From the NCBI RefSeq assembly GCF_036967205.1, contig NZ_CP146022.1, forward strand, positions 5,394,001 to 5,458,000: 64,000 nucleotides of DNA, in the 5' to 3' direction. This DNA is from Streptomyces sp. Q6 (GTDB lineage: Bacteria > Actinomycetota > Actinomycetes > Streptomycetales > Streptomycetaceae). The notes under the pieces were generated by a model. The model worked only from the letters and a program-made list of their open reading frames with translations, was not told the DNA's origin and did no database searches. Within the stretch, counting starts at the first letter, position 1. Each line of letters begins with the position of its first letter. This document shows positions 1 through 64,000 of this stretch, one piece after another. A program made the position numbers and the translations under genes.

Positions 1-152
1 ACGCGGCGATGGACTGGGGCGACGACCCGCTCTCCGTCTACGGCCGACTGACCCTGGAGTGGGGCAAGCGGTTCGCGGCGACGCAGGCGGAGTGGAGCGC
101 GTGGGCGGAGAAGGAGATCGCGGGGGCGCAGGCGGCGGCCGGCGAGGGGTGA
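1..152 (+). CDS. C-terminal end of a gene, possibly PadR-family regulator (partial)
   Basis: The window opens inside a reading frame whose codons begin at base 3 and which stops at a TGA at 150-152. The 49 visible residues are alpha-helical in character, with a run like YGRLTLEWGKRFAATQAEW and then charged residues and alanines. This resembles the C-terminal coiled helix of PadR regulators of the Vir-activator type, where a conserved Trp follows a long helix. The N-terminal winged helix that would prove it lies outside the window. Family assignment is an inference; that the frame is coding is well supported by codon use. Confidence 0.5.
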   Translation, partial: AAMDWGDDPLSVYGRLTLEWGKRFAATQAEWSAWAEKEIAGAQAAAGEG

Positions 153-347
153 GCGCGCCGCTCAGGACCGGGGGCCGGGCCGATGCTTCCTCGCCAAGTC
201 CGGCCGAAGCCCTGCCCATCGCCCCGTGAACAGTGAGAAGTTGGGTGTTGCCGGGCGCTCGCGTGGATATGGTGCTCAGGCAGAAGGGCTGCAGCGTCCG
301 GACGCTGCGGTGACCGCACGTGCACAGAGCGACCGGGGGGTTCACGC

Positions 348-1283
348 GTGCCGACCGCCATAGCCGTGACGGACCCCGGCCTGGTCCTGACCTCGCCGGA
401 CCGGCACACGCCGAGCGCCGCCGTGCTGCCCATGGGGGACGCGCAGGACGCGTATCCGCTCGACCGCGCGATCGTCGACGTTCACACGCTGATCGAACAG
501 CACGGCTATGTGATCGCCCTCTGCCCGCAGTCCGTACCGGATGCGGTCGTGCACCGGCTGCATTCCGTACGGTCCATGCTCGAAAGCGACCGGATCGCGA
601 TCCTCCGGCCCGAGCTGCCGCCGCTCGGACTCGCCGTCCTCGCCCTCCAGTTGCGCCAGCTCTCGATCTGCGACTTCAGCCCCGGCGTCCTCGCGTCCGC
701 CGCCCGGCTGCTCGCCCACTACATCTACGCGGGCGCCCTCGTCGGCTCCGTCGCCAAGCTCGACCGCGTCCCCGTCTCGCTGCGCGCGCACGCCAAGTCG
801 TGGTCCCCGAACGCCCAGTTCGCCGTCCTCGCCTCGCCGCAGCCGCAGGTGCAGCGGGTCACCGGCGACGAGACGCCCGGCGGGCCCGCCTTCGGCACGC
901 GGATGTACTACGCCGCCGGGCAGCAGTCCGCCGCGTGGGTCACCGAGACCCTCGCCCCCGCCTGGCGGGTACAGGGAGTCACCGAGGCGGCGCTGCCGGC
1001 CGAGTCGCCGCGGTGGTGGGCCACGGGCAAGGGGGCGAGCGCGGGCCGGATCGTCGAGTTCGCCGCCGCGATCCCCGACATCTCCGTGCTCTACCAGCTC
1101 GTCTCGTCCGTGCGGCGCGAGGAGTGCCACTGGTGCGGGCTCGAACTCCTCGGCGACCGCTGCGGGTTCTGCTCCGCGCCCCTGGCCGCCGAGGCCCCTC
1201 CCGACCGGCTGGGCGGCGGCCGCACCGCCCTGGCGCCGGCCGCCGGCGCGGGCCGGGCGGCGCTGCCCCGGGCCCCGCAGTGA
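348..1283 (+). CDS. Conserved protein heading the Tad locus, with C-terminal zinc ribbon
   Basis: This 311-residue protein has no function I can name. A GTG start is chosen because a GGGGGG stretch lies about six bases upstream. The body is soluble and mixed alpha/beta with no signal peptide or membrane segment. Near the C terminus two CX2C pairs (Cys260/263 and Cys272/275) form a short zinc ribbon, followed by a disordered Ala/Gly/Pro tail. It ends 58 bases before cpaB and is on the same strand, so it is probably the first gene of the pilus operon. A regulatory or assembly role in the Tad system is inferred from position only. Confidence 0.8.
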   Translation: MPTAIAVTDPGLVLTSPDRHTPSAAVLPMGDAQDAYPLDRAIVDVHTLIEQHGYVIALCPQSVPDAVVHRLHSVRSMLESDRIAILRPELPPLGLAVLALQLRQLSICDFSPGVLASAARLLAHYIYAGALVGSVAKLDRVPVSLRAHAKSWSPNAQFAVLASPQPQVQRVTGDETPGGPAFGTRMYYAAGQQSAAWVTETLAPAWRVQGVTEAALPAESPRWWATGKGASAGRIVEFAAAIPDISVLYQLVSSVRREECHWCGLELLGDRCGFCSAPLAAEAPPDRLGGGRTALAPAAGAGRAALPRAPQ

Positions 1284-1341
1284 CCCCGCCCGCCGCACAC
1301 CCCGACTCTCCCGTCCGCCTACCCACGAGGTTGTCCGGTCC

Positions 1342-2058
1342 ATGAACTCACGTCAGCGCCGCGGCGTCATCCTCCTGGTCGTCTCGGCCCTGTGCGCCGT
1401 CGGCGCGTTCGCGGGCGTCCTGTCGGTCATCCGGGACGTGAACTCCAAGGTGGGCCCGGAGAAGACCGCGTACCGGCTGAAGACGGACGTCGCGCCCTAC
1501 AAGGAGCTGTCGCGGGACCAGTTCGAGAAGGTGGAGATGCCCGAGCGCTGGATGTCGTCCACCGCCGTGCGGAGCCTGCGCGACATCCAGGGCAAGATCG
1601 CCGTCACCCAGCTCAAGAAGGGCTCCCTGCTCCAGAGCGACATGATCGTCGAGCGGCCCCGGCTCAAGGCGGGGCAGCAGGAGATCGCCATCATGATCGA
1701 CGCCGAGACCGGCGTCGCCGGAAAGATCAATCCGGGCTCGAAGGTGAACATCTACGCCACCTTCAAGGCCGAGAACGACAAGCAGAAGGACCAGTCCAAG
1801 GTCATCGTGGAGAACGCCGAGGTCATCGACGTCGGCAAGCTCACCCCGATCGACCAGCAGGACAGCTCGGACCGCAACTCCGTGCGCCGCCAGGGCGAGG
1901 CCGTGCCGATCACGTTCGCCCTCGGCGCCTCGGACGCCCAACGGGTCGCGTACGCCGAGTCGTTCGCGTCCCACGTACGGCTCGCGCTGGTGGCTCCGGG
2001 CGACGACGCGGCGATCGCGCCGAGCGACCGCTCCTACACCCTGGACGAGGACAAGTGA
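1342..2058 (+). CDS. cpaB: CpaB/RcpC-type Flp pilus assembly protein (SAF domain)
   Basis: The 238-residue product begins with a short basic stretch and one membrane helix (about residues 9-30). An SAF-like domain follows (about 45-115, with the family-typical run ITQLKKGSLLQSDMI seen here as VTQLKKGSLLQSDMI). A beta-rich RcpC/CpaB domain comes last. CpaB proteins sit in the envelope and connect the inner-membrane motor with the outer parts of the pilus machine. In a Gram-positive host the exact partner is unknown. The ATG at 1342 is preferred over far-upstream starts in the same frame, which would overlap the preceding gene by 700 bases. The next gene, encoding the CpaE-like ATPase, starts 46 bases downstream. 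Confidence 0.88.
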   Translation: MNSRQRRGVILLVVSALCAVGAFAGVLSVIRDVNSKVGPEKTAYRLKTDVAPYKELSRDQFEKVEMPERWMSSTAVRSLRDIQGKIAVTQLKKGSLLQSDMIVERPRLKAGQQEIAIMIDAETGVAGKINPGSKVNIYATFKAENDKQKDQSKVIVENAEVIDVGKLTPIDQQDSSDRNSVRRQGEAVPITFALGASDAQRVAYAESFASHVRLALVAPGDDAAIAPSDRSYTLDEDK

Positions 2059-2104
2059 CAGGGCGCCGGGCCGCGGCGCAGGCCGAGCGAAAGGCAGGCG
2101 GACG

Positions 2105-3687
2105 ATGACGACCCGCATCCTCCCGGCCATCGGGGAACCGGAGGGCGCCCGCGCCCTGGTCACCCTGCTCTCCCAGCTGCCCGACACCGAACCGGCGCCA
2201 CCGGTCGCCGACTCCACCGTGCTCCTCGACACCCTGGCCCGGCTGGCCGCCGAGTCCCTCGACGAGCTGCCCGAGGTCGTCCTCGTCCATGAACGCATCG
2301 GCCCCGTACCGGCGTTGGACCTGATCCGCGACCTCGTCCTGCGCTTCCCCGCGGTCGGCGTCGTCCTCGTCACGGCCGACACCAGCCCGGCCCTGCTCAC
2401 GGCCGCGATGGACAGCGGGGCCCGCGGTATCGTCGCGTTCCCGCTCGGCTACGACGCCCTCGCCGAGCGCGTGCACGCCGCCGCGTCCTGGTCCGCCGGA
2501 ATGCGCCGCCACCTCGCGGGCACCGCCGGCGCGGAACTGATGCCGGCGGGCGGCGGCGGCCGCGTCGTCGCGGTCACCGGCGCGAAGGGCGGCGTCGGCA
2601 CGACCCTGTGCGCGGTCCAGCTCGCCCTCGCCGCGCGGGCGTCGGGCAGGTCCGTGGCCCTGCTGGACCTCGACCTCCAGTCCGGGGACGTGGCCTCGTA
2701 CCTCGACGTGCAGTTCCGCCGCTCCGTCGCCGACCTCTCCGCGATCCGCGACATCACCCCGCGCGTCCTCCAGGACGCCGTCTTCACCCACGAGACCGGC
2801 ATCGACCTCCTCCTCGCGCCCGCCGACGGCGAGCGCGGCGAGGAGGTCACCGACCGCGTCGCCCGCCAGGTCGTCCAGTCGCTGCGCGCCCGCTACGAGG
2901 TCGTGGTCATCGACTGCGGTACGCAGATGGGCGCGGCGAACGCGGCGGCGATCGAACTCGCGGACCAGACGGCCCTGTTGGTCACCCCGGACGTCGTCGC
3001 GGTCCGCGCGGCGAAGCGCATGGTCCGCCTCTGGGACCGGCTCCAGATCCGCAAGGCCGAGGAGACCCTCACGGTCGTCAACCGGCACGCCCGCACGTCC
3101 GAGATCCAGCCCTCCCTGGTGGAGAAGGTCACCGGCACGAAGACGGCGGGCACCTCGATCCCGGCCGCGTACAAGGAACTCCAGGCCGCGGTCGACGCGG
3201 GCCGCATGCAGGATCTCGACAACCGCTCCACCGTCAAGCAGGCCCTGTGGACCCTGGCCGCCGAGCTCGGCCTGGTCGCCCCCGCCGCACCCGAGGCGGG
3301 CGGCCGCCGCGCCCGCCGCCGCGGCGACAAGGGAGCGGTCACGCTCGAGTTCGCGGCGATGTTCCCGCTGGTCCTCGTCGTCCTGGCACTGATGTGGCAG
3401 TGCGTCCTGTACGGCTACACGTACTCCTCGCGGGGAACGCGGCGGACGAGGCGGCGCGGGCCGCGACCTCGGCGGCCGCCGGGGGCGGGGATGCGGGCGG
3501 GGCCTGCGACACGGCGGGCATGTCGCACCTGCCGGCCGCCTGGCAGGGCGCGGAGATCTCCTGCGCGGACGACGGGGTCGTCGTGAAGGCCACGGTCACG
3601 GTCGACGTCCCCCTCTTCTTCCCGGGGGTGAACCCGGGCTGGAGCGTCACGGGCGAGGCCGGGGCGGCGACGGAGACGACACCGTGA
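2105..3687 (+). CDS. cpaE: CpaE/TadZ-like ATPase fused to a TadE-like segment; frameshifted near 3426
   Basis: The first 130 residues form a receiver-like domain without obvious phosphorylation chemistry. A MinD/ParA-type ATPase follows, with the deviant Walker A motif KGGVGTT near residue 161. After about residue 405 the same frame runs without stop or new start into a TadE-like unit (GAVTLEFAAMFPLVLVV, one membrane helix). At 3425-3430 the frame breaks: the expected SLAGNAADEA continues only in the next frame and runs to the stop at 3685-3687. Restoring one C in the CC run gives a product of about 527 residues. As written, the frame ends at 3586 with an Arg-rich tail. I remember fused ATPase-TadE proteins from other streptomycetes, so the fusion looks genuine and the shift secondary. 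The ATPase family positions Tad machines in the cell. Confidence 0.85.
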
Positions 3688-4180
3688 CCGCACGTCCAGG
3701 TGCCGGGGCGGAGCGACCCCGCCAGGCGCGCGGGGCCGTATCGACCAGCGGCTCCGCCGAAGGGCGCGACCGGCCACGACGGACCCCGCACGCGCCGGCA
3801 CCGGAGCCACCCCCGACGGCGAGGAGGCGGCTGCGCGGCGACCACGGCGTCTCCATGCTGGAGTTCGCCGGCTTCCTCCCCTTCCTCCTGATCATCGGCA
3901 TGGCCGCGATCCAGCTCGGCCTGGTCGGCTACGGCGCCAGCCAGGCGGGCAGCGCGGCCGCGCGGCGGCACGGGCGGAATCCCTGAACCCCGGCACGGGC
4001 CAGACGGCCGCGTCCGGCGCGGCGAGCGCCTGGCTGAACCCCGCGGCGGCGATCGGCGCGGGCGACACGATCACCGCCGACGTCACCGTCCACGTCCCCG
4101 CGATCATCCCCCTCTTCGACGGCTGGGACATCCACCGCACCGCCACCATGCCGAACGACCAGTCCGACGAGGGGAGTTGA
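3684..4180 (+). pseudogene. tadE: Second TadE-like pilus protein, frameshifted near 3960
   Basis: The GTG start overlaps the TGA of the preceding gene (GTGA). A Pro/Arg-rich N terminus leads to GVSMLEFAGFLPFLLIIG, the TadE membrane helix with its conserved Glu. In the sequence as given the frame stops at 3986 after an atypical RRHGRNP. The family-typical continuation (ARAESLNPGTGQTAA and then VTVHVPAIIPLF) is in the next frame and ends at 4178-4180. Adding one C in the run near 3958-3962 would restore a 165-residue protein. TadE proteins are minor pseudopilins of the Tad pilus. The stop of the restored frame lies two bases before the tadA start. Confidence 0.75.
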
Positions 4181-4182
4181 CG

Positions 4183-5547
4183 ATGAGCCTGCGCAACCGC
4201 GTCGTGGCGACCCGCGAGACCACCGGAGGCGAACCGTCCCGCGACGACGGCCTCGTCGCCGTCTACCGGGCCAAGCTCCTGGAGGAGATCGACCTCGCGG
4301 AGATGTCCTCTCTCCAGGCCGCGGACCGCCGCGTCCGCCTGGAGCGCGTCCTCGGCCACATCATCAGCCGCGAGGGCCCGGTCCTCTCCTCGTCCGAGCG
4401 CGCGCAGCTGATCCGCCGCGTCGTCGACGAGGCCCTCGGCCTCGGCATCCTGGAGCCCCTCCTCGCGGACGCCTCCATCACCGAGATCATGGTCAACGGC
4501 CCCGACTCCATCTTCGTGGAGCGCTCGGGACGGGTCGAGCAGCTCCCCATCCGCTTCGCGTCGGCCGAGCAGCTCATGCAGACCATCGAGCGCATCGTCT
4601 CCACGGTGAACCGCCGCGTCGACGAGTCGAACCCCATGGTCGACGCCCGCCTCCCCACCGGCGAGCGCGTCAACGTGATCATCCCGCCGCTCGCCCTGAC
4701 GGGCGCGACCCTCACCATCCGCCGCTTCCCGCGCGCGTACAGCCTCACCGAACTCCTCGAACTCGGCTCGCTCGACGAGCACATGCTGATGCTGCTCGCG
4801 GCCTGCGTACGGGCCCGCTTCAACATCATCGTCAGCGGCGGCACCGGCTCGGGCAAGACGACCCTCCTCAACGCCCTCTCCGCGCTGATCCCGTCCCACG
4901 AGCGCATCATCACCATCGAGGACTCGGCGGAGCTCCAGCTCCAGCAGGACCACGTCATCCGCCTCGAATCACGGCCGGCGAACGTCGAGGGCAAGGGCCA
5001 GGTCACCATCCGCGACCTGGTCCGCAACAGCCTGCGCATGCGCCCCGACCGCATCATCGTCGGCGAGGTCCGCGGCGGCGAGACCCTCGACATGCTCCAG
5101 GCCATGTCGACCGGCCACGACGGCTCCCTCGCCACGGTCCACGCGAACACCGCCGAGGACGCCCTGACCCGCCTCCAGACCCTCGGCTCCATGTCCGAGG
5201 TCGACGTCCCCTTCGAGGCGCTGCGCGACCAGATCAACTCGGCCGTCGACGTCCTCGTGCAGCTCACCCGGCACGCCGACGGCTCCCGCCGGGTCAGCGA
5301 GATCGCGCTGCTCGTCTCGCACGGGCGCGAACAGTTCACGATCGCCACCGTGACCCGCTTCGTCTCCCAGCCGTACCTCTCCGGGGCCTCCGACCTCGAA
5401 CAGCGCCGGGTCCACGGCTACTACGAACACCTGCCGCTGCCGCGCCGCGTCGCCGACCGGCTGTACATCGCGGGGGAGGCGGTCCCGCCGGCGTTCGGCG
5501 TCGTCGAGTCCGTCGACGTACAGAACACGAGAGAGGCGACGGGATGA
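4183..5547 (+). CDS. tadA: TadA/CpaF secretion ATPase of the Flp pilus
   Basis: This 454-residue protein is the hexameric motor ATPase that powers pilin assembly at the cytoplasmic face of the membrane. It has the usual N-terminal helical domain and then the RecA-like core with Walker A GGTGSGKTT near residues 219-227. The Asp box IIT.IED, the Walker B-like RIIVGEVRGGE near 290, and a His box (STGHDGSLATVHAN) follow. ATG 4183 is chosen over a TTG two codons earlier because GAGGGGAG lies six bases before it. The stop overlaps the ATG of a tiny repeat ORF (ATGA), so translation is probably coupled onward. Confidence 0.93.
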   Translation: MSLRNRVVATRETTGGEPSRDDGLVAVYRAKLLEEIDLAEMSSLQAADRRVRLERVLGHIISREGPVLSSSERAQLIRRVVDEALGLGILEPLLADASITEIMVNGPDSIFVERSGRVEQLPIRFASAEQLMQTIERIVSTVNRRVDESNPMVDARLPTGERVNVIIPPLALTGATLTIRRFPRAYSLTELLELGSLDEHMLMLLAACVRARFNIIVSGGTGSGKTTLLNALSALIPSHERIITIEDSAELQLQQDHVIRLESRPANVEGKGQVTIRDLVRNSLRMRPDRIIVGEVRGGETLDMLQAMSTGHDGSLATVHANTAEDALTRLQTLGSMSEVDVPFEALRDQINSAVDVLVQLTRHADGSRRVSEIALLVSHGREQFTIATVTRFVSQPYLSGASDLEQRRVHGYYEHLPLPRRVADRLYIAGEAVPPAFGVVESVDVQNTREATG

Positions 5548-5677
5548 CACCCCGCACACTCCTGTCCGTCATGGAAGGCGACGGGATGACACCCCGCACA
5601 CTCCTGTCCGTCATGGAAGGCGACGGGATGACACCCCGCACACCCCTGTCCGCCACGGAAGGTGACGGGTCATGACG
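5536..5677 (+). repeat. Three 42-bp tandem repeats plus a partial fourth
   Basis: A 42-bp unit beginning GCGACGGGATGACACC starts at 5536, 5578 and 5620; a degenerate fourth copy begins at 5662 and merges into the tadB start. Copies one and two are identical; copy three differs at a few positions. Each unit holds its own ATGA and a purine-rich GGAAGG upstream of the next ATG. The unit looks like a duplicated intergenic start region of tadB. Confidence 0.95.
5544..5675 (+). CDS. 43-residue repeat peptide ORF between tadA and tadB
   Basis: The 42-bp repeats are in frame and open from an ATG at 5544 to a TGA at 5673-5675. They encode three copies of a 14-residue unit, MTPRTLLSVMEGDG, the last one slightly diverged. 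The ORF overlaps tadA by four bases at its start and tadB by four bases at its end (ATGA at both ends). This is the geometry of translational coupling. It may simply carry ribosomes from tadA to tadB, or be a repeat-expansion artefact of the junction. No family is recognised and expression as a stable peptide is unproven. Confidence 0.45.
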   Translation: MTPRTLLSVMEGDGMTPRTLLSVMEGDGMTPRTPLSATEGDGS

Positions 5678-6622
5678 AATCCCGCCCTCATCGCCCTCGG
5701 CGCGACCGTTCTGACCTGCGTGGTCGCGGTCGCGGCCGTCCACGCCCTCGCGTCGGGCCGCGCCCAGCGCCAAGCTCTCGTCGACCGGCTCGACGGCTAC
5801 CCGGCCGGCGGCTACGGCCCGGCGGGCGGCAGCCGCGCCCGCCGCTTCACCGGCGTCGACCGCCGGCTGCGCCGCACCCGCCTGGGCAAGGCCGTCCACC
5901 TCCGCCTCTCGGCGACCGGCCTCGACCTGACCGCGGGCGAGTTCTCGGTCTACGTGGCCGCGGTCGTCGCCGGTCTGTGGCTCCTCGCGGCGACGACGCT
6001 CGCCCCGTTCTTCGGCCCGATCGCGGGAGCGGTGGCGATCTGGGCGGCCGTCATCTTCCTCAACTGGCAACGCCAGAAGCGCATCGAGGCGTTCATCAAC
6101 CAACTCCCGGACGTGGCGCGGCTCCTGGCCAACGCGACGGCGGCGGGCCTCGCCCTGCGCACGTCCCTCGCGATGGCCGCAGAGGAGCTCGAAGCCCCCG
6201 CGGGCGAGGAACTCTCCCGCGTCTCCGACCGGCTGGCGCTCGGCCACTCCGTCGACGACGCCCTCGACGAACTCGCCGCCCGCCTCCCGTCCCGCGAACT
6301 CATCGTCCTCGTCACCACCCTGGTCCTGGCCAACAAGGCGGGCGGCACGGTCGTCTCCTCGCTGCGCAACCTCACCCAGACCCTGGAGGACCGCAAGGAG
6401 ACCCGCCGCGAGATCCGCACCATGCTCTCCGAGGTCAACGCGACGGCGTTCACGGTCCCGCTGCTCGGCCTGGGATCCCTGCTGCTGATCAACTCGTCGA
6501 ACGAGGGCGCGCTGGCCAAGGTGACAGGCTCGGGCCTCGGCCAGACCCTCATCCTGGTCTCCCTCGGCCTCTACGCCATCGGCTTCTTCGTGATCCGCCG
6601 CCTCGGCAAGATCGAGGTGTGA
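5672..6622 (+). CDS. tadB: TadB-type inner-membrane platform protein
   Basis: This 316-residue protein has an N-terminal membrane helix (about 5-28), a basic cytosolic loop, two close helices (about 92-130), the T2SSF/GspF-like domain (PDVARLLANATAAGLALR onward) and two C-terminal helices. TadB and TadC form the membrane platform on which the TadA ATPase acts. The ATG overlaps the stop of the small repeat ORF, and tadC begins two bases after its stop. Size and topology are normal for the family. Confidence 0.88.
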   Translation: MTNPALIALGATVLTCVVAVAAVHALASGRAQRQALVDRLDGYPAGGYGPAGGSRARRFTGVDRRLRRTRLGKAVHLRLSATGLDLTAGEFSVYVAAVVAGLWLLAATTLAPFFGPIAGAVAIWAAVIFLNWQRQKRIEAFINQLPDVARLLANATAAGLALRTSLAMAAEELEAPAGEELSRVSDRLALGHSVDDALDELAARLPSRELIVLVTTLVLANKAGGTVVSSLRNLTQTLEDRKETRREIRTMLSEVNATAFTVPLLGLGSLLLINSSNEGALAKVTGSGLGQTLILVSLGLYAIGFFVIRRLGKIEV

Positions 6623-6624
6623 GC

Positions 6625-7527
6625 ATGTCGACCACGCTCATCGGCCTCCTGCTCGCCGCTCTCTCCGGTCTCGCGGTCCTCGGCATCCTCACCGGCGTCC
6701 GCATGTACCGCGCCGACGCCAAGGTCCCCGACGACCTCGCCCTCGCCCTGGAGGTCGGCGCCACCCGCGTCTCGGCGACCGGCTCGGCCGTCGACCGCCT
6801 GGGCATGCGCTTCGCCCCCCTGGTCCTGCGCCTGATGGGCCCGCGCCGCGTCGACGCCAAGCGCCGCAGGATCGACATGGCGGGCAACCCCGGCGGCCTC
6901 ACCGTCGACCGTTACGCGGCCCGCCGCGCCGTCTACGGCGCCTTCGGCCTCGTCATGGGCCTGGTCTTCCTCACCAACGGCCAGCCGCTCTTCGCCCTGC
7001 TGACACTGGTCTTCGGAGCGGTCGCGGCGGACGCCCTCATCTGGCAGGCGGTCCGGGACCGCAAGGACGTCATCGACCGCACGCTCCCCGACTTCCTCGA
7101 CGTCCTCGCGGTCGTCGTCTCGGCCGGCCTCGGCTTCCGCCAGGCCCTCGACCGCGTCTCGGAGAAGTACGAGGGCCCCTGGGCGGACGAACTGCGCATC
7201 ACCCTGCGCCAGATGGACATGGGCGTCCCGCGCCGCCAGGCCTTCGACGAACTCCGTCGCCGCAACGCCTCCGAACAGGTCGCCCAGTTCGTCTCGGCCC
7301 TCCAGCAGGGCGAGGAGCTCGGCTCACCCATCGCCGACACCCTCATCCAGCTCGCCACGGACATGCGCCGCACCGACGCCCAGAACTCCCGCCGCCGCGC
7401 CGCGAAGACCATCCCCAAGGCCACCATGGTCACCCTGGTCTTCATGCTCCCGGCCACGATGATCCTGATCGCGACGGGCATGTTCCTCGGCTCGGGCTCG
7501 GACTTCGGCTCGATCCTGGGCCGCTGA
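6625..7527 (+). CDS. tadC: TadC-type inner-membrane platform protein
   Basis: The 300-residue product resembles TadB in layout: an N-terminal helix (about 4-25), two helices around 105-140, and the T2SSF domain with LPDFLDVLAVVVSAGLGF followed by EELGSPIADTL. A C-terminal helix (about 268-290) completes it. It is the partner platform subunit of TadB. The ATG follows the tadB stop by two bases (GTGTGAGCATG), so the two are probably translated together. Confidence 0.88.
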   Translation: MSTTLIGLLLAALSGLAVLGILTGVRMYRADAKVPDDLALALEVGATRVSATGSAVDRLGMRFAPLVLRLMGPRRVDAKRRRIDMAGNPGGLTVDRYAARRAVYGAFGLVMGLVFLTNGQPLFALLTLVFGAVAADALIWQAVRDRKDVIDRTLPDFLDVLAVVVSAGLGFRQALDRVSEKYEGPWADELRITLRQMDMGVPRRQAFDELRRRNASEQVAQFVSALQQGEELGSPIADTLIQLATDMRRTDAQNSRRRAAKTIPKATMVTLVFMLPATMILIATGMFLGSGSDFGSILGR

Positions 7528-7610
7528 ACCCCCCGGCGGACGGCAACCTTTCCCGCACCGGCGACCACACAGAGGCGGCACGCCCCGTACGACTCCTGTG
7601 AGGAACCCCT

Positions 7611-8585
7611 GTGGCACGACGCCGACGCCCGCACCGCCGCGGCCCCCGCGCGGCCCTGACCCCGTACGCGCTCCTGGCGGCCGGCACTCTCGTCGTCCTC
7701 CTCGCCACACTCCTCGTGGCCCTCGACACGGGCGACGACGCCACGTCCGTAGCGACGTCCACCACGTCCCCCACACCCCGCTCGACCACCACGACACTCA
7801 AGCCGTGGACCACATCGCCCTCCCCGTCCGCGAGCAAGCCGAAGCGGCACGGCAGCGCGTCCCCCCAGCGCAAGCCGGCCCACTCCCGGGCGAAGTCCAG
7901 GTCCACATCACCGGCGACGGCCGGAACGACGGCCGCGCCCGCTGCCGGGTCGTCGCGCACGGCGCCACTGGCGGGCCGCATCCGCCCCGGCGCGACGTAC
8001 AACGGCGTGGCGACCTTCTACGACGCGGGGGACGGCGACGGAGCCTGCACGTACGGCCCCGCGGGCACCACGATGACGGCCGCGATGAACACGGCCGACT
8101 ACGAGACGTCGAAAGCATGCGGAGCGTACGTACGCGTCCGCGCGGCATCCGGGGCCACCATCACGGTCCGCATCACGAACGAGTGCCCGGCCCCCTGCGC
8201 CCCCGGCCAACTCGACCTCAGCGCGGAGGCGTTCGCGCGACTGGCCGCACCCGTCAAGGGCCAGATCCCCATCACCTGGTCCCTGGTCAGCCCGCCCCGG
8301 TCCCAGGCGATCGCGATCCGCTACAAGACGGGCTCCTCGCGCAACTGGTGCGGCATCCAGGCCCTGGACCACCGCAACCCCCTGGCCCGCCTGGAGCTCC
8401 GCACCTCCTCGGGCTGGCGCGGCCTCCCGCGCACCGAGTACAACTACTTCCTCGCCGAGGACGGCAACGGCTGCGGCGCCGCGATCCGTCTCACCGACAT
8501 CTACGGCGAACAGGTCACCGTCACCGGAATCGCCCTCAGTCCCGATACGGTGCAGCGCACGGGAGCCCAGTTCGCGGCCCACTGA
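7611..8585 (+). CDS. Secreted or membrane-anchored expansin-like protein (RlpA-like plus C-terminal domain)
   Basis: The GTG start has GAGGAA about six bases upstream. The N terminus is basic and followed by one helix (about 20-42) that is either an uncleaved signal or an anchor. A long Ser/Thr/Pro/Lys linker follows (about 45-120), and then a double-psi beta-barrel of the RlpA/expansin type (GVATFYD, NECPAPCAPGQLDLS). A second beta domain typical of bacterial expansins ends the protein. Expansins loosen polysaccharide without hydrolysing it. Lying between tadC and the pilin gene, it may help the pilus pass through the cell wall, or bind cellulose or chitin; this is inference. Length is 324 residues. 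Confidence 0.8.
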   Translation: MARRRRPHRRGPRAALTPYALLAAGTLVVLLATLLVALDTGDDATSVATSTTSPTPRSTTTTLKPWTTSPSPSASKPKRHGSASPQRKPAHSRAKSRSTSPATAGTTAAPAAGSSRTAPLAGRIRPGATYNGVATFYDAGDGDGACTYGPAGTTMTAAMNTADYETSKACGAYVRVRAASGATITVRITNECPAPCAPGQLDLSAEAFARLAAPVKGQIPITWSLVSPPRSQAIAIRYKTGSSRNWCGIQALDHRNPLARLELRTSSGWRGLPRTEYNYFLAEDGNGCGAAIRLTDIYGEQVTVTGIALSPDTVQRTGAQFAAH

Positions 8586-8903
8586 CGCGCTGACCGTTGG
8601 CGGAAGCGAAGCGGGCAACGCGGGGAGTCAACTCCCGCTCCACATTGGCACGTTAAGACCCTCCTCTGCCGCCCCCCGGCTGGCTATAGTGGCCCAACGG
8701 CAACCGAACGTCAGTCACACCGAGTGCTTAGCGCGAGCGAATCAGGCGGCGACAGCGGGGGATACGGATGTCGTACGACGAGGCAACGGGCCGACAACTT
8801 CCGGTCAAGCATCGCCCCTTAATCGCCGAAACCGAGTGCGCACGGTCGCACCTCGCGTACGTTGCGTGTGTTGTTCTGGATGCCGTGGTGGAAGGGGGCT
8901 CCC
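8586..8903. other. Intergenic region before the pilin gene
   Basis: This 318-base stretch holds no convincing gene. A weak hairpin (GCGGGGAGT/ACTCCCGC, 8620-8638) follows the expansin-like gene and could act as a terminator. A TATAGT at 8685-8690 could be the -10 element of a separate flp promoter, giving a leader of about 200 bases. I see no clear -35 partner. Confidence 0.4.
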
Positions 8904-9113
8904 GTGATCAAGGACCGACTGCTCGGGGTGTGGGTGAAGTGGACAACTTCGGTGGGGGAGAGGGCCCGGGGGGACGCGGGCGCGGGGTTCGTGGAGTATG
9001 CGGGGTTGATGATTTTGATCGCCGGGATCTTCGTGGCCATAGATCAGTTGGGCTTGGACGGAAAGATCTCGCAGGCGATCGGCAACGCGGTCAACAACGT
9101 CACGGGTGGCTGA
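8904..9113 (+). CDS. flp: Flp-type pilin precursor
   Basis: The 69-residue precursor starts at a GTG with GAAGGGGG upstream. It has a 26-residue leader ending in Gly and then AGFVEY, which fits the Flp cleavage rule G/XXXXEY. The hydrophobic helix (AGLMILIAGIFVAIDQLG) and a short polar tail follow, giving a mature pilin of about 43 residues. It is the main subunit of the Tad pilus, processed by a prepilin peptidase that is not encoded here. The stop overlaps the likely GTG start of the next gene. Confidence 0.92.
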   Translation: MIKDRLLGVWVKWTTSVGERARGDAGAGFVEYAGLMILIAGIFVAIDQLGLDGKISQAIGNAVNNVTGG

Positions 9114-9718
9114 CCTCCCGTCTCCCCAGCGGGGATCGCGGATCAACGTTGCCCATCTACATCTGGCTGACGGGGGCCCTGCTCTTTGCCGCGCTCGCGT
9201 TCTTCGCCTTCGCGCAGGCGGCCTCAGCCCGCAATGGCGCTCAGTCCGCTGCGGACGCTGCCGCGCTGGCTGCTGCGCAGGCGTCACGCGACGAGCTGTT
9301 GGAAGGTCTCGGCAAGGCCGTCGGCAATGACGAGAACTGGCTGGACTGGCTCGACGGCAAGGGGTTCGACGGCGCTGACGCTGCGGCTGCGGCGGGTGAC
9401 CTCGCCGCGCAGAACGACTCCGACGTCGTCGGTGGACCGGAGGACCGAGAGGTCAACGGCTTTCCTGGCTACTGGGTCGAGGTGCAGACCCGGTACACGG
9501 TGGGTGACACGGTGATCCCCGGTACGGAGACGAAGCGGGCAAAGGCGCACGCCACTGCCGTGATCGAACCACGTTGCGACTTCCCGCTGGACGCCGACCC
9601 TGAGAAGCCGGTCGAACTCGACTGCGATGGGACCGAGTTCGAGATCGATCCTAAGGATTTCGATCCCCTGGACCTGCCGGACGCGTCTGACCTGTTCTCC
9701 GTCCACCTGGCCGACTGA
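9106..9718 (+). CDS. TadG-like pilus assembly protein; probable frameshift near 9125
   Basis: The long frame ending at 9718 encodes DRGSTLPIYIWLTGALLF, a membrane helix, and ARNGAQSAADAAALAAAQ. This is the classic N terminus of TadG-like proteins, which have a Tad/TadE-type leader and a long extracellular part. No ATG or GTG lies in this frame after the pilin gene; only a TTG at 9149 could serve. A GTG at 9106, overlapping the flp stop, opens the adjacent frame and gives MADLPSP. It joins perfectly to SGDRGST if one C is removed from the CCCC run at 9124-9127. I therefore infer a one-base insertion; a TTG start is the alternative. The extracellular part is acidic and about 150 residues long. 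Confidence 0.7.
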
Positions 9719-9753
9719 CGATGCGCACGACGAGAAAGAGGGAAGCCCCAGCC

Positions 9754-10344
9754 ATGAATCTTCGGCGTACGACGACGACCCGTCGAGCACTGGCCGCGGT
9801 GATGATCGCGACTGGGTTGCTTCTCTCCGTCGCGGGTTGCGGTAGTGGAGACGATGACAAGAGTGGTGAGGCCGCGAAGTCGTCGGCGCCGCCCGCGAAG
9901 GGCAGCGACGACAAGTCGGAGACGTCGCAGGCGCCAGCGACGGGTAAGACCCTGGCTGAGGTGAAGAGCAACGGGATCACGCTCACGGTCACTTCGGTCA
10001 CCCGGGATGAGGGCGGCTACCTCAATGTCACGGGGACTGTGACGAACGGGACCTCCGGTATCTGGCTCGCTACGGAGTGGAAGAGCGACGAAAGCGAGAT
10101 GCAGGTCAACGGCGGCTCTCTCGCCGGGGCCAGCGTTGTCGATCAGGCAGGCAAGAAGAAGTACCTGGTCCTGCGAGACACCCAGGGGCGGTGCCTCTGC
10201 ACCAAGTTCGAGGGCGGAGTGAACCAGGGCAAGACCGTCGACTGGTTTGCCCAGTTCCCGGCGCCGCCTGAGGAGACCACCTCGGTCCAACTCCAGGTAC
10301 CGACCATGCCCCCCGCCCCGATCGACATCACCGAGGGCGAATGA
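9754..10344 (+). CDS. Small lipoprotein of the Tad locus
   Basis: The ATG at 9754 follows GAGGGAAG. The signal peptide ends in a lipobox LSVAGC (Cys near residue 29), so the protein should be lipid-anchored on the outside of the membrane. A charged Ser/Lys/Asp linker follows. The rest is a beta-rich domain of about 120 residues (TLAEVKSNGITLTVTSV, GTVTNGTSG), resembling small Ig-like or DUF4352-like folds. It overlaps nothing, and the OmpA-like gene starts two bases after its stop. A role in displaying or tethering the pilus is inferred from position. Length is 196 residues. Confidence 0.78.
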   Translation: MNLRRTTTTRRALAAVMIATGLLLSVAGCGSGDDDKSGEAAKSSAPPAKGSDDKSETSQAPATGKTLAEVKSNGITLTVTSVTRDEGGYLNVTGTVTNGTSGIWLATEWKSDESEMQVNGGSLAGASVVDQAGKKKYLVLRDTQGRCLCTKFEGGVNQGKTVDWFAQFPAPPEETTSVQLQVPTMPPAPIDITEGE

Positions 10345-10345
10345 C

Positions 10346-10969
10346 ATGCCCCGACGCCCCCTGACGACCACAGCGCTCGCCGCAGCGACGACGGTCCTCC
10401 TCGCCACAGGAACCGTCGCCCACGCCGACGACGACCCCACCGGCGCCCCACCTGGCAGCACCACCACGTCCGCCCCTCCCAAGGTGGACGCCAACAGCCC
10501 GGGGCTGAAGCTCGCCGACGGCGCGACGTTGGCTCCGGCGAAGGTCCTGGACATCAAGTCGGTCGTGGAGGACCTGTCCGGTGAGGAGCGCCGAACCGAC
10601 ACCAACGAAGACGTCACCTTCGCGCTCCAGGCGGAGGTCCTGTTCCCCAAGGACAGTTCCAAGTTGAACCCGGACGCGAAGTCCCGTATCCAGGCGATCG
10701 CGGACGAGATCAACACCCAGAAGGCCAGCACCGTCCGCGTCTTCGGCTTCACGGACAACCTGGGTTCATACGCCCACGGCCTGACCCTGTCCAAGAAGCG
10801 TGCGGAGGCGGTCCACGACGCACTCACGGCGGCGCTCGGCGCGGACGGCGGCAACGTCACGTTCCAGGTGCGCGGCTACAGCGAGGACTACCCGATCGCG
10901 GACAACAGCTCAGAACAGGGCCGAAAGAAGAACCGCCGAGTAGAAGTCTCGTTCCCCAAGAGCGACTGA
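10346..10969 (+). CDS. Secreted OmpA-like C-terminal domain protein
   Basis: This 207-residue protein has a cleavable signal peptide (about 1-27, ending AHA) and a short Pro/Thr-rich stretch. An OmpA C-terminal domain covers about 90-205: ALQAEVLFPKDSSKLNPDAK, then FGFTDNLGS with the Asp that binds diaminopimelate in this family, and NRRVEVSF at the end. OmpA-like domains hold peptidoglycan non-covalently. Together with the preceding lipoprotein it could anchor the pilus apparatus in the wall. The two genes are two bases apart and surely cotranscribed. Confidence 0.85.
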   Translation: MPRRPLTTTALAAATTVLLATGTVAHADDDPTGAPPGSTTTSAPPKVDANSPGLKLADGATLAPAKVLDIKSVVEDLSGEERRTDTNEDVTFALQAEVLFPKDSSKLNPDAKSRIQAIADEINTQKASTVRVFGFTDNLGSYAHGLTLSKKRAEAVHDALTAALGADGGNVTFQVRGYSEDYPIADNSSEQGRKKNRRVEVSFPKSD

Positions 10970-10977
10970 CGGCACCC

Positions 10978-10998
10978 GCCGCCCGCCAGGGCGGGCGC
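10978..10998. terminator. Short hairpin between convergent genes
   Basis: GCCCGCC and GGCGGGC (10981-10996) can pair with a tiny loop between the OmpA-like gene and the convergent Rpn-like gene. There is no U tract. A terminator role is likely by position but the structure is weak. Confidence 0.35.
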
Positions 10999-11000
10999 CG

Positions 11001-11900
11001 CTACTCGTTCTCGGCGAAGAGCTCTGTGGCAGAGGCCACGCTGAAAGCGCGGTCCATCCAGCGGTCGACCGTGTCGAGGTCCGTGCACTCGGCGATCCGT
11101 CGACGGTCCTCGGCGGTGGTGTCGATCCCGCGGTGATCGAGGATGCGCAGGACCCCCTCCGCCTTGCCCTTCGCCTCGCCCTTCGCCTCTCCCTGTGCCT
11201 CGCCGGCGAGGTACTGCTCCTCGGCGAAGGTGCCATGACCGGGGAAGTGGATGGTTGCCATCAGATCCCTCCAGATGTCGTGAGCCCGGCCCTTGCCGAG
11301 GCTGAAGTCGAGCGATTCCCACCAATACCCGCTGTTCTCGACAGGAATCGCGGCCAGGGCCAGAGCCAGCGACTCCAGTATGGCCGGAGATTCCGGATCC
11401 TCGCTGCGCAGAACGGCGGCCAGTGCAGCCACGGCCAGATTCTCGGCGGCCGCATCCGGGCTGGTGATCGCGGGAATACTGTCCGGGCCCAGCACGAGCG
11501 GATGCACCGTGTGGGAGGTCCAACCGGCCGCACCGAAGTGAAAGGGCCCCGCCGCCCAGCGCGCGGTGGCGCGGTCCCGTGTCGTCACCAGGAGGAGAGC
11601 GGGGCGCTCGTACTTCGTCGCGTAATAGCCGAGGTAGTAGGCCCAGCTCGCCGGCTTGTCCGGCTTGACCCGCTGCTGCGACTCGACGATCACGGTGACG
11701 TCTTCGGAGCCCGCCCAGGTGACGTGCAGCACGCTGTCGGCGCGGCGCTCCAGCGGCTTGTGCTCCGTGGCATCCGGAGAGATCACCTTGATCTCGGGCG
11801 CCGGGGGAACCGGCACGCCAAGCGCGCACAGGACCGGCCCCAGGACTTCCGGGTGGTCCTGGAAGATCCGGTGAATGAACTCGTGGCTGCTGGTGACCAT
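11001..11900 (-). CDS. Rpn/PD-(D/E)XK nuclease-like protein
   Basis: The 299-residue protein begins MVTSSHEFIHRIFQDHPEVL. It contains the pattern DSVLHVTW...VIVESQQRVKPDK...WAYYLGYYATKYERP, which fits the PD-(D/E)XK core of the Rpn (recombination-promoting nuclease, PDDEXK_2) superfamily. The second acidic residue and a following Gln are visible. A short repeat GEAQGEAKGEAKGKAEG near residue 245 precedes the C-terminal helical part, as in many Rpn relatives. The ATG at 11900 is preferred over an upstream start that adds 48 non-conserved residues. Streptomycetes carry many such genes; their role is not established. Confidence 0.72.
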   Translation of the reverse strand: MVTSSHEFIHRIFQDHPEVLGPVLCALGVPVPPAPEIKVISPDATEHKPLERRADSVLHVTWAGSEDVTVIVESQQRVKPDKPASWAYYLGYYATKYERPALLLVTTRDRATARWAAGPFHFGAAGWTSHTVHPLVLGPDSIPAITSPDAAAENLAVAALAAVLRSEDPESPAILESLALALAAIPVENSGYWWESLDFSLGKGRAHDIWRDLMATIHFPGHGTFAEEQYLAGEAQGEAKGEAKGKAEGVLRILDHRGIDTTAEDRRRIAECTDLDTVDRWMDRAFSVASATELFAENE

Positions 11901-12012
11901 GGGCGAGACCGTAGGTCCGCTCGCGCGAGGGCATGCGGGATTCGCCGGGTGATCACCCTTGTGGGTGGCGGCGCGAACTAGCGGCTCGGGCAGGGGAGTT
12001 GAGTCATCCTCG

Positions 12013-12306
12013 TCAGCTGTCGCCGTCGCCACCCTCGTCCGCATTCTCCGGGTAGGCGATGTAGCTGCCCTTCCCGGGGAGGGTCACGACGAGACCGCGT
12101 TCACGGAGCTCTTTGGTGGCGCGGCGGATGGTCAGGTGGGCAACGCCGTACTCCTCGGCGAGATCGCGCTCGCCGGGGAGGCGAGCTCCCGGCTGAAGCG
12201 TGCCGTCGGCGATCTGCCCGGCGATGTAGTCCGCCAGCTGCATGTAGACGTACGCGATCTTGGTCGGGTCAATCGGCGAGCGATTGCGTCCAGAGTCCGA
12301 TGCCAT
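12013..12306 (-). CDS. Short GntR-family transcription regulator
   Basis: Only 97 residues long, this protein is essentially the GntR winged helix (YMQLADYIAGQIADGTLQPGARLPGERDLAEEYGVAHLTIRRATKELRERG, split here across residues 20-70) with a short acidic tail and no effector domain. Such stripped GntR proteins are common in streptomycetes, usually next to small zinc-ribbon or helical proteins as here. It lies divergent to the next operon. The shared region holds a promoter and an inverted repeat that could be its operator. Confidence 0.85.
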   Translation of the reverse strand: MASDSGRNRSPIDPTKIAYVYMQLADYIAGQIADGTLQPGARLPGERDLAEEYGVAHLTIRRATKELRERGLVVTLPGKGSYIAYPENADEGGDGDS

Positions 12307-12328
12307 TCGAACACTGTACGACGCCTGT

Positions 12329-12368
12329 GACCTGCGCTTATTGCCAGGTCGCCCACATGCGCTATACA
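12329..12368 (+). promoter_or_regulatory. Promoter with overlapping inverted repeat (possible GntR operator)
   Basis: TTGCCA (12341-12346) and TATACA (12363-12368), 16 bases apart, make a good housekeeping-type promoter for the rightward genes. The inverted repeat GACCTG (12329-12334) and CAGGTC (12345-12350), with 10 bases between, overlaps the -35 element. Repression by the divergently encoded GntR protein is inferred. Confidence 0.5.
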
Positions 12369-12461
12369 GAGCTCAGCTTCTACCTCTACGGTGGGCATGC
12401 GAGACCCCGGCGACGGAGGCAACCGTCCCGGGGCACGGCCAACGCTGCAAGGAGCGTCAAC

Positions 12462-12758
12462 GTGCTCGACCTTACTCTCAGGGCCCTGGCCTGGGTCCTG
12501 CGGATCTGCATGCCCGCACCGTCCGGCCGCCACCGGGCCCCCTTCGCCCTGGCGGCGCCGACCCCGCCCCCGCCACCCCGCTACACGGAACGCCTCGACG
12601 GCGCCGCCTCCCACCTCGTACGCCCCTACGTCCTGTCGGCGGCGGAACACGAGCACCGGCGTCGACAGCAACGCGACCGCCGCCGAGCCCTCTACCTGGC
12701 GACGCTCGGCATCGACGTAGGACCGCGCCCGGAGCTGATCCACGGAGGCGCGCGATGA
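12462..12758 (+). CDS. Small basic protein of unknown function, partner of the GntR gene
   Basis: The frame is open from 12300, but the start is placed at the GTG at 12462 because AAGGAG lies seven bases before it. The 98 residues include an N-terminal hydrophobic helix (LDLTLRALAWVLRI), a Pro-rich middle and a very basic helix (EHEHRRRQQRDRRRALYLATLGIDVG). No domain is recognised. The stop overlaps the next start (ATGA). Proteins of this type sit beside short GntR regulators in other streptomycetes as I remember them; function unknown. Confidence 0.65.
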   Translation: MLDLTLRALAWVLRICMPAPSGRHRAPFALAAPTPPPPPRYTERLDGAASHLVRPYVLSAAEHEHRRRQQRDRRRALYLATLGIDVGPRPELIHGGAR

Positions 12759-13126
12759 CGATGCGCATGTGTGCCCGCTGCCAGCGCACGACCGAGGAGC
12801 CGGTCCTGGTCCACGAGGTCCACGCCCCGACGGGCCCCGGCTTCAACGTCTACGCGTGCCCGGACTGCGCCCGCCACTACCCGCCCCTCACCGACGCCCT
12901 GAAACTCCTCGACGAGACCCGACGGGGACGGCCGGAGCCTGAACTCCAGCGCCAGGCATCGCGGTTGACGCTCGCCGTCTACCGGGTGGACGCGCACGGG
13001 CGCAGGGTCGGGGAGTGCGGGCCGGTCCGGGAGGTGGTGGCGGCGCCGGGCGACCCGCAGCCGCGCACGCCGACCGCGCTGCCGTGCCGCTGCCCCCGGT
13101 GTGATGCCACGGGCGGGCCCGAGTAG
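12755..13126 (+). CDS. Small zinc-ribbon protein
   Basis: The ATG overlaps the preceding stop, with GGAGG seven bases upstream. The 123-residue protein has an N-terminal CARC...CPDC pair of CX2C motifs (about residues 6-34), a helical middle, and a second Cys cluster, CRCPRCDATG, at the end. It probably binds zinc. Together with the preceding gene it forms a two-gene operon. The last 148 bases overlap the tail of the convergent hydrolase gene. Function not known. Confidence 0.7.
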   Translation: MTMRMCARCQRTTEEPVLVHEVHAPTGPGFNVYACPDCARHYPPLTDALKLLDETRRGRPEPELQRQASRLTLAVYRVDAHGRRVGECGPVREVVAAPGDPQPRTPTALPCRCPRCDATGGPE

Positions 13127-13731
13127 TCGACGACCCTGCGGTCGCGGTCGAGGGGGTAACGCGCCCCCTCGACCACCGGCTCCTGGACCAGGCCGTGCAG
13201 GGCGGTGATGACCTCCCGGCCCACCGGGGTGGTGAAGTCGCGTACGAGGTCGGTCGCGAAGCCGGCGACGCCGATGACGCGGCCTCCGGCGAGTTCGATC
13301 TGACGGAAGGCGGCCTGCTCGGTGCGCGAGGAGAGGCCGCCGCAGGCGTCGAGGAGCACGGAGACCTCGTACCCGGCCGCGAGGGCGTCGAGTGCCGTGT
13401 GCAGCACGACGATCTCGCTGGTCACGCCGCAGAGGGCGAGGTGCTTGCGCGGCTGGGCGGTGAGGGCGCGACGGGTGGGGGTGTCGTCCCAGGCGCACGG
13501 TCCGTCACGGACGAAGACCGGCGCCTGGGGGACGGCCGCCTCCTCGACGACGGCGGGGCCGCCGGGGCGCGGCGCAGCCGAGAGGATGACCGGCAGTTCG
13601 AGAAGCTGGGCCATGCGGGCGAGGATCCCCACGGATCGCCTGATGGTGGCCGGCGGGGTCGTGTCACTGAGATCGACGATGCCGTCCTGGAGGTCGGCGA
13701 AGTGGAGTTGGACGCCGGCGGGACCGAGCAT
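12979..13731 (-). CDS. Isochorismatase-like cysteine hydrolase with unusual C-terminal extension
   Basis: The first 190 residues match the isochorismatase/nicotinamidase fold. There is an early metal or acid region (FADLQDGIVDLS), then the catalytic Cys region ALCGVTSEIVVLHTALDALAAGYEV and ATDLVRDF. The usual family length is about 190-220. Here the frame continues to 12979, giving 250 residues with a low-complexity Gly/Ser/Arg tail that lies antisense to the zinc-ribbon gene. The real end may have been lost by a small indel near 13130-13180, or the overlap may be real. Substrate unknown. Confidence 0.72.
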   Translation of the reverse strand: MLGPAGVQLHFADLQDGIVDLSDTTPPATIRRSVGILARMAQLLELPVILSAAPRPGGPAVVEEAAVPQAPVFVRDGPCAWDDTPTRRALTAQPRKHLALCGVTSEIVVLHTALDALAAGYEVSVLLDACGGLSSRTEQAAFRQIELAGGRVIGVAGFATDLVRDFTTPVGREVITALHGLVQEPVVEGARYPLDRDRRVVDYSGPPVASHRGQRHGSAVGVRGCGSPGAATTSRTGPHSPTLRPCASTR

Positions 13732-13945
13732 GACGAACCCCTTCGGGCAGCGCCTGAATCATTCTCGGCGTACTCGGCTCGATGGCGACCGATCTCTTCG
13801 CGGCCCGCATCAAGGCGCGTCAACTCAAGCCCAAACACGTGGGGTTGATGGTCGGACCGGTGCAGGCGGTGGGCAAGGTCCCGGGCCGGTCCGAGCGGGC
13901 CTCACTCGGCACGATCAAGACCGGCGTCGGAACGGCTGTCCGCTG

Positions 13946-14296
13946 TCAGAGGGTGGCGGCACGCAGCACAATCAGGGCGACGGAGGCCATAGCGAGGACC
14001 GCCGCCGGGGACGCGCCCTTGCGGTCGCCGACGCGCAGGTGGAAGGCGACCGCCCCGGCGAAGTAGAACGTCAGGCCGATCGCGGCGGCGATTCCGACGG
14101 GTCCCCACCAGAGTCCGGCGATCACACCGGCCGCGCCCGCGATCTGAGCGCCGATCAGGAAAGCCATCATGCGCTGCGGCACTCCGAGGGTGGACATCTG
14201 CTGCGTGATGTGCGGCGTCCGCAGAGACTTGGCCCCGGCCGATATCAGGAGAAGCGCCGACATGAGCACGGTGACGACGGCAAGCGAGACGAACAT
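13946..14296 (-). CDS. DoxX-like membrane protein
   Basis: The 116-residue product has four membrane helices with little between them, and the pattern LLISAGAKSL near the start, as in DoxX/DoxD-like proteins. It is divergent to the HxlR regulator, a common pairing in actinobacteria for genes answering to electrophiles or redox stress. Its biochemical role is not known. Confidence 0.8.
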   Translation of the reverse strand: MFVSLAVVTVLMSALLLISAGAKSLRTPHITQQMSTLGVPQRMMAFLIGAQIAGAAGVIAGLWWGPVGIAAAIGLTFYFAGAVAFHLRVGDRKGASPAAVLAMASVALIVLRAATL

Positions 14297-14366
14297 GGCT
14301 GAAACCTCAATCGTGCGAGATGCGAGTCAGGGAGCGTGCGCACCTCGACGACGATAGGCGGCCATC

Positions 14367-14384
14367 AGGTACCTCCAGGTAACC
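14367..14384. promoter_or_regulatory. Candidate HxlR operator: AGGTA direct repeats
   Basis: AGGTA occurs at 14367-14371 and again at 14377-14381, exactly one helical turn apart. It lies between the divergent doxX and hxlR starts and close to the hxlR start. HxlR-family proteins often act on the divergent gene. The assignment is inference. Confidence 0.35.
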
Positions 14385-14392
14385 TTCGAGGC

Positions 14393-14824
14393 GTGAGCCT
14401 GCGTCCCGGAATCGTCTTCCTCGCCGACTGTCCCGCTCTCCTGGCCATGGAGATCATCGCCAGCAAATGGTCCATGGTCACGCTCTTCGCGCTGACCGAC
14501 GGCCCGTTGCGCCACGGCGAGCTGGTCGAGCTGAGCGGTGGCATCTCGCGCAAGGTACTGACCCAGACGTTGCGCCGGCTCCAAGCGAACGGGCTCGTCG
14601 AGCGGCACGCGTACGCCGAGGCCCCGCCGCGCGTGGAGTACAGCCTGACCGATCTCGGGCGAACCCTGGAGGAGCCCATCAGGATGCTCACCGCATGGGC
14701 GCAGGAGAACGGCGAGGCGGTCGTCACCTTCCGGGAAACAGCCGAAGCCGCCAGGACCGTCGAGGCGGATCAGGCGACCCCGGTGAAGACCTCTTCTGTT
14801 GATCAGAACCCGAGCGGTTTCTGA
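14393..14824 (+). CDS. HxlR-family transcription regulator
   Basis: The GTG at 14393 (VSLRPGIVFLADCPALLAMEII) is the likely start. An upstream ATG would add 19 residues across the operator region. The winged helix is typical of HxlR: KWSMVTLFALTDGPLRHGELVELSGGISRKVLTQTLRRL in consecutive segments, with an N-terminal Cys (about residue 12) at the place where redox-sensing members carry theirs. The product is 143 residues. The 3' end of the gene lies inside a strong hairpin. Likely target: the divergent DoxX gene. Confidence 0.85.
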   Translation: MSLRPGIVFLADCPALLAMEIIASKWSMVTLFALTDGPLRHGELVELSGGISRKVLTQTLRRLQANGLVERHAYAEAPPRVEYSLTDLGRTLEEPIRMLTAWAQENGEAVVTFRETAEAARTVEADQATPVKTSSVDQNPSGF

Positions 14825-14837
14825 TCAACAGAAGAGG
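14790..14837. terminator. 19-bp perfect hairpin overlapping the hxlR stop
   Basis: The two arms, 14790-14808 and 14819-14837, are perfect complements of 19 bases around a 10-base loop (14809-14818). The hxlR stop codon (14822-14824) lies in the right arm. No U tract follows on either strand. It probably ends transcription in both directions, toward the convergent lipoprotein gene as well. Confidence 0.75.
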
Positions 14838-14935
14838 CTGGACCTGTAGACCCTGTGATCGGGCCCCTGCGAGAGGCCAACGCCGACCGTCACATCAGGA
14901 ACTACAGGTGGAGTACTGGACGGAGAGGCCGACTC

Positions 14936-15367
14936 TCATCGGCAGCCGGGAGGCTTCCGCTCGGTCGGCACGAACCGCATGGTCGGCATTCCGGCGGCGT
15001 CGAAGTTGGCGGTGTCCGGCCCGATCAGGGTCATATGACCGGCGAGCCGCTGACTGTACTGCGAGGGCGGGTCACCCTTGACCTGTGGCGCCCCCGGAAA
15101 CACGGAGTCGAGCACCCGCCAACGCCCGCCGAACTCCACCCACTTGATTCCGCAGTGCGTGTAGATGTCGTACGGGTACGGCTTGTGGTCCTTCGGATGC
15201 GCCGGCCCTTTCTCCCACTCGCCGTTCTCGCCCTTGGCCTCGGTACGTGCGGGCAGCGTAGGCCCGGTGTACGGGTCGTCGCCGGGGTCGTCGGACAAGG
15301 ACGAACAGCCGACGAGCAACAGCCCGACGCTCAGAACCAGGACGGCGGCACGCCGCGACAGTGTCAT
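14936..15367 (-). CDS. Putative lipoprotein
   Basis: The start at 15367 gives MTLSRRAAVLVLSVGLLLVG followed by Cys, a full lipoprotein signal; an upstream ATG would add 30 poorly signal-like residues. The mature part (about 120 residues) is rich in Asp, Pro and Lys, with YPYDIYTHCGIKWVEFGGRWR, a motif I remember from streptomycete exported proteins of unknown role. A C-terminal Cys may pair with the internal one. Not recognised further. Confidence 0.75.
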   Translation of the reverse strand: MTLSRRAAVLVLSVGLLLVGCSSLSDDPGDDPYTGPTLPARTEAKGENGEWEKGPAHPKDHKPYPYDIYTHCGIKWVEFGGRWRVLDSVFPGAPQVKGDPPSQYSQRLAGHMTLIGPDTANFDAAGMPTMRFVPTERKPPGCR

Positions 15368-15560
15368 ACGCCCCAGACGTCGCGGGCCCGCGTTTCGTTC
15401 GGCCGACGAATGCGCGGCATGCGGGGTGAGTCGGAACGGCTCGGGGCCGTAGGGCATGCGCCTGCCTCGGCCTCCTACCGCTACGCCGGAACTCGCTCAG
15501 CAGAACAGCGGAGGAGTCGGTGAGCTGTCGCCTGCAACCGTCTCCCGATCCCGTACGGCA

Positions 15561-15587
15561 TGTCACAGGGAGCCGCCCCCTCTCGTC
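15561..15587 (+). promoter_or_regulatory. ECF41-type sigma promoter (TGTCACA-N16-CGTC)
   Basis: TGTCACA at 15561-15567 and CGTC at 15584-15587 are separated by exactly 16 bases. That is the promoter motif known for ECF41 sigma factors. It precedes doxX and the ECF41 gene, so the operon should be controlled by its own sigma factor. Confidence 0.82.
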
Positions 15588-15628
15588 GTAAGGCGTGTAG
15601 GCGATGTCCGGTGGAGGAGCGAGGGCTC

Positions 15629-16018
15629 ATGAGTCTGAATGTCACGTTGTGGATCTGCACCGGCCTGCTGGCCCTGGTGGCTCTGGGCGGTGGTGTCAGC
15701 AAGGCGTTCGTGCCGACGGAGAAGCTCGCCGCCGCGCACGGTGGGGGATGGACCGGTGACGTGCCGGGGCTGTTCGTGAAGGGGCTCGGGGTGGTCGAGC
15801 TGTTCGCCGCCGTCGGGCTCGTGCTGCCCGCGCTCGTCGGGGTCGGGACCGTGATGGTGCCGGTGACCGCCGCCTGCTGGGTCGTGCTGATGGTCGGCGC
15901 CATGGCCACGCACGGGCGGCGGGGCGAGATCGGGCTCGTCGGGGTGAACCTGATCTATCTCGTGCTCGCGGCGCTTATCGTGTGGGGTCGCCTCGGCCCC
16001 GAGTCCTTCGGCGGGTGA
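15629..16018 (+). CDS. DoxX-family membrane protein cotranscribed with ECF41 sigma factor
   Basis: The ATG at 15629 has GGAGGAG nine bases upstream. The 129-residue protein has four hydrophobic helices and the DoxX-like start LWICTGLLALVALGGGVSKAF in consecutive parts. It lies 54 bases before the sigma gene, under an ECF41 promoter. ECF41 operons typically hold small redox or membrane proteins; DoxX members occur among them. Its activity is unknown. Confidence 0.85.
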   Translation: MSLNVTLWICTGLLALVALGGGVSKAFVPTEKLAAAHGGGWTGDVPGLFVKGLGVVELFAAVGLVLPALVGVGTVMVPVTAACWVVLMVGAMATHGRRGEIGLVGVNLIYLVLAALIVWGRLGPESFGG

Positions 16019-16072
16019 GCGTGCGTGAACGGCGTTGTTCCAGAGGGTGTCGGGCTAGGCGGGGGAGCCGGG

Positions 16073-17011
16073 ATGGGTGGCAGGACCGATGAGTTCGAGG
16101 AGTTGCGGCCGCTGCTGTTCTCCATCGCGTACCGGATCCTCGGCAGTGTGAGCGAGGCCGAGGACGCGGTGCAGGAGAGCTGGCTGCGGTTCGAGGCGTC
16201 GGCGACCGTGCCGCGGTCGGTGAAGGCGTTCCTGTCCGCCACCGTCACCCGGATCTCGATCGACGTGCTGCGCTCGGCGCGGGTACGCCGGGAGCGGTAC
16301 GTGGGGGCCTGGTTCCCCGAGCCACTGCTCTCCGATCCGTACGAAGACCCGGCGCGATCCGCGGAGTTGGCGGACTCCGTGTCCATGGCCGCCCTGTTGC
16401 TGCTGGAGCGGCTGAGTCCGCTGGAGCGGGCCGTGTTCGTGCTGCGCGAGGTGTTCGACTTCGGGTATCCCGAGGTCGCGGAGGCGGTGGGGCGTTCCGA
16501 GTCCGCGTGCCGGCAGCTCGCCGTGCGGGCCCGTAAGCACATGTCCGAGGGGCGGCCCCGGTTCGAGGCGGACCGCGGCGAACGCGAGGAGCTGGCGGCG
16601 CAGTTCTTCGACGCGCTGCGCGAGGGCGACGTCCTCGGACTCCAGGAACTGCTCGCCGCCGAGGTGTCCATGGTCGGCGACGGCGGCGGGAAGGCCCCGC
16701 AGCTGGCCCGCGCGATCATCGGCGCCGACAAGGTGGCCCGGCTCCTCGCCTCCGTCTTCCCCGGGATGGCCAGGGTCGAGGTGTCGTTCGAGCAGCACGA
16801 GGTCAACGGCCAGCCGGGCGCGATCTTCCGCGACCGGGACGGCAAGGTCCTCAACGCCCTGGCCCTCGACATCGCGGACGGGCGGATCCAGGCGATCCGG
16901 TCCGTCATCAACCCCGACAAGCTGCGGCACGTCGGGCCGGTGGCGGACGCGTGGGCCGTCGACCAGGAGGTACGGCGCGCGATGCGGCGCGGCGACACCC
17001 TGGAGGACTGA
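16073..17011 (+). CDS. ECF41-family RNA polymerase sigma factor with SnoaL-like domain
   Basis: The ATG at 16073 follows GGGGGAG; an in-frame GTG 48 bases earlier has no good ribosome site. Region 2 (ELRPLLFSIAYRILGSVSEAEDAVQESWLRF) and region 4 (LSPLERAVFVLREVFDFGYPEVAEAVGRSE) are typical, read here in segments. After about residue 180 comes the C-terminal SnoaL-like domain with the ECF41 hallmarks DGGGK and NPDKL. In this group the C-terminal domain replaces an anti-sigma factor and both supports and limits activity. The product is 312 residues, near the family norm. Confidence 0.9.
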   Translation: MGGRTDEFEELRPLLFSIAYRILGSVSEAEDAVQESWLRFEASATVPRSVKAFLSATVTRISIDVLRSARVRRERYVGAWFPEPLLSDPYEDPARSAELADSVSMAALLLLERLSPLERAVFVLREVFDFGYPEVAEAVGRSESACRQLAVRARKHMSEGRPRFEADRGEREELAAQFFDALREGDVLGLQELLAAEVSMVGDGGGKAPQLARAIIGADKVARLLASVFPGMARVEVSFEQHEVNGQPGAIFRDRDGKVLNALALDIADGRIQAIRSVINPDKLRHVGPVADAWAVDQEVRRAMRRGDTLED

Positions 17012-17073
17012 GGCGGTCGGGGTCCGGGCGGAGGGTCCGGCCGCACCCCCGGCTCCCCCCCACCCCTCCGCAG

Positions 17074-17107
17074 AAATGTCGCACCGGGCCCGCCGCCGCG
17101 ACATTTT
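17074..17107. terminator. Hairpin between convergent sigma factor and kinase genes
   Basis: AAATGTCGC (17074-17082) pairs with GCGACATTT (17098-17106), followed by one further T. The mirrored A and T runs suit a bidirectional terminator. Confidence 0.6.
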
Positions 17108-17120
17108 CCGGCACACACCC

Positions 17121-18851
17121 CTAGGACGCCGGCCACACCGTCAGGTTGCCGGTCAGGAAGTTGCCCTTGCCCTCGGGCAGCGCGGTGGATTTCGTCTGGA
17201 CCACGAACAGGCCGATGGTGCCGTCGGGCTGCTCGAAACAGATCTCGCTCTCCGTCGTGATCGCCGCCAGCGGCATGCGCTTGTCGGCACCCGTACCGGC
17301 GAGGTAGCCGCGGCAGTTGTCGAGGGCCGAGCCGTCTCGCTTCCAGGCCGGCGCGATCATGGTCTTGTCGCTCTCCAACGCGCAGCTGGTCTCCTTGGCG
17401 CAGGTGAAGCGGATGTCGCCCTTACGGTTGTTGAGTTCGGAGCCGTCCCTGAGGCGCAGGGAGTTGTCCTCCCGCAGCATCTGCATCGGGTGCGTGGCCG
17501 CCCGCGGCGACGCGGAGGACCCGCCCGACCCGGAGGACGCGGAGGACCCGGAGTTCCCTGAGCTACCGGCGGAGCCCGCCGCGTCCGTCGTGCCTGAAGT
17601 GGCGTTGGCTCCGGAGGAGTCGGACCCTGCCGACGAACCCGATGAGCCCGACGAACCCGATGTGCCCGTCAGGCCCGACGATCCCGACGACTGCGACGCC
17701 GCCCCGTTCGACCGCGCGGCCCGCGCCCGGTCGATCCCCTCGTACAGCCCCCAGCCCAGACCGCCCAGCAGCAGCAGACCCACCGCCGCGCCCGCGACCC
17801 CGATCAGCGCGTTCCGGCGTCTTCGGGACCGCCGCGTCTCCGGGTCGGCCCAGGTCGGACCGGTGGGTCCCGCGTCCGGTGCCCGCCACGGGGAGAGCGG
17901 CTCGGTGGCGTAGACGCGCGTGCCCAGGGGGGCCGGGGCGGGCGCCGGGACCGGGCGTGGCACCGTCACCTCGGGGCCCGTCACCTCACGCCACACCGAG
18001 AGACCGGTCCCCGCGTCGGCGTCCGGGCCCAGTTCCCTGCGGCACCACTCCACGATCTCCGTGAGCCCCGCCCGGTCCGCCGGATCGGCGGCCAGGCATC
18101 GGGAGATCAACGGCCGCAACTCCGCCGGGAGTCCGGACAGATCGGGTGCTTCGTGCACGATCCGGTACAGCACGCTGACCGCCGGACCGTCCCCGTACAG
18201 CGGCTCGCCGAGCGCCGCGAACGCCGCCGTCTGACCGAGCGCGAACACATCGGTCGCCGCCGTCACCTGGCCCGCGGCCGCCTGCTCCGGCGCCATGAAC
18301 TGCGGCGTTCCGATAGAGGTGCCCGTCACGGTGTGCGAACTGATGCCGGAGGCCAGCGAGATGCCGAAGTCGATGACGCGCGGGCCGTCCGACGCGAGCA
18401 GGACGTTCGACGGCTTCAGATCGCGGTGCACGATCCCCGCGCCGTGGATGGCGTGCAGCGCCTCGGCCACCCCCGCCATCAGCCACAGCACCGCGGGCAC
18501 CGGCATCGGTCCGCGCCGGGCGACGGCCTCGGCGAGCGAGGGCCCGGGGACGTACAGCGTGGCGAGCCAGGGCGGAGTGCCGTCCGCGTCGCCGTCGATC
18601 AGCTCGGCGGTGTACGCGCCGCGCACCCGGCGGGCCGCCTCCATCTCCCGGCGGAAGCGCCGCCGGAAGTCGGGATCGTCGGCGAGTTCGGGCCGTACGA
18701 CCTTGAGGGCCACGGGGCGCCCGCCCTGCGTGTGCGACAGATAGACCCGGCCCATGCCGCCGGCACCGAGCCGGGCGGCGATCCGGTAACCCGCCACCAC
18801 CGTCGGATCGTCCGCCAGAAGCGGCTTGAACACCCCACTCGCGTCGTTCAC
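17121..18851 (-). CDS. Membrane Ser/Thr protein kinase (PknB-like) with extracellular domain
   Basis: The start is set at the GTG at 18851 because GGGGGGAG lies just upstream; the open frame reaches 18902. The kinase domain has the Gly loop GAGGMGRVYL, ATP-binding Lys50, catalytic HRD (Asp144), DFG (Asp161) and GTPQFMAPEQ. A Pro-rich linker, a membrane helix (about 355-380) and a long Ser/Gly/Thr repeat stretch follow. The final globular outside domain of about 125 residues has two or more Cys pairs. This domain has no PASTA repeats and is not recognised; it may sense an extracellular cue. The product is about 576 residues. The upstream P450 gene is 123 bases away from this start. Confidence 0.88.
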   Translation of the reverse strand: MNDASGVFKPLLADDPTVVAGYRIAARLGAGGMGRVYLSHTQGGRPVALKVVRPELADDPDFRRRFRREMEAARRVRGAYTAELIDGDADGTPPWLATLYVPGPSLAEAVARRGPMPVPAVLWLMAGVAEALHAIHGAGIVHRDLKPSNVLLASDGPRVIDFGISLASGISSHTVTGTSIGTPQFMAPEQAAAGQVTAATDVFALGQTAAFAALGEPLYGDGPAVSVLYRIVHEAPDLSGLPAELRPLISRCLAADPADRAGLTEIVEWCRRELGPDADAGTGLSVWREVTGPEVTVPRPVPAPAPAPLGTRVYATEPLSPWRAPDAGPTGPTWADPETRRSRRRRNALIGVAGAAVGLLLLGGLGWGLYEGIDRARAARSNGAASQSSGSSGLTGTSGSSGSSGSSAGSDSSGANATSGTTDAAGSAGSSGNSGSSASSGSGGSSASPRAATHPMQMLREDNSLRLRDGSELNNRKGDIRFTCAKETSCALESDKTMIAPAWKRDGSALDNCRGYLAGTGADKRMPLAAITTESEICFEQPDGTIGLFVVQTKSTALPEGKGNFLTGNLTVWPAS

Positions 18852-18974
18852 CGGCGCTCCCCCCACTCCCGAGTCGAACCGCGGCAGCCGTTCAACGGTC
18901 AACCGCGGACGGCAGCAGCCTAAGCGCCGGGCTGTCAGAGATCGCTGGCGGCCCGGCGCGTGGAAGGGAACCCC

Positions 18975-20276
18975 TCAGCCGACCCGCACCGGCAGTCGCT
19001 CGACCCCGTACACGATCGACAGCTTCCGGAACTCCAGCTCGGCAGGCTCCACCGCCAAGCTCAACTCCGGGAAACGGCCGACCAGTTGGGGGAACGCGGC
19101 GCGCAACTCCATCTTGCCGAGCTCGGCGCCGATGCAGCGATGGATGCCGTAGCCGAAGGCCAGGTGAGAGGCGGCCGGCGGGCGCGACGGGTCGAAGGCG
19201 TCCATGTCCGGGCCGAGCCGCGGGTCACGGTCGGCGGCGCTCAGCGAGACGATCACGATGTCGCCGGCCGCGATCGGCACGCCGCCGATCTCGATGTCCT
19301 CACGGGCGAACCGCGGGAACGCCGTCTGCACGACGGTGAGATGACGCAGGAGTTCGTCGACGAAGGGCGCCGCGACCGTCGCCGGGTCCTCCGCGTCGCG
19401 CAGCGCCTCGAAGTGCTCGCGGTCCTTGAGCATGATCAGGGTGCCGAGCGCGATCATGCTGGCCGTGGTCTCCAGACCGCCGGTCAGGACACCGTCCGCG
19501 AGCCCCGTCAGCTCCTCGTCGGTGATGTTGTCGCCGTGCTCCCGCACGAGCATGCCGAGCAGGCCCTCGCCGGGATTGCGGCGCTGCTCGGCGACCACGC
19601 CGCGCAGATAGTCGAGCGACTGCGACACCGCGCCGAACGACGCGCCCGCGCCGCCGAGCACGTCGAACCGGGCGACCGAGAACCGCTGGAACGCGTCGCG
19701 CTCCTCGTACGGGACACCGAGCAGCTCGCAGATGACGAGGGCCGGGACCGGCATCGCGAAGTGCTCGACGAAGTCGGCCGTGCCGTCGGGCGACTCGTGC
19801 GCCGCCTTCTCCAGGTGCGCGAGCTGCTCCTCGACGATCGCGTGGATGCGCGGCGTCAGACGCGACAGCCGGCGCATCGTGAACTCGGGGGTCAGCAGCC
19901 GGCGCAGCCGCGTGTGGTCCGGCGGGTCGCAGAAGCCGAGACCGCCCGGGTTCTGGTCCGCCCCCGCGCCGCCCACGCCGACCAGGTGCCGGAAGTCGTT
20001 GCTGAACGCCTTGGCGTTGCCCAGGACGTCCTTCGCCTGGTCGTACCCGGACACCAGCCAGACCGTCATGCCGGGGATCGGCAGTCTGCTGACGGGCTCG
20101 CTGTCGCGCAGCGCGCCGATCTCGGGAACCGGGTCGACGCCCTCACGTCGCAGGGGCAGCAGCGCCCCGTCGGGCAGCTTCGACAGGACGGACAGATCGA
20201 GGCTTCCCCCCTTCTTCCGCAGCCGGGAGAAGTAGAGACGGGTCAGCCAGGTCGCTATCGCGGAACGTACGGACAT
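18975..20276 (-). CDS. Cytochrome P450
   Basis: This 433-residue protein has the usual bacterial P450 marks: I-helix GGLETTASM, the K-helix ELLR (EXXR), and the heme loop FGYGIHRCIGAE with the ligand Cys near residue 381. It is soluble with no membrane anchor, so it needs a ferredoxin and reductase encoded elsewhere. The ATG at 20276 is chosen because the open frame upstream is low-complexity. No biosynthetic genes surround it, so the substrate cannot be guessed; the overall similarity is to the CYP105/107-type actinobacterial P450s. Confidence 0.9.
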   Translation of the reverse strand: MSVRSAIATWLTRLYFSRLRKKGGSLDLSVLSKLPDGALLPLRREGVDPVPEIGALRDSEPVSRLPIPGMTVWLVSGYDQAKDVLGNAKAFSNDFRHLVGVGGAGADQNPGGLGFCDPPDHTRLRRLLTPEFTMRRLSRLTPRIHAIVEEQLAHLEKAAHESPDGTADFVEHFAMPVPALVICELLGVPYEERDAFQRFSVARFDVLGGAGASFGAVSQSLDYLRGVVAEQRRNPGEGLLGMLVREHGDNITDEELTGLADGVLTGGLETTASMIALGTLIMLKDREHFEALRDAEDPATVAAPFVDELLRHLTVVQTAFPRFAREDIEIGGVPIAAGDIVIVSLSAADRDPRLGPDMDAFDPSRPPAASHLAFGYGIHRCIGAELGKMELRAAFPQLVGRFPELSLAVEPAELEFRKLSIVYGVERLPVRVG

Positions 20277-20460
20277 GTGCTCGCATTTCTGCGGTGAGGC
20301 GGGGGGACGGACGGGTCGTGCGGGGGGAAATGTGCGGGATGAGGGGAGAAGAGAGCGGAGCGGGGCGTGGGGTCCGCCAAGAGTACGTGCGGACCCTGGG
20401 GGCAACGGAAGAGGGGACTTCCCCCGAATCGCCCCGGGGGCCACCCCTACCGGAGGCCGC

Positions 20461-20979
20461 TCACTTCGCGGGCAGGGCCGGGAAGCCGCCCGTCGTCCCG
20501 TCGATCAGTTCCCGCAGGATGTCCATGTGGCCCGCGTGCCGCGCCGTCTCCTCGACCATGTGCACGAGCACCCAGCGCAGCGACACCTTCCGCCCGTCCC
20601 ACGCCGTACCGACCGTGTCCAGCGGCAGCTCGGCGACGGCCCGGTCGGCGGCGGCGCGCGCCCGCGCGAAGAAGGCCAGGATGTCCGCCGTCGTCTCGTC
20701 GTCGGTGGCGGCCATGTCCTCGTTCTCGAACGGGTCGAACCACAGCGGTTCGCTCTCCCGCCCGAACGTCTCGCAGAACCAGCCGTACTCGACGGACGCC
20801 AGGTGCTTCACCAGCCCGAGCAGGCTCGTCCCCGAGGGAGTCAGGGGGCGCCGCGCCTGCTCCTCGTCGAGCCCGGCCAGCTTCCAGACGACCACGTCCC
20901 GGTGCCGGTCGAGCGCGATGTGCAGGCTCTCTTTCTCGTCGCCCTCGAACGGGACCTGCCTGATCCGCTCCGTGCCCAT
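20461..20979 (-). CDS. DinB-family (DUF664) protein
   Basis: The 172-residue protein is a four-helix DinB/YfiT-like fold: MGTERIRQVPFEGDEKESL start, LLGLVKHLASVEYGWF, and HMVEETARHAGHMDILRELIDG at the end. The His residues of the metal site (His in VKHLASVE and in ARHAGHMD) are present. Members are metal-dependent thiol transferases or hydrolases that often use mycothiol or bacillithiol; the reaction here is not known. Start at 20979 is preferred over an upstream in-frame ATG that adds a poorly conserved 29 residues. Confidence 0.82.
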   Translation of the reverse strand: MGTERIRQVPFEGDEKESLHIALDRHRDVVVWKLAGLDEEQARRPLTPSGTSLLGLVKHLASVEYGWFCETFGRESEPLWFDPFENEDMAATDDETTADILAFFARARAAADRAVAELPLDTVGTAWDGRKVSLRWVLVHMVEETARHAGHMDILRELIDGTTGGFPALPAK

Positions 20980-21152
20980 GCCGTGTCCCCCGTTGTTCCG
21001 CTGTCCCGCTCGATCTGGTCGCATGAAAGTAGCAGCGCCCACCGACAGCGCCACTGACAGCGCCATCGAGCGTGCCGACGGCCCGTGCTCAGGGCCGTGC
21101 CGCCGTCGCCGTCGGGAAAAGAAGATGAGCCGCTCCGGGTTCCCCTGCGACC

Positions 21153-21959
21153 ATGGCGGCCATGACCAGCGCCGATCACCCTCGCCCCACGCACACCGGA
21201 CGCCCCTACGAGGAGCTCGTCGCGGAAGCCGTCGCCGCGCCCACCGACGGCTGGGACTTCTCCTGGTTCGACGGCCGGGCCACCGAACAGCGCCCCACCT
21301 GGGGATACGCCCGTCTGCTGGGGGAGCGCCTCGGCCGCGTGCACTCCGCGCTCGACCTGGACACCGGCGGCGGCGAGGTCCTGAACCTCGCCCCGAAGCT
21401 GCCGCCCCTGATGGCCGCGACCGAGGGCTGGCCGCCGAACGTGGCGAAGGCCACCCGCCTCCTCGGCCCGCGTGGCGTGGTCGTCGTCGCGTCGGCCTCC
21501 GACGCCCCGCTGCCCTTCGCCGACGACGCCTTCGACCTGGTCACGGCCCGCCACCCGGTCAAGGCCCCGTTCCCCGAGATCGCCCGCGTGCTGCGGCCCG
21601 GCGGCACGTACTTCGCCCAGCACGTGGGCCCCAGCAGCGTGTTCGAGCTCGTCGAGCACTTCGTCGGACCGCAGCCGCAGGAGGTGCGCAACGGCCGCGA
21701 CCCGCAGATCGAACGGGCCGAGGCCGAGGCGGCGGGCCTGGAGATCGTCGACCTGCGCGCCGAGCGCCTGCGCATCGAGTTCTACGACATCGGGGCCGTC
21801 GTCCACTTCCTGCGCAAGGTCGTCTGGATGGTCCCGGGCTTCACGGCCGAGGCGTACGAGCCCCAGCTCCGCGCGCTGCACGAGCGGATGGAGAAGGAGG
21901 GCCCGTTCGTGGCCCACAGCACCCGCCACCTCATCGAGGCCCGCAAGCCTCTGACGTGA
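21153..21959 (+). CDS. Class I SAM-dependent methyltransferase
   Basis: The 268-residue product has motif I as ALDLDTGGGEVL, then ASDAPLPFADDAFDLVTARHPV and a post-motif RVLRPGGTYFAQHVG. This is the UbiE/MenG-like layout of small-molecule methyltransferases. Motif I is slightly altered (DTGGGE). Two in-frame ATGs (21153 and 21162) are three codons apart and no strong ribosome site separates them. Substrate unknown. Confidence 0.85.
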   Translation: MAAMTSADHPRPTHTGRPYEELVAEAVAAPTDGWDFSWFDGRATEQRPTWGYARLLGERLGRVHSALDLDTGGGEVLNLAPKLPPLMAATEGWPPNVAKATRLLGPRGVVVVASASDAPLPFADDAFDLVTARHPVKAPFPEIARVLRPGGTYFAQHVGPSSVFELVEHFVGPQPQEVRNGRDPQIERAEAEAAGLEIVDLRAERLRIEFYDIGAVVHFLRKVVWMVPGFTAEAYEPQLRALHERMEKEGPFVAHSTRHLIEARKPLT

Positions 21960-22053
21960 CGGGCGACGTGGTGGTCGTACAGGGCGTGGACGATCGAGAT
22001 CGCGCAACAGCCGCAACTCGTGCGGGCACGCCGACTGTTCGAGACCGGCGGCC

Positions 22054-22470
22054 ATGACCTTCATGATCGTGGCCTCGCCGTGGGCCGTCGTCCTCGCGAC
22101 GATGCCGCCGTTGCTGTCGGCGATCGCGAACGCGGGCCGCCACGGTGTGCTGATCAAGTCGGCCGCGGTGACGGATCACGCCGGTCGTCCCTCAACTCCC
22201 TCACGAAGAAGACGAGTTGCCGAGCCTCTCCGCCTCGGCGGAACAGTGCAGCGAGCATCCGGTGGGCCGGGCGATCGTGGCGGCGGCACGGCCCCGTCCC
22301 CGACGACGCCCCGCGCACACCGGCGTGGCCATGGGTTGCGGCGGCTCCGACCTGGCAGGGCACCTCCCGCTGCCGCTGGGCGTCGCGGGGGCACGAGGGT
22401 TCCACCGTCCTGGTGGGCCTGGACGGGGTGACGCTCGAAGTAGCAGCCCGGGGCAACCGATTCCGCATCG
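22054..22470 (+). pseudogene. Decayed heavy-metal P-type ATPase remnant
   Basis: Three pieces of a P1B-type ATPase survive in two frames. First (22054-22186) is ASPWAVVLATMPPLLSAIAN then AGRHGVLIKSAAV, the membrane helix with the metal motif, its Cys replaced by Trp. Next, in another frame (22229-22290), is SASAEQCSEHPVGRAIVAAA from the nucleotide-binding domain, including the SEHP His motif. Then HTGVAMGCGGSDLA (near 22317-22358) comes from the hinge after the phosphorylation domain. The DKTGT region is missing. GHEGSTVLVGLDGV (near 22380-22430) may be another fragment. The order is nearly as in an intact pump, with deletions between the parts. Confidence 0.72.
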
Positions 22471-22861
22471 TTATCGATCCTGGCTCGATCCTCACGTAAA
22501 CCTCACGTAAGTTCAGACCAACGGCAATTCGCGTGAGCAAAGCTGCGCGGCGGTACCGCGCGGCGGAGGGGGCTGCGCGGTACCGCATGCCCCCTCGCCC
22601 GTTCGGGCGCGCATCGAATGCGCCATATCTGCGGCCTCGCCGCGCCCGTGAAGCGGTGCGTCAACCGCGCGGATGACACGGGAGAGGGACGCCGAACCTC
22701 TGGCGTCGCCGTCACGGGAACGAGGCCGAAGCCGCTCGTGGGCCTGCTGTGAGGCGGCCGGAAACCTACCTCCAGGAGTCGCCGGGCGACTCCGGAGAGT
22801 AGTTGTGGCATGCCGATGCGCGCAGCATCACTTACGAAGGGTTATGGTGGAAACCCCCCCT
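22471..22861. other. Intergenic stretch ending in an orphan terminator
   Basis: About 390 bases without a convincing protein gene. Apparent frames on both strands lack ribosome sites and coding bias. The stretch ends directly in a strong rightward terminator, which suggests that something is transcribed here, possibly a short RNA. TATGGT at 22843-22848 resembles a -10 element. Confidence 0.35.
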
Positions 22862-22903
22862 CGGGCCGGTCCGTCTCCCCCCCACGGACCGGCCCGTTTT
22901 TTT
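22862..22903 (+). terminator. Strong intrinsic terminator with U7 tract
   Basis: CGGGCCGGTCCGT (22862-22874) pairs perfectly with ACGGACCGGCCCG (22884-22896) around a nine-base loop and is followed by seven Ts (22897-22903). Its orientation is rightward, although no gene ends just upstream. The stem could also help end the leftward aldo/keto reductase transcript. Confidence 0.88.
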
Positions 22904-22948
22904 GTCCGGACAAGGCCCCGGTCGCGGGGCTGCGGCCCGATCGGGGGA

Positions 22949-23986
22949 TCAGCTCCGGCCGGCCCAGATGTTCGTGCCGGGCGTCGAGACGGCGAACGAG
23001 TCGATTTCGGTCAGCTCGTCGGCGGTCAGCTTCGGAGCGGCGAGCGCCGCCACGTTCTCCTCCAACTGCTTCACGCTGGACGCGCCGATCAGGGCCGACG
23101 TCATCCGCTCGTCCCGCAGCACCCAGTTGAGCGCGAGCTGCGCCAGGGACTGACCGCGGCGCTTGGCGATGTCGTTCAGGCCGTTCAGCCGGCGCACGAC
23201 CTCGTCGCTCAGCAGGTCCGGGTCGAGGGACTTGCCCTGCGTCGCCCGCGAACCCTCCGGGATGCCCTTGAGGTACTTGCCCGTGAGCAGACCCTGCGCG
23301 AGCGGCACGAAGGAGATGCAGCCCATGCCGGCCGCCTCCAGGGTGTCGAGCAGCCCGTCGTCCTCCGTCCAGCGGTTGATCATCGAGTACGACGGCTGGT
23401 GGATGAGCGCCGGGACGCCCATCTCCTTGAGCAGCCGCGCGGCCTCGGCGGTCTGCTCGCTGGTGTACGAGGACACACCCACGTAGAGCGCCTTGCCCTG
23501 CTGGACCGCCGATGCGAGCGCTCCCATCGTCTCCTCGAGCGGCGTCTCGGGGTCGAAGCGGTGCGAGTAGAAGATGTCGACGTAGTCCACACCCATCCGC
23601 TTCAGCGACGCGTCGAGCGACGACATCAGGTACTTGCGGCTGCCCCACTCGCCGTACGGGCCGGGGTGCATCAGGTACCCGGCCTTGGTCGAGATGACCA
23701 ACTCGTCACGGTACGGGGCGAAGTCCTGGGCGAAGATCTTGCCGAAGTTCAACTCGGCCGAACCGGGCGGCGGTCCGTAGTTGTTCGCCAGGTCGAGGTG
23801 GGTGACGCCCAGGTCGAAGGCGCGGCGCAGGATCGCCCGCTGGGAGTCGAGGGTGCGGTCGTCCCCGAAGTTGTGCCACAGGCCGAGCGAGATCGCCGGC
23901 AGCTTCAGGCCACTGCGGCCGGTGCGCCGGTACTCCATGGAGTCGTACCGGTCCGCGGAGGCGACGTAAGGAGAGGTGTCGTTCAT
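22949..23986 (-). CDS. YghZ-type aldo/keto reductase (L-glyceraldehyde 3-phosphate reductase family)
   Basis: At 345 residues this matches the YghZ branch of the aldo/keto reductases: MEYRRTGRSGLKLPAISLGL, DLANNYGPPPGSAELNFG, then VISTKAGYLMHPGPYG and SLDASLKRMGVDYVDIFYSH. The catalytic Asp, Tyr, Lys and His lie in these blocks. The family reduces L-glyceraldehyde 3-phosphate and other aldehydes with NADPH and helps detoxify reactive carbonyls such as methylglyoxal. The ATG at 23986 begins MNDTSPYVASADRYDSMEY. It diverges from uppS with about 110 bases between them. Confidence 0.9.
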   Translation of the reverse strand: MNDTSPYVASADRYDSMEYRRTGRSGLKLPAISLGLWHNFGDDRTLDSQRAILRRAFDLGVTHLDLANNYGPPPGSAELNFGKIFAQDFAPYRDELVISTKAGYLMHPGPYGEWGSRKYLMSSLDASLKRMGVDYVDIFYSHRFDPETPLEETMGALASAVQQGKALYVGVSSYTSEQTAEAARLLKEMGVPALIHQPSYSMINRWTEDDGLLDTLEAAGMGCISFVPLAQGLLTGKYLKGIPEGSRATQGKSLDPDLLSDEVVRRLNGLNDIAKRRGQSLAQLALNWVLRDERMTSALIGASSVKQLEENVAALAAPKLTADELTEIDSFAVSTPGTNIWAGRS

Positions 23987-24095
23987 GGGTACGAAACTAC
24001 GTCAGTGCACTGACACCCCATAGCTGGGACCCCGTCTCACGGCGGTAGGCTTTCGCCTTCGGGGACCGCCATCTGCACGGAGGGGCAAAAAGACC

Positions 24096-24869
24096 GTGAA
24101 CCTGCGCGACAGGCTGCGCGGCCTGCTGGTCAGGCTGTACGCGCGCCGGGTGGAAGGCCACCTGGACCATGACCAGGTGCCCAAGCACATCGGGGTCATC
24201 ATGGATGGCAACCGGCGCTGGGCGAAGGCCGCCGGGTCCACCACCGCCCAGGGCCACCAGGCCGGCGCGGACAAGATCGAGGAGTTCCTCGGCTGGTGCA
24301 GCGAGACGGACGTCGAGGTCGTCACGCTCTGGCTGCTCTCGACGGACAACTTCGACCGCCCCCAGGCCGAACTGGTCCCGCTCCTCGGCATCATCGAGGA
24401 CACCGTGCGCTCGCTCGCCGCCGACGGCCGCTGGCGCGTGCACCACGTGGGCGCCACCGACATCCTCCCGTCGGGGCTCCAGACCGTCCTGAAGGAAGCC
24501 GACGAGGCCACGGCCCACGTCGACGGGATAGTGGTCAACGTCGCGATCGGCTACGGCGGCCGCCAGGAGATCGCCGACGCCGTCCGCTCGATGCTCCTGG
24601 ACGCCGCCGAGAAGGGCGACTCCCTCGAAGCGGTCGCCGAGGCCGTCGACATCGACCTCATCGGCAAGCACCTCTACACCAGCGCGCAGCCGGACCCCGA
24701 TCTCGTCATCCGCACCAGCGGTGAGCAGCGCCTCTCGGGCTTCATGCTGTGGCAGACGGCCCACTCCGAGTACTACTTCTGTGACGTCTTCTGGCCGGCG
24801 TTCCGGAAGGTCGACTTCCTGCGCGCGCTGCGCGACTACGCGGCGCGCGGCCGCCGCTTCGGCGGCTGA
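24096..24869 (+). CDS. uppS: Cis-prenyltransferase (isoprenyl transferase, UppS family)
   Basis: The GTG start follows GGAGGGG. The 257-residue enzyme carries the family blocks: HIGVIMDGNRRWAKAAG with the catalytic Asp, GHQAGADKIEEFLGWC, LWLLSTDNF, and DLVIRTSGEQRLSGFMLWQ followed by SEYYF. It adds isopentenyl diphosphate units in cis to make the polyprenyl carrier for wall or glycan synthesis. Actinobacteria often have two such enzymes, one making short Z,E-farnesyl-type chains; which type this is cannot be told by eye. It lies 300 bases before phoH on the same strand. Confidence 0.93.
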   Translation: MNLRDRLRGLLVRLYARRVEGHLDHDQVPKHIGVIMDGNRRWAKAAGSTTAQGHQAGADKIEEFLGWCSETDVEVVTLWLLSTDNFDRPQAELVPLLGIIEDTVRSLAADGRWRVHHVGATDILPSGLQTVLKEADEATAHVDGIVVNVAIGYGGRQEIADAVRSMLLDAAEKGDSLEAVAEAVDIDLIGKHLYTSAQPDPDLVIRTSGEQRLSGFMLWQTAHSEYYFCDVFWPAFRKVDFLRALRDYAARGRRFGG

Positions 24870-25171
24870 CACCGAGTCACCGCGGGACGTAGGTCATCAG
24901 GAGTTAACGCACGCGTCGTCATATGCCCTGGCATGGCTGCGCGTGTTCGAGGGAATAAGCCTTCCAGGTCGGCGTCCGAACCACGGACGCCGGATCTCAG
25001 CGGGCGGCTCGGGGCCGTCCGCCCGGGAGGCCCTTTGCACCAGGACGACCGTATGCCGATGGGTACGGACGACGACTTGGAGGGCCGGTTCTCGGCCCGC
25101 GCACGGGGGCCGTTGACCGGTCCTGCACCCTCCGTCGCTCCCCGACCTCATCCGAGGGGGTACGTCCTTCC
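24870..25171 (+). other. Leader region of phoH with a possible short ORF (24933-25178)
   Basis: An ATG at 24933 opens an 81-codon frame ending at 25176-25178, overlapping the phoH start by seven bases. The peptide is Arg/Pro/Gly-rich and its third-position GC is lower than in neighbouring genes, so it is more likely an untranslated leader than a protein. GAGGGGG near 25155 serves as the phoH ribosome site. No hairpin of note was seen. Confidence 0.3.
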
Positions 25172-26491
25172 GTGGTGACCAGCAACAAGCGCCAGCCCGA
25201 CCGGCGCACCTATGTTCTCGACACCAGCGTCCTGCTGGCCGATCCGAACGCCATGACCCGATTCGACGAACACGAAGTGGTCCTTCCTGTCGTCGTGGTC
25301 ACGGAGTTGGAGGCCAAGAGGCACCATCCGGAGCTGGGGTACTTCGCCCGGCAGGCCCTGCGCCTGCTCGACGACTACCGCATCCGCTTCGGACGCCTCG
25401 ACGCCCCGATCCCCACCGGGGAGCTGGGTGGCACGCTGCGCGTCGAGCTCAACCACTCCGACCCCAGCGTCCTGCCCTCGGGTTACCGCCTGGGCGACAA
25501 CGATTCGCGCATCCTCGCGGTCGCGCGCAATCTGCAGGCCGAGGGATACGACGTCACCGTCGTGTCGAAGGACCTGCCGCTCAGGATCAAGGCCTCGTCG
25601 GTCGGTCTCCTCGCCGAGGAGTACCGCGCCGAACTGGCCATCACGGACTCCGGCTGGACCGGAATGTCCGAACTGACCCTCCCCGCCGAGCAGGTCGACC
25701 TGCTTTTCGACGAGGACAGCGTGTACGTACCGGAGGCCGCCGAGCTTCCCGTGCACACCGGGCTGACGATCCACTCCGAGCGCGGCAAGGCCCTCGGCCG
25801 TGTCACGCCGGAGGGCAACGTCCGCCTGGTGCGCGGCGACCGGGAGGCGTTCGGCCTCAAGGGACGCAGCGCCGAACAGCGGATCGCGCTCGATCTGCTC
25901 CTCGATCCGGACGTCGGCATCATCTCGATGGGCGGCCGGGCCGGCACCGGAAAGTCCGCGCTCGCGCTCTGCGCGGGCCTCGAAGCGGTGCTGGAGCGAC
26001 GCCAGCACCAGAAGGTGATGGTCTTCCGTCCGCTGTACGCGGTGGGCGGGCAGGAGCTCGGCTATCTGCCGGGCAGCGAGGCCGAGAAGATGGGGCCGTG
26101 GGCGCAGGCCGTCTTCGACACCCTGTCGTCCGTCACGTCGCGCGAGGTGATCGAGGAGGTCACCGCGCGCGGGATGCTGGAGGTACTGCCCCTCACGCAC
26201 ATCCGCGGGCGTTCGCTGCACGACGCGTTCGTGATCGTGGACGAGGCCCAATCCCTGGAACGGAACGTTCTGTTGACCGTTCTGTCCCGAATCGGGGCGA
26301 ACTCGCGTGTCGTCCTCACTCATGACGTCGCCCAGCGGGACAACCTCCGGGTCGGCCGCTACGACGGTGTCGTCGCGGTCGTCGAGAAGCTGAAGGGTCA
26401 TCCGCTGTTCGCGCACGTCACGCTCACGCGGTCGGAGCGGTCGCAGATCGCGGCCCTGGTGACCGAAATGCTGGAGGACGGCCAAATCTAG
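25172..26491 (+). CDS. phoH: PIN-domain/PhoH-family ATPase (YlaK/PhoH2-like)
   Basis: The 439-residue protein joins an N-terminal PIN nuclease domain (about 12-150: [42 protein letters not shown]) to a PhoH helicase-like ATPase domain. The ATPase domain has Walker [14 protein letters not shown] near 255 and [13 protein letters not shown] as Walker B. Such PIN-PhoH proteins are RNA-unwinding and RNA-cutting enzymes; the PIN acidic residues appear intact. Two adjacent GTG codons (25172 and 25175) could be the start. A hairpin follows the stop. Confidence 0.9.
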
Positions 26492-26898
26492 GCCGTTTCA
26501 CCCGAATTGGCGCCGTTCGGCAAAGCGAGAGAGCTTAGCCGGACGGCGTCTTTCTGCGTGCTCGTTTCCTCAAATCCCTTGGGGCAAACGGGGTGTGACG
26601 TATCCCACGCAACACAGAATTGCCTTGCGACGTCCGCATACGGCAGAGTCACGGTCCTGTCAGGCCCCGCATACGACACTTGTGTCCCCTCAGCGGACAT
26701 GCACCACCGCAGCCCCGGCTGCATCTGAACTTCATAGAGGTCGTCGTATGCCGCCCGAGCACCACGCGGCGCTCTCCCAGCGGGAGTTGCCCACCGGGCC
26801 CGTGCCTCCCGTGACCCGTCAGTTGGGAGGCCAGTGCCAGGGGCACGATTGCGTCCGCGAGGGTCACACCACAGCGGGCGATGCTGGAAGGAAACCGT
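26492..26898. other. Long leader of the transglycosylase-like gene, with phoH terminator
   Basis: The first part holds the phoH hairpin (26509-26550). The remaining 350 bases have no convincing gene: a frame from 26748 to 27014 lacks coding bias and runs into the next gene. The near-palindrome GTG-N8-CAC at 26595-26608 resembles a Crp-type site of streptomycetes but lacks one key base. I looked for a c-di-AMP riboswitch, as found before other streptomycete cell-wall hydrolases, and did not see its conserved blocks. Confidence 0.45.
26509..26553 (+). terminator. Hairpin after phoH
   Basis: A 13-base arm at 26509-26521 pairs with 26538-26550 (one mismatch and one G-U pair), with TTT following. 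It lies 18 bases after the phoH stop codon. Confidence 0.6.
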
Positions 26899-27612
26899 GT
26901 GAGCCGGATCTCGGTCCGGGGATTCGCAGTGGCTTCGGCCACCGCGGTCACCACCGTCGGAGCCGTCGTGGGTGTTGCCTCGGGCAGCACCGCTCAGCCC
27001 TCGAACGAGGCTGAGGCCACGGCAGGCGACGCGACCCTCCTCGCCGACATACCCGCCGGTCAGCAGGCGCAGGTTCAGACCGCGTCGCTGACCCAGCAGG
27101 CACAGACGCAGGCCATCGCGGCCGACAATGCGGCTCAGAAGTCCGCGGAGGAAGCGGCCCGTAAGAAGGCCGCCGAGGACGCGATCGCCAAGCAGAAGGA
27201 CGCGCAGGCGGCCAAGGAGAAGGCCGAGAAGGAGGCCAAGGAGCGCGAAGAGGCGAAGAAGGAAGCCGCGAGCCGCTCCGCGACGCGCGACGCCTCCAGC
27301 TTCTCGACGCAGTCCTCGTACTCCGTCTCGCAGATCCAGGCGATGGCGCGCCAGATGGTGCCGTCCGGTCAGTTCCAGTGCTTCAGCAACATCGTGGACC
27401 ACGAGTCCAGCTGGAACTACAAAGCGGTCAACGCCTCCTCCGGTGCGTACGGTCTCTTCCAGGCACTTCCCGCCTCCAAGTACTCCACGGCGGGCGCCGA
27501 CTGGCAGACGAACCCGGCCACTCAGATCAAGTGGGGCCTCAACTACATGGACAGCCGCTACGGCAGCCCGTGCGAGGCCTGGTCCTTCTGGCAGGCCAAC
27601 CACTGGTACTGA
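26899..27612 (+). CDS. Secreted lytic-transglycosylase-like (SLT) protein
   Basis: GTG 26899 is chosen because GGAAGGA lies six bases upstream; an ATG six codons earlier contains that site. The signal peptide (about 1-33) is followed by a long Ala/Lys/Glu helix (about 75-125), probably a coiled coil, and a C-terminal domain of about 80 residues. That domain reads QMVPSGQFQCFSNIVDHESSWNYKAVNASSGAYGLFQ in adjoining parts. The ESSWNY with catalytic Glu and the GAYGLFQ motif are typical of the SLT/transglycosylase-like fold that cuts peptidoglycan. Export to the wall is expected. Length is 237 residues. Confidence 0.86.
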   Translation: MSRISVRGFAVASATAVTTVGAVVGVASGSTAQPSNEAEATAGDATLLADIPAGQQAQVQTASLTQQAQTQAIAADNAAQKSAEEAARKKAAEDAIAKQKDAQAAKEKAEKEAKEREEAKKEAASRSATRDASSFSTQSSYSVSQIQAMARQMVPSGQFQCFSNIVDHESSWNYKAVNASSGAYGLFQALPASKYSTAGADWQTNPATQIKWGLNYMDSRYGSPCEAWSFWQANHWY

Positions 27613-27634
27613 GCCGGGACCGGCTCAACCCCGC

Positions 27635-27667
27635 GAAGCCCCTCACCGTCCTACGGTGGGGGGCTTC
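27635..27667. terminator. Hairpin after the transglycosylase-like gene
   Basis: GAAGCCCCTCACCG (27635-27648) pairs with CGGTGGGGGGCTTC (27654-27667) around a short loop, with one mismatch. No U tract follows. Confidence 0.65.
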
Positions 27668-27747
27668 CGCCGCTTCTCGATGTACGGTCTAGTCCACGGC
27701 TCCGGGGGGAGTGGTGAGTGCGCACGGGGGAACGAAGAGGACGGATC

Positions 27748-29097
27748 ATGTCGCGAGTTCCAGGCTGGCTCGGCCGAGTCGGAGCCGGAATCAGCAAGGT
27801 CGGTGAGCGCCTTGAGGAGCGCCGCGCGGAGGACGAGAAGTCCGACGACGTGGCATCCGACCGAGGGGCCGGACCGGTGTCGCCGGACGACGCCTACGAG
27901 CAGGTGCCCGCGCCTCCCGCGTACGCGCCGAACGTGGCACCCCGGCCCGAACCGGTCGCCGCCGTGCCCTGGGGACTTCGGGTCGCCGCCGAGGCGGCCT
28001 GGCGCCTGCTCGTCCTCGCCGGCACGGTCTGGGTCCTGATGAAGGTCATCAGCTCGGTGCAGCTGGTGGTGTTCGCGTTCGTCGCGGCACTGCTCATCAC
28101 CGCGCTGCTCCAGCCGACGGTGGCCCGGCTGCGCCGCCGCGGTGTGCCCCGGGGACTGGCGACGGCACTGACGGCCATCCTCGGCTTCGTCATCATGGGG
28201 CTCGTCGGCTGGTTCGTCGTCTGGCAGGTCCAGGAGAACATCGACAACCTCTCCGACCAGGTCCAGGACGGCATCGACGAGCTGCGGAAGTGGCTCCTCA
28301 ACAGCCCGTTCCATGTGACCGAGGGTCAGATCAACGACATCGCGAAGTCGCTGCGCGACGCGATCGGCGCCAACACGGACGAGATCACGTCGGCGGGCCT
28401 CGAAGGCGTGACGGTCATCGTCGAGGCGATGACGGGCATCCTCCTCACGATGTTCTCGACGCTCTTCCTGCTCTACGACGGCCGGCGCATCTGGGAGTGG
28501 ACGCTCAAGCTCGTCCCGGCGCAGGCCAGGCCCGGGATCGCGGGGGCCGGCCCGAGGGCGTGGCGGACGCTGACGGCGTACGTGCGCGGGACGGTGATAG
28601 TCGCGTTGATCGACGCCATCTTCATCGGGCTCGGGATCTTCTTCCTCGGCGTTCCGATGGCCGTGCCCCTGGCCGTCTTCATCTTCCTGTTCGCGTTCAT
28701 CCCGCTGGTCGGCGCGGTGGTCTCCGGCGCGCTCGCCGTCGTCGTCGCGCTGGTGACCCAGGGCGTCTTCGCGGCGGTGATGGTGCTCGCCGTCGTGCTC
28801 GCCGTGCAGCAGATCGAGGGGCACATCCTCCAGCCCTTCATCCTCGGCCGCGCGGTGCGGGTGCATCCGCTGGCCGTCGTGCTGTCCGTCGCCGCGGGCG
28901 GGATGGTGTCGGGGATCGGCGGGGCCGTGGTGGCGGTGCCGCTCGTCGCCGTGACCAACACGGTGGTGGTCTATCTGCGGGCCTGGTCGCGGGAGGCGTC
29001 GCTGCGGCAGGCGCCCGCGCCGCGCGGTGCGACCGCCGTGGACCTCGCGCCCGTCGAACCGCCGACCGACCGGGCCGACCCGACCGACCGCCTGTAG
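27748..29097 (+). CDS. AI-2E family (TerC-like UPF0118) membrane transporter
   Basis: The 449-residue protein has a charged N-terminal tail of about 75 residues and about eight membrane helices. It shows the AI-2E signature region in the second half, IFLFAFIPLVGAVVSGALAV and EGHILQPFILGRAVRVHPL. The name comes from one member that exports autoinducer-2; others are Na+/H+ antiporters, and the substrate here is unknown. The start is the ATG at 27748, preceded by GAAGAGG. A 20-bp hairpin after the stop separates it from the convergent ahpD. Confidence 0.88.
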   Translation: MSRVPGWLGRVGAGISKVGERLEERRAEDEKSDDVASDRGAGPVSPDDAYEQVPAPPAYAPNVAPRPEPVAAVPWGLRVAAEAAWRLLVLAGTVWVLMKVISSVQLVVFAFVAALLITALLQPTVARLRRRGVPRGLATALTAILGFVIMGLVGWFVVWQVQENIDNLSDQVQDGIDELRKWLLNSPFHVTEGQINDIAKSLRDAIGANTDEITSAGLEGVTVIVEAMTGILLTMFSTLFLLYDGRRIWEWTLKLVPAQARPGIAGAGPRAWRTLTAYVRGTVIVALIDAIFIGLGIFFLGVPMAVPLAVFIFLFAFIPLVGAVVSGALAVVVALVTQGVFAAVMVLAVVLAVQQIEGHILQPFILGRAVRVHPLAVVLSVAAGGMVSGIGGAVVAVPLVAVTNTVVVYLRAWSREASLRQAPAPRGATAVDLAPVEPPTDRADPTDRL

Positions 29098-29119
29098 GGC
29101 CGCGCGCGCCCGCAGAACG

Positions 29120-29163
29120 CAGAAGTCCGGCCCCGTCGCACGAGCGACGGGGCCGGACTTCTG
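29120..29163. terminator. 20-bp perfect hairpin between AI-2E gene and ahpD
   Basis: Arms 29120-29139 and 29144-29163 are perfectly complementary around the loop ACGA. The structure sits between two convergent genes and should stop transcription from both sides. Confidence 0.85.
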
Positions 29164-29172
29164 CTCACGTGC

Positions 29173-29703
29173 TTACGCCAGGGCATCCTCGGCGTCGACC
29201 GTGACGGCGACGGCCTGGATGACGGACGCGATCTTGAACGCCTCCTGGACGACGTCGCGGTCGACGCCGGCCTTGCGGAGCACCTGCTCGTGCGAGTCGA
29301 GGCACATTCCGCAGCCGTTGATCGCGGAGACCGCGAACGACCAGAGCTCGAAGTCGACCTTGTCGACGCCCGGGTTGCCGATGACGTTCATCCGCAGGCC
29401 CGCGCGCATCGTCCCGTACTCCTCGTCGGAGAGCAGGTGACGCGTGCGGTAGAAGACGTTGTTCATCGACATGATCGCGGCGGCCGACTTGGCGGCCTTG
29501 AAGGCCTCCGGCGACAGGTTCGCCTCGGCCTCCGGCGCCAGCTCGCGCAGGACGCGCGGCGAGCGGGAGGCGATGGCGGTCGCGAGGACGGTGCCCCACA
29601 GCTGCTGCGCCGGCAGGTCGGAGTTGCCGATGACCGAGCCCAGGTTGAGCTTCAGGTCCTTGGCGTAGTCCGGTATGGCGGACTTCAGTTCGTCGAGTGC
29701 CAT
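29173..29703 (-). CDS. ahpD: Alkyl hydroperoxide reductase AhpD
   Basis: The 176-residue protein has the AhpD thiol motif [10 protein letters not shown], that is CXXC followed by the conserved His. In actinobacteria AhpD recycles the peroxiredoxin AhpC, linking it to dihydrolipoamide-dependent reducing power. The all-helical sequence and length are normal. The gene starts 15 bases after ahpC, so the two form one operon. Confidence 0.95.
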
Positions 29704-29718
29704 GTCAGAGGGCTCCGT

Positions 29719-30273
29719 TCACTCGCCGGAGAGCAGCGCGACCGGGTCCAGGGTCTCGTCGCCCTTGCTCCAGTTGCACGGGCAGAGCTCGTCCGTCTGG
29801 AGCGCGTCGAGGACCCGGAGGACCTCCTTGGGGTTACGGCCGACGGAACCGGCGGTCACCATCGTGAACTGGATCTCGTTGTTCTGGTCGACGATGAAGA
29901 CGGCGCGCTGCGCGAAGCCGTCCTCGCCCTCGATGCCGAGGTCACGCATGAGCTCGTGCTTCGAGTCGGCCAGCATCGGGAAGGGCAGGTCCGTCAGGTC
30001 CGGGTGGTCCTTGCGCCAGGCGTGGTGCACGAACTCGGAGTCACCGGAGAAGCCGAGGACCTGGGCGTCACGGTCGGCGAACTCGTCGTTCAGCTTGCCG
30101 AAGGCGGCGATCTCGGTGGGGCACACGAAGGTGAAGTCCTTGGGCCACGCGAAGACGATCTTCCACTTGCCCTCGTAGGTCTTGTGGTTGATCTGCTCGA
30201 ACTCCTTGCCCTTCTCCAGCGAGACACAGGCAGTCAGGTCGAACTCGGGGAACTTGTCACCGACAGTGAGCAC
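29719..30273 (-). CDS. ahpC: Alkyl hydroperoxide reductase AhpC (peroxiredoxin)
   Basis: The product is a 2-Cys peroxiredoxin: FTFVCPTEIAAFG has the peroxidatic Cys and DELCPCNW the resolving Cys region. It reduces hydrogen peroxide and organic peroxides in the cytoplasm. The start is the GTG at 30273, giving 184 residues. AAGGAG lies five bases before it, whereas the upstream GTG in the same frame overlaps that ribosome site. Divergent oxyR suggests peroxide induction. Confidence 0.95.
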   Translation of the reverse strand: MLTVGDKFPEFDLTACVSLEKGKEFEQINHKTYEGKWKIVFAWPKDFTFVCPTEIAAFGKLNDEFADRDAQVLGFSGDSEFVHHAWRKDHPDLTDLPFPMLADSKHELMRDLGIEGEDGFAQRAVFIVDQNNEIQFTMVTAGSVGRNPKEVLRVLDALQTDELCPCNWSKGDETLDPVALLSGE

Positions 30274-30408
30274 ACGCACTCCTTGCAGCTTGGAAACGTC
30301 CCCTTTTGGGGGGCCTTTCCGTGGGTTGGACTGCTGTTGATCGTGGCACAGGGTGCATTGATTACGGAAATAGCTAGACTCGGTCGTGTTGATCGGAGGT
30401 GGCTATCA
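30274..30408. promoter_or_regulatory. Divergent ahpC/oxyR control region
   Basis: The 135-base gap is unusually AT-rich in its right half. TAGACT at 30375-30380 can be the oxyR -10. ATTGATTACGGAAATAGC (30357-30374) is the most likely place for an OxyR site, but I could not define the T-N11-A core with certainty. Confidence 0.45.
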
Positions 30409-31386
30409 GTGGCCGTACAGAGTGGAAAGCCCGCGGGTGGGCGGCGCAGGCAGCCGAGCCTGGCGCAGCTGCGGGCGTTCGCCGCGGTCGCGGAGCATCT
30501 GCATTTCAGGGACGCGGCGGCCGCGATCGGCATGAGCCAGCCCGCCCTGTCCGGGGCCGTGTCGGCCCTGGAGGAGACGCTCGGGGTGACCCTTGTCGAG
30601 CGTACGACGCGCAAAGTACTGCTCTCGCCCGCCGGAGCCCGGATCGCGGTGCGGGCCAAGGCCGTGCTCGGCGAGGTCGGCGCGCTCATGGAGGAGGCCG
30701 AGGCGGTGCGCGCGCCGTTCACGGGCGCGCTGCGGCTCGGGGTGATCCCGACCGTCGCGCCGTACCTGCTGCCGACCGTGCTGCGGCTGGTCCACGACAC
30801 GTACCCCGATCTGGATCTCCAGGTGCACGAGGAGCAGACCTCGTCGCTGATCGACGGGCTCGCTGCCGGGCGGCTCGATCTGCTGCTGCTCGCGGTGCCG
30901 CTCGGGGTCCCGGGCGTCGTCGAACTCCCGCTGTTCGACGAGGACTTCGTGCTCGTCACGCCGCTCGACCACTGGCTCGGCGGCCGGGAGGGGATCCCGC
31001 GCGAGGCGCTGCGCGAGCTGGATCTGCTGCTCCTCGACGAGGGGCACTGCCTGCGCGACCAGGCGCTCGACATCTGCCGCGAGGCGGGGCGCGACGGCGT
31101 CGACGTGACGACGACCGCTGCCGGGCTCTCGACGCTGGTGCAGCTCGTCGCGGGCGGCCTCGGGTGCACGCTGCTGCCCCGTACGGCCCTGCGCGTCGAG
31201 ACGGCCCGCAGCTCCCAGCTGCTCACCGGCGCCTTCGCCGAGCCCGCGCCCTCGCGCCGGGTCGCCCTCGCCATGCGGGCCGGTGCCGCGCGGGCCACGG
31301 AGTACGAGGAACTGGCCGAGGCGCTGCGCGAGGCGCTGCGGCCGCTGCCCGTGCGAGTGCTTCCGGCTGGGGTGCCAGCCACCTGA
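30409..31386 (+). CDS. oxyR: Hydrogen-peroxide sensor OxyR (LysR family)
   Basis: GTG 30409 has GGAGGT eight bases upstream. The 325-residue protein has the LysR HTH (LAQLRAFAAVAEHLHFRDAAAAIGMSQPALSGAVSALEE) across residues 17-55. In the effector domain it has GHCLRDQALDIC, in which two Cys are separated by eight residues exactly as the redox-active pair of OxyR. It activates ahpC-ahpD when the Cys pair is oxidised. The gene order ahpD-ahpC-oxyR is the known streptomycete one. Confidence 0.95.
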   Translation: MAVQSGKPAGGRRRQPSLAQLRAFAAVAEHLHFRDAAAAIGMSQPALSGAVSALEETLGVTLVERTTRKVLLSPAGARIAVRAKAVLGEVGALMEEAEAVRAPFTGALRLGVIPTVAPYLLPTVLRLVHDTYPDLDLQVHEEQTSSLIDGLAAGRLDLLLLAVPLGVPGVVELPLFDEDFVLVTPLDHWLGGREGIPREALRELDLLLLDEGHCLRDQALDICREAGRDGVDVTTTAAGLSTLVQLVAGGLGCTLLPRTALRVETARSSQLLTGAFAEPAPSRRVALAMRAGAARATEYEELAEALREALRPLPVRVLPAGVPAT

Positions 31387-31555
31387 CAAGCGGTCAAATA
31401 TGCCCGGGACACTGCCAGTTGTGCCGCGCGATGGAACAACTCGCGTCAGGTAGGGGCAGGTAGGAAATGAGCCACGAAGCCGTGCGTCACGGCTGATACA
31501 ACATCCCCCTTGAGTGCGACGCATCAGGCGTCAGTACGAAAAGCCGGGGGGTGCG

Positions 31556-32427
31556 ATGGCGGGAATGCGATGGGACGGTTGGGGGCCTCTCGGGCAGGCC
31601 GGCTGTGATCTGCTGGCCCAGACCCTGATCGCCTGTGGGCACGAGGAGTTCACCGGCCGGGTGCGGGTGGCGGGCAGCCCCGGCGGCACCCTGCACCTGC
31701 GGAGCGGCCTGGTCGTCGCCGTGGAGAGCCCCGGCGCCCCCGGGCCCGAGACGCTGCTCCTGCGCTCCGGCCGGGTGAGCGACGAGCAGTGGACCGCACT
31801 GGTGCGGGAGGCCGACGGATCGCCCTGGCCGGCCGCCGGACTGGTCGCGCACGGGTACGTCGGGGCCGCGCAACTGCGGGTGATCTGCCTGCTGGCGATG
31901 CGGGACGCGGCGTTCGGGATCATCGCGGGGAGGTGGCGGACTGCGAGCGCGCCGACGCGGCCGCGCCCGCCGCCGTGACGCCGGTCGGTGAGGTGCCCGG
32001 ACGGCTGCTCCAGGACGCGGCACGCCGCGTCCTCGCGATCGGCGAACTCCCGTACCCCGTGAGCCCCGACCGCGAGCGCCCCGCACCCGCGCCCGGCGCC
32101 GACCGGGCCGCCGGGCTCACCGCCCCGCGGCGCGAACTGCTCACGCACGCCGACGGCCGCCGCACCGCCCGCGATCTGGCCTTCCGCACCGGACGCGGCG
32201 TCTACGCCGTCACGGTCGAGGTCGCCCGGATGCTCGCCGAAGGACTCCTGGAGTGCGCACCGGCGTCCGCACCGGTCCGGCTGCCCGGCGTGCGGCCCGG
32301 GATGGTGCGGCGGCGGCTGCGGGCCCTGCCCGCGCCCCTGGAGGAACCGGACGACCTGCCGCGCCGCAGCCCCGGCGCCAGTGGCATCAACGAGATCCTC
32401 AACGCCCATCCCAGCCAGGCGAGTTGA
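31556..32427 (+). pseudogene. DUF4388-like protein next to Roadblock genes, frameshifted near 31930
   Basis: The first 125 residues (MAGMRWDGWGPLGQAGCDLL, then FTGRVRVAGSPGGTLHLRSGLVVAVESPGAPG) resemble the DUF4388/PatA-type N-terminal domain found in gliding and conservon-like signalling clusters. At about 31927-31933 the frame shifts. The expected EVADCERADAAAPAAVTPV continues in the next frame and ends at 32427 with a winged-helix-like region, LTHADGRRTARDLAFRTGRGVY. Restoring one G in the GGGG run gives about 290 residues. As given, the first frame ends at 31978 in a Pro/Arg tail. The two Roadblock genes follow at once. Confidence 0.7.
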
Positions 32428-32532
32428 ATCCGGCGTCGACCGCCGCTCCCCGCCCATTCCTGTCCGTTCCGATCACGACAGTCCATCAAACAGTGACGAT
32501 CAGATGCGCTGCGCATCTGGGGGGTTGAACTC

Positions 32533-32919
32533 ATGGACCACAACGCTCTCGCGCAGGAGATGCGCGACCTGCGCGAGCAGGTGACCGGCATCACCGACAC
32601 GGCGGTCGCGGCGGCGGACGGGCTGCTCATCGCGGCCGACACCGCCGACGCCATCGACCAGGAGGGCCTCGCCGCCGTCGCCGCGGCCGGACTCGGCCTC
32701 GCCCGGCGCACCGCCGAACTCACGGCCCGCGGCTCGCTGCGCCGGACCGTGACGTACGGCAGCCGGGGCTGCGCCGCCTTCTACGCGGTCGGCGACACCG
32801 CCCTGATGGTCGTCCTCGGCGACGAGGGCCTGGACGTGGAACGCCTGCACGCGGCGACCCGCCCCGCCCTCGACCGGATCGAGTCGATCCTCGCCGCCAA
32901 GACCCCGGAAGGGGTGTGA
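32533..32919 (+). CDS. Roadblock/LC7-domain protein 1
   Basis: The 128-residue protein is a Roadblock/LC7 fold (MglB-like): a helix, then DTAVAAADGLLIAADTAD, a central helix and GDTALMVVLGDEGL. Roadblock proteins form dimers that act on small Ras-like GTPases or serve as signalling scaffolds. It ends five bases before the next Roadblock gene. GGGGGG upstream and the ATG at 32533 define the start. Confidence 0.82.
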   Translation: MDHNALAQEMRDLREQVTGITDTAVAAADGLLIAADTADAIDQEGLAAVAAAGLGLARRTAELTARGSLRRTVTYGSRGCAAFYAVGDTALMVVLGDEGLDVERLHAATRPALDRIESILAAKTPEGV

Positions 32920-32923
32920 CCGC

Positions 32924-33352
32924 ATGGCCGCGAAGCGATTGAACGCCAGCTTCTCCGACCAGGTCGTGAGCATGGTCAAGAGCCTGCGCACGGAAGCCCC
33001 CGAGTGCGTCGCCGCCGGTGTCGTCGACATGTCCACCGGCATGCTCCTGGCCTACGAGACCGTCGACAACCACCCCGCCGAAGTCCTCGACCTGCTGGCC
33101 GGTGCGACCCTGGACCTGTTCCAGGGCCGCACCGTCCTGATGATCGAGGACGTCTGGAAGGAGCGGCGCGGCCAGGAGCACGAGAACCACTTCTTCCAGG
33201 AGATCCTCGTCAACAGCGACAACATCACCCATCTGTTCGTGCGCCTGACCGAGCAGCAGGACATCGTCGCCGTGACGGTGTGCCGCAAGTCGGTGAACGT
33301 GGGCATGCTGGTCGCCCAAGTACGCCGAGTCGTCCGGGAGTACAGCCTCTGA
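32924..33352 (+). CDS. Roadblock/LC7-like protein 2
   Basis: The 142 residues include VVSMVKSLRTEAPECVAAG, VVDMSTGMLLAYETVDNHP and THLFVRLTEQQDIVAVTVCRKSVNVGML, all in the order of a Roadblock-like domain. It is cotranscribed with the first Roadblock gene. No MglA/CvnD-type GTPase lies near, so its partner must be elsewhere or it acts through the DUF4388-like protein upstream. Confidence 0.7.
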   Translation: MAAKRLNASFSDQVVSMVKSLRTEAPECVAAGVVDMSTGMLLAYETVDNHPAEVLDLLAGATLDLFQGRTVLMIEDVWKERRGQEHENHFFQEILVNSDNITHLFVRLTEQQDIVAVTVCRKSVNVGMLVAQVRRVVREYSL

Positions 33353-33386
33353 CCCGCGATCCGTGAGCCGGCCGGGGGTGCCCGCG

Positions 33387-35789
33387 CTACTCCGTGCGCA
33401 GGCCCTCCGGCCGCATCAGGCGGTACAGCGGCGGCAGGCTCAGCAGGGTGACCACCACGATCGCCGCCGCGCCCACGCCCACCAGCGGCAGGAACAGGAA
33501 CCAGTCGGTGACCGGCTTGTGGATCATGCGGAGCATCAGCGCCCCGAGACCCAGGCCGCCCGTGACGGCCAGCGCCATGCCGAGGACGACCGGGATCGCC
33601 GTCTGCCACAGCACCGACCAGGCCAGCGTCGAGCGGCGGGTCCCGTAGGCGACGAGGACCGACAACAGGCGCCTGCGCTCCCGCAGTTGCTCGATCTGCG
33701 AGACCAGCATCGAGGCCGCGATCAGCGTCATCGTCAGCGCCGCCGCGGTGAACAGGCCCGAGCGGACGCTCTCGTACTGCCGGTTCCGCTCGACCGACCG
33801 GTACGTCCACACCCGCATCCCCGGGTCGATCCTGTAGGCGGCGGTGCGCGCGTGTTCGACGGCGTCCGGCACGCTCTCGTCGATCTGGATCTGCGCGGAC
33901 GTCGACGCGTTGTGCAGGGACTCCGCGTCGAAGGCGCCCGGCGTGGCCAGGATGCCGCCGAAGCGGGCGCCCCCCGGGTCGCGCCGGGAGTCGACGGTGC
34001 GGGTGTCCGCCGGGATCGTCCAGCGGACCGCCTTCGGGGCGCCGGGGTCGTAGTCGCTCGCGTCGTCGATGGCGAGCCGGGAGCCCGGTCGGCCGTACTT
34101 CTCCAACTGGCCGTCGCTGTACGCGTCGTGGGATCCCGTCACCCGGAACACGTCGCCGTCCGCGCAGGAGGGCAGCTTCGCCAGCTCGCGCAGCGCGGTG
34201 CAGGTGCCGACGGAGAACGAGAGGGTCGGGACGGCGCCGTCGGCGTCCGGTTTCACGCCCGCCGGGTTCGCCCAGCTGTCGACGGTGCCGATGACCTTCT
34301 TGACGCCCTTGGCCGCACTGAACTCGTCGACCATCCGCTGCGCCAGCCTGCCACTCGGGAAGTCGGCCATGGCACCCATCTGGGCCCGCTTGGGGTCCTC
34401 GCCGGTCGTCTTCTCGAAGTCGTCGTTGATGCCGACGGTGAACATCTGGAGGGCGATGCCGCCCGCGACCGCGATGGTGATCCCGGCGACCGCGCGGCTC
34501 GCGCCGCTGCTGCTCAACTGGAGCCTGCGCGCGGCCAGATGCCACGGCACCGGGCCGCCCCGCAGCCGTCGTACGACCGCCTCGACCAGCCACGGCAGCA
34601 CCAGGACCAGGCCGATCAGGGTGAGCGTGATGCCCGCCGCGATGTGCACGACGCCGAGTGTGTCCACCGTGGAGACGGGGCCCGCCGTGAGCAGCAGCAG
34701 TGTTCCGGCGACCGGCACCGGCAGCCGCCACCACAGGCGGCGGGCCCGGGTGCGGGCGCTGCGCACGACGCCCAGCGGCTCGATCGCCACCGAGCGCAGC
34801 GCGAGCAGGGTGACGACGATCGCCGCGAGCGGCACCGCGACGAGGATCAGCGCGGCGAGGGCGGGCACCGGCGAGAAGTCGGCCGGGAACGCCGCGAGCC
34901 GCCAGATCTCCACGAAGCCGAACATCTGCCGTCCGGCCAGGAAGAAGACGATGCCGAGCGCCAGGCCGATCAGCGTGCCGAACAGGGCCTCGCCCGCCGC
35001 CATACGGCGCGTCATCCGGATGTCCGCGCCGACCAGGCGCAGCGCGGCGAGCCGCTTGTCGCGCCGCTCACCGCCGAACCGTACGGCCGTCGCGATGAAG
35101 ATGGCGACCGGGACGAGGAGGACGACGCAGGCCAGCACGACCATCAGGACGAGGACCGGGTCGAGCGGCTCCGACGGGTCGTGGTGCCCGAAGCGGTCGA
35201 TGCGGTAGGCGCCGTGCTCGGTGTCGAGGGTGTCGCTGCCCGCGTACAGGTAGAGGTCGAAGGGGTCGCCCAGGCCCGCGTCGCCGATCGTGCCCACGAC
35301 GCGGTAGTCGTAGCGCTCCTTGAGGAGTTGGCCCTCGGGGGAGTCGAGCAGGTCCTTCAGGGCGGGGGAGACCACCATCTCGCCGGGCCCGGGGAGATGG
35401 TCGACGCCGGGCGGCAGCGGCGGGTGCGCGCCGTCGGGGCGCAGCAGAAAGCCGCCGACCCTGCCGTCCCGGTACTCGGACGAGGCGTCCAGGTACAGCA
35501 GGGTCCGGTCGCCGGGCTCCAGGTGGGTGGTGGCGTCGCTCATGCCGACCTGGCGGGCGTTCAGGCGGACGTCACGCTCGTTCAGGAACGTCGGGACGGA
35601 GGCCGCGCCGAGCAGCAGGGCCACACCGAGCCCGACGCCGATCGCGGTGAGCAGCGTACGGACCCAGCCCTCGCGGCCGCCCGACGCGGCGAAGCGCAGG
35701 CCGAGGCCGAGGTCGCGCAGGCGGCCCCCGAGACCGGGTGGGGCGCCGGCGTCGGCGGCCCGTGCGGGCCGCTCGTCGAGCAGGGTCAT
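33387..35789 (-). CDS. FtsX-family ABC exporter permease
   Basis: At 800 residues it is a double FtsX/MacB-type permease: an N-terminal helix, a large extracellular domain, three helices (about 275-370), further helices, a second outer domain and three C-terminal helices. LVGADIRMTRRMAAGEALFG marks the first FtsX domain and LVAYGTRRSTLAWSVLWQ the second. With the ATPase encoded just upstream it forms a transporter for peptides, lipids or antibiotics; the substrate is unknown. Start and stop overlap with the ATPase gene (ATGA). Confidence 0.88.
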   Translation of the reverse strand: MTLLDERPARAADAGAPPGLGGRLRDLGLGLRFAASGGREGWVRTLLTAIGVGLGVALLLGAASVPTFLNERDVRLNARQVGMSDATTHLEPGDRTLLYLDASSEYRDGRVGGFLLRPDGAHPPLPPGVDHLPGPGEMVVSPALKDLLDSPEGQLLKERYDYRVVGTIGDAGLGDPFDLYLYAGSDTLDTEHGAYRIDRFGHHDPSEPLDPVLVLMVVLACVVLLVPVAIFIATAVRFGGERRDKRLAALRLVGADIRMTRRMAAGEALFGTLIGLALGIVFFLAGRQMFGFVEIWRLAAFPADFSPVPALAALILVAVPLAAIVVTLLALRSVAIEPLGVVRSARTRARRLWWRLPVPVAGTLLLLTAGPVSTVDTLGVVHIAAGITLTLIGLVLVLPWLVEAVVRRLRGGPVPWHLAARRLQLSSSGASRAVAGITIAVAGGIALQMFTVGINDDFEKTTGEDPKRAQMGAMADFPSGRLAQRMVDEFSAAKGVKKVIGTVDSWANPAGVKPDADGAVPTLSFSVGTCTALRELAKLPSCADGDVFRVTGSHDAYSDGQLEKYGRPGSRLAIDDASDYDPGAPKAVRWTIPADTRTVDSRRDPGGARFGGILATPGAFDAESLHNASTSAQIQIDESVPDAVEHARTAAYRIDPGMRVWTYRSVERNRQYESVRSGLFTAAALTMTLIAASMLVSQIEQLRERRRLLSVLVAYGTRRSTLAWSVLWQTAIPVVLGMALAVTGGLGLGALMLRMIHKPVTDWFLFLPLVGVGAAAIVVVTLLSLPPLYRLMRPEGLRTE

Positions 35790-36484
35790 CGGGCGAACTC
35801 CATGTCGCGGGAGCGGCCGTCGCGCACGACGACCTCGCGGTCGGAGTAGGCGGCGACCCGGGCCTCGTGGGTGACCAGGACGACGGCGGCGTTCGCGCCG
35901 CGCGCGGCCTCGGTGAGCAGTTCCATGACGCGCTCGCCGTTGAGCGAGTCGAGGGCGCCGGTCGGCTCGTCGGCGAAGAGCACGCGCGGGTTCGTGACCA
36001 GCGAGCGGGCGACGGCGACGCGCTGTCCCTGGCCGCCGGATATCTCACCGGGCCGCTTGGCCGCCAGGTCGTCGACCTCCAGGCGCTCCAGCTGTGCCGC
36101 GGCCCGGCGCTCGGCCTCCTTGCGCTTGACGCCGTTCAGCCGGAGCGGCAGCGCGACGTTCTCCAGGCAGGTCAGCTCCGGTACGAGCTGGCCGAACTGG
36201 AAGACGAAGCCGAACTCGCCGCGGCGCAGCGCGCTGCGCTCCGCGTCGGAGAGCGCGGCCAGGTCGCGGCCGCCGTACACGACCGTGCCGGAGTCGGGCG
36301 TGACGATCCCCGCGAGGCAGTGCAGCAGGGTCGACTTGCCCGAGCCCGAGGGGCCCATCACGGCGACGACCTCACCCGGGTGCACGGAGAAGGAGGCGCC
36401 GTCGAGCGCGGGTGTGGGCCCGTACGCCTTGTGGAGATCGGTCGCGGTGAGCAGGGAGCCGGGGGGTGGCGTTGCGGTGCTCAT
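35786..36484 (-). CDS. ABC transporter ATPase (MacB/LolD-like)
   Basis: The 232-residue ATPase has Walker A GPSGSGKST, Q-loop FQFGQL, signature SGGQGQR, Walker B VLFADEPTGALDS and the His loop THEARV. It belongs to the MacB/LolD group that serves FtsX permeases. The ATG at 36484 overlaps the stop of the PadR gene (ATGA) and its own stop overlaps the permease start, so PadR, ATPase and permease are one operon. Confidence 0.93.
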   Translation of the reverse strand: MSTATPPPGSLLTATDLHKAYGPTPALDGASFSVHPGEVVAVMGPSGSGKSTLLHCLAGIVTPDSGTVVYGGRDLAALSDAERSALRRGEFGFVFQFGQLVPELTCLENVALPLRLNGVKRKEAERRAAAQLERLEVDDLAAKRPGEISGGQGQRVAVARSLVTNPRVLFADEPTGALDSLNGERVMELLTEAARGANAAVVLVTHEARVAAYSDREVVVRDGRSRDMEFAR

Positions 36485-37008
36485 GAGGGGCGGACCTCCG
36501 CGGCGAGCTTGTCGAGGCGCGCGGTGGTCAGTTCCAGCCAGCGCAGGTCGGCTTCGAGGTGGAAGAGGGCGTGGTCGCAGATCAGCTGGTCGGCGAGGTC
36601 GCCCTTGCGCTTGCGGTCGGTGAGCGTGCGCATCAGCCGCAGGTGCTCGGAGCGCTGCGCGTCGAGCAGCTCGGCGGCGTCGCGCTCGGTCAGCAGGGCG
36701 AGGACGACCTTCGTGTAGAGCGTCGACTGGAGGTACGGCTCCGGCTTCTCCGGCGTCGCGAGCCACTGCCGTACGTCGGTGACGCCGGCTTCGGTGATCG
36801 CGTACCGCTTGCGCTCGGGGCCGCCGCCGGCCTCGATCCCGTCGACCTCGACGAGGCCGTTCTTCAGGAGGCGGGACATGGTCGAGTAGACCTGTCCGTA
36901 GTGCAGCGGCTTGTCGTGCCCGAACGTCTCGTCGAAGGTGCGCTTGAGGTCGTATCCGTGCCGGGGTCCGGATTCCAGGAGCCCGAGGAGGGTGTGGCCG
37001 ATGGACAT
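36481..37008 (-). CDS. PadR-family regulator of the ABC exporter operon
   Basis: ATG 37008 gives a 175-residue PadR protein: IGHTLLGLLESGPRHGYDLKR and HYGQVYSTMSRLLKNGLVEV of the winged helix, and the C-terminal dimer helix DHALFHLEADLRWLELTTARLD. PadR proteins repress drug-export genes and leave DNA on binding a ligand. It heads the exporter operon and lies just after a conspicuous inverted element, its probable operator. Confidence 0.9.
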   Translation of the reverse strand: MSIGHTLLGLLESGPRHGYDLKRTFDETFGHDKPLHYGQVYSTMSRLLKNGLVEVDGIEAGGGPERKRYAITEAGVTDVRQWLATPEKPEPYLQSTLYTKVVLALLTERDAAELLDAQRSEHLRLMRTLTDRKRKGDLADQLICDHALFHLEADLRWLELTTARLDKLAAEVRPS

Positions 37009-37025
37009 GACGGTGACTGTACACC

Positions 37026-37048
37026 GTGTGTATACCCGGGGTGTATAC
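37026..37048 (-). promoter_or_regulatory. Repeated GTATAC elements, candidate PadR operator and promoter
   Basis: GTATAC occurs at 37030-37035 and 37043-37048, each a perfect palindrome and together one larger palindrome-like block, 18 bases before the PadR start. The AT-rich hexamers stand out in this GC-rich DNA and may also be the -10 of the operon. Autorepression by PadR is inferred. Confidence 0.55.
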
Positions 37049-37102
37049 GCCGCGTTCCCCGCCCCCGTCAGGGGTGCGGGGAACGCTGACGACCAGCCCC
37101 GC

Positions 37103-37354
37103 TCACCCGTCGGACGCCGGTCCCGCCGGTCCCGCCGGGCCCTCCGGACTCTTGGGCGGCCGCCCTCGTCGGGGGATGGGCCCCGCCGAGCCGGGCAGCC
37201 GTCCGGACTCCGCGAGGGCACGCCTGAGCAGGAACTCGATCTGCGCGTTCGCGGAGCGCAGCTCGTCCCCGGCCCAGCGGGCCAGCGCCTCGTACACCGC
37301 GGGGTCGAGCCGCAGCAGCACCTGTTTGCGCGCCGGAGGCGGTGGTGGCGTCAC
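37103..37354 (-). CDS. Ribbon-helix-helix (Arc/CopG-like) protein
   Basis: This 83-residue protein contains KQVLLRLDPAVYEALARWAGDELRSANAQIEFLLRRAL in adjoining parts, which fits a beta strand and two helices of an Arc/CopG fold, followed by a Pro/Gly-rich tail. Its GTG start overlaps the stop of the SPFH gene. It is likely a DNA-binding protein. A perfect palindrome at the promoter of the pair would suit it as operator. Confidence 0.75.
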   Translation of the reverse strand: MTPPPPPARKQVLLRLDPAVYEALARWAGDELRSANAQIEFLLRRALAESGRLPGSAGPIPRRGRPPKSPEGPAGPAGPASDG

Positions 37355-38289
37355 TGGTAGAGCGTCCCGGTGTTGAGGACCGGCTGCGCGGCACGGTCAC
37401 CGCAGAGCACGACCAGCAGGTTGGAGACCATCGCCGCCTTGCGCTCCTCGTCCAGCGCCACGAAGTCCTGCTCCGTGATGCGGGCGAGCGCGTCCTCGAC
37501 CATGCCGACCGCGCCGTCCACGATCAGCCGGCGGGCGGCGACCACGGCCCCGGCCTGCTGGCGCTGGAGCATCGCCGAGGCGATCTCGGGCGCGTACGCG
37601 AGGTGCGTGAAGCGGGACTCGATGATCTGGACGCCGGCCGCCTCGACGCGCGCGTGCAGTTCGACGGCGAGCTTCTCGGTGATCTCCTCGGCGTTGCCGC
37701 GCAGCGACAGGCCGCCCTCGTCGTGCGCGTCGTAGGGGTACTCGATGGCGATGTGGCGTACGGCCGCCTCGGTCTGGGTCGAGACGAACTCCAGGAAGTC
37801 GTCGACCTCGAAGCTGGCCTGCGCGGTGTCCTCGACCTTCCACACCACGACCGCGGCGAGCTCGATCGGGTTGCCGTAGGCGTCGTTCACCTTCAGCACG
37901 GCCGTCTCGTGGTTGCGCACGCGCGTCGAGATCTTCGTACGGGACGTGAGCGGGTTGACCCAGCGCAGGCCGTCCGTGCGGATCGTGCCCCGGTAGCGCC
38001 CGAAGAGCTGGACGACGCGGGCCTCGCCCGGCGCCACCATGTTCAGGCCGCACATGGCGAAGAACGCCGCGATCGCGATCACGACGCCGACGATGATCAG
38101 CGCCGCCTTGGCCCCCGCCGACGTGCTCGCCGCGCCGATCGCGATCAGGCCGGCCCCCACGAGCAGGCCGACGAGCCCGAGCAGCAGGGCGAGTCCACCG
38201 CCGATGCTGTGCGCCGCGACCTCGCGCACCCGGGCTTTGGGCATCTGCGGTACGTCGGGAGTGGCGGATGTGGCGTCCGTCTCGGACAT
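37351..38289 (-). CDS. SPFH-domain (stomatin/prohibitin-like) membrane protein
   Basis: The 312-residue protein has two N-terminal membrane helices (about 25-80) and then the SPFH domain: [47 protein letters not shown] and [29 protein letters not shown] in sequence blocks. SPFH proteins form large rings in membranes and organise quality control. The start is the ATG at 38289. In many actinobacteria a small ribbon-helix-helix gene follows, as here. Confidence 0.9.
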
Positions 38290-38344
38290 GGCGGTCCCCG
38301 TCTCTCTGAGCTGTGGGTTCGCGAAACGTGTGACGCGAACCGAT

Positions 38345-38368
38345 CTATCAAAGTGATAGCACATTATG
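38345..38368 (-). promoter_or_regulatory. Promoter of the SPFH/RHH pair with palindromic operator
   Basis: On the minus strand CATAAT (38363-38368) makes a near-consensus -10. The start point then falls within the perfect inverted repeat CTATCA-N3-TGATAG (38345-38359). Such small palindromes are typical Arc/CopG sites, so autoregulation by the RHH protein is likely. Confidence 0.55.
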
Positions 38369-38459
38369 CCCGACGGCAACCATCCGCACGTCCCGATCGT
38401 CGGTTCCCATGGGGTAGGTGCTGATTGTCACGTCCTGAAATGACCGGATCAGCAGGGTT

Positions 38460-38490
38460 TTGACATAAGTGACGGTGTTAGCTTCATGAG
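38460..38490 (+). promoter_or_regulatory. Possible promoter element upstream of the PBP gene
   Basis: A perfect TTGACA (38460-38465) lies 114 bases before the PBP start, in a notably AT-rich stretch. The best -10 candidates (TTAGCT at 38478 or the TTCATG region near 38483) have unusual spacing of 12-17 bases, so only the -35 is convincing. Confidence 0.4.
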
Positions 38491-38578
38491 CTGATTCAGC
38501 ACGGAAGACGCAGAAGACGACCACGTACCCACGCGTACACAAACCGGTACCCGAACGAGATGCGGAGCAACTGAGGTC

Positions 38579-40828
38579 ATGGGCCGAGCCGATGCGAGGA
38601 AAGCGCAGAAGCGCGCGTCGCGGCCTTCGGGCATACGCCGCTTCTTCTCCTGGAAGAAGCTCCTGGGTGCGTTCTTCGGGCTCGTGCTGCTGTGCATGGG
38701 CGCGTTCGTGGTGCTGTACCTGGTGATCGACATACCCGAGGGCAACCCGGACGCCGAGAAGCAGAGCAACATCTTCCAGTACAGCGACGGCTCGACCATG
38801 GCCCGCACGGGCACGGTCAACCGGGAGCTGGTGGACCTGGCCGAGGTGCCCAAGGACGTCCAGCGGACGTTCGTCGCCGCCGAGAACAAGTCGTTCTACA
38901 GCGACCAGGGCATCGACCTGAAGGGCACCGCCCGCGGCATGCTCAACACGGTCACCGGCAAGGGCAAGCAGGGTGGCTCGACGATCACCCAGCAGTACGT
39001 GAAGAACTACTACCTCACGCAGGACCAGACCGTCTCGCGCAAGCTGAAGGAACTGGTCATCTCGCTGAAGGTGGACCAGAAGAAGTCCAAGGACGACATC
39101 CTCGCCGGGTACATCAACACCAGCTACTACGGCCGCGGCGCCTGGGGCATCCAGGCCGCCGCCCACGCGTACTACGACAAGGACGCCTCGAAGCTGACGG
39201 TGGAGGAGGGCGCCTACCTCGCCGCGCTGCTCCAGGCCCCCAGCCAGTACGACTGGGCCAACGCCTCGGACACCGGCAAGAGGCTCGTCACGGCGCGCTG
39301 GAACTACGTCCTGGACAACATGGTCGACAAGCACTGGCTCAGCGCGAGCGCCCGCCAGGCCATGACGAAGTTCCCCAAGCCGATGCAGCCGAAGGCCGCC
39401 GCGGGCCTCGAAGGCCAGGAGGGGTACCTCTACACGGCCGCCAAGGCCGAGGTGATGAAGGACCTGAACCTCACGGACGACCAGTTCGAGGCCGGCGGCT
39501 ACACCATCACCCTGAACGTCGACCGCAAGAAGCAGAAGCAGCTGGAGAAGTCGGTCAAGGAGCAGCTGACCGACCACCTCGACCCCAAGAGCAAGAAGGC
39601 CGACGCGCGCGTGCAGGCCGGCGCCGTCTCCGTCGACCCGAAGACCGGCAGGGTGCTCGCGATGTACGGCGGCGCGGGGCTCAGCGAGCACTACGTCAAC
39701 AACGCCACCCGCGACGACTACCAGCCCGCCTCCACCTTCAAGCCGCTGATCCTCGCGGCGGCCCTGGAGAACAACGCCAAGACGCAGAACGGCTCGTCGA
39801 TCAAGGCGAGCACGATCTACGACGGCACCAACAAGCGGCCGGTCGTCAACGACGGCCAGAAGGTCGGCTTCGCCCCGCCGAACGAGGACGACCGCAGCTA
39901 CGGCCCGGTCACCGTGCAGACCGCCATGAACAAGTCCATCAACTCCGTCTTCGCGCAGATGGGCGCCGACGTCGGCATGCAGCAGGTGATGGACACGGCC
40001 GAGAAGCTCGGCATGGACAAGGACGACCTCAAGCCGTACGCGGCCCAGACTCTCGGCACCATGGGCGCCAGCCCGATGGAGATGGCCGGCGTCTACGCCA
40101 CCCTCGACAACCACGGCAAGGAAGTCACCCCGCAGATCGTGAAGTCGGTGACCGTCAAGGGCGAGAAGGTCGCGCTGCCGGACGCCGTCGGCGACCAGGT
40201 CATCAGCCGCGGCGCCGCCGACTCGGTCACCTCGGTCCTGACCGGTGTGGTCGACGACGGTACGGCGAAGGCGTCGGTGCGCGACAACCCGGCGCGCGAC
40301 GGCCAGCAGGTCGCGGGCAAGACCGGTACCTCCGACGACAACAAGTCGGCCTGGTTCACCGGGTACACACCGGACCTGGTCACCTCGGTCGGCCTGTTCG
40401 GCGAGGGTGCGCTGAAGACGTCGGAGGCGGGCGCGCATGTCTCCATGAAGGGCGCCGGCGGCCTGCCGCGCGTCGACGGCGGCAGCTTCCCGGCCCGGAT
40501 CTGGGCGCAGTACACCTTCAACTCGTCGAGCTCCAACAGCACGTTCGACCTCGACACCGACATGGGTGCGGGCGTCGAGCCGACCACGACGGCGCCGGTC
40601 ACGCCGACGCAGGAGCCGTCCACCCCGTCGTCGCCGACGCAGGAGCCGTCCACGGAGCCGCCGTCGACCACGACGTCGCCGACCGAGGAGCCGACCACCG
40701 AGCCGCCGACGGACGAGCCGACCGAGCCGACCACGGACCCGACCGACACCGGGGATCCGACCGGCGGGATCACGCTGGACCCGGTCGATCCACAGGACAA
40801 CAACGGCAACGGCAACGGCAGGAACTGA
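38579..40828 (+). CDS. Bifunctional penicillin-binding protein (class A PBP)
   Basis: The 749-residue protein starts at ATG 38579 with a short basic tail and a membrane helix (about 28-52). The glycosyltransferase-51 domain comes next (AENKSFYSDQGIDL, GGSTITQQYVKNYYL, GYINTSYYGRGAWGIQAAA), then the transpeptidase domain with STFK (SXXK), SIN and KTG (VAGKTGTS). A long Thr/Pro/Glu-rich tail of about 100 residues ends the protein. It polymerises and cross-links peptidoglycan outside the membrane. Its size and Pro-rich tail match the actinobacterial PonA type. Confidence 0.95.
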   Translation: MGRADARKAQKRASRPSGIRRFFSWKKLLGAFFGLVLLCMGAFVVLYLVIDIPEGNPDAEKQSNIFQYSDGSTMARTGTVNRELVDLAEVPKDVQRTFVAAENKSFYSDQGIDLKGTARGMLNTVTGKGKQGGSTITQQYVKNYYLTQDQTVSRKLKELVISLKVDQKKSKDDILAGYINTSYYGRGAWGIQAAAHAYYDKDASKLTVEEGAYLAALLQAPSQYDWANASDTGKRLVTARWNYVLDNMVDKHWLSASARQAMTKFPKPMQPKAAAGLEGQEGYLYTAAKAEVMKDLNLTDDQFEAGGYTITLNVDRKKQKQLEKSVKEQLTDHLDPKSKKADARVQAGAVSVDPKTGRVLAMYGGAGLSEHYVNNATRDDYQPASTFKPLILAAALENNAKTQNGSSIKASTIYDGTNKRPVVNDGQKVGFAPPNEDDRSYGPVTVQTAMNKSINSVFAQMGADVGMQQVMDTAEKLGMDKDDLKPYAAQTLGTMGASPMEMAGVYATLDNHGKEVTPQIVKSVTVKGEKVALPDAVGDQVISRGAADSVTSVLTGVVDDGTAKASVRDNPARDGQQVAGKTGTSDDNKSAWFTGYTPDLVTSVGLFGEGALKTSEAGAHVSMKGAGGLPRVDGGSFPARIWAQYTFNSSSSNSTFDLDTDMGAGVEPTTTAPVTPTQEPSTPSSPTQEPSTEPPSTTTSPTEEPTTEPPTDEPTEPTTDPTDTGDPTGGITLDPVDPQDNNGNGNGRN

Positions 40829-40832
40829 GCAG

Positions 40833-40886
40833 GCACGCCGAAGGGGCGCCGGGAACCGCGGGGTTCTCGGCGCCCCTTCGGCGTGC
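40833..40886. terminator. Long hairpin between PBP and M20 genes
   Basis: Arms 40833-40851 and 40868-40886 are perfect complements of 19 bases, with further pairing inside the 16-base loop (GAACC/GGGTTC). The two genes converge here, so the structure probably stops both. Confidence 0.85.
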
Positions 40887-42169
40887 TCAGCCGAGCCAGG
40901 AGCGCGCCGCCCCCAGCATCGCCCGTACCCCCAGCTCGATCGTCGGGTCCTGGAGCGGCGCGTACTGCGGGGAGTGGTTCACGGCGACCTCCGGCGGCAG
41001 TCCGCGCGTCGCGAGCGTCCCGGGTTCGAGGCCCTCGAACGCCGCCCGGTCCGCCCCGCCGAAGTGCCAGAACACCGACGGCACCCCGAGCACGTCACCG
41101 AACAGACCGAAGTCCTCGCTGCCGTTGATCGGCTGCGGCAGCACGAGCACGGCCTGCTCGCCCAGGACCCGGCGCAGCCCCTCGATCGTCGTCGCGGTGG
41201 CCTCCGCCGAGTTCACCGTCACGGGGAACGAACCGAGCGAGGTGAACTCCGGTTCCCTGGGCGCGCCCGACGCCACGCACTCCGCCCGGACGATCCGGTG
41301 CACCGCGGCGAGCACCCGCTCGCGCACGACGGGGTCCACGGACCGGATGTTGAGCTTCAGCTCGGCCTCGTCCGGGATGATGTTCTCCTTCGTGCCGGCG
41401 TGGATCGAGCCCACCGTCACGACCGCGGCCTGCGAGGCGCCGACCTCCCGCGCGACCACCGTCTGGAGCCGGAGCACCACGGCCGCCGCCATCACCACCG
41501 GGTCGACGGTCGACTCGGGCGTCGACCCGTGCCCGCCGCGCCCGAAGAGCCGTACGCGGTAGCTGTCGGAGGCCGCCATGACCGGGCCGGGCCGGGTCAC
41601 CGCGACCCCCGCGGGGAACGGGCCCACATGCTGGCCCAGGCACACGTCGGGGGTCGGGAACCGCTCCGCGAACCCGTCCGCGAGCATGTCCCGCGCGCCC
41701 TCGCCGATCTCCTCGGCGGGCTGGAACACGGCGACGACGGTGCCGCGCCAGCCGTCACGGTGCGCGACGAGCTGCGCCGCCGCGCCGAGCAGACACGTGA
41801 CGTGCATGTCGTGGCCGCAGGCGTGCATCACCGGTACGTCGTTGCCGTCGCGGTCCGTGCCGCGCGCCACGGACGCGTACGGCAGGCCGGTCGCCTCCAG
41901 GACGGGCAGCCCGTCCATGTCGGCGCGCAGCAGGACGACGGGCCCTCGCCGTTGCGCAGCACCCCGACGACCCCGGTGCCGCCGACGCCCTCCGTCACCT
42001 CCCAGCCGCCCTGCGCGCGCAGCCGCCGCGCGACGATCCCCGCGGTGCGGGTCTCCTGGAGGGACAGCTCGGGGTGGGCGTGCAGGTCCTGGTACAGCTC
42101 GCGCAGGCCGGGCAGCCGGGCGTCGAGTCCGTCGGCGAGGTCCTGTCCGGTGGTCGTGTGCGTGGTCAT
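40887..42169 (-). pseudogene. M20 family amidohydrolase (amino-acid N-acyl hydrolase type), frameshifted near 41942
   Basis: From the ATG at 42169 the first 70 residues (MTTHTTTGQDLADG, LYQDLHAHPELSLQETRTA) match the start of M20 hydrolases such as IAL/HipO. At about 41938-41944 the frame breaks. RNGEGP should continue to VVLLRADMDGLP, which holds the first metal Asp, but that is in another frame. The rest, from MDGLPVLEATGLPYAS on (ACGHDMHVTCLLGAAAQL, GSEDFGLFGDVLGVP), is a normal 343-residue M20 frame ending at 40887. Adding one C in the CCC run restores 427 residues. The ATG overlaps the stop of the MFS gene. Confidence 0.85.
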
Positions 42170-43446
42170 GCCTGCTCGCTCTCTACGCGCTCTACGGTGA
42201 CGGGTCGGTCCGAGGGGGCCGGATCGGGCAGCCGCAGCGCCCGCCGGAAGGAGACGGTGTCCTGCGGCGTGACGCACGCGAGGACGGCGGCGACGACGGC
42301 GCCGACGACGAGGAACCCGAACGCGGCGCCGAACCCCGCCGCGTCCGCGAGCAGCCCCATCGCGGTCGGCGCGACGACACCGCCCAGCTGCCCGCCGAAC
42401 GTGATCAGCCCGGCCGCGGCGCCCGTCAGTTCGGGCGGCAGGCTGCGCAGCGGCACGGCGAAGATCGGCATGTACGAGAGGGACGCGGCCGAGATCGCCA
42501 CGGTCATCCAGGCGACGAACGCCACCGTGCTCGACGCCGTCGCCATCAGCAGCAGCGCCAGCGAGGAGACGGCCATCGCGGGGACGACGACCTTGCGCGG
42601 ATGCCCCTCGAAGCGGTCCGCGAGCCGCCCGCCCGCGATCACCGCGACCGTGGCCGCGCCCGCAGGCAGGATCGCGAGCGCCCCCGACGAGGTCAGCGAG
42701 AGGCCGCGCTCGTCGTTGAGGTAGGACGGCACCCAGGTGTTCAGGCCCCACACGATGATGTCGTAGCCGAAGAACATCCCGGCGAACGCCCACAGCGTTC
42801 CCGAGCGCACCACGGTCCTGGTGCCGCTCGCCGGGGCGGGGGCGACGGCCGCGCGCGGCTCCGGCAGCCACAGCCGCACGGCCGCGTACACGAACACACC
42901 GACGGCGGCGACGCTGAAGAACGCCGAGCGCCAGCCGAAGTGCGCGATGAGCGGCGCGGCGACCAGCGGCGCGACGACCGCCGCGACCGCGTTCGAGGAC
43001 TGCACCAGGCCGTTGGCGCCCATCCGCTGCCCCGGCGTGGTCCGCTCGCTGACCGCCTTCATCGAGGCGCCGGGGAAGATGCCCTCGGCCACCCCGAACA
43101 GGAAGCGCACCACGAGCAGGATCGCGAACGACCCGGCGAGTCCGGTCAGCGCCGTGAACACCGACCAGATCAGCAGCGCCCAGCAGGTGACCCGCTTGGC
43201 GCCGAAGCGGTCGGCCAGCATGCCGCCGGGTATCTGGCAGGCGGCGTACGCCACGAAGAACACGGACACCGCGATGCCCTGCTCGGTGCGGCTGAGGTCG
43301 AACTCGTCACCGATCGAGGGCAGGGCGAGATTGATGACGAGCCGGTCGACGTAGTCGATCAGCCAGGCGGCGAAGAGCAGCCCGACCGTGATCTTCGCGC
43401 TCCGGTCGAGGCGTTCCCTGGTGCGGGCGCGCTCAGGTATGGCCAC
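42166..43446 (-). CDS. Major facilitator superfamily transporter
   Basis: The 426-residue protein has 12 predicted helices and MFS marks: GMLADRFGAKRV between helices 2 and 3, LPSIGDEFDLSRTEQGIAVS, and GGRLADRFEGHPRK in the second half. It resembles the anion:cation symporter branch (ExuT/PhT-like) that takes up organic acids or peptides. The GTG at 43446 has AAGGAG five bases upstream. It is translationally coupled to the M20 gene, so import of an acylated amino acid followed by hydrolysis is a reasonable guess. Confidence 0.85.
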   Translation of the reverse strand: MAIPERARTRERLDRSAKITVGLLFAAWLIDYVDRLVINLALPSIGDEFDLSRTEQGIAVSVFFVAYAACQIPGGMLADRFGAKRVTCWALLIWSVFTALTGLAGSFAILLVVRFLFGVAEGIFPGASMKAVSERTTPGQRMGANGLVQSSNAVAAVVAPLVAAPLIAHFGWRSAFFSVAAVGVFVYAAVRLWLPEPRAAVAPAPASGTRTVVRSGTLWAFAGMFFGYDIIVWGLNTWVPSYLNDERGLSLTSSGALAILPAGAATVAVIAGGRLADRFEGHPRKVVVPAMAVSSLALLLMATASSTVAFVAWMTVAISAASLSYMPIFAVPLRSLPPELTGAAAGLITFGGQLGGVVAPTAMGLLADAAGFGAAFGFLVVGAVVAAVLACVTPQDTVSFRRALRLPDPAPSDRPVTVERVESEQA

Positions 43447-43536
43447 GGGCACTCCTTCTAGAGTGGGCGGGCTGGTGCGGGGATGCGGCTCGGAAGTGGG
43501 GACAGAATCCGGCCGCCGTACGGGAGGGTGTCTCAG

Positions 43537-44572
43537 ATGCAGGTAAACGGCGGTATCGGACCGCTCATGCCGGAATCCGCCGCGGCCTTCGAGGAGGCGG
43601 ACCTCGCCCTCATCGACGCCCTCCAGACCGATCCGCGCGCCCCCTGGACCCGGATCGGCCCGGCCGTCGGCATCGACGCGACGACCGCGGCCCGGCGCTG
43701 GGCACGTCTGGAGCGCGAGGGCCTCGCCTGGATCACGGCGTACGCGGGCCCGGCCACGGCCACCGTCGCCTACGTCGAACTCACCTGCACACCGGGGGAG
43801 TTGGAGGAACTCACGGCCCGGCTCGTGACCCTGCCCTGGGTGTTCAGCGCGGAACACGTGGTCGGCGACTACGACCTCTTCCTGTCCGTCGCCGCCTCCG
43901 ACCTGCCCGCGCTCGGGCGCCGCGTCAGCGAGTCCATCGGCCGGCTGCCCGGGGTGCGCGCCACCCGGACCCGGCTGAGCATGCGGCTCTACCAGGAGGG
44001 CAGCGGCTGGAAGGTGCGCGCCATGGAACCCGCGGGCCGCGCCCGGCTCGCCCCGGCCGGGGGCACGTTCCGGCGCGGCGCGCGTTCCGCCCCGTGACGA
44101 CGTCGACCGGGCGCTGCTGCTCGCCCTCGGCGCGAACGGCCGCGCCGGATACGCGGAGCTGGCCGAGCGGGTCGGCATCGGCGAGTCGACCGTACGGCGC
44201 AGACTCGCCCGCGAACTGCGGGACCGCGAGATCATGCTCCGCTGCGACCTGGCCCAGCAACTGGCCGGATGGCCCGCGCTCGCCACCTACCGGGCGACCG
44301 TCCCGCACGGGGAACTGGACGCCACCGGCGCCGCGCTGGCCCGGCTCCCGCAGACGCGCCTGTGCACCTCGGTCACCGGGTCCTGCAATCTGCTCTTCTC
44401 CGTCTGGCTGCGCGACCTCGACGGCATGGCCGCGCTGGAGTCCCACCTCGACGACCGGTTCCCGGGGCTCCGGGTCGAGGACCGCACCGTGACCTTGCGG
44501 ACCGTGAAGCGGATGGGGCGGCTGCTCGACGACACCGGGCGAGCCACCGGGTACGTCCCGGTCGGCCTGTGA
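43537..44572 (+). pseudogene. Double-domain Lrp/AsnC regulator, frameshifted near 44091
   Basis: The gene diverges from the MFS/M20 operon. The first half (43537-44090) is a complete AsnC unit: HTH LIDALQTDPRAPWTRIGPAVGI...ARRWARLEREG and a Lrp-type sensor part. The frame then hits a stop at 44095-44097, but DDVDRALLLALGANGRAGYAELAERVGIGESTVRRRL, a second AsnC HTH, continues in another frame to 44572. Removing one C from the CCCC run at 44090-44093 restores about 344 residues. Two tandem AsnC units are normal for a streptomycete subgroup. It likely controls the transporter and hydrolase genes. Confidence 0.8.
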
Positions 44573-44591
44573 GCGGGGCCGCCCCGGCTGC

Positions 44592-45053
44592 TCAGGCCGG
44601 GTGCGCCGCGCGCCACGCCGCCATCGACGCGTCCCAGTCGTCACCGGACAGCGCGGTCAGCGACGCGGGGAAGAGGCCGTCCTCCTCCTTGGCGATGTGC
44701 CGGTGCAGCTCGTCGGCCGCCGCCACGAACCGCCGTACGTCGCCGGGATCCGTGAGGTCCAACGCGGGCAGCAGCGCCGCGAGTTCGCGGTGTTCGGCGA
44801 CCAGGGCGTCGATGTACGGCCCGTACTCGGGGTTCGCCGGATCGTCGCGCATCACCGCGAACAGCCCGTCCTCCTCGCCCTTCCAGTGCGCGGCCAGCTC
44901 GGCGGCCATCGTGTCGACGAGCACGCGCGCGGCCCCCGCGTCACCGCGCTCCAGGGCCCGCACCGCGTCCCCCGCGGCGTCGGTGACGCGCTCGTGCTCG
45001 GCGATGAACTCCTTGATCAGCGGGATCTCACGGCAACCGCAGTAGTGGCACAT
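44592..45053 (-). CDS. Hemerythrin-like (HHE) domain protein with N-terminal Cys motif
   Basis: The sequence begins MCHYCGCREIPLIKEFIAEHERV and has His and Glu residues at helix positions of a hemerythrin fold (EHERV, HWKGEEDGLF, EHRELAALL, HRHIAKEEDGLF). Such proteins bind iron or zinc and may sense oxygen or nitric oxide. The CHYCGC motif at the N terminus is a constant mark of this actinobacterial subgroup as I remember it. The second Met (45053) is taken as start; a Met three codons earlier is equally possible. The gene converges with the Lrp gene. Confidence 0.75.
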   Translation of the reverse strand: MCHYCGCREIPLIKEFIAEHERVTDAAGDAVRALERGDAGAARVLVDTMAAELAAHWKGEEDGLFAVMRDDPANPEYGPYIDALVAEHRELAALLPALDLTDPGDVRRFVAAADELHRHIAKEEDGLFPASLTALSGDDWDASMAAWRAAHPA

Positions 45054-45150
45054 GCCCCCCATTGCAGACGCCCCCGCCCGCCCGCGCACGCCGCGCACGC
45101 CGAAGCGGGTGGGCACGGCCCCGCACCCACCCGCCCGGCCGATTCGCCGC

Positions 45151-46857
45151 CTACGGCACCGGCAGCTCGAACCACACGACCTTCCCCGTCGACAGGCGCG
45201 TCGCGCCCCACCGCCGGGCCAGCCGGTTCACGAGATAGAGGCCGCGGCCGCCCTCGTCGGTCGCCCTGGCCTGCCGCAGGCGCGGCAACTGCGGTACGTC
45301 GTCGCCGACTTCGCAGCGCAGCACGTCGGTCCGCAACAGGCGCAGGGTCACGGGCCGGGAGGCGTACCGCACCGCGTTCGTCACGACCTCGCTCACCAGC
45401 AGCTCCAGCGAGTCGGACAGCTCCTCCAGGCCCCAGCGGGCCAGGGCGCTCCTGGCGAGCCGGCGGGCCCGGCCCGGCGCCGCGTCCTCCGGGTCCAGGA
45501 ACCAGTACGCCACGTCGCTCGGCGCGATCCCGTCGAACCGGGCGGCGAGCAGCGCGATGTCGTCGTCCCGGTCGCCGGGGCCGAGCATGTCGAGGACCTC
45601 GTCGCAGAGCGCTTCGAGCGGCGGCGGGTGGTCCGGTCCGGTCAACTGGGCGGTCGCGGCGAGCCGTTCCCGCAACTGCTCTATCCCGGTCCACACGTCC
45701 CGCAGCCGGGACTCGACGAGCCCGTCCGTGTAGAGGAGCAGGGTCGCCCCCGCGGGCGCGTCCAGCTCCACGGCCTCGAAGTCGACGCCGCCGACACCGA
45801 TCGGCGCCCCCGGCGGGACCCGGAGCACCTCGGCGCGCCCGCCCAGGTGCAGCAGCACCGGCGGCGGATGCCCGGCGTTGGCGATGGTGATGCGGTGCGC
45901 GACCGGGTCGTACACCGCGTACAGGCACGTGGCCATCCGGTCGGTGCCGAGCCGCTGCGCCTGCTCGTCGAGATGGTGCAGGACCTCCTGCGGCGGCAGA
46001 TCGAGCCCCGCGAGGGTCTGCGCGGTCGTGCGCAGCTGGCCCATGATGGCCGCCGAGGTCATGGAGTGCCCCATGACATCGCCCACCACCAGCGCGACCC
46101 GGCTGCCCGGCAGCGGGATCGCGTCGTACCAGTCGCCGCCGACCCGCGCCGTCTCCGCCGCCGGAAGGTAGCGCGAGGCGAGCCGCACACCCGTCGGGCG
46201 GGGCAGCGTCTCCGGCAGCATCGTGCGCTGCAACTCGTCGGCGATGTACGCCTCGCGCCCGTACAGGACCGCCTTGTCGATGCCCAGCGCGCTGTGCGTG
46301 GCGAGCTGCCCCGCCACCAGCAGGTCGTCGGCGTCGAACGCGGCCCGGTCCGGGCGGCGCAGGAACACCGCCGCGCCGATCACCCGGCGCCGCCCCCGCA
46401 GCGGCGCGAGGATCGCGCGGTGCCCGGTCGGCAACGGCGGCTCCCCGCCGAGGAGTTCGGGCAGCGCGGCGAGCGCCGCGGGCGAGTCGGCGAACACCGG
46501 GCGCACGCCCCGCAGTACCTCGGCGAGCGCCCCGCCCGCCTGGACCTCGCACAACTCGGCGCAGCCCGCCGCCAGTTCGCCCTGCGGCGAGACCGCGGCG
46601 GCCGGTGCGCCGTTCTCCGTCTCCGTGTCGTCGGCGTCGGGGATGCGGTCGGTGCGGCGCAGGCGCAGCACCATGGGTCCGGTCGGACGCTCGTCGCCGA
46701 CGGGCAGCGGCTCGCGCAGATAGACCAGGATCGCGTCCGAGAACGTCGGCACCGTCGCCCGGCACAGCCCCATGACGATCTCGTCGAGGTCGATACCGCG
46801 CGCGATCCGCCGGGTCGCGGCGCCCACGAACCGCAGCCGGTCCCCGTCGCGCCGCAT
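45151..46857 (-). CDS. SpoIIE-type PP2C phosphatase with GAF-like and HATPase domains (N terminus uncertain)
   Basis: The clear part has a GAF-like domain (about 1-200), a PP2C/SpoIIE domain (GGDWYDAIPLPGSRVALVVGDVMGHS, NAGHPPPVLL, LLYTDGLVESR, DDIALLAARF) and an anti-sigma-type HATPase domain at the end. The last of these has LLVSEVVTNAVRYASRP and GRGLYLVNRLARRWG. Streptomycetes have many such proteins, which pair phosphatase and kinase of partner-switching systems controlling sigma-factor activity. Upstream of 46857 the coding sequence appears to continue into a Pro-rich N terminus in another frame up to a GTG at 47162; see the separate finding. Length as annotated is 568 residues. Confidence 0.85.
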   Translation of the reverse strand: MRRDGDRLRFVGAATRRIARGIDLDEIVMGLCRATVPTFSDAILVYLREPLPVGDERPTGPMVLRLRRTDRIPDADDTETENGAPAAAVSPQGELAAGCAELCEVQAGGALAEVLRGVRPVFADSPAALAALPELLGGEPPLPTGHRAILAPLRGRRRVIGAAVFLRRPDRAAFDADDLLVAGQLATHSALGIDKAVLYGREAYIADELQRTMLPETLPRPTGVRLASRYLPAAETARVGGDWYDAIPLPGSRVALVVGDVMGHSMTSAAIMGQLRTTAQTLAGLDLPPQEVLHHLDEQAQRLGTDRMATCLYAVYDPVAHRITIANAGHPPPVLLHLGGRAEVLRVPPGAPIGVGGVDFEAVELDAPAGATLLLYTDGLVESRLRDVWTGIEQLRERLAATAQLTGPDHPPPLEALCDEVLDMLGPGDRDDDIALLAARFDGIAPSDVAYWFLDPEDAAPGRARRLARSALARWGLEELSDSLELLVSEVVTNAVRYASRPVTLRLLRTDVLRCEVGDDVPQLPRLRQARATDEGGRGLYLVNRLARRWGATRLSTGKVVWFELPVP

Positions 46858-47199
46858 CGCGGTCGGCTGCCCCGCCGGGCGTGGCTGCCCGGAGCGCCGC
46901 TCGGTCCCGTCCGGGGGTCCCGAGGGCGCACCGGCTCGGGCGAGGGGGACGCGGGCTGCGAGTGCTCGGCGTCCGCCGGGGGCGGCGGCGGGGGCGGCGG
47001 TGCGGCGGCGCGGCGCGGCTGTTCCGGTAAGCCGCCCGTCGCCGGGTTTCCGGACGCGTCAGGGGTACGCCGCAGGGCCCCGCGGGGATCGGCGGGGCGG
47101 GCCGCCGTGCCGTGGTGGCGGCTTTCGTGGGAGCCTTGGTAAGAGGCTGAGTGCTCCGTCACGCGTGTCGAATCCGTCCGTCCGGGGCTGCGCGCCGTG
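46858..47199 (-). other. Possible Pro-rich N terminus of the PP2C gene in a shifted frame
   Basis: Reading leftward from GTG 47162, the frame gives VTEHSASYQGSHESRHH, a poly-Pro stretch (about eight Pro) and EHSQPASPSPEP. It then continues into the wrong frame. Adding one G near 46912 would join it to APSGPPDGTERRSG and the phosphatase start. The stretch may be the true N-terminal tail, or just a leader. Nothing else was recognised in these 342 bases. Confidence 0.4.
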
Positions 47200-47898
47200 T
47201 CACTGGCCGGTGCGCCGGCAGTTGAGAAACAGCTGGTGCTCGGGTGGGGCGTCGGGGCTCGCCGGAGCGTACGCGTACGTCTCCGCCCCGGTGATCTCGA
47301 AGCCCGTGTCGCGTACGACCTGATGAAGCTCGGCCCGCAGGAATCCCGATACCCGGATTGTGTTCCCCAGGAACGGAATCTCCGCGTCGTCCAGATCGGC
47401 CTCGACCATCGACAACGCCAACCGGCCACCGGGCCGCAGCAACGAGTGCAGCAGTCGCAGCGCGCCCGGGATCTCCGCGCGCGGCAGCATCAGCAGGGTG
47501 AAGAAACAGGTGACGGCGTCGAACTCGCCGACACCGTCGGGGCCTTGGGCGGTCAGGTCGGTCAGGTCGCCGTGGTGGAACTCCGCCTCCGGCACGTTCT
47601 TCCTGGCCAGCTCCAGCATGCCCGCCGACAGGTCGACGCCGACCACCCGCGCGCCCGCGTCGACGAGCTGGCGGGACGTCGGAACGCCCGTGCCGCAGCC
47701 CACGTCGAGCACCCGGGGTGCGGGCCCGAGGCCGTCCAGCATCCGCTCCACGGCGGCCAGTTGGCCTTCCTTGTGCGGAAAGGCCTCGTCGTAGCGCCCG
47801 CCGATCGCGTCGAACGCCGCGGCCTGTCCCGACCGGTCCGTCCTGCCCGTTCCACCCACGTTCACGGTCCCGCCGCCCCTCGATGGCCTCATTGACAT
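47200..47898 (-). CDS. Class I SAM-dependent methyltransferase
   Basis: The 232-residue protein has motif I VLDVGCGTGVPTSRQL, then VGVDLSAGMLELARKN, HGDLTDL and LLRPGGRLALSMVEADL, a standard small-molecule methyltransferase fold. Start alternatives are the ATGs at 47898 and 47892 and GTGs further in; no decisive ribosome site was found. Substrate unknown. It reads leftward toward the phosphatase gene. Confidence 0.82.
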   Translation of the reverse strand: MSMRPSRGGGTVNVGGTGRTDRSGQAAAFDAIGGRYDEAFPHKEGQLAAVERMLDGLGPAPRVLDVGCGTGVPTSRQLVDAGARVVGVDLSAGMLELARKNVPEAEFHHGDLTDLTAQGPDGVGEFDAVTCFFTLLMLPRAEIPGALRLLHSLLRPGGRLALSMVEADLDDAEIPFLGNTIRVSGFLRAELHQVVRDTGFEITGAETYAYAPASPDAPPEHQLFLNCRRTGQ

Positions 47899-48024
47899 CG
47901 TGTCAGACCTGCGGCGCACGCAAAGAGTTGTCGGCTGTGACGAATCCCGCGCGACTCTGTGCGCCTTCCTGTGCACTTGCGGAGGACGATCCTACGTTTC
48001 CCCCATGGGGGCGCATCAAGGGTC

Positions 48025-48696
48025 TCATGAGGACACGTGCGCGGGCGTACGGTCCCAGTCGGCGGGAAGCGCCGGGACCGGCCATCCCGGATCGGGCCGC
48101 CAGTGCTGCCAGCCGTCCGAGAACGGCCTGTCCCACCGCTCGATCGCCTCGACCGCCGCCCGCCCCGCCTCCCGTACGGACTCGGCCTGTCCCGCGCTCA
48201 TCAGCCCCACGGCCTGGGCCTGCGCGAACTCGTCCTCGTCGTGCCAGCGCCAGCTGCGGTCCGCGTACACCGACAGATCGAGGAAGTGGTCCTCGGAGTC
48301 CACGCCGCCCGACCAGCGCACGCGCGGCTGCTCCAGATTCACGTACCAGTTCCGGAACGTCCAGTCCTGGTCCCAGAACAGCCAGACCGACCACGGGTCG
48401 TGGGGGCGCGCCAGTTTCAGGACGCCCGCGCCGAACCAGTGGTCGCGCTGGAGCGCACGCGGTTTCGTGTAGCGGGTGGCGAGCGGCTCGCGGTGCACCG
48501 GCGTGCCGTCGGCGAGCACCGGCTTCACGCACTCCGTGCCGGGTGCCATCCATACGGCGAGCAGATCGCGGGAGTCCTCGACGACGGTGACCGGACGGCA
48601 GATGTGGAAGCCGTCGCCGCCGTTGGCGCGGTAGCGCCACAGGATCGGCTCCCCGGGCGCCCAGCGCCCCTCGCCGCTGCGGTAGTCGTCTGTCAT
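48025..48696 (-). CDS. DUF402-domain protein
   Basis: The 223-residue protein contains the DUF402/FomD-like core: LWRYRANGGDGFHICRPVTV, then VWMAPGTE, WFLFWDQDWTFRNWYVNLEQP (seen here as WLFWDQDWTFRNWYVNLEQ) and DHFLDLSVYADRSWRW followed by HDEDEF. The Asp and Glu residues bind metal in FomD, a nucleotide-phosphonate hydrolase. The substrate of this member is not known. It stands alone between a methyltransferase and fumC. Confidence 0.82.
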   Translation of the reverse strand: MTDDYRSGEGRWAPGEPILWRYRANGGDGFHICRPVTVVEDSRDLLAVWMAPGTECVKPVLADGTPVHREPLATRYTKPRALQRDHWFGAGVLKLARPHDPWSVWLFWDQDWTFRNWYVNLEQPRVRWSGGVDSEDHFLDLSVYADRSWRWHDEDEFAQAQAVGLMSAGQAESVREAGRAAVEAIERWDRPFSDGWQHWRPDPGWPVPALPADWDRTPAHVSS

Positions 48697-48769
48697 GCGC
48701 AGATATTAGGTGCCAAGGGCATACGACGCAGCGGTCCGCGTCACGAATGCGTCAGGACGCCACCCGCTG

Positions 48770-50164
48770 TTACGGGCGGGTCATCCGCAGGACATCCAGC
48801 GCCTCGTCGAGCTGCTCGACGGTGAGGTCGCCGCGCTCCACGTATCCGCCGTCGAGGACCACCTCGCGGATCGTCCTGCGCTCCGCGAGGGACTTCTTGG
48901 CGACCTTGGCGGCCTCCTCGTAGCCGATGTACTTGTTGAGCGGCGTGACCACGGAGGGGGAGGACTCGGCGTACTCGCGGGCCCGTTCGCGGTTGGCGGT
49001 GATGCCGTCGACCGTGCGGTCGGCGAGGAGCCGGGAGACGTTCGCGAGCAGCCGGATCGACTCCAGCACGTTCTTGGCGATGACCGGCAGCATGACGTTC
49101 AGCTCGAAGTTGCCCGCGGCGCCCGCCGTGGCCACCGTCGCGTCGTTACCGATCACCTGCGCGGCGACCATCAGGGTCGCCTCGGGAATGACCGGATTCA
49201 CCTTCCCCGGCATGATCGACGAACCGGGCTGGAGGTCGGGCAGGTTGATCTCGGCCAGCCCCGTGCGCGGGCCGGACGCGGCCCACCGCAGGTCGTTGGC
49301 GATCTTCGTGAGGCCGACGGCGATGGTGCGCAGCTGCCCGCTGGTCTCCACGATCCCGTCGCGCGCGCCCTGCGCCTCGAAGTGGTCGCGGGCCTCGGTC
49401 AGCGGCAGGCCCGTGGCCCGCGCGACCTCCGCGATGACGGCGGCCGAGAACCCGGGGGGCGTGTTGATGCCGGTGCCGACCGCCGTGCCGCCCAGGGGGA
49501 GTTCGGCGAGCCGGGGCAGCGAGGCGGTGAGCCGCTCGACACCGTAGCGGACCTGCGCCGCGTACCCGCCGAACTCCTGGCCGAGGGTGACCGGCGTCGC
49601 GTCCATCAGATGGGTGCGGCCCGACTTCACGACATCGGCGAACTCGGCCGCCTTGCGCTCCAGGGACGCCGCGAGGTGTTCGAGCGCCGGGATCAGGTCA
49701 TGGGTGACGGCGGCCGTCGCCGCGATGTGGATCGAGGAGGGGAACACGTCGTTCGACGACTGCGAGGCGTTGACGTGGTCGTTGGGGTGCACGTCGCGGC
49801 CGAGGCGCTCGGTGGCCAGCGTGGCGAGCACCTCGTTGGTGTTCATGTTGGAGGACGTGCCCGAGCCGGTCTGGAACACGTCGACGGGGAACTCGTCGTC
49901 CCAGCGGCCCTCGGCGACCTCGGCCGCCGCGTCCGCGACGGCGTCGGCGATGTCCTTGTCGAGGACGCCGAGGTCCGCGTTGACCTTCGCGGCGGCGCCC
50001 TTGATGCGGGCGAGGGCCTCGATGTGGGCGCGCTCCAGACGCTGCCCGGAGACGGGGAAGTTCTCCACCGCGCGCTGCGTCTGCGCACGCCACTTGGCGT
50101 CGGCGGGGACCCGCACCTCGCCCATGGAGTCGTGCTCGATCCGGAATCCGGCGTCGTTCGGCAT
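48770..50164 (-). CDS. fumC: Class II fumarate hydratase FumC
   Basis: The 464-residue enzyme has the class II fumarase/aspartase marks: [38 protein letters not shown] and the signature [12 protein letters not shown]. It interconverts fumarate and malate in the TCA cycle without an iron-sulfur cluster. The ATG at 50164 starts [15 protein letters not shown]. Having both fumarase classes in neighbouring genes is the known streptomycete arrangement. Confidence 0.95.
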
Positions 50165-50270
50165 GGCCGTGGTCCTCCTCGTGTCGTCGTGCCCCCGTCC
50201 CTGCCAGCGTCGCTCACCCGGCCGGTATTCCGTCCGTATGGCGTGCCGGTGTCGTGGGCACCCGTGGGCC

Positions 50271-50645
50271 ATGACGACAACTCTGGGTGGATATGTTCTG
50301 GGAACTCCCGACCCGTCGGCCCTGGCCGACTTCTACCGCGCGCTGCTCGGCTGGGAGGAGATCGAGCGCGATCCCGCGTGGGTGCGACTCGGCGAGCCGG
50401 GCCGTGAGCGTCCCGGTCTGGGTTTCCAGCTGGAGGCCGATCACACCGCGCCGGTCTGGCCGCAGCGCCCCGGCACCCAGCAGATGCAGGCGCACCTCGA
50501 CCTCCAGGTGGACGACCTGGAGGCCGAGACGGAGCGGGCCTGCGCGCTCGGGGCGACGCTGGAGGCGTACCAGCCGCAGAAGGACGTGCGGGTGCTGCGC
50601 GATCCGCACGGCCACCCGTTCTGCCTGTTCCTGCCGGGCGCCTGA
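50271..50645 (+). CDS. VOC-family (glyoxalase-like) protein
   Basis: The 124-residue protein is a single glyoxalase/bleomycin-resistance/dioxygenase fold: [39 protein letters not shown] and [11 protein letters not shown]. The paired half-motifs give two beta-alpha-beta-beta-beta units, with likely metal residues His and Glu only partly kept. Function unknown. It stands between the two fumarase genes on the opposite strand. Confidence 0.82.
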
Positions 50646-50652
50646 GCGGCCC

Positions 50653-52326
<1,674 letters not shown>

Positions 52327-52449
52327 CTCGCCCATTCCTCTTTCGGCCGGGTAGCAGCTGGCATCCGTTGGCAGCGCCAACCAGCGTAGAACCTGGCGGA
52401 CGCGCCGGACCTGTGAGGTAAGGCTCAGTTCGCCCTTCCGCGGGACTGT

Positions 52450-52475
52450 CGCGATCTATCGCGTTTCGGTACGCT
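52450..52475 (+). promoter_or_regulatory. Leaderless promoter with palindrome upstream of the DUF1707 gene
   Basis: TACGCT (52470-52475) lies six bases before the GTG at 52482, the spacing of a leaderless start. Just upstream is the perfect inverted repeat CGCGAT-CT-ATCGCG (52450-52463), overlapping where the polymerase would bind; probably an operator for an unidentified repressor. Confidence 0.6.
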
Positions 52476-52481
52476 GCTGCC

Positions 52482-53198
52482 GTGGACCTTCACAAGCGAC
52501 CCCAGCCGACCGCCCCCGCCCCGCAACCCGCGGAGCCTGTCGAGCCCGCCGCCCTCCGCGCGTCCGACGCCGACCGGGACCGGGTCGCGGACATCCTGCG
52601 CGAGGCGCTCGCCGAGGGCCGGATCGACGCGGAGGAGCACGCGGAGCGGGTCGAGGGCGTCTACCGCGCCAAGACCGTGGGCGAACTGGAGCCGCTGGTC
52701 AGGGACTTGCCCGGCGCCCACACCCCGCGCCCGTCCGTCCCGCACGGGCCGCCGCCGAACCAGCCGGCGCCCGGCGCGATCCCGCAGCTGCCCGGCGAGA
52801 ACCTGGTGGCGGTGTTCAGCAGCACCACCCGCCGGGGCCGCTGGCGCGTGGGCCGCCGCACGCACGCGTACGCCGTGTTCGGCAACGTGGAGATCGACCT
52901 CAGCGAGGCGATCTTCGAGTACCCGCAGATCTACATCAAAGCGGTCTCCGTCTTCGGGAACGTGGAGATCACCGTCCCCGAGAACATCTCGCTGCGCGGC
53001 AGCGGCGGCGGCGTCCTCGGCAACTTCGAGGTGGACACGCTCGACGCGACCGAGGCCGAGGCCCCCGTCGTCTACGTGGACGGCGTCGCGGTCCTGGGCA
53101 ACATCGAGGCGAAGCCCAAGCGCGGCAAGCTGGTCAAGGACCTCCACAAGTACGTCGGCCGGTACGTCGACAAGCAGCTGCGCAAGCACCTCGACTGA
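52482..53198 (+). CDS. DUF1707-domain protein with cell-wall-active-antibiotics-response-like domain
   Basis: The 238-residue protein begins with a DUF1707 helical module (LRASDADRDRVADILREALAEGRIDAEEHAERV and VYRAKTVGELEPLVRDL in parts). A Pro-rich linker and a C-terminal beta-helix-like domain follow, with repeated FGNVEI runs (AVFGNVEIDL, SVFGNVEITVPEN, AVLGNIEAKP). These repeats resemble the LiaF-type and DUF1707-associated domains of membrane-stress proteins. No membrane helix is seen, so it is probably cytosolic. Promoter evidence favours a leaderless message. Confidence 0.82.
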   Translation: MDLHKRPQPTAPAPQPAEPVEPAALRASDADRDRVADILREALAEGRIDAEEHAERVEGVYRAKTVGELEPLVRDLPGAHTPRPSVPHGPPPNQPAPGAIPQLPGENLVAVFSSTTRRGRWRVGRRTHAYAVFGNVEIDLSEAIFEYPQIYIKAVSVFGNVEITVPENISLRGSGGGVLGNFEVDTLDATEAEAPVVYVDGVAVLGNIEAKPKRGKLVKDLHKYVGRYVDKQLRKHLD

Positions 53199-53347
53199 CC
53201 GGTCGCGCTCCGGCGGCGAACTCCCGTATGCACGGGGGAACTTCCGTGCTTCGGAACTCAGTGCATAGGCGTCGACACAGCGGGTAGAGCTTGCTGCATC
53301 GTCTCTCGCTCGCGAAAGCCGTCGTAAGCCGTCGTCAGGAGTAGACC

Positions 53348-53716
53348 GTGCTGCATCCGCCGCATCAGTCCCTGCAGGTCGCCACCGTTCCGCAGCAGCG
53401 GGTGCCGCTGAAGGACAGGGATCAGGACGCACCGTGGCACACGGAGGCCGTGTGCAGGCGCGACGAGGCGGGCCTCTTCTTCGCCCCATCCAAGGAACCC
53501 ACCGCCGCGCGCCTGGCGCGCGAAGAGGCGGCCAAGCGGGTCTGCGCGCGCTGCCCCGTGATGGTCGAATGCCGTGAGCACGCCCTGGTCCAGCCGGAGC
53601 CGTACGGGGTGTGGGGCGGCCTCACCGCCGCCGAGCGCCGCGTCGTCCTCGCCCGGCGCCGCCGCCGGGACGTGGAGCTGAAGAAGGCGGCCCACACGAT
53701 CGCGGCGGCCGGGTAG
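53348..53716 (+). CDS. wblI: WhiB-like iron-sulfur regulator, WblI type
   Basis: The 122-residue protein has the four cluster Cys: one in EAVCRRDEAGLFF and three in VCARCPVMVEC (CX2CX5C). The conserved GVWGG turn and a basic C-terminal helix follow. Position after the DUF1707 gene and before glpX matches the place of wblI in the streptomycete core. WhiB proteins carry a 4Fe-4S cluster and act with sigma factors. GTG 53348 has AGGAG six bases upstream. TTCCG-N5-CGGAA at 53242-53256 may be a control site. Confidence 0.88.
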   Translation: MLHPPHQSLQVATVPQQRVPLKDRDQDAPWHTEAVCRRDEAGLFFAPSKEPTAARLAREEAAKRVCARCPVMVECREHALVQPEPYGVWGGLTAAERRVVLARRRRRDVELKKAAHTIAAAG

Positions 53717-53739
53717 CGGCGTACCGGCCCGAACGCGTC

Positions 53740-53768
53740 GAGGGCGCCCGCGGACCGCGGGCGCCCTC
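53740..53768. terminator. Hairpin between wblI and glpX
   Basis: GAGGGCGCCCGC (53740-53751) and GCGGGCGCCCTC (53757-53768) pair perfectly around GGACC. The flanking genes converge, so both transcripts may end here. Confidence 0.75.
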
Positions 53769-53815
53769 CCTCACGTACGGACGACCGTCACGCGGTGCGG
53801 CTCACCGCGCGTGGC

Positions 53816-54850
53816 TCACTTGGCGCGCTCGAAGTCGATCGAGCTGTAGGCGCGCAGCTTGCTCAGCCGGTGCGTGGAGTCGATCCGGCGGATGGTGCCC
53901 GACTTGGACCGCATCACGAGGGACGAGGTGTGGGCGCGCTCCGAGCCGTAGCGCACGCCCGGGAGCAGCTCGCCGTCGGTGATGCCGGTGGCGACGAAGA
54001 AGACGTTCTCGCCGGAGACCAGGTCGTCCGTGGACAGCACCCGGTCCAGGTCGTGCCCGGCGTCGAGCGCGCGCCGGCGCTCCTCGTCGTCCTTGGGCCA
54101 CAGCTTGCCCTGGATCACGCCGCCGAGGCACTTGATCGCGCACGCCGAGATGATGCCCTCGGGGGTGCCGCCGATGCCGAGCAGCAGGTCCACGCCGCTC
54201 TCCTCCTGGACGGCGAGGATCGAGCCCGCGACGTCGCCGTCGGAGATCAGCTTGATCCGGGCGCCGGCCTCGCGGACCTCCTTGATGATGCCCTCGTGGC
54301 GCGGCCGGTCGAGGATGACGACGGTGACGTCCTCGGGGGAGGCCTTCTTCGCCTTGGCGACGCGGCGGATGTTGACGGCCACCGGGGCGTTGATGTCGAC
54401 GTAGTCCGCGGCCTCGGGGCCGGCCGCCAGCTTGTCCATGTAGAACACGGCGGACGGGTCGAACATCGTGCCGCGGTCGGCGGCGGCGAGCACGGCCACC
54501 GCGTTCGGCATGCCCTTCGCGGTCAGGGTCGTGCCGTCGATCGGGTCGACGGCGATGTCGCACTCGGCGCCGGTGCCGTCACCGACGCGCTCCCCGTTGA
54601 AGAGCATCGGGGCCTCGTCCTTCTCCCCCTCGCCGATGACGACGACACCGTCCATCGACACGGTGGAGACGAGCGTGCGCATGGCGCGGACGGCCGCGCC
54701 GTCCGCGCCGTTCTTGTCACCGCGGCCGACCCAGCGGCCCGCGGCCATCGCCGCCGCTTCGGTGACCCGGACGAGTTCCAGGGCGAGGTTGCGGTCGGGG
54801 GCCTCAGAGGGGACCTCGAGTTCGGACGGAAGCTGGTGATGCTCGGTCAT
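53816..54850 (-). CDS. glpX: Class II fructose-1,6-bisphosphatase GlpX
   Basis: The 344-residue enzyme has the GlpX signature blocks: [40 protein letters not shown] with the metal-binding Asp residues, and [15 protein letters not shown]. It removes the 1-phosphate of fructose bisphosphate in gluconeogenesis. Actinobacteria have only this class as a rule. The ATG at 54850 starts [12 protein letters not shown]; an upstream ATG would add ten poorly conserved residues. Confidence 0.95.
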
Positions 54851-55073
54851 CGAGACGCACCTTTCTGTTCCGGATTTCACCGGGTTGCGACAAAAAAGGA
54901 GGAGCGCCCGAAGGGCGGTGGTCGGCGACGGGCGGGCGGACGAGGGTGTGTGGGGGTGACTCTATCGCCAGTCCGACAATGTGAGCAGGGTGCCCCACGG
55001 ATGAGCGGGCGAGTGCATGTCAGACCGGACGTTTCCGGACCTCCCGGCGGAGATCATCGGGGGACCTGCGACG

Positions 55074-55619
55074 ATGGGGCGCGTGGCAGCTAGAAACGGC
55101 AAGAAAACGGTCGGGAGTCTCGTCCTCTCCCTCGGCGCCTGCGTCGTCGCGGCCGGCGTGATCTACATCTTCGTCCCGCACGACGAGTCGCAGAAGACGC
55201 CGATCAAGCGCGTGGACTACAGGATCGAGCTGCTGACGGCCCGCCGTGCGGCGTCGTACCCGGTGGCCGCTCCCGAGGGCCTGCCGAAGGCGTGGAAGCC
55301 GACGTCCGTGCGCTACCAGGGCGAGTCGAACGAGTCCTGGCACCTGGGCTTCCTCGACCCCGACGGGCAGTACGTCGCCGTCGAGCAGTCGACGGACCGG
55401 CCGTCCCGGTTCATCGACGAGGCGAGTCAGGGCGCCGAGAAGACCAGCCGCACGCAGCGCATCGCCGGTGAGACGTGGCAGCGCTACAAGGGCGAGAAGT
55501 ACGACGCCCTGGTGCTGGAGAAGAACGGCGCCACGACCGTGGTCACCGGCACCGCGGGATTCGACGGCCTGGCGCGGATGGCCGACGCCCTGAAGATGAA
55601 GAGGGCGACGGCCGCGTAG
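55074..55619 (+). CDS. DUF4245-domain membrane-anchored protein
   Basis: The protein has one N-terminal membrane helix (VGSLVLSLGACVVAAGVIYIF) and an extracellular domain of about 140 residues, with YPVAAPEGLPKAWKPTSVRY and GFLDPDGQYVAVEQSTD, the DUF4245 pattern. Function unknown; it often sits beside glpX in actinobacteria. The start could be the ATG at 55074, the GTG at 55083 or an ATG at 55017; GGGGGA upstream favours 55074 slightly. Confidence 0.82.
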   Translation: MGRVAARNGKKTVGSLVLSLGACVVAAGVIYIFVPHDESQKTPIKRVDYRIELLTARRAASYPVAAPEGLPKAWKPTSVRYQGESNESWHLGFLDPDGQYVAVEQSTDRPSRFIDEASQGAEKTSRTQRIAGETWQRYKGEKYDALVLEKNGATTVVTGTAGFDGLARMADALKMKRATAA

Positions 55620-55636
55620 CCGTCCCGGACGCACGC

Positions 55637-55675
55637 GAAGAGGGGCTCCCGGCGCGATGCCGGGAGCCCCTCTTC
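55637..55675. terminator. 17-bp hairpin between DUF4245 gene and nitroreductase-like gene
   Basis: Arms 55637-55653 and 55659-55675 are perfect complements around the loop GCGAT. The genes converge, so this is probably bidirectional. Confidence 0.85.
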
Positions 55676-55700
55676 CTGTGCGTCTACGGACGCCGGTGGC

Positions 55701-56291
55701 TCAGACGGTGGTGATGACCTGGTCGAGCTCCAGGCGCGGGGAGCGCGGGAACCAGGCGTTCTCGCCGGGCTTGCCGATGTTGATGACCATCAGGGGGGTG
55801 TGGTCGTCGTCCAGGAACTCCTTCTGGACACCGGCGAAGTCGAGCCCGGTCATCGGACCGGCGGCGAGACCCGCGGCGCGCACACCGATGATGAAGTACG
55901 CGGCCTGGAGCGTCGCGTTCAGGGCGGCGGCGCCCTCACGGACCGGGCGCTCGGAGAAGAACGCGTCCTTGGCGGCCGGGAAGTGCGGGAAGAGCTGCGG
56001 CAGCTCCTCGTGGAACTCGTTGTCCGCGGAGAGGATCGCGACCAGCGGGGCGGCGGCGGTCTTCGGCTGGTTGCCCTCGGCCATGTGCCGCACGAGGCGC
56101 TCGCGGGCCTCGGGGGAGCGGACCAGGGTGATGCGCAGCGGCGACTGGTTGAAGGCGGTCGGGCCGTACTTGACCAGGTCGTAGATCGCCTGGATCTGCT
56201 CGTCGGTCACCGGCTCGTCGGTGAAGGTGTTCGCGGTGCGGGCCTCGCGGAAGAGCAGGTCCTGAGCGGCGGGGTCAAGAACGAGAGACAT
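55701..56291 (-). CDS. Malonic semialdehyde reductase-like nitroreductase (RutE/HadB type)
   Basis: The 196-residue flavoprotein matches the RutE-like branch of the nitroreductase family: FREARTANTFTDEPVTDEQI, YDLVKYGPTAFNQSPLRITLV and PMTGLDFAGVQKEF with VINIGKPG. RutE reduces malonic semialdehyde from pyrimidine breakdown; these enzymes use FMN and NADPH. No rut genes are near, so the role here may differ. Upstream AT-rich DNA (56292-56400) holds its promoter. Confidence 0.88.
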   Translation of the reverse strand: MSLVLDPAAQDLLFREARTANTFTDEPVTDEQIQAIYDLVKYGPTAFNQSPLRITLVRSPEARERLVRHMAEGNQPKTAAAPLVAILSADNEFHEELPQLFPHFPAAKDAFFSERPVREGAAALNATLQAAYFIIGVRAAGLAAGPMTGLDFAGVQKEFLDDDHTPLMVINIGKPGENAWFPRSPRLELDQVITTV

Positions 56292-56443
56292 CGATCAACC
56301 TTCTCGGTGCGACTTCGAAACGAACTTCGATACGAATGCCGGCGCGATCGTCTGACCTGCCGACGGTCACGACAGTACGCCGATGAGGTTCAACTTTCAA
56401 CAAAACCTCTCGTGACCCTGTTCACAAGCACCCCGCCGGGCCC

Positions 56444-56728
56444 TCAGACCTCCTCGTCGGCGCCGTCCTCGCCACCCTCGCCACCCCCGCCGCCCTCGCC
56501 GTCCTCTCCCTCGGCGTCGTGCGCCAGCGCCGCGTCGAGCCGGGCCCGCGCCCCGTCCAGCCAGCGCCGGCACACCTTCGCCAGCTCCTCGCCCCGCTCC
56601 CACAGCGCGAGCGACTCCTCCAGGGACGTGCCGCCGGCCTCCAACCGCCGTACGACATCGATCAGTTCGTCCCGCGCCTGCTCGTAGCCGAGCGCCTCGT
56701 CGGCCGTCTGTGCCGTCTTCGTGGCCAT
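56444..56728 (-). CDS. xseB: Exodeoxyribonuclease VII small subunit XseB
   Basis: The ATG at 56728 gives 94 residues: the conserved helical hairpin GYEQARDELIDVVRRLEAGGTSLEESLALWERGEELAKVC in parts, and an acidic Gly/Glu tail of about 25 residues that is longer than usual. XseB forms the multi-copy small subunit that wraps the large subunit. It starts 14 bases after xseA ends, so the two are one operon. Confidence 0.92.
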   Translation of the reverse strand: MATKTAQTADEALGYEQARDELIDVVRRLEAGGTSLEESLALWERGEELAKVCRRWLDGARARLDAALAHDAEGEDGEGGGGGEGGEDGADEEV

Positions 56729-56742
56729 GCTGCTGTCCGTCC

Positions 56743-57969
56743 TCACGCTTCGTTCGCTGCTGGTTCTGTGACGCGTACGGTGAATTCGCCCTCGGCGACC
56801 CGGGCCCGTAGCTCGTCGCCGGGCGCCGCCTCGTCCGGCGCGCGCACCACATGCCCGTCCGCCTTCTGCAACACCGCGTACCCGCGCTTGAGCGTGGCCG
56901 CCGGGGAGAGGGCGACCACGCGCGCGTGCGTGTGGGTCAGCTCGGACTCGGCGCGGTCCAGGAGGTGGCCGAGGGTGCGGCGGCCGCGCTCGGCCAGCGC
57001 CGCGATCTGCTGCTCACGCTCGTCGATCATCCGGTGCGGATCCTCCATCGACGGACGGGCGAGCGCCGACGCGAGCCCGCGCTCCTCCCGGTCGATGAGA
57101 CCCTCCACGCTGCGCCGCGCCCGGTCCCGCAGGAACCGCACCCGCTCGTACTCCTCGCCGACGTCCGGCACGACCTTCTTCGCCGCGTCGGTCGGGGTGG
57201 AGGCGCGCAGGTCGGCCACGTAGTCGAGCAAGGGATTGTCCGGCTCGTGGCCGATCGCGGAGACGACGGGCGTCCGGCAGGAGGCCACGGCCCGTACGAG
57301 CTGCTCGTCGGAGAACGGCAGCAGGTCCTCCACGCTGCCGCCGCCGCGCGCCACGACGATCACGTCCACGTCGTCCCGCGCGTCCAGATCCTTGACCGCC
57401 TGGACGACCTGGGTCACCGCGTGCACGCCCTGCACCGGGACATTGCGCACCTCGAAGCGGACGGCGGGCCAGCGGTGCCGCGCGTTCTCCAGGACATCCC
57501 GCTCGGCCGCCGAAGCGCGACCGCAGACCAGGCCGATGAGCTGCGGCAGGAACGGCAGCGGCTTCTTGCGGTCCGCCGCGAACAGCCCCTCCGCCGCCAG
57601 CGACTTCTTCAACTGCTCCAGCCGGGCGAGCAGCTCCCCGACTCCGACCGGCTTGATCTCGGCGGCGCGCAGCGACAGCTGGCCGCGCGGCGCGTACCAC
57701 TCGGGCTTCGCGTGCACGACGACCCGCGAGCCCTCGCGCACCACGTCCGCCACCGCGTCGAACACCTGCCGGTAGCAGGTGACCGAGACCGAGATGTCGT
57801 ACGACGGATCGCGCAGCGTCAGGAACACGACGCCGGCGCCCGGCCTGCGGGACAACTGCGTGATCTGCCCCTCGACCCACACCGCGCCGAGCCGGTCGAT
57901 CCAGCCGCCGATGAGACGGGAGACCTCGCCCACGGGGAGGGGGGCGTCCGGAGACGTGTTGGCAGCCAT
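56743..57969 (-). CDS. xseA: Exodeoxyribonuclease VII large subunit XseA
   Basis: The 408-residue protein has the N-terminal OB fold ([24 protein letters not shown]), the catalytic core ([71 protein letters not shown]) and the C-terminal helical arm. It degrades single-stranded DNA from both ends with XseB. The ATG at 57969 is taken as start; the open frame goes further without conserved sequence. Confidence 0.93.
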
Positions 57970-58073
57970 GGGGCGAGCGTAGTCGCCGGTACCGACATCG
58001 CCGGGAATACGACGATCCGGTTGTCTTCCCGGGGCGCGCCGCCCACATACGCGGGCGGGCGCGGGCCCGCCCC

Positions 58074-58085
58074 TAGCGTCGCGGG
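58074..58085 (+). promoter_or_regulatory. Leaderless promoter (-10 TAGCGT) of the surface protein gene
   Basis: TAGCGT at 58074-58079 is six bases before the ATG at 58086, with no ribosome site between. The same hexamer at the same distance precedes ppgK. Confidence 0.6.
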
Positions 58086-59579
58086 ATGACACGTGCGACG
58101 AAGACGCTCGCCCTGACGGCGGGCGCGGCCTGCACCCTGTGCCTCGCCCTCTCCCTGCCGGGCACGGCCGGCGCCGGGACCCCCCTGGCCGTCAAGGACA
58201 CCCTCACCATCGGCAACCCCGTGGCGGGCAACAACGGCTTCGGGGTCGTGACCGAACAGAACGCGACCCTGGGCAGCACCGAGTCCGAGGGGCCGGTCGC
58301 GATCGGCGGCGACCTCCGCTTCGGCGACGGCTACAACGTGGCTCTCAACCACACCGGCGGCTACACCGCCCCCGGCGACTCCGAGCCCACCGCCCTCCTC
58401 GTCGGCGGAAGCGTCGACTACGCGGGCAGCAGCCCCACCGGAGTCCTGAAGGTCCTGCGCGACGCGTACGTGAAGATCGGCGACATGACCGGCAGCCAGG
58501 CTCTGAACCGGGACCAGAACGGCGCCATCGTGCACACCCACATCGACGCCACCGGCCGCTCCTACGACGCGACCCCGCGCATCGAGCTGACCACCACGCA
58601 ACCGGCGTCGTCCGTCGGCCCCGCGGACCTGATGGACTTCCCCGCGCTGTTCACCACCTACCGGGAACGCGCCCAGGAGATGGCCCGCTGCACGGACAAC
58701 GTCGTGCTCCGCGACGGCAACGGCACCCCGCTGGCCGACCAGGACACCGTGCCCGCGAACGCCAACCTCAAGGTCACCCTCACCGAGGGCATCACGAACG
58801 TCCTGCACATCACGGGCGCGAACCTGAACAACATCGGCGACCTGACGTTCACGAACCCGCCCACCGCGGACACCCCGTTCCTCGTCGTCGTCGACACCAC
58901 CGACGAGGGCGGCGACTTCACCTGGCACACCCCGACCCTCGCCGGGGCGGGCGGCGCCGCCGCGCCCTCCATGCTCTGGAACTTCCCCGACGCCACCTCC
59001 ATCACCGTCGCCGACGGCGACACCATCGAGGGCACGGTCTTCGCCCCGAGCGCCGACCTCACCGACCTCGACGCCTCCAACATGGAGGGCGACATCATCG
59101 TGAAGTCCCTGGTCGCCGGGCCGCTCGCGGCGGACGGGCGTACGGACGTGAACGCGGGGGAGATCCACTACTTCCCGTTCGCGGCGGACCTGTCGTGCGA
59201 GGGGATGGGCGCGAACGGATCCCCGACGCCGACGCCGACCCCCACTCCCTCGCCGACCGAGCCGACCTCGGCCCCCTCGCCCGGGACGCCGACCCCGACC
59301 CCCACTCCCTCGCCCACCGAGCCGACCTCGGCCCCCTCGCCCGGGACGCCGACGCCGTCGACGCCGTCGACGCCCTCGACACCCGCACCCTCGACGCCGA
59401 CCCCGACGGCCCCGGCCGTCGTCGTGCCGTCCACCCCGGCCCCGAGCCCCACGGGCCCCACCCTCGCGAACACCGGCGCCGGGCGCCATCTGCGCCTGCT
59501 CGGCGTGATCGCATCCGGCGCGGTCGGCGCGGGTGCCGGAGTCATGCTCTGGGCGGGCCGCAGGCGCCGGGCGCACTGA
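58086..59579 (+). CDS. Choice-of-anchor A family surface protein with LANTG sorting signal
   Basis: The 497-residue protein has a signal peptide (about 1-30) and a globular domain of about 340 residues of the choice-of-anchor A type: [29 protein letters not shown] in parts, [22 protein letters not shown] and [15 protein letters not shown] Pro/Thr/Ser tail of about 100 residues and then LANTG, a hydrophobic helix and RRRR end the protein. This is a cell-wall sorting signal of the class E sortase type (LAXTG), so it should be linked to peptidoglycan. Two Cys in the globular part may form a bond. Such proteins may be adhesins; the ligand is unknown. Confidence 0.85.
59221..59354 (+). repeat. 60-bp tandem duplication in the Pro-rich tail
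   Basis: Bases 59221-59280 and 59281-59340 are copies differing at a few positions, and a partial third follows. Each codes for 20 residues of the pattern [16 protein letters not shown]. Confidence 0.9.
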
Positions 59580-59675
59580 GGCGGGGCGGTTCGGTGGGGC
59601 GGGTGAGGTGGGGGCGGGGCCGGTGCGGCGGCGGGGTGAGCCGGTCCGGCCCCGCCGCCGATGGCCTCACGGCCT

Positions 59676-61115
59676 TCACGGAGCCGGCGGCGTCGGCCCC
59701 ACCGAGCTCGTCGGGTCCGTCGGGTCCGTCGGCTGCACCGGGTCCTGCGGGTCGGCCACCCGCCCCCGTTGAACGAACAGCACCACAAGCCCCACCACCA
59801 GCCAGATCGCGCCCACCACCTGTGCCGCGCCGGACGCCTCCACGATCACCGCGACCGTGATCGCCGCGCCCAGGACCGGCAGCAGGACGTGCCGCCACCA
59901 GATCACGGGCCCGCCCCGGCGCCGTACCGCGAAGTACCCGACCACGCTGGCGTGCAGCAGCGTGAAGGCGGTCAGGGCGCCGATGTCGACGACCGAGACG
60001 AGATGGTCCATGCCGTCGTCGCGGCTGGCCGCCCACACCGCCGCGACCAGCGTGATCAGCGCGGCGACGAGCAGCGCGGGGCGCGGCACGCCCGAGTTCG
60101 TCCGGGACAGCGCCTTCGGCAGGCGGCGGTCGCGGGCCATCGCGAACAGCAGCCGGCCCGCCGCGGCCTGCCCGGCCAGAGCCGCGAACGCCGCGCCGAT
60201 CGCCTTGCTCACCGCCACCAGATCGTGCAGCCAGCCCCCGACGGACGAATCGACCGCGTCGTAGAACGCCGAACCCTGCAACCCCGGGTCGTTCGCGAGC
60301 TGCGCCGACGTCGTCGGTTCCAGGAGCGCCACCAGGTACGTCTGCGCCACGAACAGGACACCGGTCAGCGCCAGGCAGAACAGCACCGCCCGCGCCACCT
60401 TCGCCGAGCCGCCCGTGACCTCCTCCGCGAACGTGGCGATCGCGTCGAAGCCCAGATAGGAGAGGACGGCGATGGAGACCGCGCCGATCACCGCGGACAG
60501 CGCGAACGCGCCCTGCGTCCCGTCGCCCGACAGCGGCGACAGCCAGCCGCGCTGGGCCCCGTCGCGCGCGAGGACCACGATCGCCGACACCACGAACACC
60601 AGCAGCACCACGATCTCCAGCGCCAGGACCGCGAAGCCGACCCGGGCCGCCGCCCGCACGCCCCACAGGTTGAGCAGCGTGGTGATCACCACCGCGAGCG
60701 CCGTCCACACCCACCGGGAGACCGAGGGGACCAGCGAGTTCATCGCGATCCCGGAGAAGAGGTACGCCACCGCGGGGATGAGCAGGTAGTCGAGCATCGC
60801 CATCCAGCCCGCGATGAACCCCGGCCCCTTGCCGAGCCCGACGCGCGCGTAGGCGTACACCGAGCCCGCGCGCGGGGCGACCCGCACCATCTGCGCGTAG
60901 CTGAAAGCGGTGAACGCCATCGCGACCGTCGCCACGATGTAGACGAGCGCGACCGCGCCGTGCGATTTCGCGTCCAGGGTGCCGAAGACGCCGACGGGCG
61001 CCATGGGAGCGATGAAGAGAAGCCCGTAGACGACGAGGTCACGGAAGCCCAGGTCCCGGCGGAGCGAGCCGTCCGGGACCTCGCCGGTGGCGTCGGGAGC
61101 GGCGTGTGTGGACAT
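59676..61115 (-). CDS. APC-family amino-acid permease
   Basis: The 479-residue protein has 12 hydrophobic helices and APC marks: LRRDLGFRDLVVYGLLFIAPMAPVGVFG at the start, SYAQMVRVAPRAGSVYAYAR, then SYLGFDAIATFAEEVTGG and NSGVPRPALLVAAL. It takes up an amino acid or amine with protons; the substrate is not clear. A Pro/Thr-rich tail ends the protein. It diverges from ispH. Confidence 0.88.
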   Translation of the reverse strand: MSTHAAPDATGEVPDGSLRRDLGFRDLVVYGLLFIAPMAPVGVFGTLDAKSHGAVALVYIVATVAMAFTAFSYAQMVRVAPRAGSVYAYARVGLGKGPGFIAGWMAMLDYLLIPAVAYLFSGIAMNSLVPSVSRWVWTALAVVITTLLNLWGVRAAARVGFAVLALEIVVLLVFVVSAIVVLARDGAQRGWLSPLSGDGTQGAFALSAVIGAVSIAVLSYLGFDAIATFAEEVTGGSAKVARAVLFCLALTGVLFVAQTYLVALLEPTTSAQLANDPGLQGSAFYDAVDSSVGGWLHDLVAVSKAIGAAFAALAGQAAAGRLLFAMARDRRLPKALSRTNSGVPRPALLVAALITLVAAVWAASRDDGMDHLVSVVDIGALTAFTLLHASVVGYFAVRRRGGPVIWWRHVLLPVLGAAITVAVIVEASGAAQVVGAIWLVVGLVVLFVQRGRVADPQDPVQPTDPTDPTSSVGPTPPAP

Positions 61116-61194
61116 CGGTCCTCCGTTGACGGCGTGATCGCACAGGCTCCCAGTCTCCCCAGACGGGGGATCTTTGGCCTCCCGGGGTCGGCCT

Positions 61195-61207
61195 TACGAT
61201 GGGGAGC
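61195..61207 (+). promoter_or_regulatory. Leaderless promoter (-10 TACGAT) of ispH
   Basis: TACGAT (61195-61200) lies seven bases before the ATG at 61208. This supports that start over an ATG at 61199 which lies inside the hexamer. Confidence 0.5.
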
Positions 61208-62206
61208 ATGACTGCTACCACCGGCTCCCGCCGCGTCCTGCTCGCCGCCCCCCGTGGCTACTGCGCCGGTGTGGACCGTGCCGTGATCGCCGTCGAGAAA
61301 GCCCTGGAGCAGTACGGCTCCCCGATCTATGTCCGCCACGAGATCGTGCACAACAAGTACGTCGTGCAGACCCTGGAGCGGAAGGGCGCCGTCTTCGTCG
61401 AGCAGACGGAGGAGGTCCCCGAGGGATCGATCGTGATGTTCTCCGCGCACGGTGTCGCGCCGACCGTCCACCAGGAGGCCGAGCGCGGCAAGCTCGCCAC
61501 CATCGACGCGACCTGCCCGCTGGTCACGAAGGTCCACAAGGAAGCGATCCGCTACGCCAACGACGACTTCGACATCCTCCTGATCGGCCACGAGGGCCAC
61601 GAGGAGGTCATCGGCACCTCCGGCGAGGCCCCCGACCACATCACCCTCGTCGACGGTCCGCACGACGTCGACAAGGTCGAGGTCCGCGACCCGGAGAAGG
61701 TCGTCTGGCTCTCCCAGACCACGCTCTCCGTCGACGAGACGATGGAGACCGTCGACGCCCTGAAGGTGAAGTTCCCCGGCCTGATCTCGCCGCCCAGCGA
61801 CGACATCTGCTACGCCACGCAGAACCGTCAGCTCGCGGTCAAGCAGATGGGCGCCGAGGCCGATCTCGTCATCGTCGTCGGCTCGCGCAACTCGTCGAAC
61901 TCCGTGCGCCTCGTCGAGGTCGCGAAGCTGGCGGGCGCCAAGGAGGCGTACCTCGTCGACTTCGCGAGCGAGATCGACGAGTCCTGGCTGGAGGGCGTCA
62001 CGACGGTCGGTGTCACCTCCGGTGCCTCCGTGCCGGACGTCCTCGTCGAGGAGGTCCTCGAATACCTGTCGCAGCGCGGCTACGCGGACGTGGAGATCGT
62101 GAAGGCCGCCGAGGAGTCCATCACCTTCTCGCTGCCCAAGGAACTGCGCCGCGACCTGCGCGCCGAGGCCGCCGCCCTCATCGAGGAGCGCACCTCCGAG
62201 AAGTGA
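61208..62206 (+). CDS. ispH: 4-hydroxy-3-methylbut-2-enyl diphosphate reductase IspH
   Basis: The 332-residue enzyme has the three cluster Cys in [13 protein letters not shown] (near residue 19), [11 protein letters not shown] (near 103) and [10 protein letters not shown] (near 200), and the active-site VGSRNSSNS block. It makes the last step of the MEP pathway, giving IPP and DMAPP from HMBPP with a 4Fe-4S cluster. Its products feed the cis-prenyltransferase encoded earlier in the window. ppgK follows 29 bases later. Confidence 0.96.
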
Positions 62207-62223
62207 CCGCGCGCGTCCCGTCG

Positions 62224-62235
62224 TAGCGTGGACCC
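62224..62235 (+). promoter_or_regulatory. Leaderless promoter (-10 TAGCGT) of ppgK
   Basis: TAGCGT (62224-62229) is six bases before the ATG at 62236; no ribosome site is present. Confidence 0.6.
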
Positions 62236-62991
62236 ATGCAGATCTTCGGCGTGGACATCGGCGGATCCGGGATCAAGGGCGCTCCGGTCGACCTGGAGCG
62301 CGGGGATCTCGCGCAGGAGCGGTACAAGGTACTGACCCCGCACCCGGCCACACCCGACGCGGTGGCCGACGGGGTCAGAGAGGTCGTCGACCACTTCGGG
62401 GGCGGCTGCGACCGGGTCGGCATCACCTTCCCGGGCGTCGTCACCGGCGGCTCGACGATCCGTACCGCCGCCAATGTCGACAAGAGCTGGATCGACGTCG
62501 ACGCCCGCGCCCTGCTCGGCGAGAAGCTCGGCGGCCTGCCGGTCACGATCCTCAACGACGCGGACGCGGCGGGCGTCGCCGAGATGCAGTTCGGCGCCGG
62601 CCGCGGCCGCAAGGGCACGGTCCTGCTGCTCACCTTCGGTACGGGCATCGGCTCGGCCCTGTTCAGCGACGGCGTCCTCGTCGCCAACTCCGAGCTCGGC
62701 CACCTCGAACTCGACGGCCACGACGCCGAGCACCGCGCCTCCACCAAGGCCAAGGAGGACCACGACCTGAGCTGGGAGCACTGGGCCAAGCGGGTCACCA
62801 AGTACCTGGCCCATGTGGAGATGCTGTTCTCGCCGGAGCTGTTCATCATCGGCGGCGGCGTCAGCCGCAAGGCACACAAGTTCCTGCCGCTGATCGAGGA
62901 GACCGGGGAGATCAAGGCGGAGATCGTCCCGGCCCAGTTGCAGAACAACGCGGGGATCGTGGGAGCGGCGATGACGGCGTCGCGCGCGTAG
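62236..62991 (+). CDS. ppgK: Polyphosphate glucokinase
   Basis: The 251-residue ROK-family kinase starts [17 protein letters not shown] and has [18 protein letters not shown] and [14 protein letters not shown] with [11 protein letters not shown], as in PpgK. It phosphorylates glucose using polyphosphate (and, in some, ATP) and starts glycolysis in actinobacteria. The [14 protein letters not shown] block carries the ROK His position in altered form, as is normal for this family. Confidence 0.94.
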
Positions 62992-63035
62992 CACGACAGG
63001 AACCGCGGATCAGTGGGCCACAGCCGTCCCTCGGG

Positions 63036-63653
63036 TCACGCGGTACGGCGGCGGGGCTGCGGGGCCTTCTTGGCGGGCACCTGACCGGCCCGCCGCTGCG
63101 CCGCCCGCCGGGCCATCAGCCGCACCTTGCGCACGATCACCACGACACCGGCGATGAGCGTGCCGCCGTAGAGCCAGCCCGCGTTCATCGCGAGGGCCGT
63201 CACCACGCCCATCGCCTGGGCGCCGAACCCGCCCGCCCCGTCGGCGATCGGTACCGTACCGACGGCGAACGCGATCGGTACGACGATCGGTGCCGTCACC
63301 AGGTCGGCCTTCCGCACCCAACCCGCGGTGAGCCCGCTGACCAGCAGGAACAACACCCCGTACACGGCGGCGGAGCCTGCGAACAGCAGCCCGTCGAGCA
63401 GTCCGAGGGCCAGCATCGTCCCCGCGCAGAACAGCCCGCTGCCCAGCCCCGTGAGCCGGGGGTTCGGGAAGCGGCGCAGCGCCTGCACGACGGGCGGCAC
63501 GGGCCGGCGGGCCTTGCCCGCGGCCCGGTAGACGGTGGCGGACTCCGCCGGGGCGGCGGCACGCTCACCGGGGGCCTCGCCCTGCGCCTGCGGCGGCAGG
63601 GGGGCCGTGCGACGGGGTCGGGATTGCGCGGGACGCGTCCTGGGTTGCTCCAC
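63036..63653 (-). CDS. DUF6542-like membrane protein
   Basis: GTG 63653 is the likely start: TATGTT (63660-63665 on the minus strand) is six bases before it and fits a leaderless promoter. The 205-residue protein has a basic Pro-rich N-terminal tail and about four helices (LTGLGSGLFCAGTMLALGLLDG, AAVYGVLFLLVSGLTAGWVR, PIVVPIAFAVGTVPIAD, GWLYGGTLIAGVVVIVRKV). A basic C terminus ends it. The function is unknown; it is the usual neighbour of ychF in streptomycetes. Confidence 0.8.
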   Translation of the reverse strand: MEQPRTRPAQSRPRRTAPLPPQAQGEAPGERAAAPAESATVYRAAGKARRPVPPVVQALRRFPNPRLTGLGSGLFCAGTMLALGLLDGLLFAGSAAVYGVLFLLVSGLTAGWVRKADLVTAPIVVPIAFAVGTVPIADGAGGFGAQAMGVVTALAMNAGWLYGGTLIAGVVVIVRKVRLMARRAAQRRAGQVPAKKAPQPRRRTA

Positions 63654-63820
63654 AGGCCCAACATAGGTGGGCTTATGTGTGGAATAGGCCGCGGGACACG
63701 CGCTTTGGACGAGCTTGACTGAGGTTGGGGCGGGTGTTCGATACGTCGCCGGTGCGGGAGCGGCGAGGCCGTAGACTGGTGGATCGCCCACACCTCACCT
63801 CTTGTACGGGAAGTCGCAAC

Positions 63821-64000
63821 GTGTCGCTCACGATCGGAATCGTCGGTCTGCCGAATGTCGGCAAGTCGACCCTGTTCAACGCCCTGACCAAGAACGACGT
63901 GCTCGCGGCCAACTACCCGTTCGCCACGATCGAGCCCAACGTCGGCGTCGTGGGCGTCCCGGACACCCGGCTGACCAAGTTGGCCGAGATCTTCTCCTCC
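63821..64000 (+). CDS. ychF: Redox-regulated ATPase/GTPase YchF (5' part)
   Basis: The GTG at 63821 opens a frame that runs off the end of the window after 60 codons. The visible part, [20 protein letters not shown] and [15 protein letters not shown] with RLTKLAEIF, holds the P-loop and switch I of YchF, an Obg-family ATPase bound to ribosomes. A -10-like TAGACT lies at 63772-63777, giving a leader of about 40 bases. Confidence 0.93.

Follow-up and report, generated by a model that had tools for sequence, protein, structure and literature searches.

The tadA-tadB junction of many Streptomyces species probably harbors a hypervariable, frame-locked relay ORF, of which the repeat-built ORF in the window analyzed here, a stretch of 64,000 nucleotides from Streptomyces sp. 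Q6, represents one case. A bridge ORF of 9-101 codons is found in 82 of the 179 distinct junctions sampled, a proportion that gives no prevalence figure because the sample is enriched for near relatives, and it meets tadB through an exact overlap of either 4 nt (75 junctions) or 1 nt (7 junctions); the original prediction had described the arrangement as an unusual junction not familiar from other Tad loci, and a peculiarity of this locus finds no support in the sample. At both of their ends these small ORFs display the -4 or -1 nt overlap of a gene chain linked by termination-reinitiation.

The repeat-built ORF of the window

The genes that flank the bridge lie on the forward strand of the window and comprise a type II/IV secretion ATPase gene (tadA, 4183..5547; Pfam T2SSE, E=1.5e-77), tadB (5672..6622; T2SSF, E=1.1e-16) and tadC (6625..7527; DUF5936 plus T2SSF), the names and the putative Tad locus being our reading of Pfam families and gene order. 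TadA and TadB are parts of one machine. A tadE-like gene located 5' of tadA on the same strand (3684-4180) is split over two frames, with the Pfam TadE match in the ORF at 3684-3986 and the remainder in another frame that ends at the TGA at 4178-4180; in the sister locus L003 the equivalent gene occupies a single frame, and the split may be either a true mutation or an assembly error.

Between tadA and tadB, ORF calling delimits a bridge (relay) ORF of 43 codons on the forward strand (5544..5675), which opens on the ATGA (5544..5547) whose last three letters are the tadA stop codon (TGA, 5545-5547) and closes on a second ATGA (5672..5675) that contains the tadB start, so that both overlaps measure 4 nt; the geometry of the first one recurs in relatives. 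The underlying tandem array (5534..5669, forward strand; Tandem Repeats Finder: period 42, 3.2 copies, 95% match, no indels, score 244) has its left edge within the last codons of tadA, and its copies begin at 5534, 5576 and 5618, the second and the third being 100% and 92% identical to the 52-nt reference copy used in a repeat search. These coordinates confirm what the original prediction claimed, namely an ORF of 43 codons that is made of three 42-bp units and meets both neighbors through ATGA. Its further point that changes by whole units, being multiples of three, preserve the coupling geometry is also upheld, and other bridges across the genus behave alike. In two of the copies, the forward-strand in-frame ATGs at 5586..5588 (copy 2) and 5628..5630 (copy 3) are both preceded by GGAAGGCGACGGG; the third equivalent site is none other than the SD and start of tadB itself (GGAAGGTGACGGGTC-ATG). 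In all, the bridge ORF of the window contains four in-frame ATGs, and an SD-like tetramer lies upstream of these two (5586 and 5628). The SD-like GGAAGGTGA of tadB (5657..5665, forward strand) sits within the 3' end of the bridge ORF. Copies 2 and 3 of the array differ at four positions, three of them amino-acid-changing as read off the alignment, and copy 3 has lost its CATGG. Elsewhere in the window, a 60-bp unit repeated 2.2 times with 95% match (59225-59357) constitutes the top-scoring tandem repeat (score 252).

The 42-bp unit does not occur elsewhere in the 8.95-Mb genome of the strain, a whole-genome search allowing up to 3 mismatches having returned three matches, all of them inside the array; exact matches to its 22-mer numbered zero in genome_contigs, a collection from which records very close to the genome of the window may be absent, and DNA similar to the unit was not found in a plasmid collection. 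A Pfam search assigned the 43-residue bridge product to no family at E<=0.001. No promoter- or terminator-like sites were detected by a simple scan of 5300-5900. No sign of a structured regulatory RNA at the junction emerged from comparing the RNA fold of 5520-5700 with shuffled sequences, than which it is no stabler (z = -0.35, with 73 of 200 shuffles equally stable). A frameshift fusion joining TadA, bridge and TadB was also considered and is not favored; the tadA tails differ among relatives.

A control over 864 kb of the same genome yielded 136 mini-ORFs of 8-110 codons that open at gene stops, and 22 of them (16%) end on the start of a coding-like ORF, a subset that includes intragenic start codons, two excisionase-like small genes (by our own reading) and the case of the window. 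Single bridge cases can therefore be chance products, and the ORF of the window exceeds chance because its frame has been kept in relatives through dozens of length changes.

A conserved frame without conserved sequence

Of the 199 genomes sampled within the genus, 195 gave a TadA match, the genome collections used here containing one genome per species. Searches of the strain's own genome and of the genus, together with 80 further stretches and 80 named loci, provided 221 loci, all with matches to both tadA and tadB, of which 42 were dropped on account of a junction identical to one already counted or of a tadA stop that was not read; the remaining 179 distinct Streptomyces junctions include that of the window. 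The best 80 named relatives by TadB were all Streptomyces, save for one titled 'Actinobacteria bacterium'. Extending the search to the family added 27 loci that lie outside the 179 and of which 7 belong once more to the genus of the window: tadA ends in TAG in 10 and in TAA in 1, a start on the tadA stop lies in frame with tadB in 15, and one locus (L233) has a mini-ORF of 51 codons.

Apart from the bridges, a start on the tadA stop that lies in frame with tadB, and would thus be the start of tadB itself, occurs in 26 of the 179 junctions, with a spacer longer than 15 nt in five of them, and 68 junctions have no start overlapping the tadA stop at all (tadA ends in TAG in 61 of these). When all mini-ORFs opened on the tadA stop other than tadB itself are considered, 82 of 85 reach tadB with an exact overlap of 4 or 1 nt. 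The deviating cases are L110 and L111, which overlap tadB by 8 and 10 nt, respectively, and the S. mesophilus locus L172, where tadB is reached, as read from the sequence, via three chained mini-ORFs that are connected by TGATG and ATGA links and the last of which ends on the ATGA of tadB.

The strength of the constraint on frame is best appreciated in the 90 junctions that have a start on the tadA stop and a spacer of more than 15 nt, a set chosen irrespective of whether the frame is open. The bridging frame was found in 83 of them, the frame of tadB in 6 (the five N-terminal extensions and L172) and neither in 1. Over the 2275 codons of the 83 bridging-frame junctions not a single early stop precedes tadB. 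In the 82 bridges, which total 2177 codons, stops number 34 and 18 in the two remaining frames. The neighboring tadB-tadC gap served as a control; measured in 49 loci of the initial set of 50 bridges, it is for the most part shorter than 25 nt and spreads over all three frames.

This frame persists through extensive turnover. The 82 bridges fall into 37 length classes and 77 different peptide sequences, and no amino-acid sequence conserved among them was found; P, T, A, R and S abound in the first 50 bridge peptides. By parsimony on a quick tree of the TadA end plus TadB, which covers 177 of the 179 rows (L005, a bridge, and L120, with no overlap and a run of N, being left out), bridge length changed at least 63 times among 81 of the 82 bridges, and the junction class at least 25 times. 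Tandem repeats recur in 45 of the 91 junctions of any class longer than 30 nt, and in 39 of these the period is divisible by three. In the seven closest relatives that the tree gives for the window, bridges have 11 codons in L034, 10 in L144, 27 in L164, 13 in L145 and 29 in L004, L003 and L192 have no bridge and a direct tadA/tadB overlap, and the 42-bp unit was seen in none of these seven junctions when they were compared by eye, the bridges of 10-29 codons being unrelated to that of the window. Relative to L047, L143 contains three copies of a 32-bp unit that extends across the tadB start; the first copy differs by 1 nt, a difference that keeps a single ORF open through all three copies, and both extra tadB-like starts are TTG. 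Since a chain of overlapping mini-ORFs could have bridged L143 before the 1-nt change, this is no clean case of frame repair, and as an example of frame keeping it is suggestive only. Repeats are also seen at the tadB start in loci whose tadA ends in TAG (L158, L067, L184, L147 and L128), and in the S. scabiei group (e.g., L158, L067 and L184) they are apparently read, according to our own reading, as an N-terminal extension of tadB.

As for the signals carried by the bridges, an SD-like tetramer lies upstream of tadB in 77 of the 82 bridge loci, as compared with 484 of 4100 background positions (12%), and at the start of the bridge in 58 of 82. The GC content by codon position amounts to 0.62/0.75/0.82 in the bridge cores of 72 loci and to 0.755/0.528/0.933 in tadB (50 loci); GC3 lies above GC1 in 60 of the 72 cores and below it in 9, a composition that is only partly coding-like. 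Similarity of the spacer to the flanking tadA or tadB DNA reaches significance (p<0.01 by mononucleotide shuffling, with two tests per spacer) in 8 of 83 spacers, where chance alone would give about 1.7, and this indicates birth by junction duplication for a minority of them. In the window, a motif of the tadA end recurs inside the spacer and also precedes tadB, in a manner that fits an array born by duplication of the junction.

Proposed ribosome handover and its rivals

We infer from these patterns that the bridge is translated and that ribosomes are carried across it by termination-reinitiation. Ribosomes terminating on tadA would restart on the ATG within the first ATGA, translate the bridge and, after stopping at the second ATGA, initiate once more on tadB, aided by the SD embedded in the last codons of the bridge, and the bridge peptide itself would require no activity. 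Bridges would arise and grow as GC-rich DNA undergoes slippage and local duplication, some of them deriving from the junction itself, and selection on tadB output would then keep the frame: whole-codon changes would be tolerated, and changes giving an untranslated or third-frame spacer would be removed because translation of tadB would be broken or disturbed. According to the reporter experiments described in PMC10666635, coupling requires an overlap or a very short distance, about 20 nt nearly abolishing it, and, apparently in E. coli, it fell by 40-80% at +14 nt and was almost entirely lost at +38 nt; the same paper cites other authors who favor scanning across longer gaps. On the basis of those distance limits, an untranslated spacer of the size of a bridge is expected to uncouple tadA and tadB, and a spacer translated through successive overlapping ORFs would escape this distance-dependent loss. 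Against the relay count the SD-like site of tadB in most bridge loci, the only partly coding-like composition of the bridge cores, and the 68 of 179 junctions without a start on the tadA stop, which presumably work without a relay.

The reading that competes most directly dispenses with coupling altogether and holds that tadB initiates de novo at its own SD, the frame serving only to prevent ribosomes that restart on the ATGA of tadA from entering tadB out of frame. Such a scheme would yield nearly the same frame pattern, and the SD-like tetramer that most bridge loci carry 5' of tadB means that de novo initiation could suffice; however, it should tolerate bridges that end well short of tadB, and none of the 83 bridging-frame junctions does, while the sole early stop among the 85 mini-ORFs, that of L172, opens the next mini-ORF of its chain. 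We thus regard this reading as unlikely, with the qualification that handed-over and fresh ribosomes may both be used at tadB. Rather more improbable is a tuning device, whereby every unit would supply a start and an SD-like site and the number of units would set the output of tadB and tadC relative to tadA. Besides the two internal in-frame ATGs with SD-like sites of the window, there are nine in L070, two in L019 and one in L054, but of the 41 bridges with at least 20 codons only 4 have such sites (the window and L070 among them), and neither the failure to see the unit in the seven nearest relatives nor the loss of CATGG from copy 3 is what this device would lead one to expect. In this strain alone, unit number may still exert some local effect of its own.

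That the bridge encodes a genuine small protein that takes part in pilus assembly seems very unlikely to us. An open frame kept for so long and the excess of GC3 over GC1 in the bridge cores speak for it, and yet the peptides diverge widely between relatives, being almost as numerous as the bridges themselves and of very uneven length, the close relatives L003 and L192 lack the bridge altogether, most differences between copies 2 and 3 of the array alter the amino acid, and the window's product belongs to no Pfam family. A last candidate is a mobile element inserted at the ATGA and akin to the MIRUs (mycobacterial interspersed repetitive units), which are dispersed at many genome sites. The anatomy is that of MIRUs as portrayed in PMC12548453, where the small ORF is repetitive and joined to the following gene by a -4 nt coupling, but the confinement of the unit to the array in its own genome, the lack of exact 22-mer matches in genome_contigs and the different sequences of the bridges of other species make this origin highly improbable.

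The relay thus remains our preferred reading, and a second coupled pair hints that it may apply beyond the tad genes. In the same genome, two ArsA-type ATPase genes are separated by another repeat-bearing bridge ORF of 38 codons (L252:12746-12862, reverse strand), which is bounded by ATGA on either side. The comparison of this pair used the best 30 of the 59 genomes that gave a match, the strain's own genome included, and the 30 loci comprise 9 bridges and 17 direct junctions, with 3 misses and 1 locus with none. We tentatively entertain, as a possibility short of a probable one, that relay ORFs form a recurrent, content-free class of genes at several coupled Streptomyces junctions (tadA-tadB and the ArsA-type pair), where spacers grow by duplication and slippage and persist solely when overlapping ORFs link up without a break, selection acting on frame alone, their turnover amounting to a natural record of handover by continuous translation and not by scanning. 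If the relay reading is true, a small ORF has been kept through much of a genus without conserved sequence merely to hold two genes translationally joined, and the open debate over scanning versus local reinitiation would gain an evolutionary test. Surveys of small proteins would then call for caution, in that 'kept open' need not equal 'functional peptide', and ready couplers of 9 to 101 codons would be at hand for engineering.

Relation to known systems

Among the papers listed in our literature searches, none pointed in its title or in the opening of its abstract to bridge ORFs between tad genes. The closest general framework is termination-reinitiation coupling at ATGA or TGATG, as treated in PMC10666635 and PMC6728339, with which the junctions described here share the -4 and -1 overlaps; the difference resides in the fact that the main genes are not in contact with each other, one small ORF (three in L172) lying between them. 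According to PMC10666635, gene overlaps are also enriched among subunits of complexes.

The notion of short ORFs that merely deliver ribosomes appears in the review PMC12548453, which names MIRUs, reportedly described by Supply et al. in 1997, as a possible natural case and characterizes them as repetitive and apparently mobile; their copy number differs between strains (PMC3635867). The ORF of the window resembles MIRUs in being coupled at -4 nt to the next gene and departs from them in that its unit is unique in the genome instead of dispersed, and the bridges of other species differ and look locally produced.

A comparable likeness links the proposed relay ORFs to couplers of the uORF type, such as the integron ORF-11, ORF-17 and ORF-18 (PMC8876359) and the axe-txe minigene (PMC8708949), all of them short ORFs whose translation aids the next gene. 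Amino acid changes in ORF-11 have only a slight effect (PMC8876359), and both distance and frame matter for the axe-txe minigene (PMC8708949). Nevertheless, ORF-11 and ORF-17 possess a start region of their own and the axe-txe minigene lies in a leader, whereas a relay ORF would be entered from the stop codon of the upstream gene and, in further contrast to such couplers, changes in both sequence and length from one species to the next.
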